The notes under the pieces: generated by a model | Databases searched by the model: none | What the model was told of the DNA's origin: nothing | Seen by the model: the letters and a program-made list of their open reading frames with translations, nothing else | Translations under genes and position numbers: made by a program | Source: an uncultured Aureispira sp. | Lineage (GTDB): Bacteria; Bacteroidota; Bacteroidia; Chitinophagales; Saprospiraceae | Reading direction: 5' to 3' | DNA: 37,615 nt | Assembly: GCA_937942475.1 (NCBI GenBank) | Contig: CALDEP010000427.1 | Coordinates: 1 to 37,615 of the forward strand | Shown here: positions 1 to 37,615 of the stretch, piece after piece | Position numbering within the stretch: the first letter of the stretch is position 1 | How the letters are laid out: each line of letters starts with the position of its first letter

Positions 1-89
1 TTCATTAATTCATGAATTTTTTAGTTTTTAACCAAAAAAATAAATGGAGCTTAAACGCAAGTTCTAAGAAATAAAATCTATCAAAAGAA

Positions 90-126
90 AAAATCCATAG
101 ACCGCAAAAAGCGCTCTATGGATTTT
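90..126 (-). terminator. Strong hairpin terminator
   Basis: The arms at 90-105 and 111-126 (AAAATCCATAGACCGC and its near-perfect complement, one mismatch) enclose a 5-nt A loop. Read on the minus strand the stem is followed by TTTTTTCTTTT. It can terminate minus-strand transcription from the 576-residue gene that ends at 370, and possibly plus-strand transcription entering from the left. The first 89 bases of the window hold no gene that I can support. Confidence 0.65.
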
Positions 127-153
127 ATTATCACTCATAAACTAATACAGTTA

Positions 154-361
154 ATGCGAATCAAGAGCTAAAATATAGGTCTGATAAATAAACAAGGGGA
201 ATAAAGGCTTCACTAGAATGTTTAATGTTGAATTTTTAATGTTGAATGCTCAATAGCATAAAAAAACATTTAGCATTCAACATTTAAAAAGTAGGCTTGT
301 AAAATGAGATAACCCTGTTTTAAATGTACGATTTATTGATGTTTTAGCCCTTGATTCGCAT
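154..361. repeat. MITE-like inverted-repeat element, family B copy 1
   Basis: The ends form a 20-bp terminal inverted repeat with one mismatch: ATGCGAATCAAGAGCTAAAA at 154-173 against the complement of 342-361. A second, perfect 13-bp inverted repeat (AATGTTGAATGCT at 238-250, AGCATTCAACATT at 272-284) lies in the middle. A diverged copy is at 20129-20358. The two copies share the left end, 'GTCTGATAAATAAA', 'AAAGGCTTCAC', and a long right part (TAGCCCTGTTTTAAATGTAC-like, then GATTTATTGATGTTTTAG). The element carries no reading frame of note and ends 8 bases before the stop codon of the 576-residue gene. The heptamer CTAATAC occurs on both sides (142-148, 364-370), but the spacing does not make a clean target-site duplication. 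Confidence 0.7.
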
Positions 362-369
362 AGCTAATA

Positions 370-2100
370 CTAATTAACAAGCACTTTATGTACTTTGCTA
401 CTTTCTCCATCTGCCAATTCAAGATAATAAACTCCTGCTGAAAGATGTTGGGTGGCAATCGTTGTATTAAAATTACCTGAAACTTGATCTAAAACTTGGT
501 GATGTACTTCTTGCCCCAAAGCATCAAATAAGCGAATGACTACATCTACTTCTTTCTGAGTTGTAAAATTAATATTCAATAGATCGTCCTTGACGGGATT
601 CGGATAAACAACAAACAAAGAAACCGAACTCAAATCTCTAACTACTAAAGCGTTATCAACTCCATAAGCATACTGCTTCTTTAGATGCATTCCATAAGGC
701 ATAAAATCGTTTGCGCTTATTCCTCCACAGTCTGGAGAAATAAAACTCCCACTAGCATTCAAGAACTCTAAAGCGGCAAGCATACTGCCCAATGAAGTCT
801 GACTATTACTAAACACATCAAATATGGGTAATATTTCTTCCATATTATTAATATCCATAGCACCTGTAATTCCTGCATTATTAACACTATCACAGAAGCC
901 TGCTAAATAAGGTTTATTTAGACCTAAAGCAAAAAAGCCAAACAAATCACAACAAGGCGATCCTCCCTGCATTCCATTCAATAAAGAGTCCATTAAAACG
1001 CTAAAAGCCACTAAATCATAGCCTACAGCGGTCAGCTCAAATGTATCTCCAACAGCAAGTGTAAGACCATAACGTGTCTTATCCATTGGCATAAAAACAC
1101 CATCTTCATCGGCTCCTATGACAACATCTCCACCGCCTCTAGTCGTATCAGCTTGTCCTAAAGCGTCTAGAGCAGCAGTATTTCTTTTTGTAATAAGATA
1201 TTCTACATTTGGTAAGTCTACAGAGGCATTCACAGCCAAAACTGGAATTGGTGTACTTTCGTTTGTTCTAATAAGCGTTCCGTGCATTCCTGAGCTCAAT
1301 TCAGGAGCAACAGTGATACCAGAGCAACAGGTATTGGCTGTTGCCCCTATTGCATAAACATATCGACGATTTACATGCATTCCATAAGGAACAAAATTAT
1401 TCATTCCCGCTCCACCACATTCAACAGAAATAAATGCACCATTAGCATTCATAATGTTAAAGCTAGCAACAATAGACTCCACAGACAATTGTTCCAGCAT
1501 ATAAAAGGCCGTCAAAACAGACAAGACATCTTCAAAGTTTGTCACATCCGACCCTGTGTAAATTCCAACGCTATTTAAGCTATCACAAAAACCTGCCAAA
1601 GCTGGGTTGTTTAGGACTGCTGCCATAACCGCAAACATACCACAACAAGGTCCTGAGCCTGGAGATACTCCATTCAGTAAAGAATCTGTTAGGTTTTGCA
1701 TCATTACTAAATCATAGCCAACTGCTGTTACTTCCAAGCTATCACCTTCTGCTAAACCAATACCATAACGCATTTTACTATCAGGCGTAAAAACACCATC
1801 CTCATCGGCTCCAAGGACTACATGACCACCTCCACCAAGCGTATCTGGCTGTCCTTGGTCATTCAGAGCAGGGACATTTTTTTTGGTAATCACATAGGCT
1901 ACATTTGGCAAATCTGCGGAAGCATTTATTGCCAAAACAGGTGCTGTTGTGTTTTGATTCGTTAGTATTGGTGTTCCATGAATTCCTTGGACAAGTTCTG
2001 GAGCAATGGTTATTGAACTACAGCATTTGTTTTGTGCCATCAAATAATTACTTAGAAATAAGAGCAACATCAGGGGTTTTAAAAAACAGGTTGTTTTCAT
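370..2100 (-). CDS. Secreted T9SS cargo with two copies of a Cys-rich domain
   Basis: Residues 1-22 are a signal peptide ending LMAQ. Residues ~26-256 and ~257-485 are two copies of the same ~230-residue domain. Each has an opening CC-S-x-T-x-APEL motif, then 'NASxDLPNVxY', a Gly-rich 'GADEDGVF' segment, 'LTAVGYDL'-like and 'DSLLNG' motifs, a second CC pair, 'GFCDS' and a last Cys in 'ECGG/DCGG'. Residues ~500-576 form a type A T9SS C-terminal sorting domain (YPNP start, YYLEL near the end), which predicts export by the type IX system and release or anchoring at the cell surface. I do not recognise the duplicated domain as a named family. The six regularly placed cysteines suggest disulphides. 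The single-domain paralogue lies immediately upstream at 2252-3283, and a strong terminator between them implies separate transcripts. The start is well set by the signal peptide. Confidence 0.85.
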   Translation of the reverse strand: MKTTCFLKPLMLLLFLSNYLMAQNKCCSSITIAPELVQGIHGTPILTNQNTTAPVLAINASADLPNVAYVITKKNVPALNDQGQPDTLGGGGHVVLGADEDGVFTPDSKMRYGIGLAEGDSLEVTAVGYDLVMMQNLTDSLLNGVSPGSGPCCGMFAVMAAVLNNPALAGFCDSLNSVGIYTGSDVTNFEDVLSVLTAFYMLEQLSVESIVASFNIMNANGAFISVECGGAGMNNFVPYGMHVNRRYVYAIGATANTCCSGITVAPELSSGMHGTLIRTNESTPIPVLAVNASVDLPNVEYLITKRNTAALDALGQADTTRGGGDVVIGADEDGVFMPMDKTRYGLTLAVGDTFELTAVGYDLVAFSVLMDSLLNGMQGGSPCCDLFGFFALGLNKPYLAGFCDSVNNAGITGAMDINNMEEILPIFDVFSNSQTSLGSMLAALEFLNASGSFISPDCGGISANDFMPYGMHLKKQYAYGVDNALVVRDLSSVSLFVVYPNPVKDDLLNINFTTQKEVDVVIRLFDALGQEVHHQVLDQVSGNFNTTIATQHLSAGVYYLELADGESSKVHKVLVN

Positions 2101-2128
2101 CGTTTAATTTTTAAGATTTAATAAAAAA

Positions 2129-2166
2129 AAACTACAAATTATGTATAATTACATAATTTGTAGTTT
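2129..2166 (-). terminator. Perfect 17-bp hairpin terminator between paralogues
   Basis: AAACTACAAATTATGTA at 2129-2145 pairs perfectly with 2150-2166 around a TAAT loop. On the minus strand it is followed by T8. It ends the transcript of the 343-residue gene (stop at 2252) before the 576-residue gene begins at 2100. Confidence 0.75.
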
Positions 2167-2251
2167 CAATAACTTATATAATAATCAAACATAATAAATA
2201 ACTAGTAGAATAGTTATTTTATAATGTTAAATCTATACAAACGTGGGTTGA

Positions 2252-3283
2252 TTAATCAACAATAACTTTAAGTACTTGATTGCTGTATCCGTCTGTTAAT
2301 TCAACATAGTACATTCCAGCTGCAAGGTTACTAACAGGAATAGTTGTGTTAAAATCACCAGAAACATTACCCAATACTTGGTGGTGTACACGTTGTCCTA
2401 AAGCATCAAATAAGTTGATGTTTAAGTCTACTTCTTTTTTAGTTGTAAAATAGATATTTACAGCTCCATCCGTTGCTGGATTAGGAAACAACATAAACAA
2501 AGAAACATCGCTCAATTTTTGAACAGCAATTGTTCCTTCTCTGTCATAACCATATTGAGCCGTTCTATTGATACCAAAAGACATAAAGTCATTTGCTCCT
2601 GTACCACCACAATCTGTAGAAATTCTAGTACCATTGTCGTTAATTAGTTCCAAGGTAGAAACCAAAGATCCAATAGAAGTTTGACCTTTAGAGAATACGT
2701 CAAAAACAGTCAATACTTCGTTCATTCCGTTAATTTGCGTTGAATTGTAGATTCCTGCATTGTTTACACTATCGCAAAAACCTGCAATCGCTGGCTCATT
2801 CAAAACAATTGCCATAACAGTAAACAAACCACAACAAGGTCCAGAACCTGGAGAAGTTCCATTCAATAAAGAATCTGCTAACTCCTTAATTACTGGCAAA
2901 TCATATCCAACAGCAGTCAAGTCAAAAGTATCTCCCGCATTCAAGGTAACACCATAGCGTCCCATATCATCTGGCATAAAAATACCATCTACATCTGCGC
3001 CAATGATTACATCACCACCACCACCAGTTGTATCAGGTACTCCTGTATCGTCTAAGGCTGGGCTATTTCTTTTAGTAATAATAAATTCTATTGTTGGTAA
3101 GTCTGCAGAAGCAGTCGTTCCCAATACTGCCGCAGGTGTGTTTGTACTACCTCCAATTTGACTAGTCGTGTAAAAACCTGGTGTAATCTGTGGGGCAACA
3201 GTGTTAGGCGAACAACAAGTTTGTGCATCAATCGTAGTTGCTGTCATCAAACAAGCTGCAAATAATGTAGCTAATTTTTTCAT
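2252..3283 (-). CDS. Secreted T9SS cargo with one Cys-rich domain
   Basis: This is a paralogue of the neighbouring 576-residue protein with one copy of the unnamed domain. Residues 1-21 are a signal peptide ending IDAQ. Residues ~22-250 hold the same Cys pattern (CC near the start, GPCCG, GFCDS, DCGG) and the motifs 'GADVDGIF', 'LTAVGYDL' and 'DSLLNG'. Residues ~265-343 are a type A T9SS sorting domain (FPNP ... YYVELTDG ... KVIVD). Similarity runs through both the domain and the sorting signal, so the pair arose by gene duplication, with one partner also duplicating its domain internally. The function is unknown; it is probably a secreted or surface-attached protein. The signal peptide supports the ATG at 3283. 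Confidence 0.85.
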   Translation of the reverse strand: MKKLATLFAACLMTATTIDAQTCCSPNTVAPQITPGFYTTSQIGGSTNTPAAVLGTTASADLPTIEFIITKRNSPALDDTGVPDTTGGGGDVIIGADVDGIFMPDDMGRYGVTLNAGDTFDLTAVGYDLPVIKELADSLLNGTSPGSGPCCGLFTVMAIVLNEPAIAGFCDSVNNAGIYNSTQINGMNEVLTVFDVFSKGQTSIGSLVSTLELINDNGTRISTDCGGTGANDFMSFGINRTAQYGYDREGTIAVQKLSDVSLFMLFPNPATDGAVNIYFTTKKEVDLNINLFDALGQRVHHQVLGNVSGDFNTTIPVSNLAAGMYYVELTDGYSNQVLKVIVD

Positions 3284-3806
3284 AAAGAAAAGTTAATTTT
3301 ATTTTTTAATAATAGGTTTGATTTTAGAGATTCCATCTTCAACCAAAACAAAAATAGTGGTTTATTTGAGAGTTCAACAATTCTTTAACAATTTTTTTTC
3401 TTCCAGCTTCAAAATCCACCTTCTCCTTTTTTTATAAAAGAAACTTTCTAAAAAAAAATAAAAACTCTTCTATTTAAACTTAAAATTATTTTTCAGAAAA
3501 AAAAGAACAACTTGGCTGCAAAAGCAGCTTCAAAAAAAGGGCTCTAAGTAACTCTTTATCAAAAGACAACAAATTAGATATCCTTCTCCCCTGTAATGTC
3601 TTTTCTTTCCACTTCTCCGCCTCTTTATTTTTACTTTTAAAATGCTTTAACAGAGGATATTTAATTATTAGCTTGTTAAAAACAAATATTGTACTATTTT
3701 TACTTGATTTTAAAGTCAAAAAATTCACGTTTCGCCTTTAGAAAACGAATATTATGTTGAGAATGAAACGTACTATTTTTTAATTAATTCAATTATAAAA
3801 AGACTT
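3284..3806. other. Intergenic region upstream of two divergent genes
   Basis: This 523-bp AT-rich spacer separates the minus-strand cargo gene from the plus-strand TonB receptor and must hold promoters for both. I cannot place either with confidence. An 80-codon minus-strand frame (3486-3728) is Lys/Leu/Phe-rich with no recognisable motif and is probably chance. Confidence 0.4.
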
Positions 3807-6395
3807 ATGAAAAGACAAACACTAATATACTGGCTATTTAATATCGCCCTGATTCTAATGAGTTCTGTTGCTTTTGGACAAGGAACTGTCAAAGGAATTT
3901 TGATGGACTCTATAGAAAATGAGCCGATGCTGGGAGCCGAGATTCGTATCAATGACAAGGAAGGTAATTTTGTAACTGGTGGTTCTTCGGACGTCATGGA
4001 AGGTGCCTATCAAATATCTGTTGCTGCTGGTACCTATGATTTATCTTGTAGTTATATGGGATATTCTACTTACAAAAAAGAGATTACTATAAAAGATGGG
4101 CAAACGCTAGAACTAAACATTAACATGTCGGAAGAGGTTAATGTATTAAAAATCGTTACCAAAACCGCTTCTAGATTTGAAACTTCTGTTGGTAAATCAT
4201 CTATTTCTATTGATGTAATACAACCAGATTTGGTCGATAATACCAATGCAACTAAAGTTGATGAAGTGGTAGACAAAGTTCCTGGTGTTTCTGTTGTCGA
4301 TGGACAGGCAAACATTCGTGGAGGTTCTGGTTTTTCTTATGGTGCAGGTAGTCGTGTTTTGTTGTTGGTCGATGACCTTCCTTTATTATCTGGAGATGCA
4401 GGACAACCGAACTGGCGTGATATTCCAGTTGAGAATATTTCTCAAATTGAAGTAGTAAAAGGAGCCGCTTCTGCTGTGTATGGTTCTTCTGCTTTGAATG
4501 GAATTATTAACATCCGTACGGCTTATGCTAAAAACAAGCCCTTTACAAAAGTTTCTGTTTTTCAAACTTCGTTCTTAGACCCTAAGCGCCCTGTAACTGC
4601 TTGGTGGAAAAGAGATTCTATAGAAGTTTGGGATGCTGCTGATAACGATCCTAATGACGCAGATACTTTAAGCCCACAACTTTTGTCTGGTCGTAATGGT
4701 TATAGAAAGCCTATTGAATTGGGTGTTCAGTTTGCCCATAGACGCAAAATTGGTAAATATGATTTGACTTTAGGTGGAAATTATTTCTATCAAGACTCTT
4801 ATCGTGCAGGTGCTTATGAGCGTAAGTTTCGTATCACTGCAAACAATAGATACCGTTTTAGTACAAAGGTAAATGCAGGGGTTAACTTGAATTTCAACTA
4901 TGGTCAATCCTCTAGTTTTTTCTTGTGGAACAATACAGGAAAATTCCTATTTGGCTCTGGATCCAATAATGCAGATCATATCTATGAGCCATTAGCAGGA
5001 ACGATTACAGAATCAACCATTATGCGTTTTAATGTAGATCCATTTTTAACCGCTTATGATAACAAAGATGGTCGTCATAGATTACAAACACGCTATTATC
5101 ATGTAAGCAACCAAAACGGTCAAAATCAATCAAACCTTTCTCATTTATTTTATGGAGAATATCAATATCAACGAAAATTCAAAGTAGAGTCTTCTTTCTT
5201 TGGTGATTTTAAATTAGTTGCTGGAGCTGTCGGAACATATACCTTCTCTCGTTCTCAGTTGTTTGGTAATGCTGATTACAAGGTCTACAATGCAGGTGCT
5301 TACATACAAGGTGAGCAAGGGTTTATCAAAGAGAAAAATTCAGAAAACACAAAGTTGAACCTTACTTTTGGTGTTCGCTGGGAAGTCTTTAACATTGTTA
5401 GCCCTGACTCTGTTCAAATAGACCCTAGAAATGCCCAATTGGTCGAAAATCCTGAGCCTAACTCTATTGATAAATCAGGTGTTCCAAGACCTCGGTTCCG
5501 TGTTGGTCTAAACTATGAGTTAACGCCATTCACATTTATTAGAGCTTCTTGGGGAGAAGGTTATCGTTATCCGACGATTGCAGAGCGATACATTGCAACA
5601 CAAGTAGGTAGCGGTGTTGGTAGCTCATTAGCAATTTTGGCTAATCCTGAATTAAAACCTGAGTCGGGTTGGTCTGCTGAGATTGGAATCAAACAGGGTT
5701 TTAAAATTGGAAATTGGAAAGGCTTTATTGACTTGTCTGGATTTTGGACAGAGTATCAAGATATGATGGAATTCACCTTTGGTGGTGGAGATCCTACGGC
5801 AACTAATGCTGCAAACATCTTCTTTCAATCCATCAATGTGGATGATACTAGAATTAGAGGTTTTGAGTTTAGTCTTATGGGAACGGGTAATATAGGTCCT
5901 GTTAGTTTTAATGTTTTGGCTGGATATACGTTTATTGCTCCTGAATTCCAAAACTGGGACACAGATACCATTATTCAAACTCTTTCTAGTACAGATTATA
6001 ATATTTTAAAATATCGTAATGTACACAATGTAAAATTTGACATCGAGGCATTTTTCTTAAAGGACAAAGCTTTATCTGTTGGTTTTTCTTTGAATTACAA
6101 TAGTAGCATGGAAAATATTGACAAAGCCTTTGAAGACATTATTTATAATGTTCCAGGAGACGATGACATTTTTGGAATCGGCTATTATAGAGAAAACTTT
6201 AATAGTGGAGAATTTACAAATGTTTCCGCACGTATTGGCTACCGTTATGCCTTCAAAAACAAAGATGATAACGAGATTGCTGCTGTAAAACTTTCTTTGG
6301 TTGGGAAGAATTTACTCAACCAAGAATACATGATTCGTCCTGCTTTGGTTGATGCACCAGCTAACATCACCGTTCGTTTAGATGTTGAATTTTAG
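3807..6395 (+). CDS. TonB-dependent outer membrane receptor
   Basis: This 862-residue protein takes up an unknown ligand across the outer membrane using TonB energy. Residues 1-25 are a signal peptide ending AFGQ. Residues ~28-111 form the CarboxypepD_reg-like beta-sandwich common at the front of Bacteroidota receptors. The plug follows at ~128-235, with 'KVPGVSVVDGQANIRGGSG' and 'IEVVKGAASAVYGSSALNG', the usual plug motifs. The remainder is a 22-strand-type barrel ending in a terminal Phe (RLDVEF), the signal for outer-membrane assembly. The length is shorter than SusC proteins, no SusD partner is next to it, and no T9SS domain is present. It looks more like a metal, vitamin or small-ligand receptor than a glycan SusC, but the substrate cannot be read from the sequence. 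It is followed by a strong terminator at 6433-6468, so it is probably monocistronic. Confidence 0.93.
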   Translation: MKRQTLIYWLFNIALILMSSVAFGQGTVKGILMDSIENEPMLGAEIRINDKEGNFVTGGSSDVMEGAYQISVAAGTYDLSCSYMGYSTYKKEITIKDGQTLELNINMSEEVNVLKIVTKTASRFETSVGKSSISIDVIQPDLVDNTNATKVDEVVDKVPGVSVVDGQANIRGGSGFSYGAGSRVLLLVDDLPLLSGDAGQPNWRDIPVENISQIEVVKGAASAVYGSSALNGIINIRTAYAKNKPFTKVSVFQTSFLDPKRPVTAWWKRDSIEVWDAADNDPNDADTLSPQLLSGRNGYRKPIELGVQFAHRRKIGKYDLTLGGNYFYQDSYRAGAYERKFRITANNRYRFSTKVNAGVNLNFNYGQSSSFFLWNNTGKFLFGSGSNNADHIYEPLAGTITESTIMRFNVDPFLTAYDNKDGRHRLQTRYYHVSNQNGQNQSNLSHLFYGEYQYQRKFKVESSFFGDFKLVAGAVGTYTFSRSQLFGNADYKVYNAGAYIQGEQGFIKEKNSENTKLNLTFGVRWEVFNIVSPDSVQIDPRNAQLVENPEPNSIDKSGVPRPRFRVGLNYELTPFTFIRASWGEGYRYPTIAERYIATQVGSGVGSSLAILANPELKPESGWSAEIGIKQGFKIGNWKGFIDLSGFWTEYQDMMEFTFGGGDPTATNAANIFFQSINVDDTRIRGFEFSLMGTGNIGPVSFNVLAGYTFIAPEFQNWDTDTIIQTLSSTDYNILKYRNVHNVKFDIEAFFLKDKALSVGFSLNYNSSMENIDKAFEDIIYNVPGDDDIFGIGYYRENFNSGEFTNVSARIGYRYAFKNKDDNEIAAVKLSLVGKNLLNQEYMIRPALVDAPANITVRLDVEF

Positions 6396-6432
6396 GCATT
6401 TAATCTATCATTCCACATAATGCATATTATTC

Positions 6433-6468
6433 AAATAAGCCTTTTCTGTATACAGAAAAGGCTTATTT
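6433..6468 (+). terminator. Terminator after TonB receptor
   Basis: A perfect 36-bp palindrome centred at 6450/6451 (half-site AAATAAGCCTTTTCTGTA) is followed by a T run. It ends the receptor transcript 37 bases after its stop codon. Confidence 0.8.
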
Positions 6469-6506
6469 TTTTGGCAAAAAAATTACTCTTTTGCATTAAA
6501 AAAGCC

Positions 6507-6535
6507 CTTTTATAGTTGATTCTTTACTATAAAAG
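6507..6535. terminator. Second hairpin, probably bidirectional
   Basis: CTTTTATAGT at 6507-6516 pairs with ACTATAAAAG at 6526-6535 around a 9-nt loop. T runs lie on both sides (plus strand after 6536; minus strand beyond 6504). It may be a backup terminator for the receptor, or it may terminate a minus-strand transcript coming from the right. Confidence 0.55.
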
Positions 6536-6997
6536 AGTTTTTTTTTGTTTAAGTCCATTTAGTTCTTTATTTTTGAAAAAATTAATTGTGAACATATTCC
6601 TGCTATTTTTAATTAAGAAGCACATAGTAATAGTACTTATTACAATAATAACAATAAATTGATAACCAATCAAATAGAAGATCTTTACCTGCTTTATTTT
6701 TGTTGTGACCCCCAACAACAAATAACGAGGTAGGTCATTCATTTGGGATGCCAATACATCCAATTCAGAACGTTTAGTAAATCCCCAAAGGATGATACTC
6801 GACTAACTGATGTACAAATAATCTTCGTTATGTTCTGTTATGCTTTTATTCATTTAAGTCCCTAGCATCAAATAACCGATTCATTTTTGAAAGGCTATTT
6901 TTCAGTAATAACTATGCTATTACTAAAAAAATGCTTTGTCCCAAAAAAGTAAAACGCTCAAAATAGTGTTGATTTACCAGGCGCTATTCTAAGTTAA
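6536..6997. other. Intergenic region with a doubtful small ORF
   Basis: No gene with recognisable homology is seen here. A minus-strand frame from a TTG at 6763 to a stop at 6527 encodes 78 residues with one hydrophobic stretch ('YQFIVIIVISTITMCFLI'). Its frame stays open upstream to about 6800, without an ATG there. The hairpin at 6507-6535 overlaps its end. It could be a remnant of a membrane protein, but the evidence is weak. Confidence 0.3.
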
Positions 6998-7159
6998 TAC
7001 TCTGTTGATTTTTTAGTTTTTAGCTACGCTGAGCCTTCGGGTTCTATGAAAAACATAAAAAAGCATCTTGCATTAGTTTGATTATCAGCTTTTTAGTATT
7101 TTAACTAGTAAAAGTGCATCTTACTGATAATCAAACTAATACGATTTTTCAACGGAGTA
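6998..7159. repeat. Nested inverted-repeat element, family A copy 1
   Basis: The outer arms are TACTCTGTTGA (6998-7008) and TCAACGGAGTA (7149-7159), complementary with one G-T pair. The inner arms are a perfect 17-bp repeat: ATTAGTTTGATTATCAG (7072-7088) and its complement (7124-7140), separated by 35 nt. The left spacer holds AGCTACGCTGAGCCTTCGGG (7022-7041), a module also found in copies 2 and 3, and 'ATGAAAAACATAAA', also in copy 3. There is no coding capacity. The element ends 117 bases before the DUF6089 start codon; copy 2 lies just after that gene, so the two copies bracket it. Confidence 0.75.
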
Positions 7160-7276
7160 ATGCTAAGTAGTTATTCAATTTATTTAGACAAATGCTTCCA
7201 AAAGTACTTGTTCCCCTATTATAGATTTTGAGACAGGTAAAACTGTTTTATTGGTCTATAAAAACTCAAATATTAA

Positions 7277-8269
7277 ATGAAACTCAAGTTTTTAATTTGG
7301 TTCCTTTTATTGGCAGGACATACCACCTGCTTATCCCAAAATTATGAATACAAAGAATGGAAGAAAAAACGCATGCAATACATACCTCGATATCCTATTG
7401 AACTTGGCTTTCATGTAGGTACCGTACAGTTCCTTGGAGATTTGGGCGGAACAGAAGCTATTGCTCAATCGTTTATCACAGATACAGATGTTGCTAGTAT
7501 TCGCCCTTCTATTGGTTTTTTTGCTCGTTATAATATGGGTGGGCATTTTTCGTTTCGATTAGAAATGACTTATCTTATCCTTAGTGGAGACGACAAATTA
7601 ACGGGGAAAGACTTTTCCGCAACACAACACAGTGATAAAGATGGCTGGTTTAGATACTATCGCAACCTGCACTTCCAGGCACATGTTTTTGAATTGACAA
7701 ATAGCTGCCAAGTCATTCCATATAACTTTAAATTAACAGGTAGTCGATACACCAATGCCAAACAAAACATCCTTTCTCCTTACGGAGTATTAGGCATTGG
7801 GTTTTTAGTCTCTAACCCTCAAGCCAACTACAATGGCACTTGGGTAGACTTACAACCTCTAAGAACAGAAGGGCAAGGACTTGTAGATGGTCGCCCAGAT
7901 CCTTATAACTTGGTTCAATTTATTATTCCAGTTGGCTTTGGGCTTCAATGGGAACACAACCATGAATGGCTCCTTTCTTTAGAAGTAAATCATCGGTTTA
8001 CCTTTACCGATTATTTAGACGATGTCTCTACCGATTATGTAGATCCTGCTATTTTTAGAAATAGTTTTGACGCAGAAAAAGCTACTTTGGCAACTGGCCT
8101 GGCACGTCGCTCTACGGAAAATGATCCAACTAATATCTATGGTTACATTACAGAACCAAACCAACAAAGAGGTGATCCTAAAGATAATGACGCCTATTAT
8201 ACCATAACCTTACGACTCGCCTTTTACCTCAAAAAAAGCAGGCATTTTGCTTTGGTTAAGGATTATTAG
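7277..8269 (+). CDS. DUF6089-type outer membrane beta-barrel protein
   Basis: This 330-residue exported protein has a signal peptide of ~21 residues (ending CLSQ). The opening of the mature domain, 'IELGFHVGTVQFLGDLGG', followed by 'RPSIGFFARYN' and 'FSFRLEMTY', matches the start of DUF6089 proteins, which are small outer-membrane barrels of unknown function common in Bacteroidota. Alternating hydrophobic/polar strands and a closing 'YYTITLRLAFYL' strand fit a barrel. Near the C-terminus an acidic, Asn-rich loop is probably exposed. The gene stands alone between two family A repeat elements. The role is unknown; a structural or envelope-associated function is the most that can be inferred. 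Confidence 0.75.
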   Translation: MKLKFLIWFLLLAGHTTCLSQNYEYKEWKKKRMQYIPRYPIELGFHVGTVQFLGDLGGTEAIAQSFITDTDVASIRPSIGFFARYNMGGHFSFRLEMTYLILSGDDKLTGKDFSATQHSDKDGWFRYYRNLHFQAHVFELTNSCQVIPYNFKLTGSRYTNAKQNILSPYGVLGIGFLVSNPQANYNGTWVDLQPLRTEGQGLVDGRPDPYNLVQFIIPVGFGLQWEHNHEWLLSLEVNHRFTFTDYLDDVSTDYVDPAIFRNSFDAEKATLATGLARRSTENDPTNIYGYITEPNQQRGDPKDNDAYYTITLRLAFYLKKSRHFALVKDY

Positions 8270-8285
8270 TTGAATTATAACAAGT

Positions 8286-8450
8286 AATAATCCGTTGATT
8301 AACTACGCTGCTACTGAGCGGAGGGAGTCATAGACTTGCATTGATTTGATTACCAGCTCCTTAGCACTTTAACTAATAAAGTACATCCTGCTAATAATCA
8401 AAGCAATACGATTTAGCTAGGCTAAGCCTTCGGGTTTTCAACGGAGTAAT
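8286..8450. repeat. Nested inverted-repeat element, family A copy 2
   Basis: The outer arms are TCCGTTGA (8291-8298, extended with mismatches to 8286) and TCAACGGA (8438-8445, extending to 8450). The inner arms at 8340-8356 and 8391-8407 match with three mismatches (ATTGATTTGATTACCAG), separated by 34 nt. The right spacer carries AGCTAGGCTAAGCCTTCGGG (8415-8434), inserted within a stretch that in copy 1 reads continuously 'ACGATTTTTCAACGGAGTAATG'. The left spacer has a related 'AACTACGCTGCTACTGAGCG'. It starts 17 bases after the DUF6089 stop and fills most of the 305-bp gap to the methyltransferase. Confidence 0.7.
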
Positions 8451-8574
8451 GAACAAGCATTTTAAGTTAAAAAGCCGTACCAAATTAATCCTGTTCTTAA
8501 AAAACTTCAATACGAATAAGTATTATTGAGAATAGAATCCTTACATTCGCAGGGCACTAAACATATTTTAACTC

Positions 8575-9675
8575 GTGAACTTTCAATACCAACAACAATC
8601 CTATCAGATCAGCCGTCCTGTTTCAGAGAAAAATCAATCTTTGAAAGCTTGGAGCGCAGCAGATGAACATTTATTGCAACATTTAGAGCAACATTCTTTA
8701 GAAAATAAAGAATTGGTTATTTTGAATGATCGCTTTGGCTTTTTGACTTCTTTGATGCATGCTTATCATCCTACAAGCATTCAGACCAATAAGTCGGACG
8801 AAAACGCTACACAGCAAAATCTTCTTGACAATCAATTAGAGCTGACTGCGGTTTCTTTTGTCACACCACTCACCATCTCTGAAAAAAAACTGGATATAGG
8901 ACTCCTTAAAATTCCCAAATCATTAGAACTTTTCCGTTTGTTCTTATATACTTTATCTGCGAATTGGAAAGAAGATGCTATTTTGTTTTGTGGTTTCATG
9001 ACAAGGCATTTTAGTCCACAAATGTTAAGCATAGCAGAAGCGTTTTTTGAAGAAGTAGAACAAAGTCGAGCTTGGAAAAAATCGAGGGTCTTAATCCTAA
9101 AAAAGCCCAAAGCTTTTCAGGAGAAGAACATCATGCATCAGATTAATTTTGAAGAGCAAGTTTTTCAACAATATTATGGTGTCTTTTCAGCAAAACACAT
9201 TGATTATGCCAGTCAATTTTTAATTGAACATTTATCCATAGATCCCAAGGATCAGCGTGTATTAGATTTAGCTTCTGGAAATGGTGTACTTGCAGCAGCA
9301 GTACGCAAACAGAATTCAACTTGTGCCCTTCATTTATTAGATGATTCTTATCTAGCCATTGAATCTTCTAAGCTAAATTTAAGCGCTGCCAATACTTTTT
9401 TTCATTGTGATAATACGCTTTCAAATTTTGAAGACGATTATTTCGATTGTGTGGTTTCAAACCCTCCTTTTCACTTTGAACATGAGATAAACATTCAGCC
9501 CAGTTTAACGCTTTTTAGAGAAGTACATAGGTGTATAAGTCCTAATGGTTGCTTTATTTTGGTTGCCAACAAGCACTTAAATTATAAAACACACCTATCC
9601 TTGCTTTTTACCCAAATTAATATTGTAAACGAAAACAGTAAATTTATTATTTATGAGTGTCGCCATAAAGTTTAA
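8575..9675 (+). CDS. RlmG/RsmC-like rRNA guanine-N2 methyltransferase
   Basis: This 366-residue class I SAM-dependent methyltransferase has the two-part build of RsmC/RlmG: a degenerate N-terminal half (~1-190) with no SAM motif and a catalytic C-terminal half. The SAM-binding motif 'VLDLASGNGVLAAA' sits at ~222-235 and the catalytic motif 'NPPFHF' at ~297. NPPFH is typical of enzymes that methylate N2 of guanines in rRNA (G1207 of 16S or G1835 of 23S in E. coli). Which position is modified here cannot be told. The start is a GTG at 8575: an in-frame TAA lies just upstream (8569-8571) and the next ATG would remove part of the N-terminal domain. The gene is alone, preceded by a family A repeat element. 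Confidence 0.8.
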   Translation: MNFQYQQQSYQISRPVSEKNQSLKAWSAADEHLLQHLEQHSLENKELVILNDRFGFLTSLMHAYHPTSIQTNKSDENATQQNLLDNQLELTAVSFVTPLTISEKKLDIGLLKIPKSLELFRLFLYTLSANWKEDAILFCGFMTRHFSPQMLSIAEAFFEEVEQSRAWKKSRVLILKKPKAFQEKNIMHQINFEEQVFQQYYGVFSAKHIDYASQFLIEHLSIDPKDQRVLDLASGNGVLAAAVRKQNSTCALHLLDDSYLAIESSKLNLSAANTFFHCDNTLSNFEDDYFDCVVSNPPFHFEHEINIQPSLTLFREVHRCISPNGCFILVANKHLNYKTHLSLLFTQINIVNENSKFIIYECRHKV

Positions 9676-9800
9676 GTATCTAATAAACAAAGCTTAAAGC
9701 GGCAAAAAATAAAGAATTAATTACTGTTAATAAGTAATATTAATTACTTTAGTGAGGTATAATAATAACTTGTAAGGTTCTCTTAGGAAGAAGGTGCTGC

Positions 9801-9835
9801 TTTTTAATAAAAAGAGCCTTTCTTTTTATTAAAAA
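9801..9835. other. AT-only perfect hairpin upstream of response regulator
   Basis: TTTTTAATAAAAAGA (9801-9815) pairs perfectly with 9821-9835 around a 5-nt loop. It lies 51 bases before the response-regulator start. It may be a weak terminator for the methyltransferase or a 5'-leader structure. The rest of the 211-bp gap shows only an AT-rich repeat of TTAATTACT around 9716-9750. Confidence 0.45.
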
Positions 9836-9886
9836 ATAGGATCAATAGCCCTATTCCTTACAAATAGCAAAACAACTGACCTACGA

Positions 9887-10255
9887 ATGGACGGAAAAAA
9901 AATTTTTATTGTTGAAGATGATATGATCATCCAAATGTTTATTGAACGAATTCTAGAAAATCTAGGATTAGACATTATTGGAGAAGCCCGAACAGGTGAT
10001 GAAACGCTTGCTTTCTTAGAGAAAAATCGCCCTGATTTTATATTGATGGATATCGGGCTTGCAGGAAATAAAGATGGCATTGAAACAGCTGAAATTATTA
10101 ATCAAAAATATCAAATTCCAATTATTTTCTTGACAGGAAATTCCGACAAACCCACGTTGGCAAGAGCTAAAAAAACCCATCCAATTGGCTTTATTAACAA
10201 ACCTATAGATGAGGCTAGTTTAAAAAATATTATGCAAAAATATTTTAACAACTAA
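9887..10255 (+). CDS. Single-domain response regulator (CheY-like receiver)
   Basis: This 122-residue protein consists of a receiver domain only. The acidic pocket is D11-D12 (VEDD), the phospho-acceptor is D55 (ILMDIGL), the switch Thr is T83 (IFLTGN) and the conserved Lys is K105 (INKPID). All the key residues are present, so it should be phosphorylated by a histidine kinase. It has no output domain, so it acts by protein contact, as in phosphorelays or motility control, or as an inhibitor of another step. No kinase gene is next to it. It converges with the DUF5683 gene with a gap of only 27 bases and no visible terminator. Confidence 0.92.
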   Translation: MDGKKIFIVEDDMIIQMFIERILENLGLDIIGEARTGDETLAFLEKNRPDFILMDIGLAGNKDGIETAEIINQKYQIPIIFLTGNSDKPTLARAKKTHPIGFINKPIDEASLKNIMQKYFNN

Positions 10256-10282
10256 TACACTCCAATAGGAACGTAAGGACTA

Positions 10283-11017
10283 CTAAAAATGAACTTTATA
10301 ACTTGGTTTAGCAGCCAATCTAGGAATGATGGACAAACCTACTGTTGGGACAAAGTTTCGAGTCACTACATTGTATTCCACTTTTGGTCGTATTTTCATA
10401 CTCAAGTCATTACTAATATCAAAATTCATTAGATGCGCATCTACAAAGGCATCTATAATGGTTAAGCCATAAAAGATCGTCATCCCAATGACAAACATCT
10501 CTGCGCTTTCCTGCGCATTATCCCTGTAAATTTTCAGACTCAAAGAATCTAATCCTGGATCTGCCAAATAACATTCATCATTCGTCAGACTATTCTCATC
10601 AACCCTATGAAGGTATGCTTTACGAAAACAGTTATACTCTATATAACTAGAAACCGTAAAGTATCCCAAAGCGCCTAAACCTCCGTACACAATAGGCAAT
10701 TTCCAATAACGACGGTTATAAATTTGCCCAGCACCAGGAATCAAGGCTAAAAGCGTCGCTGTTTTTGGATTATGGTTTTTAGGGAGCGTACTAAGGAACC
10801 TTTCCCTTCTAGCCTCTTTTTTATAGAGCCTTTTTCTTGCCCGACTTTCTCGTAAAAACTGGGAATCTCCAATGGTATCGATTTCTTGAATGCTTGAATC
10901 TTGTTGTGCATAAGTAAGCTGATTTTGACTAATGAATAAAAATAGTACAAAAAGACATTGCCTTAAATAAGCAGGCTTTTTACAAATCACCAATGGTAAG
11001 AGCTTCGAACCAAACAT
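10283..11017 (-). CDS. DUF5683 domain protein
   Basis: This 244-residue envelope protein has a long hydrophobic N-terminal signal (about 38 residues, ending LTYAQ), a charged Arg/Lys-rich stretch (~55-80), then the DUF5683 hallmark 'LIPGAGQIYNRRYWKLPIVYG' at ~93, which begins two hydrophobic segments. A third hydrophobic segment near 'EMFVIGMTIFYGLTIIDAFVDAHL' follows, and the C-terminus ends as a beta-like tail (VGLSIIPRLAA). DUF5683 is widespread in Bacteroidota and its biochemical role is unknown; in many genomes it sits near ParAB or envelope genes, but not here. It is alone on the minus strand. Confidence 0.8.
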   Translation of the reverse strand: MFGSKLLPLVICKKPAYLRQCLFVLFLFISQNQLTYAQQDSSIQEIDTIGDSQFLRESRARKRLYKKEARRERFLSTLPKNHNPKTATLLALIPGAGQIYNRRYWKLPIVYGGLGALGYFTVSSYIEYNCFRKAYLHRVDENSLTNDECYLADPGLDSLSLKIYRDNAQESAEMFVIGMTIFYGLTIIDAFVDAHLMNFDISNDLSMKIRPKVEYNVVTRNFVPTVGLSIIPRLAAKPSYKVHF

Positions 11018-11229
11018 AAATACGTACGTTGTTTATTGTTATTAAAATAAGTCCTTATAGTTAACCATCGTGAACTTATAACAAAGAAACATAAAAGTAC
11101 TGATTTACCGATAAGGATTAACACTCTTTAATAGAATAAATTAGCGACTTGTTAAAACATCTTATAATAGCGTTAACAGGACAAACAAGAAATTAGTTCT
11201 CTAATTGTCTTATACTTTTGCATACTAGA

Positions 11230-11679
11230 TTATAATAACCGTATTGCCTTCAAAGCCTTTTTAACATGTTCTTTTGCCCTTAAATCTGCTTTGTACTGAA
11301 GTGCCAACTTGCCTTTTGCATCAAAAACATAAGTAACACGCCCTGAAATTAAGCCAAAAACACCTTTGGGCACGCCAAATAAATCACGCACCTCATTTTT
11401 AGGATCACTCAAGATATCGAAAGGTAGTTGGTTTTCTGTCGAAAATTTTTTGTGGGAAGCCACATCATCGTGGCTAATTCCAATCACCCGCACCTTATAA
11501 TCTTCAAAATCATTAAACTGATTTCTGAAAGAACAGGCCTGTGCTGTACAAACAGGTGTAAAATCACCTGGATAAAAATAAACAACTACAGGATCGCCAA
11601 TCCAATCTTGGCTGTGTACTAGTTTCCCATCTTGATTTTTCAAAGAAAATTCAGGTAAACTATCTCCTATGTCTTTCAT
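11230..11679 (-). CDS. bcp: Peroxiredoxin, BCP/PrxQ type
   Basis: This 149-residue thiol peroxidase reduces hydrogen and organic peroxides with thioredoxin as the usual electron donor. The peroxidatic cysteine is C44 in 'PGDFTPVCT' (the Prx PxxxTxxC signature) and the resolving cysteine is C49, giving the CxxxxC spacing of atypical 2-Cys PrxQ enzymes. The usual Glu of the family's CTxExC motif is Gln here (CTAQAC). It has no signal peptide, so it is cytoplasmic. The start codon is only 29 bases from the family A repeat at 11709-11896, so that element must lie in the promoter or 5' leader. A possible alternative name is thioredoxin-dependent thiol peroxidase. Confidence 0.88.
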   Translation of the reverse strand: MKDIGDSLPEFSLKNQDGKLVHSQDWIGDPVVVYFYPGDFTPVCTAQACSFRNQFNDFEDYKVRVIGISHDDVASHKKFSTENQLPFDILSDPKNEVRDLFGVPKGVFGLISGRVTYVFDAKGKLALQYKADLRAKEHVKKALKAIRLL

Positions 11680-11708
11680 ATTATTACTTTTTATAATTAG
11701 TATTTATC

Positions 11709-11896
11709 AACACTTCGTATAGAACTCGAAGGCTCAGCGTAGCTAAATCATATTAAATTGATTATCAGCTAGATGACTTTCACACTCCCAAATAATTAGT
11801 AAACTGATAATCAACCTAATGTAAGATGTGTTTAGCTGCGCTGCCTCTACAAGGTTTATGTTTTTCATCAAAAAACTAAAAACTCTACGAAGTGTT
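11709..11896. repeat. Nested inverted-repeat element, family A copy 3 (inverted)
   Basis: The outer arms are AACACTTCGTATAGA (11709-11723) and TCTACGAAGTGTT (11884-11896), complementary apart from two extra bases. The inner arms ATTAAATTGATTATCAG (11752-11768) and CTGATAATCAACCTAAT (11814-11830) match with two mismatches, 45 nt apart. Read on the minus strand the interior aligns with copies 1 and 2: 'GTTTTTAGTTTTT', 'ATGAAAAACATAAA', 'CATCTT', the inner arm, and the AGCTACGCTGAGCCTTCGAG module (complement of 11725-11744). The outer arm differs from copies 1-2 on both sides in step, so pairing is kept. It fills half of the 385-bp gap between the divergent peroxiredoxin and CHAT genes. Confidence 0.75.
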
Positions 11897-12103
11897 ATTT
11901 ATATAACAACGGCTTTTATATTCAATTATACAACTTTTGATTTTTTTTGTTCAAATCACAGCTTATATATAATCACATTAAGCATTTTTCGTTTATAGAA
12001 AGAGTAATGTACTACTTCTAAGTAGATATTTTTTGTATTTTAAAAACAATTCGTCTACAAACGTATGCTCAGCAAGATTTCAAATTGTCCCAAACCACTC
12101 CTA

Positions 12104-15100
12104 ATGAAAACGTTTCAACTTTTAGTCCTTCTTCTTTCTAGCCATTATTTACTAGCACAGTCTTCCCCCAATCAATTGCTCTTAAACATAGAAGCAGCAA
12201 GTGATCAAGAACAGCACCAATTGGTTCTAAGACTTTGTGCAGAGTTAAAGGCACTCAATCCTCCTGATAGTATTTGGATAGATGGGCTGTATTATCAAGC
12301 TTTTCATGCAGAAGAAATAGAAAACTATGCATTAGCAGATGCTAGTTATTTAAGTTTGTTGTCCAAAACAGAAGCCTTGGATGGAAAGGCATCTATGTCC
12401 TATTTAAGCAACTTGGAGAGCTACACAAATATGCTCTATCAATCTGGACAGCAGGACAAAGTAGTTGCCTGGTATGAAAAGGAATTAGCGCTTACTAAAA
12501 CGTACAAACAATACTTGGAATACGTTTACCTTTCTTTCAATTATGCTTATTATTATGAAAATATAGGTGCGATGACCTATGCCACTCGTTATTATAAAAA
12601 AGCGCTAGAACACATTAAACAAGCCAATGCAAGTAATACTAGGATTCACATTACCGTTTTGCATTATTTAGCACGAGTCCTCGAAGTCCAACATCGTTAT
12701 GACCAAGCAGAATCACTTTATAAGGAGGCTTTGCAAATCGCTAAAAATACGCTTGAGGAAATTGATGAAGATAGATATGTTTTAGTGAATGACTTTGGAA
12801 TGCTTTATTTTTTCACACAACGATATAAAAAAGCATTGCCTTATTTTGAATCGCTCAAAACCTTAATTGATGCAAAAAAAATTCCTATAGAATCAAACAC
12901 CAGTTTGTTGGCTAATTTGGCAGATTGTTACGCTCATCTAGGTCGTTATGAAGAAGCCGAAGCCTTGTATTTGTATGTCGAAAACTTTGAACGAACCATC
13001 CTTGGCGAGTCTTTTTATGCTTATCCAACTACAATTTCTAGAATGGGCGATTTGTATGCGTTTCAAGGGCGTTATGATAAAGCTAAAACCTTTCATCTTC
13101 GTGCGATTGACTTAGCTAAAGCACATTTTTTACCACAGGATTTGTATTTGTTTTATAATATGGAACAGGCTTATTTATTCTTTGAACAAATAAAAGATTG
13201 GAAGCAAGTTCAAGCCATTGCCCTAGATTGTTTTGAGAGCAATTGTATGAACGAGATTCCAGCATCAGGTGTTCTTAAAAACATTCAAGCCTTAGCAGAA
13301 AAACAAAGCTTTGCAACAATGCCTTATGCGCTTAAAGCGCTTAAAGTTGCTGGAAACAGCTATTGGGAGCAGTATAAAATTACTAAAGATGACACACAAC
13401 TTTTAGATGCCTACCGCTTGCAATTGGCGACTCGCACCTTATTGCATCGACTCAAAAACTCCTTTTCAACAGAATGGGATAAATTAGAACTCTTGGCTAC
13501 CTCGCAAGAAATTTCTGAATTAGGCATTTTAATTTCACAAGAACTCTTTGAGAAAACAGGCGATTCCAAGTATCAAAATAGTGCCTTTGAGTTTTTAGAA
13601 AACAATAAATACGTTTTGCTTCAAGATGCCCTTCAAAGCAAAGAAGCAACAAGCTTTGGAAACGTCCCACTAGATGTTATCCAAAAAGAAGAAGCTTTGG
13701 ATCAAGCTTTGCTGATTGCCAAAACAAAAAAAATTGAAGCACATGATTCTAAAAGCAAACAAAAAGCGATTAAAAATTACAACCAAGTTTTATCTGAAAT
13801 TGATCAATTGAAGGAACATTTGCAAAGTCAATACCCTACTTATTATCAGTATAAATATGCGCTTGATAACACGTCTATTCAAAGTGTCCAAAAGCAGCTA
13901 AATTCATCTACTTTTTTGATGGAGTATTTTATTGGGAAAGAACAAGTTTACGTGTACACCATTAGTTCGACAGAAGTGCATTACACGCTTATTCCAATGA
14001 GCAATGAGCAAATAAAAACACAAGTTAAAGCGCTTCGAAACGTGCTTTCTAATTATCGCTATATTCTAAAAAACAAAGGTATGGCGATACAAACCTATCA
14101 AGAACTGGCTTATTGGTTTTATCAAGAATTATTGGCGCCTGCATTAGCTCCAATAAAAGGAAAAGAGCATTTAATTATCATCCCTGACGGCTTATTAGGG
14201 CATCTTCCTTTTGAGGCTTTTATCACAAGTCCTCCCAGTCAAATGAAGCCATTAAATCAATTAGATTTCTTTGTCAAAGAATACAAAATCAGCTACGCTT
14301 ACTCTTCCAGCTTATTATTAAACAAAAACACTTCAAAGCAGCACAATTCTAATTTATTAGCAATGGGTGCCATTTATGGCGACTCTCTTTCTACTGGAAG
14401 CCCACAAAACAGAAGCCTCGAATTGTCTAAACTTCGAAATAAATTACCTCCACTAGATGCTATTCGTGACGAATTGGAGGCCTTAAAACCTATGATGGAA
14501 GGCAATTATTACTATGGAAAAACAGCTAATGAAAAGACCTTCAAAGAAGAAGCTAGTAAATATGCGATTTTGCACTTGGCTATGCATGGTATTTTGAATG
14601 AAAAACATCCAATTTTATCCTCGCTTGCTTTTACTGAAAATGGTGATCCTGAGGAAGATAATTTTTTACAGGCTTTTGAAATTTCTCAAATGAAATTGAA
14701 TGCAGAACTAGTGGTTCTTTCTGCTTGCGAAACGGGTTATGGAAAATTTCAACAAGGAGAAGGCGTCATGTCTTTGGCTCGATCGTTCATGTATGCAGGC
14801 GTGCCCTCTATGGTGGTCTCAATGTGGCAGGTCAATGATGCTAGTACCGCCCTTATTATGAGTGCCTTTTATGACAAGCTTGCACAAGGAATGGACAAAG
14901 CTGAAGCCCTTCAACAAGCCAAATTATTTTATATTAAACATGCCCAAGATATTACCGCTCATCCTGCTTTTTGGGCGGCATTTATTCAATTGGGAGATGC
15001 GAGTCCGATTCAATTTAAAAGCCAAAACTCTAACTGGTTTTGGATGCTTGGAGGCGCTGGAATACTAGTCCTTTTTCTGCTTTTTTGGAGATTTAAAAAG

Positions 15101-15118
15101 CGAAAAGAGCTTGCTTAA
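12104..15118 (+). CDS. Exported TPR-CHAT domain protein with C-terminal anchor
   Basis: This is a protein of ~1,004 residues. An ATG 13 codons upstream (12065) is in frame, but the one at 12104 gives a clean signal peptide (MKTFQLLVLLLSSHYLLAQ). Residues ~30-450 are TPR-like helical repeats with 'A..Y..AL' spacing. A linker with charged helices (~560-600) leads to the CHAT domain (~640-960), a caspase/separase-fold peptidase domain. The predicted dyad is His in 'HLAMHG' (residue 828) and Cys in 'SACETG' (residue 875). The signatures 'GEGVMSLARSFMYAGVPSMVVSMWQV' and 'PAFWAAFIQLG' are typical of CHAT. It ends in a single membrane helix and a basic tail (FKKRKELA), which would place the TPR and CHAT parts outside the cytoplasm. 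CHAT proteins act as proteases in several conflict systems; the substrate here is unknown. It is a single gene with no gasdermin or CRISPR partner next to it. Confidence 0.88.
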   Translation: MKTFQLLVLLLSSHYLLAQSSPNQLLLNIEAASDQEQHQLVLRLCAELKALNPPDSIWIDGLYYQAFHAEEIENYALADASYLSLLSKTEALDGKASMSYLSNLESYTNMLYQSGQQDKVVAWYEKELALTKTYKQYLEYVYLSFNYAYYYENIGAMTYATRYYKKALEHIKQANASNTRIHITVLHYLARVLEVQHRYDQAESLYKEALQIAKNTLEEIDEDRYVLVNDFGMLYFFTQRYKKALPYFESLKTLIDAKKIPIESNTSLLANLADCYAHLGRYEEAEALYLYVENFERTILGESFYAYPTTISRMGDLYAFQGRYDKAKTFHLRAIDLAKAHFLPQDLYLFYNMEQAYLFFEQIKDWKQVQAIALDCFESNCMNEIPASGVLKNIQALAEKQSFATMPYALKALKVAGNSYWEQYKITKDDTQLLDAYRLQLATRTLLHRLKNSFSTEWDKLELLATSQEISELGILISQELFEKTGDSKYQNSAFEFLENNKYVLLQDALQSKEATSFGNVPLDVIQKEEALDQALLIAKTKKIEAHDSKSKQKAIKNYNQVLSEIDQLKEHLQSQYPTYYQYKYALDNTSIQSVQKQLNSSTFLMEYFIGKEQVYVYTISSTEVHYTLIPMSNEQIKTQVKALRNVLSNYRYILKNKGMAIQTYQELAYWFYQELLAPALAPIKGKEHLIIIPDGLLGHLPFEAFITSPPSQMKPLNQLDFFVKEYKISYAYSSSLLLNKNTSKQHNSNLLAMGAIYGDSLSTGSPQNRSLELSKLRNKLPPLDAIRDELEALKPMMEGNYYYGKTANEKTFKEEASKYAILHLAMHGILNEKHPILSSLAFTENGDPEEDNFLQAFEISQMKLNAELVVLSACETGYGKFQQGEGVMSLARSFMYAGVPSMVVSMWQVNDASTALIMSAFYDKLAQGMDKAEALQQAKLFYIKHAQDITAHPAFWAAFIQLGDASPIQFKSQNSNWFWMLGGAGILVLFLLFWRFKKRKELA

Positions 15119-15173
15119 ATCCTTTCGTTCTTTATTTTATGGTAATAATATCTAATCGCTTCTCTATATTTTA

Positions 15174-15203
15174 TTGCTTTTTGAGTTCAATTAAGTATAT
15201 TTG
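15174..15203 (+). promoter_or_regulatory. Bacteroidota-type promoter for yebC
   Basis: TTG at 15174-15176 is followed after 19 bases by TATATTTG (15196-15203), which matches the -33/-7 pattern (TTG, TAnnTTTG) of the phylum's main sigma factor. It would give a 5' leader of about 195 nt before yebC. That leader contains a perfect 13-bp AT-rich inverted repeat (CTAATAAAATATA at 15237-15249, complement at 15262-15274). No other gene lies in this 288-bp gap. Confidence 0.5.
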
Positions 15204-15406
15204 AGTCGTGTACAGGAAAAAAAGTTTGTTTATTACCTAATAAAATATAGAATCTGTTTAATATATTTTATTAGATTTTAGCTCTAAGATTATTTTTAAT
15301 AACTTTTGTCCTATACTTAAGTATTTCAATATTAAACAAAATGACATCATTAATGGTCCACTGAATTTAGTAACAATTCTATTGGATCCTAAAATAAAGC
15401 ATAAAC

Positions 15407-16114
15407 ATGGGAAGAGCGTTCGAATATCGCAAAGCACGCAAAATGAAGCGTTGGGGACAAATGGCAAAAGTATTTACTAAAATTGGTCGTGAAATCGCTT
15501 TAGCAGTCAAAGATGGTGGTCCAGATCCTGATAGTAATCCTAAATTACGTCTTGCGATTCAAAATTCGAAGACAGCAAACATGCCGAAGAAAAACGTGGA
15601 TGCTGCCATTCAAAGAGCCTCTTCTAAAGATGCTGAAAACTTAGAAGAAATTGTTTACGAAGGTTATGGTCCTCATGGCGTTCCTTTTATTGTCGAATGC
15701 TTGACCAACAACACGACTCGTACGGTGGCAAATGTTCGTTTTTACTTTTCTAAAGAGAAAGGTTCTTTGGGCACAACTGGTTCTGTTAGTTTTATGTTTG
15801 ATCGAAAAGGAGAGTTTATTTTCGACTTGGGCGATCGTGACATGGACGATTTAGAGTTGGACTTAATTGATGCTGGCGCAGATGAGATTGATATTTCTGA
15901 GGGCAAAGCTTATGTTTATACCGCTTACGAAGATTTTGGAACCATGCAAGTAGCCTTGGAAAAATTAGGTATTGAAGTTGAAGAAGCTTCTTTACAACGT
16001 TTCCCTCAAGTACTTAAAGAATTAAGCGATTCTGAAAAAGAAGATCTTGAAGGCTTAATCGAGCGTTTTGAAGACGACGAAGATGTACAAAAAGTCTTTC
16101 ATGGCATGGCTTAG
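15407..16114 (+). CDS. yebC: YebC/PmpR (TACO1) family protein
   Basis: This 235-residue protein is of full family length. The N-terminus 'MGRAFEYRKARKMKRWGQMAK' is the Bacteroidota version of the YebC start; 'VFTKIGREIALAVKDGG', 'LRLAIQNSKTANMPKKNVDAAIQRA' and 'YEGYGPHGVPFIVE' are the conserved core. The family was long annotated as a transcriptional regulator. Its mitochondrial relative TACO1 is a translation factor, and bacterial members have been linked to relief of ribosome stalling, so a ribosome-associated role is at least as likely as DNA binding. It lies in its own transcription unit, with a promoter-like sequence upstream and a hairpin at 16159-16193. Confidence 0.92.
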   Translation: MGRAFEYRKARKMKRWGQMAKVFTKIGREIALAVKDGGPDPDSNPKLRLAIQNSKTANMPKKNVDAAIQRASSKDAENLEEIVYEGYGPHGVPFIVECLTNNTTRTVANVRFYFSKEKGSLGTTGSVSFMFDRKGEFIFDLGDRDMDDLELDLIDAGADEIDISEGKAYVYTAYEDFGTMQVALEKLGIEVEEASLQRFPQVLKELSDSEKEDLEGLIERFEDDEDVQKVFHGMA

Positions 16115-16158
16115 CCTAAGCGTGAAATGACCTAGTACTTACTATAAATAACATCCAC

Positions 16159-16193
16159 AAATAGCGACAAGGTAATAGACTTTGTCGCTATTT
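16159..16193 (+). terminator. Hairpin after yebC
   Basis: AAATAGCGACAA (16159-16170) pairs perfectly with TTGTCGCTATTT (16182-16193) around an 11-nt loop. The following T run is weak. It lies between yebC and the TIGR02757 gene. Confidence 0.6.
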
Positions 16194-16218
16194 ATTCTAT
16201 GCCTTATCTCCTACCAAT

Positions 16219-16989
16219 ATGCTCAAAGAACTTCTAGAGGAAAAAGTGCTTCTATTTAATCAAGCTGAATTCATCGAGAACGATCCTATTAGCTTGCCCC
16301 ATCAATTTAGTAAACTCCAAGACATAGAAATTATTGGCTTTTGGGTTTCCATGCTCGCTTGGGGCAAACGGACGACCATTATCAATAGTGGCAAAAAACT
16401 AATTGACTTGATGGATGGTGCGCCCCATGATTTTATCGTCAATCACGAGGAAAAAGATCGAGAAAAGTTCTTACCCTTTAAACATCGCACTTTTCAGCCT
16501 TTGGATACGCTTTATTTTTTAGAATTTTTACAACATTATTATAAAAACAATGCGTCTTTAGAAACGGCTTTCAGTCAGCACCTTAGCAAAGAAGATGAAA
16601 CGATAGAAAAGGGCTTGATTGGCTTTCATGATTTGTTCTTTTCTTTGCCCGATGCGCCACAACGCACCAAGAAACACATTGCCACTCCCAAACGAAAATC
16701 TACTTGCAAGCGCCTCTGTATGTTTTTGAGGTGGATGGTTCGCCAAGATGACAAAGGGGTTGACTTTGGGCTTTGGAACCAGCTCTCTCCTAGTCAATTG
16801 CTCATGCCTTTGGACGTACACGTCGATCGAGTTGGTCGTCGTTACAACCTCATTCAACGCAAACAAACCGACTGGAAAACGACCTTGGAATTGACAGAAA
16901 ATTTACGTCAATTTGATGCCGAAGATCCTGTGAAGTATGATTTTGCTTTGTTTGGTATGGGTGTTTTGGAGAAAGATACTTTTGGTTAG
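16219..16989 (+). CDS. TIGR02757 (DUF2400) family protein
   Basis: This is a 256-residue cytoplasmic protein. 'HQFSKLQDIEIIGFWVSMLAWGKRTTIINSGKKL' and 'MPLDVHVDRVGRRYNLI', with a tail 'DAEDPVKYDFALFGMG', are the conserved blocks of TIGR02757, a family found mainly in Bacteroidota and Deltaproteobacteria. The second block (LDVH..R.....L) resembles the layout of helix-hairpin-helix DNA glycosylases, so a link to DNA repair is possible but unproven. It is followed after ~20 bases by the ADP-ribosylglycohydrolase gene and is probably cotranscribed with it. Confidence 0.82.
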   Translation: MLKELLEEKVLLFNQAEFIENDPISLPHQFSKLQDIEIIGFWVSMLAWGKRTTIINSGKKLIDLMDGAPHDFIVNHEEKDREKFLPFKHRTFQPLDTLYFLEFLQHYYKNNASLETAFSQHLSKEDETIEKGLIGFHDLFFSLPDAPQRTKKHIATPKRKSTCKRLCMFLRWMVRQDDKGVDFGLWNQLSPSQLLMPLDVHVDRVGRRYNLIQRKQTDWKTTLELTENLRQFDAEDPVKYDFALFGMGVLEKDTFG

Positions 16990-17009
16990 GTTTGAATATA
17001 ATTCTCGGT

Positions 17010-17948
17010 ATGTCAGATTACAACATGGTTACGAACACACTTTTAGGAGTTGCCTTAGGCGATGCTTTGGGCGTTCCTGTAGAGTTTGTTTCTAGAATTT
17101 ATCTAAGAGCAAACCCTATTCAAGACATGACTGGTTTTGGTACACACAATCAACCTAAAGGAACTTGGTCTGATGATAGTTCTCTTACTTTTTGTCTTGC
17201 AGAAAGTCTTTCTAAAAATTATGACTTAGAAGATATCGCTCAGCGATTTGCCAAATGGTTCCAAGAAGCTTATTGGACGCCACACAATGAAGTTTTTGAT
17301 GTAGGTGGAGCAACTTCCAAGGCAATCCATAAAATTATTCAAGGAGTTTCCCCCTTAAACACTGGAGGTACCTTAGAAAGAGATAATGGGAATGGCGCAT
17401 TAATGCGCATCATTCCACTTGCTTTTTATCTTAAAGATTTCGAAATTGCAGATAGATTTAAAATTGTACAACAAGTAACAAGTATTACACATGCTCATTT
17501 GCGTTCTGTACTTTGTTCTTTTATTTATATTGAAATTTGTATTCAATTATTATCAGGAGAAAACAAAAAAGAAGCGTATTATGAAGCTGTTTATGAGGTT
17601 AATGACTTCTGCAAAGGTAAAAAAGAATTAGAGCAAGAATGTAACCACTTAAAAAGAGTTTTAAATTATCTAATTCAGGATATTCCTGAAGAGAAGATAT
17701 ATAGTAGTGGTTATGTCGTCCATTCCTTGGAAGCGGCAATATGGTGTTGGCTAAAAGAAGCTTCTTTTTCTGAGGCTGTTCTAAAAGCAGTAAATTTAGG
17801 CGATGATTCTGATACAACTGCGGCTATTACAGGTGGCTTAGCTGGACTTACAAACAAAGAACCATTTCCTTCTAATTGGCTAAAGGATTTAGTAAAAAAA
17901 GACGAAATTATACATCTAGGAAATCAATTGTATAAGACCTATTTCTAA
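17010..17948 (+). CDS. ADP-ribosylglycohydrolase family protein
   Basis: This protein of ~312 residues has the DraG/ARH fold, whose members remove ADP-ribose from proteins or small molecules using bound magnesium. 'LLGVALGDALGVPVEF' is the opening motif; 'GTWSDDSSLTFCLAESL' carries the first metal-binding Asp pair; 'LGDDSDTTAAITGGLAGL' carries the second cluster. 'RDNGNGALMRIIPLAF' is also typical. All expected acidic residues are present, so it should be active. A TTG at 16992 is in frame, but the ATG at 17010 gives the usual distance to the GDALG motif and I prefer it. The target is unknown; no ADP-ribosyltransferase gene is nearby. It converges with the next gene with a gap of 7 bases. Confidence 0.9.
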   Translation: MSDYNMVTNTLLGVALGDALGVPVEFVSRIYLRANPIQDMTGFGTHNQPKGTWSDDSSLTFCLAESLSKNYDLEDIAQRFAKWFQEAYWTPHNEVFDVGGATSKAIHKIIQGVSPLNTGGTLERDNGNGALMRIIPLAFYLKDFEIADRFKIVQQVTSITHAHLRSVLCSFIYIEICIQLLSGENKKEAYYEAVYEVNDFCKGKKELEQECNHLKRVLNYLIQDIPEEKIYSSGYVVHSLEAAIWCWLKEASFSEAVLKAVNLGDDSDTTAAITGGLAGLTNKEPFPSNWLKDLVKKDEIIHLGNQLYKTYF

Positions 17949-17955
17949 AAACAAT

Positions 17956-18261
17956 CTACCCTTTCACCTCCAAAGAATCCGCTTTCACTTGCAAACCACG
18001 CACAGAAACCAAGCTATCCACTTCTGGAAAAGTAACATTTATCTGTTTCTTGTTTAGTGTAGGAATTTGAAAAAGCATCGTTGCTTTTTGGAAAACATAA
18101 GAGGGCGTTTCTAGCTCCATAATTCCAATGAAAGGCAAATCTAAGGCAATTGTCGGCATGCTGCTTCGCTGAACAGTAGAATCAGCTGTCGTGTCATAAG
18201 CTTGTGCTTGTAGGGTATAACTTCCACAAAGAAGGGCAACTATTAAGGCTAAATATCTCAT
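17956..18261 (-). CDS. Small exported protein of unknown function
   Basis: This 101-residue protein has a signal peptide of ~19-20 residues (MRYLALIVALLCGSYTLQAQ). The mature part is short and polar with beta-like stretches (TIALDLPFIGIMELETPSYVF, KKQINVTFPEVDSLVSVRGLQV). There are no cysteines or known motifs after the signal peptide. It lies 71 bases downstream of rdgB on the same strand and may be the last gene of a yhhQ-rdgB unit. I do not recognise the family. Confidence 0.7.
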   Translation of the reverse strand: MRYLALIVALLCGSYTLQAQAYDTTADSTVQRSSMPTIALDLPFIGIMELETPSYVFQKATMLFQIPTLNKKQINVTFPEVDSLVSVRGLQVKADSLEVKG

Positions 18262-18332
18262 AAAGGTGTTGTTTGGTTATTGAGTATAATCACCTTATTG
18301 AAAATTTCATACCAAAATTTATTTGCTTGTTC

Positions 18333-18911
18333 TTACACCTCCAATAAAAAAGCTTTTAGTTTTGCGGTTGCCCGTCCTCGATGGCTAATTTTCCCTTTTT
18401 CTTCGGAAGACATTTGAGCAAATGTCTGTTCACTTTCTGTCGGCTTGAAAATCGGATCGTATCCAAAACCACCTGTTCCTTGGCGTTCTGTTAGAATTTC
18501 ACCTTCCACAATCCCTTCAAAAGTATATTCTTTGCCGTCCAAAATTAAAGCAATTACTGTTTTGAATTGAGCGGATCTATCTGCTTTATCCTTTAATTCG
18601 CTTAATGCTTTATTCATATTATCACTTGCATCTCTAGCAGGACCAGCATAACGAGCAGAATAGACACCAGGAGCGCCACCTAAAGCATGAATTTGCAAAC
18701 CCGTATCTTCTGCAAAACAATTCATTCCGTAATTTTCATAAACATAACGTGCTTTTTGAAGCGCATTACCAACGATGGTTGCTTGAGTTTCTGGGATGTC
18801 TTCCGTGCAGCCTATGTCTTCGAGGGATAGAAAATCGTACTGCGTTCCCATGATTTTTTGAATTTCACTCACTTTATTCTTATTTGCAGTTGCAAATACT
18901 AGCTTATTCAT
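18333..18911 (-). CDS. rdgB: RdgB/HAM1 dITP/XTP pyrophosphatase
   Basis: This 192-residue enzyme hydrolyses non-canonical purine nucleotides (dITP, ITP, XTP) to monophosphates plus pyrophosphate, keeping them out of DNA and RNA. The N-terminal 'LVFATANKNKVSEI' is the substrate loop; 'FAEDTGLQIHALGGAPGVYSARYAG' holds the catalytic acidic residues; 'GTGGFGYDPIF' and 'KISHRGRA' complete the family signature. The length is typical. It sits 49 bases downstream of the YhhQ-type transporter gene on the same strand, consistent with one transcript. Confidence 0.96.
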   Translation of the reverse strand: MNKLVFATANKNKVSEIQKIMGTQYDFLSLEDIGCTEDIPETQATIVGNALQKARYVYENYGMNCFAEDTGLQIHALGGAPGVYSARYAGPARDASDNMNKALSELKDKADRSAQFKTVIALILDGKEYTFEGIVEGEILTERQGTGGFGYDPIFKPTESEQTFAQMSSEEKGKISHRGRATAKLKAFLLEV

Positions 18912-18960
18912 TCCTTTGGGCGTTTTTTAGCGTGATAACGAGATGGAATATCTGAGAACC

Positions 18961-19797
18961 TTAGTTCTTTTTTAGTGCTAATTCTTTTAATTCATCTGCA
19001 ACATCTTTGCCTAAGTATTTATCAATTAATCGGTGGATTAAATATAAAAACGGAATGAAGCAGATCGCTATGATTACTTTATAGATATAATTCGTCGTTC
19101 CGATGGAAAAGAGCATATCCATCGACCAATCTGCCCCAAGTACAAAGGCTATATACAGCACCAAATAACTATCAATTAATTGAGAAACCATGGTAGAGAG
19201 TGTTGCTCTCAACCAAATTCTATTTTTACCTGTTTTTTCTTTTACCTTTCGGAATACGCTTGCATCTACAATCTGTCCAACTAAAAAAGCGACTAAAGAG
19301 CCTACAATAATCCATAAACCTTGCCCAAAGACGCCTGCAAAAGCAGCTTGCATATTTGGAATGCCTTTTTTAGTATAGCCTTCTACCCACCAATCTGCTG
19401 GAGACAAACCAATGGAAGCAAATACCATAATAAAAGCATAGGAAATTAGAGCGGCTGCCAAATAAGATAGAAATCGAACGCCACTCACTCCAAAATATTC
19501 ATTAATAACATCTGTCATAATGAAGACAATTGGCCATAACAAAACACCTGCTGTAAAATTTAGAGAGCCCTCTCCCCCCATTGGATCCAAGCCCCAAGGA
19601 GTTGTTCCCAAAGTGCCTTCCAAAGAGAAGATTTTAACGCCAATAAATTCAGCAATAAAAGCATTTGCCAAAAAGAAGCCACCCAAAATGAAAAACAAAC
19701 GATTGCTTTTAAATTCGGTCACACGCTTTTGGCGCTCCTCAAGTTGTCCATCTACTTGATTCTCCTCCACAATTTGTTTGTCTTTTTCTATTTCCAT
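18961..19797 (-). CDS. yhhQ: Queuosine precursor transporter (YhhQ/DUF165)
   Basis: This is a 278-residue inner-membrane protein with about six to seven hydrophobic segments after a polar, acidic N-terminal tail of ~30 residues. 'TAGVLLWPIVFIMTDVINEYFGV' and 'RATLSTMVSQLIDSYLVLYIAF' are the conserved DUF165 blocks, including the acidic D-x-x-N-E pair in a membrane helix. YhhQ of E. coli imports preQ0/preQ1 for queuosine tRNA modification. I saw no clear preQ1 riboswitch motif in the 5' region. It is probably cotranscribed with rdgB. Confidence 0.88.
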   Translation of the reverse strand: MEIEKDKQIVEENQVDGQLEERQKRVTEFKSNRLFFILGGFFLANAFIAEFIGVKIFSLEGTLGTTPWGLDPMGGEGSLNFTAGVLLWPIVFIMTDVINEYFGVSGVRFLSYLAAALISYAFIMVFASIGLSPADWWVEGYTKKGIPNMQAAFAGVFGQGLWIIVGSLVAFLVGQIVDASVFRKVKEKTGKNRIWLRATLSTMVSQLIDSYLVLYIAFVLGADWSMDMLFSIGTTNYIYKVIIAICFIPFLYLIHRLIDKYLGKDVADELKELALKKN

Positions 19798-20128
19798 TTA
19801 CATTTTTGCTTTTATGCCGCTAGACATAATAGGTAGTTGAAACTTGTTTAACCATTGTGACCTACAAAAAGGCCTATTTTTTATTCTAAAGCTAAAGGTA
19901 AATATTCTTTTCAAAAAAACGCAAATTAGCACTTATATTATAAATACAAAAATACAAAATAAAGTATAATATACTGATTAATAAGCCTGTTCAGATTTTT
20001 TTATATTTTTTCACTTTTGAATTATATCAATTTAACAAAAAAAAGCCTATTTACAGTTAAAAAAACAAAGTTCTTTTCCTAAGAGCAAAAAAAACTCCCA
20101 AATCAATCTAGCTATTCTGATAACATCA
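19798..20128. other. AT-rich intergenic region upstream of yhhQ
   Basis: This is the left half of a 674-bp divergent gap. It must contain the yhhQ promoter. I see no gene, riboswitch or clear hairpin. Confidence 0.4.
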
Positions 20129-20358
20129 ATGCGAAGAAAGCACTAAAATTGGGTCTGATAAATAAAAAAGGCGAAGAAAGGCTTCACAAAAATGTTGAAT
20201 GTTGACTTGCTTTATAACAGAAAAAATATTAAAAATTCAGTATTTAGCATTCAAGTTCTCCCAACTTACTTGGTGAACATTTAAAAATGTAGTCTTGTAA
20301 AACGGGATAGCCCTGTTTTAAATGTACGATTTATTGATGTTTTAGCTCTTGATTCGAA
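20129..20358. repeat. MITE-like inverted-repeat element, family B copy 2
   Basis: This is a diverged copy of the element at 154-361. The left end ATGCGAAGAAAGCACTAAAA and right end TTTTAGCTCTTGATTCG correspond to the copy 1 termini; the left one has decayed at four positions. Shared internal blocks include 'GTCTGATAAATAAA' near the left end, 'GAAAGGCTTCAC', 'TTTAGCATTCAA' and the right-hand block ending GTACGATTTATTGATGTTTTAG. The inner hairpin of copy 1 is broken by extra sequence (~20245-20275). It ends 113 bases before the lspA start. Confidence 0.7.
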
Positions 20359-20417
20359 TTATCAATAATATCTCTTTAATTTTAGATTTACTTTTCGCCA
20401 TAATCATAATTCTTTCT

Positions 20418-20425
20418 TACTTTTG
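20418..20425 (+). promoter_or_regulatory. Possible -7 element upstream of first lspA
   Basis: TACTTTTG fits TAnnTTTG. A TTTTC at 20392-20396 is at roughly the right distance for an imperfect -33 box. It lies 46 bases upstream of the TTG start. Confidence 0.35.
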
Positions 20426-20471
20426 ATACTTTGGTCAAGTATTTCTCTACGAACTTTTGAAATAAGGAATT

Positions 20472-21158
20472 TTGAAAAAATCACATTATACAATAGTACT
20501 CGCTTTATTGATCTTAATTTTGGATCAAGTACTTAAAATTTGGGTTAAATTAAATATGCCTTTAGGCGATTATTTTGAGGTGTTGGAGCTCAGCTGGTTT
20601 CACATTCACTTTATAGAAAACCCAGGCATGGCTTTTGGTATTGAATGGGGCGGAGAATATGGCAAATTAGCTTTGAGCTTATTTCGTATTGTTGCCATTT
20701 CTTTTATTGGCTACATGTTGTATAAACTTGTTAAGCAAAATGCTTCTTTTATTGTATTAACCAGCATTACCTTAATTTTTGCGGGCGCTGTTGGTAATAT
20801 TTTAGATTCTGTTTTCTACGGGCTGGTCTTTTCTGAAAGCACAGCGATTGATGTGGCTACATTTATGCCGCCAGAAGGTGGCTACACGGGCTTTTTACAT
20901 GGCAAAGTAGTCGATATGTTTTATTTTCCTTTAATTGATTCTCATTTTCCAGAATGGTTTCCAATTTGGGGAGGAAAGCCACTTCAATTTTTTGAGTTTA
21001 TTTTTAATGTTGCAGATGCCTCTGTTTTTATTGGAACAGCTATTATTTTTGTTTTTTACAAGCATTTTTTCAATAAAGAGGAAGAAGGCTTGGAGACAAA
21101 CCTTACCACAAATAATGATTCTATTAATAAAGAAAACATATCGGTAAGTGATTCTTAG
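20472..21158 (+). CDS. lspA: Lipoprotein signal peptidase LspA, copy 1
   Basis: This 228-residue inner-membrane aspartyl protease removes signal peptides from prolipoproteins after lipid attachment to Cys. It has four membrane helices. 'LDQVLKIWVKLNM' lies in helix 1; 'NPGMAFGIE' follows; 'GAVGNILDS' carries the first catalytic Asp; 'HGKVVDMFYFPL' and 'FNVADAS' carry the second. The long periplasmic insert between the Asp motifs is the Bacteroidota form. It ends in a ~35-residue acidic, Asn-rich tail. The start is a TTG: an in-frame TAA lies three codons upstream, and no ATG occurs before helix 1. A second lspA follows 209 bases downstream. Confidence 0.93.
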   Translation: MKKSHYTIVLALLILILDQVLKIWVKLNMPLGDYFEVLELSWFHIHFIENPGMAFGIEWGGEYGKLALSLFRIVAISFIGYMLYKLVKQNASFIVLTSITLIFAGAVGNILDSVFYGLVFSESTAIDVATFMPPEGGYTGFLHGKVVDMFYFPLIDSHFPEWFPIWGGKPLQFFEFIFNVADASVFIGTAIIFVFYKHFFNKEEEGLETNLTTNNDSINKENISVSDS

Positions 21159-21179
21159 ATAGATTCAAGTTTTATAAAT

Positions 21180-21320
21180 AACAGTTCGGTAATTTTTTGA
21201 TTTTTAAATAAAAATAAAAAAAACATCATTTTATTAGATTGATTTACACTCATTTGGTGAAATTCATAAAGCCTACTATTTAGCTATAAATCAATCTAAT
21301 AAGATTTTCACCGAACTGTT
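21180..21320. repeat. Nested inverted-repeat element, family A-like copy 4
   Basis: The outer arms are AACAGTTCGGT (21180-21190) and ACCGAACTGTT (21310-21320), a perfect 11-bp repeat. The inner arms are TTATTAGATTGATTTA (21231-21246) and its perfect complement (21287-21302), 40 nt apart. The layout and spacing equal those of copies 1-3, and 'ATTAGATTGATT' resembles their inner arm, but the spacers are largely different and lack the AGCTACGCTGAGCC module. It occupies nearly all of the gap between the two lspA genes and ends 47 bases before the second start. Confidence 0.7.
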
Positions 21321-21367
21321 GATAAAAAAAATTACACTAATTTTTAATACTAAAAGCACACTACAAT

Positions 21368-22123
21368 TTGAAACGTTCACACTTTGTTTTAGTCCTTATT
21401 TTTTTAGTTTTGTTAATTGACCAAGTACTCAAAATTTGGGTTAAATTAAATATGCCCTTAGGAGACTCTTTCAAAATATTGGGTTTGGACTGGTTTCGGA
21501 TTCACTTTACGGAAAATAAAGGCATGGCTTTTGGAATTGAATTTGGAGGCGACTATGGCAAGTTGTTTTTAAGTCTATTTAGAATCGTTGTGGTTGGATT
21601 TATTGCCTATTTCTTAACTAAATTGATTCAGAAAAAAGCAAGTTTTTTAATGCTGGCTTGCATCTCCTTAATCTTTGCAGGAGCTTTGGGAAACATCCTT
21701 GATTCTATTTTTTACGGGGTTTGCTTTTCAGATAGTGGTACCTTTCACAGTCCTCGTTTGGCAACCTTCATGCCTACTGATGGTGGATATGCGGGTGTCT
21801 TTTATGGAAAAGTCGTCGATATGCTTTACTTTCCTATGATAGAAGGGTTTTGGCCACAATGGATGCCTATTGTTGGAGGAAAATACTTTATGTTTTTTCA
21901 ACCTATTTTTAACATTGCAGATAGCGCCATTAGCCTTGGTGTCTTTATTGCCATTATATTCTATCGTCGCTTTCAAAAAGAAGTGGATGCTCAAAACGCA
22001 CAAAACCAGGAAAGTGCTTTAGTGCCTACTACAGGCGATGTTAACAATGTTTCTTCCCTTCAGAACGATTCTAATTCAGAAGAAAAAGAAGCAGATTCTA
22101 AAGAGGATTCTAAAGAAAATTAA
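21368..22123 (+). CDS. lspA: Lipoprotein signal peptidase LspA, copy 2
   Basis: This 251-residue paralogue of the gene just upstream is closely similar through the membrane part ('LIDQVLKIWVKLNMPLGD', 'KGMAFGIEFGGDYGKL'). Both catalytic Asp motifs are kept (GNILDS, FNIADS), so it should be an active signal peptidase II. The periplasmic insert is a few residues longer ('SDSGTFHSPRLATFMP'). The tail after the last helix is longer, about 45 residues, and strongly acidic (SNSEEKEADSKEDSKEN). It also starts with TTG (21368), with no ATG before helix 1. It converges with the DUF5682 gene with 25 bases between stops. Confidence 0.9.
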   Translation: MKRSHFVLVLIFLVLLIDQVLKIWVKLNMPLGDSFKILGLDWFRIHFTENKGMAFGIEFGGDYGKLFLSLFRIVVVGFIAYFLTKLIQKKASFLMLACISLIFAGALGNILDSIFYGVCFSDSGTFHSPRLATFMPTDGGYAGVFYGKVVDMLYFPMIEGFWPQWMPIVGGKYFMFFQPIFNIADSAISLGVFIAIIFYRRFQKEVDAQNAQNQESALVPTTGDVNNVSSLQNDSNSEEKEADSKEDSKEN

Positions 22124-22148
22124 TTTTAACTTCAACTAATTTTTCAGC

Positions 22149-24413
22149 CTACGATTCATTAAAAAATAATTGTAGCATTGGCAAAATGATGTTCACTCGC
22201 TCTGCATCCAAGGTCGTGTCAAAGGTCGGGCGTTGCGTCAGTTGACCATTTCGAACCAATTGAAGCATTTTCTGACGCTCTGAGGAAGCAAAAGCAGCAA
22301 AAGTACGACGCAAAGCAGGCAACATTTGCTGGAATTGATCGTCGTTTAAGCCACTAACCCATTCATCTACAATTTCCCATAAAGCAGGGTTGTGAATCAA
22401 CAATAAACCACTCCCGTACAAGAAGCCGTTTAGCCAACTACTAGCAACTGAAACATCGACACTCTTTGACAAAGCATAACCTAAAATACCTGCCGCTTCT
22501 TCTATTTTCAATCGTTCATTATCCAATAAAATACGAGTGGCAGCCCCTCTAATTTTGCCGTCAATTTGTTCGTTGTCCAAGAGCCGTTCTAGCGTTTCTT
22601 GCCAAATGCTCAAATACATTTCTTCGTTTAATAACAACAAAGAACGATTCACCGTCAAAACCTGATCAAACATTTCTTCACTAGCAGCCTCATCTATTGA
22701 GGTACAAGCATTGGGCAAGGAGATACAAATTCTAGGCACCATTTTTTGAAGCAGTGCATCCACCATTCCTATTTCTGTATTCCGAACATCGCCATAACGA
22801 TAAATCCGAACCAAAGGCGGCAAAGCGCCCATAAGGTGGTTAACATCTTTTGTAATCGCTGCTAAATTGCGCAATTCTTGCACCAATTCATTAATAGCCT
22901 CAGATAAATTTGCATGAATGACCTTTTCTAACAATTGGGTCAACTCAACCAATGTTTTAGCAGCAGCAGCTTGATGAATCACAAAATTTACGGTGGCTTG
23001 TTGGATCGTGTTTCCCCACATTCCAGCTTCAATAATTTGCAAAGCAAATTCTGGTCGCCACTCCATTTTCCAATACTCATTTTTAGTACTCAACTCCCTT
23101 CCTGTTGCAGCATCTTGCACGCCCCATTGAATCGACAAGAGATTTAATCGGTGCAAAAACTGACTTTGTTTCAAATCGTGTTCTTGCCTCAAATCCAAGC
23201 CACCTTTAGGTTTATTGGCAGTTGCTTTAATCCAAACTGCCTCGGCTTTTTTATATTTTTTAAGCTTTAAAGCTTTAATATTTACCTCCAAATCTTGTTG
23301 TAAGGGAATAATTGGAATCGTCTCTGGCACATCTCCCATTTTATCTCCAACCACCAATTTGTGTCGAATCAAGTCCAATTGACTTTGATACCCCCCCGAA
23401 AAAATAGTCATCACAGCTTCAGATAGCTCTTCTATTCCTGGTACTTCCAAACCTCTAAGAGCTGCTAAGGTTTCTGCCAAACGAACGCCTTCAATTGCAT
23501 GTGCAGAACTGGTTTCTAAGTCTTCTGCTTTGAATAGTTGCGACACCTTTGCCATCCAGCTAATCGTCGCATTATCTCGATTATAAAACAACAATTCATA
23601 CCAAGCAGGCGACACCACTCCTGCTCCATAACCACTAGAAGTTGCAATTCGATCATAGGTCCAAGGAATCCAAGTTGCTTTTGTTTTTACTTTAGGAATT
23701 CCTTTCAACAAAGCATTGTCTTCTTTTACTTTATAAGCACTTAGATCTTCTAAAGCAGGAGCATGCCAAGCTCCACAGACAACAGCGATGCGTTCGTAGC
23801 CATCTTTCACTGCCTTGCGCATTACTTTACGCATATAGGCTTCTCGAATTAAATTATAAGCCTGTCCCTTGTTCCCTACTTCTGCTCGCAGCGTTTTCAT
23901 CAAGTTTAGAATCACTTCAAAAACTTCTTCATCTCCCTCTCCTTGCTCAAACATCGCTTCCCACCAACGTTCACTATCCGTATAACCTGCCAAAGAAGCC
24001 ATATAGCCCAAAGGGTCTTTTGCAATAGCATCAACAGCAATTTCCGTTTCTTTTTCTAAAGCTTGTAGGGCTGCAATCTTTTCAGGAACCTCATCCAAAC
24101 CCAATCTTAAAGACTGTGACAAATCCATTTGAACCACTGGAATAGCATTCTCATCTGCAAATAAAAAGGTTTGCCACTCAGGAGAAAAAACGGTAAAAGG
24201 ATAATAAACCGCTTGTTGCAAATTCTTTGGATTATAAATCAAAGCAGCCACTGGCGGCACCAAGCCCTCCTCTGCCACATAGGGCAATAAAGCACTCAAT
24301 TCCTCTGCTCCTTCTATCAAAATCACATCAGGTTGATAGGCATTTAATGCCTTTATTAGGCTCTTAGAAGAACCTGGTCCATGATGTCTTATTCCAAATA
24401 ATTTTGTCTCCAT
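22149..24413 (-). CDS. DUF5682 family protein
   Basis: This is a 754-residue soluble protein without a signal peptide. The N-terminus 'LFGIRHHGPGSSKSLIKAL', followed by 'PDVILIEGAEE' and, near residue 217, 'RIAVVCGAWHAPAL', is the signature of DUF5682. This arrangement (HxGPGS, EGxxE, GxxHxP) recalls the ChaN/TraB/erythromycin-esterase-like fold, so metal or haem binding is conceivable. In other genomes DUF5682 genes are usually next to a MoxR-type AAA ATPase, a VWA protein and a SWIM zinc-finger protein. None of these is in this window, so it is either an orphan or its partners are elsewhere. The C-terminal ~400 residues are mostly helical. Function unknown. Confidence 0.8.
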   Translation of the reverse strand: METKLFGIRHHGPGSSKSLIKALNAYQPDVILIEGAEELSALLPYVAEEGLVPPVAALIYNPKNLQQAVYYPFTVFSPEWQTFLFADENAIPVVQMDLSQSLRLGLDEVPEKIAALQALEKETEIAVDAIAKDPLGYMASLAGYTDSERWWEAMFEQGEGDEEVFEVILNLMKTLRAEVGNKGQAYNLIREAYMRKVMRKAVKDGYERIAVVCGAWHAPALEDLSAYKVKEDNALLKGIPKVKTKATWIPWTYDRIATSSGYGAGVVSPAWYELLFYNRDNATISWMAKVSQLFKAEDLETSSAHAIEGVRLAETLAALRGLEVPGIEELSEAVMTIFSGGYQSQLDLIRHKLVVGDKMGDVPETIPIIPLQQDLEVNIKALKLKKYKKAEAVWIKATANKPKGGLDLRQEHDLKQSQFLHRLNLLSIQWGVQDAATGRELSTKNEYWKMEWRPEFALQIIEAGMWGNTIQQATVNFVIHQAAAAKTLVELTQLLEKVIHANLSEAINELVQELRNLAAITKDVNHLMGALPPLVRIYRYGDVRNTEIGMVDALLQKMVPRICISLPNACTSIDEAASEEMFDQVLTVNRSLLLLNEEMYLSIWQETLERLLDNEQIDGKIRGAATRILLDNERLKIEEAAGILGYALSKSVDVSVASSWLNGFLYGSGLLLIHNPALWEIVDEWVSGLNDDQFQQMLPALRRTFAAFASSERQKMLQLVRNGQLTQRPTFDTTLDAERVNIILPMLQLFFNES

Positions 24414-24496
24414 TCTTAATAATTGCTTATGCTATTCCTAATTTAACTAATTAACGATAATTTTTTTTAATCCAAGCAAGATACCAGCATCATTTT

Positions 24497-24586
24497 TTAA
24501 TTCCCTAGCTCAAAAGACTGCCAGTCTTGGGCTAAAATAGATTGAAAAATACCTAAAAATAGGATTAAGAGGATGATTTGTTTCAT
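24497..24586 (-). pseudogene. 29-codon remnant of a secreted-protein gene
   Basis: A short minus-strand frame begins with a complete signal peptide (MKQIILLILFLGIFQSILAQ) and continues only nine codons (DWQSFELGN) before TAA. The signal peptide, with its AQ cleavage end, is typical of this genome. A gene that stops there cannot make a functional exported protein, so this is probably the 5' scar of a deleted gene, or less likely a leader peptide. The rest of the 326-bp gap between DUF5682 and xseA shows only a weak hairpin. Confidence 0.5.
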
Positions 24587-24682
24587 GGTTAGATCTTTAT
24601 AATAATTGAATATTATTAAAGTACTTCAAAGGATAATTAGTTCCAAAGACAATATTATACAAATATCAGCTTTAAAAATAAA

Positions 24683-24727
24683 AAAACAGATCTTATATAT
24701 TGATTTACAGAATTTAAAGGCTGTTTT
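24683..24727 (-). terminator. Weak hairpin downstream of xseA
   Basis: Arms of 7 bp (CTGTTTT at 24721-24727 and AAAACAG at 24683-24689) lie 31 bases apart; on the minus strand the second arm ends in a run of six T. It lies 13 bases after the xseA stop. The stem is short and the call tentative. Confidence 0.3.
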
Positions 24728-24739
24728 ATCTCAATATAA

Positions 24740-25915
24740 TTAGCCTAGTTTTATGGCAACTTTTCCATCTTTTAAATGTAAATAATAAGTACCCTCTTCT
24801 TCCAAATCATCGACACTTTTCATTAGTGTACCTGCTTCATTGGTTACAATAGAAAAACCTCTTGCTAGAATTGTTTGCGGATTTAGCAGTCGTAATTTTT
24901 CTTCAATAGCATCTAAGTTTTGATGCCCAGATCTTAACTGCTGAGTAGCAGCTTGTTTTATTTGAGCTTCTAATAAATCTACTTTATTATAAGCCGCACG
25001 AATTTTCTGTATCGCCAAGCTTTTAATATCCAAAGCGGTCTGTACTATAGCCGACTCAAAATTAAGGATTCGATGAATCAAATAATCAGCAGCTGCTGTT
25101 GGTGTTTTGAGTGTTTTGTAGGCCACTAAATCTGCCAAGGTTTCATCTATATCGTGTCCAATTCCTGTTATAACAGGCAATTCGCAGGTTGCCAAAGCAA
25201 CACACAAATCGTAGTCATCAAAGCCCATTAAATCCAAGCGAGCGCCGCCTCCACGCACAATTACAATACAATCAAAATCTTCTTTCCGAGCTTCAATCTT
25301 TTCAATTTGTTGCATCACATCTCTAGGCACATTCACCCCTTGTACAACTGCTTCAAACAATTCATATTGAAAATGATATTGATGTGGGTTGGTTTTAATT
25401 TGTTGCAAAAAATCCTGTAAACCAGCAGCCGTACTAGAGGAAATGACAGCAATCCGCTGCCAAACCAAATTGGTTGGAACTTGAATGTTAAGTTCTGTAA
25501 ATTGCTCTGCTTGTAGTTTTTTTTGCGTTTGTAAGCGTTTGAGTTCTAATTGACCAATTGTCACCGTAGGATCAATATCCTTGATCGACAATTTCATTCC
25601 AAAATATTCATGAAATTCAACTTGTACACAAAGCAAGACCTGTCGTCCTACCTGCAAAATAGACCATAGAGAATCGCCTACTTTTTTAGTAATTTTATCC
25701 AATGAGCGTCCCCAAATAACCCCTTCTGCCCTTGCCGATATCTTAAAATCATTCCGCTCTACCAAAGAAATGTACACATTGCCTTTACTAGTGCCAACGT
25801 CTGCAATTTCGCAATTAATCCAAAGTGTTTCTCGCATATTAAAAGCCACCACACGCTTGAGGTGTTCATTTAATTCAAAAAGAGAAAAAGTAGGTTTATT
25901 GGTCTCTTCTGGCAT
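24740..25915 (-). CDS. xseA: Exodeoxyribonuclease VII large subunit
   Basis: This 391-residue protein is the catalytic subunit of the nuclease that degrades single-stranded DNA from both ends. The N-terminal OB-fold ('LWINCEIADVGTSKGNVYISLVE' ... 'GVIWG', ~1-100) binds DNA. The catalytic core includes 'IAVISSSTAAGLQDF', 'IVIVRGGGARLDLMGFDD' and 'ITGIGHDIDETLADLVAYKTLKTPTAAADYLI'. The coiled-coil part is short, making the protein about 50-60 residues shorter than E. coli XseA. The C-terminus 'ILARGFSIVTNEAGTLMKS...DGKVAIKL' is complete. No xseB gene was seen beside it; a short xseB could lie elsewhere in the genome. Confidence 0.94.
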   Translation of the reverse strand: MPEETNKPTFSLFELNEHLKRVVAFNMRETLWINCEIADVGTSKGNVYISLVERNDFKISARAEGVIWGRSLDKITKKVGDSLWSILQVGRQVLLCVQVEFHEYFGMKLSIKDIDPTVTIGQLELKRLQTQKKLQAEQFTELNIQVPTNLVWQRIAVISSSTAAGLQDFLQQIKTNPHQYHFQYELFEAVVQGVNVPRDVMQQIEKIEARKEDFDCIVIVRGGGARLDLMGFDDYDLCVALATCELPVITGIGHDIDETLADLVAYKTLKTPTAAADYLIHRILNFESAIVQTALDIKSLAIQKIRAAYNKVDLLEAQIKQAATQQLRSGHQNLDAIEEKLRLLNPQTILARGFSIVTNEAGTLMKSVDDLEEEGTYYLHLKDGKVAIKLG

Positions 25916-26034
25916 ATTTATTTTGAGGTCTTAAAAGATGGATAAAATTAAACTTATTAATTATTATGATAAAAATCTACTATTTAGTATGCTTTAAGAG
26001 AGGTGGTTCATCTTCTTTTTGTAATAAAACACCT

Positions 26035-26697
26035 TTAATCTTCATCGAATTCAAATATAAATTTAGGATTCTGAGTTTTTGTTTCAAAGAAATGAGGATA
26101 ATGTGCTTTCATCGCTAAAGTAATCGCTTCGAAAGGAACATCTGTAAATGTTCCATGATCTTCTGTATACTCCATAAAGGGATTCCCTTTTTTGTCCGAC
26201 TCTTGAAATACAGCGTCATGCTCTCCATCAAAGGCTAAAGGTTCTACCCCCAATTTATCACATAGCGCAGCATTGAATACTGGGGTCGCTTTCACCCATT
26301 TATTATTTAAGAGTATTTCTGCGTATCCATGAAAAACTAAAACATCTGTTTTTAAAGTTTCTTCTAGAGCACTCGTTGCCAAATGATTTCTCACATTACC
26401 ATAAGCCAAACGACTTGGAATACCTAAAGAACGGACACAAGCGACAAATAAATTTGACTTTTCAATACAATGTCCATAATCCTTCGTCAATAAATGACTT
26501 GCTTTCAGGGCATAAGGTTTCAAGACAATATGATAAGGAGAATATTTAAATCCATCTCGAATCGCATAATATAAGGCTATTACTTGATCTTTCTCACTTT
26601 CTATTCCTTGCGTTTTTTCTTGTGCATAAGCAATAACATCTGGATGATCGCTATTGGTATACACGCCCGCTGTTAAATATATTTCGTTTTCGGTCAT
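26035..26697 (-). CDS. Transglutaminase-like superfamily protein
   Basis: This 220-residue protein without a signal peptide has a papain-like transglutaminase core. The Cys motif is 'DYGHCIEKSNLFVACVRSLGIPSRLAYG' (C77) and the His motif is 'VFHGYAEILL' (H123). The third position, where many members have Asp in 'D-P-T', reads 'KATPVFN' here, as in the bacterial subfamily with 'KWVKATPxFN'. It may act as a cysteine peptidase or amidase, or be non-catalytic; the substrate is unknown. It lies upstream of xseA on the same strand with a 119-base gap. Confidence 0.8.
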   Translation of the reverse strand: MTENEIYLTAGVYTNSDHPDVIAYAQEKTQGIESEKDQVIALYYAIRDGFKYSPYHIVLKPYALKASHLLTKDYGHCIEKSNLFVACVRSLGIPSRLAYGNVRNHLATSALEETLKTDVLVFHGYAEILLNNKWVKATPVFNAALCDKLGVEPLAFDGEHDAVFQESDKKGNPFMEYTEDHGTFTDVPFEAITLAMKAHYPHFFETKTQNPKFIFEFDED

Positions 26698-26722
26698 AAT
26701 TAGTTATTAGCTACTAATGTAA

Positions 26723-26766
26723 ACAAAAAAAAACCATCCTGAATAAATTCAAGATGGTTTTTTAAA
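26723..26766. terminator. Terminator after the PorP-OmpA-DUF1573 set
   Basis: AAACCATCCTGAAT (26731-26744) pairs with 26747-26760 (one mismatch) around a 2-nt loop. The minus strand continues with a run of T after the stem, and the plus strand with T6. It ends the DUF1573 transcript 13 bases after its stop codon. Confidence 0.75.
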
Positions 26767-26779
26767 CGTATGTTATAAG

Positions 26780-27091
26780 TTACTTTGTAACGTTTGCTTC
26801 GATATCATAAATAATCATATCCTCAGGAACATTTCCATAGATATTCAAACTTGATGAGTATGCAGGATCCACTTTAGCTTGAGCAGAATCGAATTTAAAT
26901 TTAATAAATCCTTTTTCTCCTGGCTTAACTGCTCCTCTCGACCAATCAGTAGGCTCTGTACAAATACATCCACCTTCCAAATGAAATATTTTAAAATCAT
27001 TTTTTCCAGTATTAGTAAATTCGATTGTGTATTCTTCTACATCACCAAATTTTACTGGTCCAATTTTCATCACTGGCTCATCAAAAGCCAA
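26780..27091 (-). CDS. DUF1573 domain reading frame without its own ATG
   Basis: The domain is a ~100-residue immunoglobulin-like (ASH/MSP-type) fold: 'AFDEPVMKIGPVKFGDVEEYTIEFTNTGKNDF', then 'GGCICTEPTDWSRGAVKPGEKGFIKFKFDS', as in DUF1573 envelope proteins. The only possible start near the domain edge is a TTG at 27091. The first in-frame ATG falls inside the first strand, and no signal peptide or lipobox is present, although relatives are exported. The frame is open upstream to 27163, where an in-frame TGA is formed with the first base of the A10 run at the end of the OmpA gene (27155-27164). A -1 slip on that run would join OmpA to this frame with a linker (KKKLTASNVVVTESENPGDK). It may therefore be made as an OmpA-DUF1573 fusion, be a start-less remnant, or reflect a sequence error in the run. 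Confidence 0.75.
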   Translation of the reverse strand: MAFDEPVMKIGPVKFGDVEEYTIEFTNTGKNDFKIFHLEGGCICTEPTDWSRGAVKPGEKGFIKFKFDSAQAKVDPAYSSSLNIYGNVPEDMIIYDIEANVTK

Positions 27092-27150
27092 AGTAGTTCT
27101 TGGTTTGTCACCAGGATTCTCAGACTCTGTTACAACGACATTGCTAGCCG

Positions 27151-29445
27151 TTAGTTTTTTTTTTCAGTAGTAGTTGGGCTTGCTCCCAAGCTACCATTAA
27201 CAATCTTGAATTCTACACGACGGTTAAGTGCACGTCCTTCAGGATTATCAGAACCATCTGTTTTTTCATTATCTGCTGCTGGCTCTCCTTCACCAAATGA
27301 TTTTGGTTGTAAGCGATTCTTAGCAATTCCTTTTTTAGTTAAGTAACTAATAGCAGCTTTAGAACGTTTGTCAGATAAGTTCATATTGTACTGATCACTA
27401 CCAATTGCATCCGTATGACCTCTTACTTCAACAACCATTTCAGGGTTTTCATTCAAAGTAGCCAATACCATTTCTAAAGTATCTGCTGCACCTTGACGAA
27501 TGTTTGATTTGTTGAAAGAGTAGTAGATGTTATAAAATACAGGAGGAGGCGTCAAATACATTTTTTGAACCATTCCTAAATCTTTTTTAGCGACAACTCT
27601 TGTATCTGCAATATAACCTTCACGGTTAGCAAAAACTTTGTAGTCTTTATCTCTTGGAAGAACAAAAGCAAATTCGTTACCAGTTCCTTTAGTCAATTGT
27701 TTCACTTCTTTGCCAGTAGCTGCATCATAAACGATTACAGTAACACCGTCCAAAGCAGCATTTGATTTTTTGTCAAATGCTTGAACAACTAAACCAAGTT
27801 CTTTGATTTTAACTTCTTTGTTAAATGTCATTGGTTTTGTCATATCCAAACCAGCAGCAGTTAGAGCTTCTTTTGTAGCATCAGCTGTTTCTTTTGTTCC
27901 TTCAGAACCATCTTTCTTAGCTACAACGTCATATTTCTTACCAACTTCAAGCAGGAATTGATAATCATTACCTTCTGTATTTGTTTGCTCATCAACCACT
28001 TCTCCTGTTGCTTGGTCAATTAATTGAACAGTAGCACCAATCATTGGATCACCAGTTCCTTCATCAACTACAGCAACATCTAGAATGATGTCACAACGCT
28101 CAGGCATGATAACAGAAAAGATATCATCACAACAAGTCTCACTTTTCAAAGACATTGTACCTGGACGGTTTGATAAGATGTAAGCATAACAATCATCGTT
28201 TCCTAGTTTATTAACTGTGAAACTAAAATCATCTACATAAGTATTAAAACCAGCACCCATGTTTTTGATCTCTCCCATAGAGCCATTTGAAGCACGCTCT
28301 GTACTGAAGATATCCCATCCACCATAACCAGGATGTCCATCTGAACTGAAGTATAAAGTGTTGTTTCTTTCATCAAAGAAAGGCGTCAAATCGTCTCCGA
28401 TTGTATTAATAGCTTCTAAGTTTAATGGTTCTTTAGTTGTTCCATCTTCATTGATTTCTGCATACCAAATATCCATATTACCTTTACCACCTTCCATATT
28501 AGAAGTAAATAACAAGTAATCTTTACCATCCCAAGTTGCAAATGCAGGATCTTGACAAGAGTAAGAACTAGAGTTGAAATCTAACAATTTAGGATTACTA
28601 ACAGTACCATCACTATAGTCTGCTACATAAATACGGCTATTTTCTAATTGATTTCCAATTAACTCTGCACGTACAAAGTAGAATTTAGTTTGATCGTCGT
28701 TAAAAGTAGGTTCAACAACGTGCATGCCTTCTTTTTGAAGAATATCAGCGTTAAACTCTTTTGCTTCACCAAATTTACCATCCTCATCTGATTGAGCGAT
28801 GTAAATTTTTGCGTGCTCATAGTCTTCACCTTCTTCTTTTACAATAATAGTATCTGCACGTAAAGAAGCATAGATAATCTCATCACGTCCCATTGGGAAC
28901 GCCCCACCTTCTGTAGAAAGAGAGTTTACATTAGGACCAGCATTTTCAATGATTAATTCCTCTGTTGGCTCCATATTATCTTTAGCCCATTTTGCTCCAT
29001 CAATGTGGATTTGAGCCATTTTTTTATAATAATCAGCTTTTGGTGCATCAGCAGGATATTCCTTGATGAATGCCTCAAAAATAGGAATAGATTTATCATA
29101 ATCTCCAGTCATTTTTGTAACTAAAGCATGTTGATAACGGCTCAATGGATAGTCCTCTTTTTGATCTAAGTCAACCAATTTTTGGTACCATTCAGCAGCA
29201 CTTTTATAATCTCTTAACATTTCATGCGTAGAAGCTATTTTATAAATAGCTGCACCGTCTTTCTCGTTAGCTTCATAAGCACGTTCGTACCATTCCAAAG
29301 CTGTGTATGTATTTTTTTTATTGCGTTCCTCGTCTCCGATTTGTTCCTTCATCTCAGAAGTCAGGTTGTTAGTTGTTGGTTGAGCATAAGCCAACTGACC
29401 AACTAGTAAACAAGCAATAATTAGTAATATATTATTTAGTTTCAT
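27151..29445 (-). CDS. PorE-like TPR/PD40/OmpA envelope protein
   Basis: This 764-residue exported protein has the layout of PorE-type T9SS components. There is a signal peptide (1-22, ending AYAQ), TPR repeats (~30-135, 'TALEWYERAYEANEKDGAAIYKIA'), a PD40/WD40-like propeller (~165-415, 'TPFFDERNNTLYFSSDGHPGYGGWDIF'), two carboxypeptidase-regulatory-like repeats (~440-620) and an OmpA C-terminal domain (~640-750). The OmpA domain has 'RGHTDAIGSDQYNMNLSDKRSKA', including the Asp and Arg that bind diaminopimelate in peptidoglycan. It should link the outer membrane to the cell wall. The PorP/SprF gene lies upstream with 104 bases between, which holds a hairpin but no promoter-like sequence. The gene ends GAA AAA AAA AAC TAA, an A10 run (27155-27164) that could cause slippage into the DUF1573 frame. 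Confidence 0.9.
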   Translation of the reverse strand: MKLNNILLIIACLLVGQLAYAQPTTNNLTSEMKEQIGDEERNKKNTYTALEWYERAYEANEKDGAAIYKIASTHEMLRDYKSAAEWYQKLVDLDQKEDYPLSRYQHALVTKMTGDYDKSIPIFEAFIKEYPADAPKADYYKKMAQIHIDGAKWAKDNMEPTEELIIENAGPNVNSLSTEGGAFPMGRDEIIYASLRADTIIVKEEGEDYEHAKIYIAQSDEDGKFGEAKEFNADILQKEGMHVVEPTFNDDQTKFYFVRAELIGNQLENSRIYVADYSDGTVSNPKLLDFNSSSYSCQDPAFATWDGKDYLLFTSNMEGGKGNMDIWYAEINEDGTTKEPLNLEAINTIGDDLTPFFDERNNTLYFSSDGHPGYGGWDIFSTERASNGSMGEIKNMGAGFNTYVDDFSFTVNKLGNDDCYAYILSNRPGTMSLKSETCCDDIFSVIMPERCDIILDVAVVDEGTGDPMIGATVQLIDQATGEVVDEQTNTEGNDYQFLLEVGKKYDVVAKKDGSEGTKETADATKEALTAAGLDMTKPMTFNKEVKIKELGLVVQAFDKKSNAALDGVTVIVYDAATGKEVKQLTKGTGNEFAFVLPRDKDYKVFANREGYIADTRVVAKKDLGMVQKMYLTPPPVFYNIYYSFNKSNIRQGAADTLEMVLATLNENPEMVVEVRGHTDAIGSDQYNMNLSDKRSKAAISYLTKKGIAKNRLQPKSFGEGEPAADNEKTDGSDNPEGRALNRRVEFKIVNGSLGASPTTTEKKN
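27155..27164 (-). other. A10 slippery run at the OmpA/DUF1573 junction
   Basis: Ten consecutive A (minus strand) precede the OmpA stop by two bases. In the OmpA frame the codons read GAA AAA AAA AAC TAA. With one more A (or two fewer, or a -1 ribosomal slip) the frame continues as AAA CTA ACG GCT through 127 codons of DUF1573. Runs of nine or more A are known to promote transcriptional slippage and can serve for -1 ribosomal frameshifting. Confidence 0.5.
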
Positions 29446-29500
29446 TATCCGAAATAAGTTTAGATTAAGTTGTGGATTGCTATACTATACATAATAAAAC

Positions 29501-29534
29501 GGGATTAGAAATCTACAAATAGATTTCTAATCCC
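29501..29534 (-). terminator. Hairpin between PorP/SprF and OmpA genes
   Basis: GGGATTAGAAATCTA (29501-29515) pairs perfectly with 29520-29534 around CAAA. On the minus strand it is followed by GTTTTATTAT, so the T run is imperfect. It starts 15 bases after the PorP/SprF stop and may be a partial terminator or an mRNA stability element that sets the ratio of the two proteins. Confidence 0.6.
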
Positions 29535-29549
29535 TTATTGGAGTTATTA

Positions 29550-30692
29550 TTAAAAACGAGGGCAGAATAAAACATCATCAACAACAGGTACCTTGTAGAT
29601 TTTAGCTACATAAGATAGTGCAACTTCGAAAGCCATTGCTCTATTTCTGTTATTAAATATTTGATTATTCAAACCTTGTGTTCCTGTATTGATGTCATAA
29701 GCGAAACCAAATTTAAGTCCCTTAACATCTAAGCCTATACGAGCAATAGCATCACCACTTGCACGGTAACCACCACCTAAGTATAAGGTAATATCTTGCA
29801 TATCGTTAAAGTGAATTCCCAACAATAACTGTCCGTTAAAGTCAAAAGCACTCAAACCTTCTCCTTGACCAGTAGTATTAATGGTATTTTGGAAGAAGAA
29901 CAATGGCTTCAAGAATAAATTTCCTTTTTTAGTCAATGCAATTCTAAGGATTAAGTTAGAAATTGTTGTCATTGGCAATCTTGCTTCGTCATCCTCATTT
30001 TCATTAGGAGTCATAAAGCTGTAGTTAGGATTGGTAAAGTGATTCAAAGAAACACCTGCTTCCAAACCAAAACGTCTTCCTCTGTGGCTCAACATTAAAC
30101 CACCAGAAAAGTCAGGCAAGTTCTTTGTTGCATTACCTAATGACATACCAAGAGGGTCTGTAGTAGCATTACCACCACCAGAAATCAATTGATCTTCAAA
30201 TGTAAAATCTCCAGAGATTCTACGTTGCATAATACCGCCTTTTGCAGCAAAAGACAAGATAGTATTTCCTTTTGCTCCTAAACCTAAGTGGTAAGCCAAA
30301 GATAAACTAGCTCTCAAGTTAGAAAGAGTTGCCCCATTTTCACTACCAACAGCATCATAATAAAATGAGATACCAACACCTGCCCAATTTCTAATTGGCT
30401 TTCCTTTTCTAGGAATAGCAAAAGGCACATCAATATAAGCAGATGGCGTTTGATAACCATCGAAGCTACTAGAAGCATTACTAGTAGATGGAGCAGCAGA
30501 AATAGACATCCCAGCCCATTGTGTTCTGTATAGTCCACCGATTCTAAAAGTACCTGCGTAATATCCTGTATGAGCAGGATTTAGCTCTAGTGGAGCCATG
30601 TCAAACATCGAATAATGGATGTCTTGAGCTTGGCTACTGGATGTACAAAAACCTACTATAAAAAGTAGGCATACACTCGTTAAAATTTTCAT
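29550..30692 (-). CDS. PorP/SprF family outer membrane protein
   Basis: This is a 380-residue outer-membrane barrel of the type IX secretion/gliding family (TIGR03519). It has a signal peptide of 23 residues (ending SSSQAQ). Then 'DIHYSMFDMAPLELNPAHTGYY', the family's opening signature, is followed by 'GGLYRTQWAGMS' and 'PSAYIDVPF'. Further blocks 'LSLAYHLGL', 'DFSGGLMLSHRG' and 'FGFAYDINT' are barrel strands typical of the family. PorP-like proteins bind PorE or anchor specific T9SS cargo such as SprB; paralogues paired with large type B-CTD adhesins are common. No adhesin gene is next to it here, so I infer a general or orphan PorP/SprF-OmpA pair. It is probably transcribed with the OmpA gene that follows. 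Confidence 0.93.
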   Translation of the reverse strand: MKILTSVCLLFIVGFCTSSSQAQDIHYSMFDMAPLELNPAHTGYYAGTFRIGGLYRTQWAGMSISAAPSTSNASSSFDGYQTPSAYIDVPFAIPRKGKPIRNWAGVGISFYYDAVGSENGATLSNLRASLSLAYHLGLGAKGNTILSFAAKGGIMQRRISGDFTFEDQLISGGGNATTDPLGMSLGNATKNLPDFSGGLMLSHRGRRFGLEAGVSLNHFTNPNYSFMTPNENEDDEARLPMTTISNLILRIALTKKGNLFLKPLFFFQNTINTTGQGEGLSAFDFNGQLLLGIHFNDMQDITLYLGGGYRASGDAIARIGLDVKGLKFGFAYDINTGTQGLNNQIFNNRNRAMAFEVALSYVAKIYKVPVVDDVLFCPRF

Positions 30693-31023
30693 CGTCTAAG
30701 AGGAGTTTTTAAGTACGAATACCGTAAATTAATTCAATAATAAGATTTATACCGCTATAAATAACTTGGGTAAATATACAGTTTTTATTTACAGAAAGTA
30801 AGTAAACTTACATTTTAGTTTATAACTTTTAACAAAAAACCCCTTATTTACCGTATTTCTGCTTTCAAAAAAACATTTTGTCACATCAAAAAGCACTTCC
30901 TGTAGATTTTCTTTGTTAAAAGAACCTTAACGTTTTATCAAGCGCTAATGTATGCTTTTTAAAAATATTTTCCCTATTTCACTGCAATTAATTCTCTTTA
31001 GGACCTTATATACTTCAATCTTC
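30693..31023. other. Intergenic region upstream of PorP/SprF
   Basis: This part of a 656-bp divergent gap must contain the promoter of the PorP/SprF-OmpA set. I see no ORF. On the minus strand TATATTTA at about 30775 is one base from a -7 box, but no good -33 box accompanies it. Confidence 0.35.
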
Positions 31024-31054
31024 TTGGAATAAAGGATTATAGCCTATACTTTTG
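31024..31054 (+). promoter_or_regulatory. Bacteroidota-type promoter ahead of hairpin element C
   Basis: TTG at 31024-31026, 20 bases, then TACTTTTG at 31047-31054 matches the TTG/TAnnTTTG pattern. Transcription would start near 31061, directly before the inverted repeat at 31067-31244, and continue to the lipoprotein gene at 31349. Confidence 0.5.
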
Positions 31055-31066
31055 TAATTAAGCCTA

Positions 31067-31244
31067 AGAGCTTGTTGGGGATTTAATCCCAAGCTGCAAA
31101 CGTTTGATTTTGACTATAATGTCACCTTTTTTGTGAGCGATAGCTAAGGCTATCTCACTCAAAAACACGCAACATTCTAGCCTAAAACCAATTCGTTTTC
31201 GCAAAACCTTTGGTTTTAAACCTTTTAAATCCCCAACAAGCTCT
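31067..31244. repeat. Multi-hairpin inverted-repeat element C
   Basis: A perfect 20-bp inverted repeat (AGAGCTTGTTGGGGATTTAA at 31067-31086; complement at 31225-31244) encloses two inner hairpins: one around GATAGCTAAGGCTATC (about 31134-31159, extended by GTGAG/CTCAC with a bulge) and TAAAACCAA/TTGGTTTTA (about 31182-31218). The layout allows a three-way branched RNA of ~180 nt. No coding frame fits. It could be a non-autonomous mobile element or a structured transcript, because it starts only a few bases after a promoter-like sequence. Confidence 0.65.
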
Positions 31245-31348
31245 AATTGTTTTATAAATGTTAAAATTCTTTATTTTCCTTTGTTAATAAAAATAAAAGG
31301 GCTTTTTCTTAAACCATCAAAAATTCTCATTTTTTAATATTAACCGAT

Positions 31349-32146
31349 ATGTCATTCACTAATTTTAAGCAGTTTCTATACTTTTTCAGTCTTGCCTTTT
31401 GCTCCTTAAACGGGCTCGTTTCTTGCAACCAAACAAATGGAACAGAAGACATTCCTGCCCCACTCCCAAGTCTAATTGAGCTCATTCCTTGTACTCCTTT
31501 AGACTCTAGCATACAATATACTAATGTCCTCTTACAGAATTACACCTACACGAGAAACCAAATGATGTTTCGCCCCGTAAACCTTCGTTTGGGAGGCATG
31601 ACACCACTAACCGTAAGCAGACCAAGAACGCTTCCTAATACAAACAAAGGAAACCATTTGCACGTTTGTATTGACAACCAACAACACCACATTAGCAACA
31701 ATAATATTTTTAAATTTCCACTTTCTGATGGTAAATATAAACTAACTGCCTTCATTTCCCGTTCCTTCTATGAGTCTATCAAAAACCCAGAAGCTATTAT
31801 AGCAAAGGAAATTGGCATTAGAAATGGTGAACTTTATCTTAGCAAAAACCTTTCATCAATAGATATTCTTTACAACGCTCCGATGGGAACGTATCTAAAA
31901 GGAGATGAAATTTTGTTAGATTTTGTTTTGGTCGGTACTACCTTAGAAGAAGGAGGCAATCAAGTAAAAATTACAATTAATGATCAAAAATCATTTCAGG
32001 TAAGCACTTGGCAAGCTTACTTTCTAAAAGGTTTAGATGTTGGAACTTATGAAGTTAAATTGGAATTATTAGATGCTTTAGGTAAGCAAATTGCAACACC
32101 TAAAAGTCAAAAATTCATCATAAAAGCTCCAACTGAGGTAAATTAA
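31349..32146 (+). CDS. Lipoprotein of unknown function
   Basis: This is a 265-residue lipoprotein with a hydrophobic signal and lipobox LVSC, lipidated Cys at residue 26. The mature part has a block 'NKGNHLHVCIDNQQHH', then 'DGKYKLTAFISRSFYESIKN', and two beta-rich segments in the second half ('GTYLKGDEILLDFVLVGTTL', 'GNQVKITIND', 'LDVGTYEVKLELLD') that look like an immunoglobulin-like fold. Similar His-x-His-x-x-x-D blocks occur in unnamed Bacteroidota lipoproteins, but I cannot give a function. The His-rich motif could bind metal. A terminator-like hairpin follows at 32150-32207. Confidence 0.78.
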   Translation: MSFTNFKQFLYFFSLAFCSLNGLVSCNQTNGTEDIPAPLPSLIELIPCTPLDSSIQYTNVLLQNYTYTRNQMMFRPVNLRLGGMTPLTVSRPRTLPNTNKGNHLHVCIDNQQHHISNNNIFKFPLSDGKYKLTAFISRSFYESIKNPEAIIAKEIGIRNGELYLSKNLSSIDILYNAPMGTYLKGDEILLDFVLVGTTLEEGGNQVKITINDQKSFQVSTWQAYFLKGLDVGTYEVKLELLDALGKQIATPKSQKFIIKAPTEVN

Positions 32147-32149
32147 TCA

Positions 32150-32207
32150 CCTTACTAAAAAAAATGTTCTTTTTTCTACTTTAAGAAAAGAATTAGGTAA
32201 GGTTTTT
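32150..32207 (+). terminator. Terminator after lipoprotein gene
   Basis: CCTTAC (32150-32155) pairs with GTAAGG (32197-32202), and an inner TTCTTTT/AAAAGAA stem (32167-32192) extends the structure. T5 follows. The outer stem starts 4 bases after the stop codon. Confidence 0.45.
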
Positions 32208-32244
32208 GTCTACTTTATATTAGATGTTTATTAATTTTAAGTGC

Positions 32245-32291
32245 CTAAGTGAATTGGAGATTTACAATCTCTAAGTAAATTGGAGGCTTAC
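32245..32291. repeat. Two 21-bp direct repeats before DUF547 gene
   Basis: CTAAGTGAATTGGAGATTTAC (20 of its 21 bases shown as core: TAAGTGAATTGGAGATTTAC) at 32245-32265 recurs as a near copy at 32271-32291 with three changes, a period of 26 bases. It lies ~55 bases before the DUF547 start; it could be a regulator site or a chance duplication. Confidence 0.4.
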
Positions 32292-32346
32292 AGCAAGACA
32301 CACAGATTCCCCAATATAATTACAGACCCCAATAAATTTATTTATT

Positions 32347-33069
32347 ATGAAATCTTTTTTGCTCCTTATTTTATTAACAACGATCTATACAAATTCATTT
32401 GCGACGACTCCCATTAAAGATGCCGCAGAGTTTTTCCTAAAAACAGATGCATTTTTCAAAAAATACGCTGTTGAAGGGAATATCAAATACGCCCAACTCA
32501 AACAACATCGTACAGATTTAAGCTTATTGGTAGATTTCATTGGTGAAACTCCCGTCAATTCTGTTGATGTCTATCGACGTAAAGCATATCTTATTAATTG
32601 TTACAACCTCTTGGTTATAAATGCTGTTTTAGAAACTTATCCTATTGAAAAAGTCGCGGATACCAATAAGTTTTTCAAGAAAAACAAACATCAAGTAGGA
32701 AAAGAAATGATGACATTGGATTATTTAGAATACAAGGTCATTTTTAAAGAATACAAAGATCCAAGATTGCACTTTGTTTTGGTTTGTGCTGCAAAAGGTT
32801 GCCCTCCTATCCCTTCTTTTGCTTACACTCCAGGTGATCTTAACCATCAAATCAACCGTCAATGTCAATTAGCATTGGACAATCCTTCGTTCTTGTATTT
32901 GGAACCAGAAACGAACATGGTTAAATTATCTCCTATTTTCAAATGGTATAAAGATGATTTTTCCCCGTCTATCCCTGAGTTTATTAATGCACATCGTAGT
33001 GAAAAAATTCCGATGGATTACACCTTGAGCTTTTACGAGTATGATTGGAGATTAAATGCCTGGAAATAA
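32347..33069 (+). CDS. DUF547 domain protein
   Basis: This 240-residue exported protein has a signal peptide of ~19 residues (ending NSFA). The DUF547 core shows 'RKAYLINCYNLLVINAVLETYPI', 'TLDYLEYKVIF' and 'DPRLHFVLVCAAKGCPPI', the family's conserved Cys/His-containing blocks. The domain resembles a papain-like fold: the NCYN and LHFVLVCAAKGCP blocks carry the candidate Cys and His, though catalysis is unproven in the family. It ends with 'SFYEYDWRLNAWK', the typical C-terminus. It is followed after 26 bases by the DUF4846 lipoprotein gene and very likely shares a transcript with it. Confidence 0.9.
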   Translation: MKSFLLLILLTTIYTNSFATTPIKDAAEFFLKTDAFFKKYAVEGNIKYAQLKQHRTDLSLLVDFIGETPVNSVDVYRRKAYLINCYNLLVINAVLETYPIEKVADTNKFFKKNKHQVGKEMMTLDYLEYKVIFKEYKDPRLHFVLVCAAKGCPPIPSFAYTPGDLNHQINRQCQLALDNPSFLYLEPETNMVKLSPIFKWYKDDFSPSIPEFINAHRSEKIPMDYTLSFYEYDWRLNAWK

Positions 33070-33095
33070 GAAGCGCTCTATCTAAAAAGAAACGT

Positions 33096-34130
33096 ATGAG
33101 ATTCATAATTATCGTATTTCCCTTGACGCTCTTTAGTTTTATGGGCTGTGGAGAACAGAAACCTAAGGTTTCTGAGCAACAAGTTGCCCTTGCAAAACTA
33201 GAACCAACTAGCATACAGGATTCTGTCATTGCCCCTAAAATCACTCCTGTCAAGGATACCTTAGTTAAGGTGCACCCTGCGAACAATTCAGCATCCTCCA
33301 ATTCTACTACAAAAATAACAGCAACAGAAACGACTCCAACAGCATCCAATTATAGTGCTTATAATTGGATGGATACTTATAGTATTCATACATCCCTTCA
33401 AAATCAAATCTCGCCCCCTTCTGGATACAAAAGAATTCCATTAGAGAAAACCTCCTTTGGAGCTTGGCTAAGGGGCTTGCCATTATTACAAAAAAATGCA
33501 AAGGTAATGCTGTACAATGGACAAGAAAAGCCTTATCAGCAGGGTGCTTATCGTGTTTTAGATATTGATATTGGTTCACGAGATTTACAACAATGTGCCG
33601 ATGCCATCATGCGTTTGGTAGCAGAATATCATTACAGCAAAAAAGATTATGAAGCGATTCATTTTAATTATACCAGTGGGCATACCATTCGATTTTCCGA
33701 TTGGAGCAAAGGCAAAAAACCAGTCATAAAAGGTGGTAAAGTTCGTTTTAGTAGTTCTAATAGTAATACGAATACCTCTTACAAAAACTTTAAAAAGTAT
33801 TTAACCAATGTGTACTGTTATGCTGGCACGGCTTCTTTGTCAAAAGAACTGCGTTCTAAAAAAGTAAGCGATATGGTACCTGGTGATACCTTCATTTGGG
33901 GTAGTTTTCCAGGACACGCAATCCTTGTTCTAGATGTAGCTCAAAATGAACAAGGAAAGAAAATTTTCCTATTAGCACAAAGTTATATGCCTGCCCAAAG
34001 CATTCATGTTTTACAGAATTTTAACGACGAATCCCTTTCTCCTTGGTATTCTGAAGACTTTGGGGCAGAGCTACTTACTCCCGAATGGACTTTTGATAGA
34101 AATGCACTCAAGACATTTGATATAGATTAG
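33096..34130 (+). CDS. DUF4846 domain lipoprotein
   Basis: This protein of ~344 residues has an ATG 17 codons upstream (33045) that would overlap the DUF547 gene and spoil the signal. The ATG at 33096 gives a proper lipoprotein signal with Cys at residue 18 (SFMGC). After a Thr/Ser/Pro-rich linker (~25-85) comes DUF4846: 'ISPPSGYKRIPLEKTSFGAWLRGLPL', 'VMLYNGQEKPYQQGAYRVLDIDIGSRDLQQCADAIMRL' and, later, 'PGDTFIWGSFPGHAILVLDVA'. The last block resembles NlpC/P60-like or amidase folds (GHAILVLDV), so a peptidoglycan-related role is possible but not shown. It converges with the Omp28-like gene with a 30-base gap. Confidence 0.88.
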   Translation: MRFIIIVFPLTLFSFMGCGEQKPKVSEQQVALAKLEPTSIQDSVIAPKITPVKDTLVKVHPANNSASSNSTTKITATETTPTASNYSAYNWMDTYSIHTSLQNQISPPSGYKRIPLEKTSFGAWLRGLPLLQKNAKVMLYNGQEKPYQQGAYRVLDIDIGSRDLQQCADAIMRLVAEYHYSKKDYEAIHFNYTSGHTIRFSDWSKGKKPVIKGGKVRFSSSNSNTNTSYKNFKKYLTNVYCYAGTASLSKELRSKKVSDMVPGDTFIWGSFPGHAILVLDVAQNEQGKKIFLLAQSYMPAQSIHVLQNFNDESLSPWYSEDFGAELLTPEWTFDRNALKTFDID

Positions 34131-34160
34131 AGCATATCTAAAAGAATCATTCACAAACTA

Positions 34161-35153
34161 CTACTGCAATACAATTTTTCTAGTTGCCATGCCTTCTTTA
34201 TTACTTAGGTGAAGGACATAAATTCCTTTCGGTAAATTCCCTAAAAACAATTCCGTCGCTCCTTTAAAGGCGAACACTTTTACTGCCTGTCCAATCGTAT
34301 TGTATAGCATTGCCCTTGTTTCTAAATCATTTTCCAAAACTATATTCAAGTGTTTTTTTGTTGGGTTAGGATATAATGTAAGTCCATTTAATTCCTTTTC
34401 GATCTTGCGAATAGCTGTCGTTAGATTATTTGTATTTGGGCTAGTAGATTCTGATTGAGTAACTGATTTATTGCTTGTATTTTGGATCATTGCAAAGGCA
34501 AATATTCGACTAAAATCCCAATTAACACTTGAAAAAGCAGTGTATTGATAGACCAAAGAATCGCCCACAGCAGTAGGAATGTTAATTGGCACAAAACCAA
34601 GATTTGCTCTATAAACATCATAATGTGCTGCTTCTCCATTTGGTCCTGTATAAAAAACGGTATCTTCTGCCAAACCTACCCACAATTGCTCTGTTCCCAA
34701 ACTATGGCTGGCTTCTGTTTTCACAATCACTCGCACTTGAATAGAATCTGCCCCATATTTTTGCTGTTCCATACGAATGCTAATTGGGCTAGTTTGTGAC
34801 TTAAAAGGCGTGAATATGGCGTTTTGATTATAATTACTAGACACGGGGATAACAAAACCATTCATCACCAATGATGGTGTGCTATTTATTCCATAATAAA
34901 ATCGTCTAGCATCGCTTGGCGAAGCATTTTGTTGATACAACAAACATTGGGTATAAGGTACACCAGAATGAATAGAAAGGTGTATCACATCCGTTTGATT
35001 ATCGAGGTTGCTATAAAACCCTGGATTTCGACTGGCACAAAAGGAGCAAAGTGTATTTGTAAAATGTTCTACCAATATCTTTCTAGGCACTTGTCCTTCT
35101 GACTTATTATTATAAAAAAAAACGAAAAACAAGCTTATATATAGATATTTCAT
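34161..35153 (-). CDS. Omp28-like thioredoxin-fold protein with T9SS domain
   Basis: This 330-residue secreted protein has a short signal peptide (~1-20). The mature part begins 'VPRKILVEHFTNTLCSFCASRNPGF' with a C36-x-x-C39 pair in a thioredoxin-like setting, the opening of Omp28-related proteins, and 'STPSLVMNG', the cis-Pro loop position of that fold. A beta-sandwich follows (~125-240). Residues ~250-330 are a type A T9SS sorting domain (LYPNPTKKHLNI ... IYVLHLSNKEGMATRKIVLQ). It is probably a cell-surface or released protein; a disulphide-active role is possible. It stands alone on the minus strand. Confidence 0.88.
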   Translation of the reverse strand: MKYLYISLFFVFFYNNKSEGQVPRKILVEHFTNTLCSFCASRNPGFYSNLDNQTDVIHLSIHSGVPYTQCLLYQQNASPSDARRFYYGINSTPSLVMNGFVIPVSSNYNQNAIFTPFKSQTSPISIRMEQQKYGADSIQVRVIVKTEASHSLGTEQLWVGLAEDTVFYTGPNGEAAHYDVYRANLGFVPINIPTAVGDSLVYQYTAFSSVNWDFSRIFAFAMIQNTSNKSVTQSESTSPNTNNLTTAIRKIEKELNGLTLYPNPTKKHLNIVLENDLETRAMLYNTIGQAVKVFAFKGATELFLGNLPKGIYVLHLSNKEGMATRKIVLQ

Positions 35154-35288
35154 AATTTATTAGTTGGTTCGTGATAAAGTCTATTCGTTCATGCCTTAAA
35201 ACTGGTCTCCACAGAAAAAGGTTGTCAAATCTAGGTTAGGATGCTTTTTTTTTATTGGTAATTCACTAACTTGACCAAACATTGACAT

Positions 35289-35552
35289 TTAATTAACTCC
35301 TGTTACGCAAAACTCAAACCGCAGCGCTCATGAGCGAAGCGACCACAAAGTAGCAGCGGAGCTAACTAAAAATAATTCTGCTGGTAAAATATCAGAATTA
35401 ATCTATAAACTTGTTCTTAATCTTGAATGCTTTATAGCACAACAAACATTAAAAATTTAGCACTACAGCATTCAACATTAAAACAGTCCTTAAATAAGTA
35501 AGGATGAGTTTTAATACTAAAAAAAAGTACTTGTGTAACATCAGTTAATTAA
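35289..35552. repeat. Inverted-repeat element D with inner hairpins
   Basis: The ends match as an imperfect inverted repeat: AATTAACTCCTGTTACGCAA (35291-35310) against the complement of 35531-35550 (three mismatches), extending two more bases outwards as TTAATTAAC. Inside are the palindrome CGCTCATGAGCG (~35334), a segment resembling the family A module on the minus strand (TAGCTCCGCTGCTAC), and TTGAATGCT/AGCATTCAA arms (35423-35431, 35467-35475) also seen in family B copy 1. It appears to be a mosaic of the two families. It ends 32 bases before the acyl-CoA synthetase start, so it supplies that gene's whole upstream region. Confidence 0.6.
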
Positions 35553-35584
35553 GAACCAATCACTCATTTATAAAATTAGACTAC

Positions 35585-37084
35585 ATGACCTCTAGTTTAC
35601 AATTGATTCAACGTGCCCAAAAGTGGACTAAGCGAACCGCTATTGTTTCCAACCAACAAGACTACAGCTACCAACAATTACTAGACTTGTCTCAAAACAT
35701 TGCCACACATCTTTTAAATGGTTTGGAAGATTTGACAGAAGAAAGAGTGGCGTTTTTGGTTGCGCCAAGTTTTGAATATACTGCTGTTCAGTGGGGCGTT
35801 TGGCAAGCAGGAGGAATTGCAGTCCCTTTGTGTGAACTGCATCCTCTACCCTCTTTAGAATATGTCCTTCAAAATACCAGTGCTAGTATATTGGTTGTTG
35901 ATGCCGCTTATTATGAGCTGTTAGCACCATTAGCAAAAAAAGAAAATATCCGATTATTAAGAACGGAAATGCTCTTAACTCCTATCATAAGTACAAAATT
36001 GCCTGTTGTTAGCGAAAATCGTAGCGCAATGATTTTATATACTAGTGGAACGACTAGTCTTCCCAAAGGTGTTGTCACCACACATGCCAACCTTAATTTC
36101 CAAATCAAAACCTTAGTTGAAGCCTGGGAATGGCAGGCTGATGACCATATTTTAAATGTCTTGCCCTTGCATCATGTTCATGGTATTATTAATGTAATGA
36201 GTTGTGCCCTTTGGGTGGGTGCGTGTTGTGAGTTTTTGCCCAAATTTGACGCGACTAAAGTTTGGGAACGATTTCAAAAGGGTGCTATTAATGTTTTCAT
36301 GGCAGTTCCAACCATTTATTTTAAGTTAATTCATCATTGGGAACAATCTTCAGCAATAGAACAAAAGAGCTGTTCTGATTCCTTAAAATCCTTTCGTTTG
36401 ATGGTTTCTGGTTCTGCTGCCTTACCTATTTCCGTTCTAGAGCAATGGGAACAAATTAGTGGACATACCTTGCTAGAACGTTATGGAATGACCGAGATTG
36501 GCATGGGCATTTCCAATCCTTATCGTGGCGAAAGAAGATCAGGACATATTGGTCAAGCCTTGCCTGGTGTACAAATTCGCTTGGTCGATGAGCAAGGTGT
36601 TGTTACTACTGATAATACGCCTGGAGAAATTCAAATCAAAGGTCCAAATGTCTTTCAAGAGTATTGGCAAAAGCCTGAAGCAACTAAAAAAGCGTTTAGT
36701 GAAGATGGCTGGTTTTTGAGTGGCGACATTGCACAGCTTAATGCAGGTTATTACAAAATACTAGGCAGAGATTCTGTAGATATTATCAAGTCGGGCGGTT
36801 ACAAAATTTCTGCTCTAGAAATTGAAGATGTTCTTCGACAACATCCAGCAATCAATGATTGTGCAGTCATTGGCATTCCCAATCCAGAATGGGGCGAATT
36901 AATCGTTGCTTGCCTTATCCTTAAAGGTGGGCATGAAACAATAATTGATGTTGCCGCTCTCAAAAACTGGCTCAAAGAAATCTTGCCTGCCTATAAAATA
37001 CCTCGCCAATTTATAATTCAATCTGCTTTGCCTCGAAATGTGTTGGGGAAGGTGACTAAGAATGAATTGAAGCAATTATTTTGA
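35585..37084 (+). CDS. MatB/ACSF3-like acyl-CoA synthetase
   Basis: This 499-residue adenylate-forming enzyme activates a carboxylic acid with ATP and joins it to CoA. The phosphate-binding loop is 'MILYTSGTTSLPKG' (~150), followed by 'LPLHHVHG', 'ERYGMTEIGMGISNPY', 'GWFLSGDIA', 'GRDSVDIIKSGGYKISALEIE', and the C-terminal catalytic Lys in 'PRNVLGKVTKNEL'. 'ERYGMTEIGM', 'GHIGQALPGVQIRLV' and the GRDSVDIIKSGGYK stretch are closest to MatB/ACSF3 malonyl-CoA synthetases, which convert malonate or methylmalonate to the CoA ester. The substrate is therefore probably a short dicarboxylate, but a general acyl-CoA ligase cannot be excluded. The length is typical. There are no partner genes; element D lies directly upstream. 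Confidence 0.88.
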   Translation: MTSSLQLIQRAQKWTKRTAIVSNQQDYSYQQLLDLSQNIATHLLNGLEDLTEERVAFLVAPSFEYTAVQWGVWQAGGIAVPLCELHPLPSLEYVLQNTSASILVVDAAYYELLAPLAKKENIRLLRTEMLLTPIISTKLPVVSENRSAMILYTSGTTSLPKGVVTTHANLNFQIKTLVEAWEWQADDHILNVLPLHHVHGIINVMSCALWVGACCEFLPKFDATKVWERFQKGAINVFMAVPTIYFKLIHHWEQSSAIEQKSCSDSLKSFRLMVSGSAALPISVLEQWEQISGHTLLERYGMTEIGMGISNPYRGERRSGHIGQALPGVQIRLVDEQGVVTTDNTPGEIQIKGPNVFQEYWQKPEATKKAFSEDGWFLSGDIAQLNAGYYKILGRDSVDIIKSGGYKISALEIEDVLRQHPAINDCAVIGIPNPEWGELIVACLILKGGHETIIDVAALKNWLKEILPAYKIPRQFIIQSALPRNVLGKVTKNELKQLF

Positions 37085-37144
37085 TAATTTATATGTTTTT
37101 TTTAATATTTATTCCCTTTTTAGAACTTGGTTGCATTCCCTTCG

Positions 37145-37207
37145 TTAGATCAGATGTACTTTTCATTAGTTCAAATGTACCTTTCATCAGTTCAGATGTA
37201 CTATTTA
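37145..37207 (+). repeat. Three 21-bp tandem repeats, candidate operator array
   Basis: Three in-phase units of 21 bases (37145-37165, 37166-37186, 37187-37207) share the core TTAGTTCAGATGTACTTTTC with 2-6 changes each, strongest at (A/G)ATGTAC. Twenty-one bases is two turns of the helix, so the cores lie on one face of the DNA. The array ends ~34 bases before a TACCTTTG -7-like sequence (37241-37248), just upstream of where a -33 box would be. Confidence 0.6.
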
Positions 37208-37240
37208 AAAATGCAAGTTTTTTTCATGTTTTAAAAGTTT

Positions 37241-37248
37241 TACCTTTG
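37241..37248 (+). promoter_or_regulatory. -7 element for LamG-like gene
   Basis: TACCTTTG fits TAnnTTTG. No TTG sits at the -33 spacing (the sequence there is T-rich), which would fit an activator-dependent promoter served by the 21-bp repeats upstream. The predicted start near 37255 leaves a ~35-nt leader. Confidence 0.45.
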
Positions 37249-37289
37249 TGCTTTAATGTAATTTACACTCATTAATTAAAACACAAACC

Positions 37290-37615
37290 ATGTTCAAAAT
37301 TCAAATCCTTTTTCTTTTCCTACTCTTTTTTACACCACTAATATGGGCACAATCTGCCTCTAATTTTGATGGAGTAGACGACAAAGCAACTGTTTATCAT
37401 CACAGTGATTTTAATCTTTCCACAAATGACTTCACCATTGAAGCCATTGTAAGAGATGTTGCTTTAGATCAAGCCATGTTAACAATTATATCTAAAAGAG
37501 ATTTATCCACCAATGGCTTTGCTTTGATGCTTAACACACACGATGGCATAAAGCTCATTGCAGAAATTGGCAAAGACAAATATGAAATTAAGACTTCTGC
37601 TTTTGAAGACAAAGG
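37290..37615 (+). CDS. Secreted LamG/concanavalin-like protein, 5' part
   Basis: The frame starts at ATG 37290 and runs off the window after 108 codons. Residues 1-21 are a signal peptide (MFKIQILFLFLLFFTPLIWAQ). The following 'SASNFDGVDDKATVYHHSDFNLSTNDFTIEAIV' is the typical start of a LamG/laminin-G-like jelly-roll domain in secreted Bacteroidota proteins ('FDGxxDxV...FTIEaWv'). Such proteins are usually long, multidomain T9SS cargo. The C-terminal sorting domain, if present, is outside the window. Confidence 0.8.
   Translation, partial: MFKIQILFLFLLFFTPLIWAQSASNFDGVDDKATVYHHSDFNLSTNDFTIEAIVRDVALDQAMLTIISKRDLSTNGFALMLNTHDGIKLIAEIGKDKYEIKTSAFEDK

Follow-up and report, generated by a model that had tools for sequence, protein, structure and literature searches.

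In the Citrobacter rodentium gene tssM1, an A11 run precedes the stop codon, and transcriptional slippage on this run, at a level of 20-25%, has been proven in both RNA and protein (PMC4256274). Insertions, mostly of single bases, outnumber deletions in the A/T runs of E. coli and Buchnera transcripts (PMC5574713), and in a large proportion of genomes, selection against slippage becomes apparent once runs reach nine (Baranov et al., PMC1088944). For Thermus dnaX, nearby stops in both non-zero frames have been described in the Atkins review (PMC5009743). Among OmpA proteins, PorE of Porphyromonas gingivalis has been crystallised with a peptidoglycan fragment (PMC7192894); PorE is not known to carry a DUF1573 domain. 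Here, we analysed an OmpA-family gene of an uncultured Aureispira sp. that ends in an A10 run and is followed by a DUF1573 frame. The features of the locus are given below in the direction of transcription; positions refer to the window, i.e. the whole stretch of 37,615 nt of DNA that was analysed.

29550..30692, minus strand: PorP/SprF-family type IX secretion membrane protein gene, upstream of OmpA (TIGR03519, 133 bits; cut-off 90.55)
29501..29534, minus strand: terminator-like hairpin between the PorP/SprF gene and OmpA
27151..29445, minus strand: OmpA-family gene, an ORF of 764 aa with TPR, PD40, CarboxypepD_reg and OmpA (peptidoglycan-binding type) matches
27155..27164, minus strand: A10 slippery run, flanked by G and C, kept in 8/8 Aureispira orthologues
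27151..27153, minus strand: TAA stop of the 0 frame, one base past the A10 run, terminating the short form
26780..27154, minus strand: -1 frame past the run (linker and DUF1573), open for 124 aa plus stop, without signal peptide
26789..27088, minus strand: DUF1573 domain (PF07610), ASH/PapD-like Ig fold (Pfam, 58.4 bits; gathering cut-off 26.1)
26728..26763, minus strand: terminator-like hairpin 3' of DUF1573

The OmpA domain of the 764-aa protein is matched with 64.1 bits (Pfam), while its TPR and PD40 matches fall under their Pfam cut-offs, and the N-terminus resembles a signal peptide as judged by eye from the translation. The sequence-only reading of this locus had claimed that the run closes the OmpA gene, that the DUF1573 frame is open back to the run with neither an ATG before the domain nor a signal peptide, and that a -1 slip, or one extra A, would fuse the two frames. 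All three claims held. That is, the 3' end of the gene reads ACT GAA AAA AAA AAC TAA and the protein ends in EKKN; DUF1573 lies in the -1 frame relative to OmpA, which is equivalent to one extra A; and the first in-frame ATG of the DUF1573 frame (27070) is within the domain, in its second predicted strand. An in-frame TTG at 27091 falls exactly where the first predicted strand of the fold begins. The marks of a separate DUF1573 (lipo)protein gene, namely its own start and signal peptide, are absent, and the third frame closes after EKKTNG. The run also contains A_AAA_AAC, a ribosomal heptamer of the X_XXY_YYZ type. The scan for terminator-like hairpins, which found two where 1.7 were expected in shuffles, reported none between OmpA and DUF1573.

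The test of slippage set beforehand was whether related genomes conserve the A run at an identical frame offset, and all eight Aureispira orthologues, including that of the window, passed it. A full-length OmpA orthologue (62-90% identity) was found in seven of the eight other Aureispira genomes searched; the sole congener without one is G007, a genome listed as 96% complete. The run is A10 in seven of the eight loci and A9 in the remaining one, which still has the -1 offset. In every locus the OmpA stop follows 1-2 nt past the run and the DUF1573 sequence in the -1 frame starts with KKKL. The linkers just past the run diverge strongly among these loci, and therefore the run has been retained while its surroundings drifted. 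L003 and L004, two of these loci, hardly differ at the junction and are worth little more than one observation. For seven Aureispira pairs, picked beforehand out of 21 possible ones, dN/dS was 0.013-0.14 for the DUF1573 domain part and 0.09-0.21 for OmpA, several dS values being saturated. The DUF1573 domain in the -1 frame is under purifying selection.

A profile built from 20 related OmpA cores matched 260 of 298 genomes of the family, with one match per genome in nearly all of those inspected. Only four candidates per genome were scored. Altogether, 177 loci were classified; their 177 genomes represent 90 genera. Short-frame rows were taken by preference and long-frame rows only in part, so that the counts of the different states are not prevalences. 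DUF1573 is fused to OmpA in frame in 73 loci (51 genera), on the strength of which the long OmpA-DUF1573 product is an established protein. In one such fusion (L058), two DUF1573 domains stand behind OmpA. In 62 loci DUF1573 is in a separate ORF, and in the other 42 it was not detected within 1.3 kb of OmpA; in five of these, the sequence past the stop is shorter than 700 bases. Among the 42, a different long frame (≥80 codons) follows OmpA in five, lacking both a DUF1573 match and a run of A7 or longer, and in three an A7 or A8 stands close to the OmpA stop but no long shifted frame goes with it. An order-level search at E 1e-170 found the OmpA group in 35 of 198 genomes, all from the same family and none outside it; the Aureispira protein itself falls under this threshold, and therefore distant members may be missed.

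The separate DUF1573 ORFs fall into two classes. A signal peptide was called when a start codon was followed within 35 residues by 10 residues with a mean hydrophobicity of at least 1.6, a rule of our own making and not a trained predictor. The classes are well separated by it, as the best leader hydrophobicity is at most 0.89 in ORFs without a signal peptide and at least 2.08 in those with one. Of the 62 loci, 34 have no signal peptide (hereafter slip-type loci), and an A9-A11 or T9 run is found before the OmpA stop in all 34. They come from 15 of the 90 genera, i.e. Aureispira and 14 further ones. By contrast, none of the 28 loci with a signal peptide (13 genera) has a run before the OmpA stop (Fisher p 3e-18 across the 62 loci, relatedness uncorrected); 24 of these 28 have a lipobox-like motif. 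One of them (L083) has an A9 run 158 nt after the OmpA stop and ahead of the DUF1573 gene, which may be a relic or chance. In-frame fusion, or a separate gene with a signal peptide, had been named in advance as findings that would refute slippage, and both do exist in relatives. They do not overturn it, because the run is present at every signal-less split and before the OmpA stop of none with a signal peptide. The offset of DUF1573 is -1 in 33 of the 34 slip-type loci and +1 in one (L147, A11, from a single draft genome), whereas the offsets of the 28 signal-peptide loci are spread evenly (11 in frame, 8 at +1 and 9 at -1). In four fused genes (L019, L125, L141 and L207), an A9 or A10 run is present without breaking the frame. 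Inferred from sequence alone, this is the converse arrangement, where a slip would truncate the product. The 38 run-bearing junctions thus comprise 33 at -1, four in frame and one at +1.

The runs at the slip-type loci are A10 in 25 cases, A9 in six, A11 in two and T9 in one; none is shorter. The OmpA stop lies 0-1 nt past the run in 25 of the 34, and the third frame is closed within two codons in 29 of the 34, as against 14-26% at control positions. These controls do not reproduce the A-rich context, and relatives among the loci are not independent observations. No A/T run of nine or more was present in the OmpA bodies of the 177 loci (358,089 bases), whereas the 34 slip-type junctions, 3,108 bases in all, have at least one apiece. 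From the two-contig relative G004, 400 kb were sampled as 20 stretches, one of them picked for holding this locus, with 330 kb in ORFs of at least 100 aa; eight such runs lie inside ORFs, and the OmpA junction is the sole A10. The junction run opens 128 codons in the -1 frame, and the next longest shifted frame is 34. The window itself holds seven A/T runs of nine or more, the junction run being the only one of ten. A pattern search for genes of like design in five Aureispira genomes gave eight matches in four of the five, three of which are this junction; in none of the other five does a long upstream frame lead on into a shifted frame that is also long. One of those five runs lies close to the beginning of a 505-codon frame.

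The arrangement can be read as a single gene with two readings. Slippage at A10, by either the RNA polymerase or the ribosome, very probably yields the long form. This rests on comparative genomics, and there is no RNA or protein evidence; the earlier inference that slippage occurs in the cell is supported, with its level inferred. Transcripts without a slip would give the 764-aa OmpA protein ending in EKKN. In a share of the transcripts, one A would be inserted in the run by RNA polymerase, and the ribosome would then enter the -1 frame and make a protein of ~888 aa with the junction EKKKLTASNVV and DUF1573 behind the OmpA domain. This fused form would contain the peptide LTASNVVVTESENPGDKPR, preceded by K. 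DUF1573 would reach the periplasm only via the OmpA signal peptide. The slip fraction is likewise inferred, and the 20-25% at A11 of C. rodentium tssM1 may serve, by analogy, as the sole guide.

We consider transcription the likely level of slippage (probability ~0.65), an inference made without RNA or protein data. An A/T run of at least nine is present at the junction, both here and in all slip-type loci, and the alternative frame is conserved and under selection. The bias toward -1 is predicted by this mechanism because insertions prevail in A/T-run slippage (PMC5574713). Taken together, the absence of runs shorter than nine, the lack of a general stimulator (see below), the single +1 case and the tssM1 precedent favour the transcriptional level. 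Against it, one direction dominates, and a constant direction was taken as a sign of ribosomal frameshifting by Antonov et al. (PMC3711429). Their criterion for transcriptional slippage, shifts in both directions among orthologues, compares with 33 loci at -1 and one at +1 in this family, an imbalance for which the insertion bias would account. Moreover, strong downstream hairpins, which a transcriptional mechanism does not need, occur in three of the 15 genera (g103, g62 and g25), and the +1 case rests on one draft genome.

The main rival is programmed -1 ribosomal frameshifting on A_AAA_AAC (or A_AAA_AAA), which would make the same long protein from an unaltered mRNA and remains possible. 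The heptamer is present, and the offset is constant in 33 of the 34 loci. Furthermore, the windows downstream of slip-type runs fold better than fused-gene linkers (genus means -1.68 vs -0.42, p 0.013) and better than the upstream side (p 0.016). However, runs of 7-8 would suffice for the heptamer and are not seen at slip-type loci, an SD-like motif lies upstream in only eight of the 34, and one genus has -1 with A9 (L016) and +1 with A11 (L147). Hairpins with z < -3 occur in only five of the 34 slip-type loci and in none of Aureispira. Such hairpins are also found in 3 of 73 fused linkers and after the OmpA stop in 6 of 28 separate-gene loci, and therefore structure at this place is not specific to the slip. 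No general RNA stimulator emerged, the mean downstream z being -1.47 for slip-type loci, -0.48 for fused linkers and -1.96 after the OmpA stop of separate-gene loci. The Fisher and binomial values ignore relatedness. Individual hairpins are predicted ~10-33 nt past the run in L070, L071 and L074 (g103), L122 (g62), and L166 and L168 (g25), with stems of up to 14-17 pairs and z of -3.0 to -6.8, except for L071 at -2.6. Very strong hairpins just after the OmpA stop were also seen in L113 and L118 of g10 (z -9.1 and -11.4), where DUF1573 is a separate gene; these are possibly terminators. While we favour transcriptional slippage, both levels may act.

The remaining explanations are all very unlikely. 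The run could be a DNA-level contingency tract that switches DUF1573 on and off by phase variation, as it is a long homopolymer in an envelope gene and poly-A/T tracts have been flagged as possibly giving rise to such variation (PMC3711429). However, the frames at the 38 run-bearing junctions are far from random, and Aureispira is at -1 throughout, including the A9 member. Alternatively, DUF1573 could be translated separately from its own start, at TTG 27091, in frame at the beginning of the fold, or at ATG 27070. Yet TTG is found at the former position in only four of the eight Aureispira loci, the latter falls in the second predicted strand, and 22 of the 34 slip-type loci have no ATG, GTG or TTG ahead of the domain and none has a hydrophobic leader. 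The product would moreover be cytoplasmic, whereas 28 of the 62 separate DUF1573 ORFs have a signal peptide. Finally, a sequencing or assembly error hiding a true A11 run and a plain fusion, which error-prone homopolymers and the many draft genomes might suggest, is countered by 34 loci, from 15 genera, that all change frame at a run of this kind, by two Aureispira genomes assembled in 2-3 contigs, and by the out-of-frame stop placed 0-1 nt past the run in 25 of the 34, which error would not produce.

From residue 22 of the -1 frame onward, AlphaFold gives a confident beta fold (mean pLDDT 88.9), and the nearest solved folds to the DUF1573 model include the ASH/PapD-like domains of HYDIN and CEP192. 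A PDB sequence search with the DUF1573 part gave no convincing match. The best PDB sequence match of the OmpA domain was 7f4v_aB, residues 754-864, labelled Photosystem I apoprotein, perhaps an unusual fusion or a slip of labelling. The genes directly upstream of OmpA match PorP/SprF TIGR03519 in all four cases tested (this locus and three slip-type relatives). We infer that the long form likely serves as a minority of peptidoglycan anchors carrying an extra periplasmic binding domain in a PorP/SprF-linked module, binding itself being part of the inference. The protein is not assigned to PorE or to the CHU_0125 OmpA family: it scores 225 bits with the PorE model NF052230 (cut-off 600) and 279.9 with the CHU_0125 model NF053607 (cut-off 620), and the five relatives tested also fall under the cut-offs.

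In a FastTree phylogeny built from 181 OmpA cores, 15 changes of the slip label are required, and well-supported branches force at least 13 of them. The tree has long branches, and gains cannot be distinguished from losses. Aureispira branches near the base, and at several places slip-type loci neighbour fused or signal-peptide-bearing ones. Mixed states also occur within genera: g107 has slip, fused, and fused-with-run loci, g119 has slip loci and separate genes, and g6 has A9 (-1), A11 (+1) and fused loci. A bolder reading, which in our judgement could as readily prove wrong as right, is that slippage represents a third, stable condition that recurs between fused and separate genes, the junction alternating between in-frame fusion, a separate lipoprotein gene and A9-A11 slippage, and that its long retention reflects selection, in an envelope module linked to type IX secretion, for a fixed proportion of OmpA carrying tethered DUF1573 to OmpA lacking it.

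The mechanism class is already known; the novelty lies in the gene family and in how it has evolved back and forth. No report of this gene was recognised in the open-access PMC literature that was searched, subscription journals and the GeneTack database lying outside the search. The loci look like a large natural recoding family in an ordinary chromosomal gene. Fused, separate and slipped solutions on one tree allow a direct test of why a cell keeps a two-form mixture, and annotating an OmpA gene next to an orphan DUF1573 can miss a real protein.

Among known systems, C. rodentium tssM1 is similar in having its A11 just before the stop of an envelope-machine gene, where added A's fuse a periplasmic C-terminal domain, and Yersinia pseudotuberculosis tssM3 has the reverse layout, as in the four fused genes with an in-frame run (PMC4256274). 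Slippery sites are, however, uncommon in tssM according to the authors (PMC4256274), as against 15 genera for OmpA-DUF1573, and the extra part of OmpA is a domain encoded elsewhere by a gene of its own. PorE, a relative, shares with our protein the character of a periplasmic multi-domain OmpA protein of a type IX system (PMC7192894). Thermus thermophilus dnaX likewise has an A9 run, two C-terminal forms and nearby stops in both non-zero frames (PMC5009743, PMC1088944), but there the full-length form is in frame, whereas at most run-bearing OmpA loci it is the short form. In the dnaX genes with ~10 A's that make the long form via a frameshift (PMC3711429, PMC5009743), a shift is needed and the 0-frame stop directly follows the site, as at OmpA, albeit in another gene.
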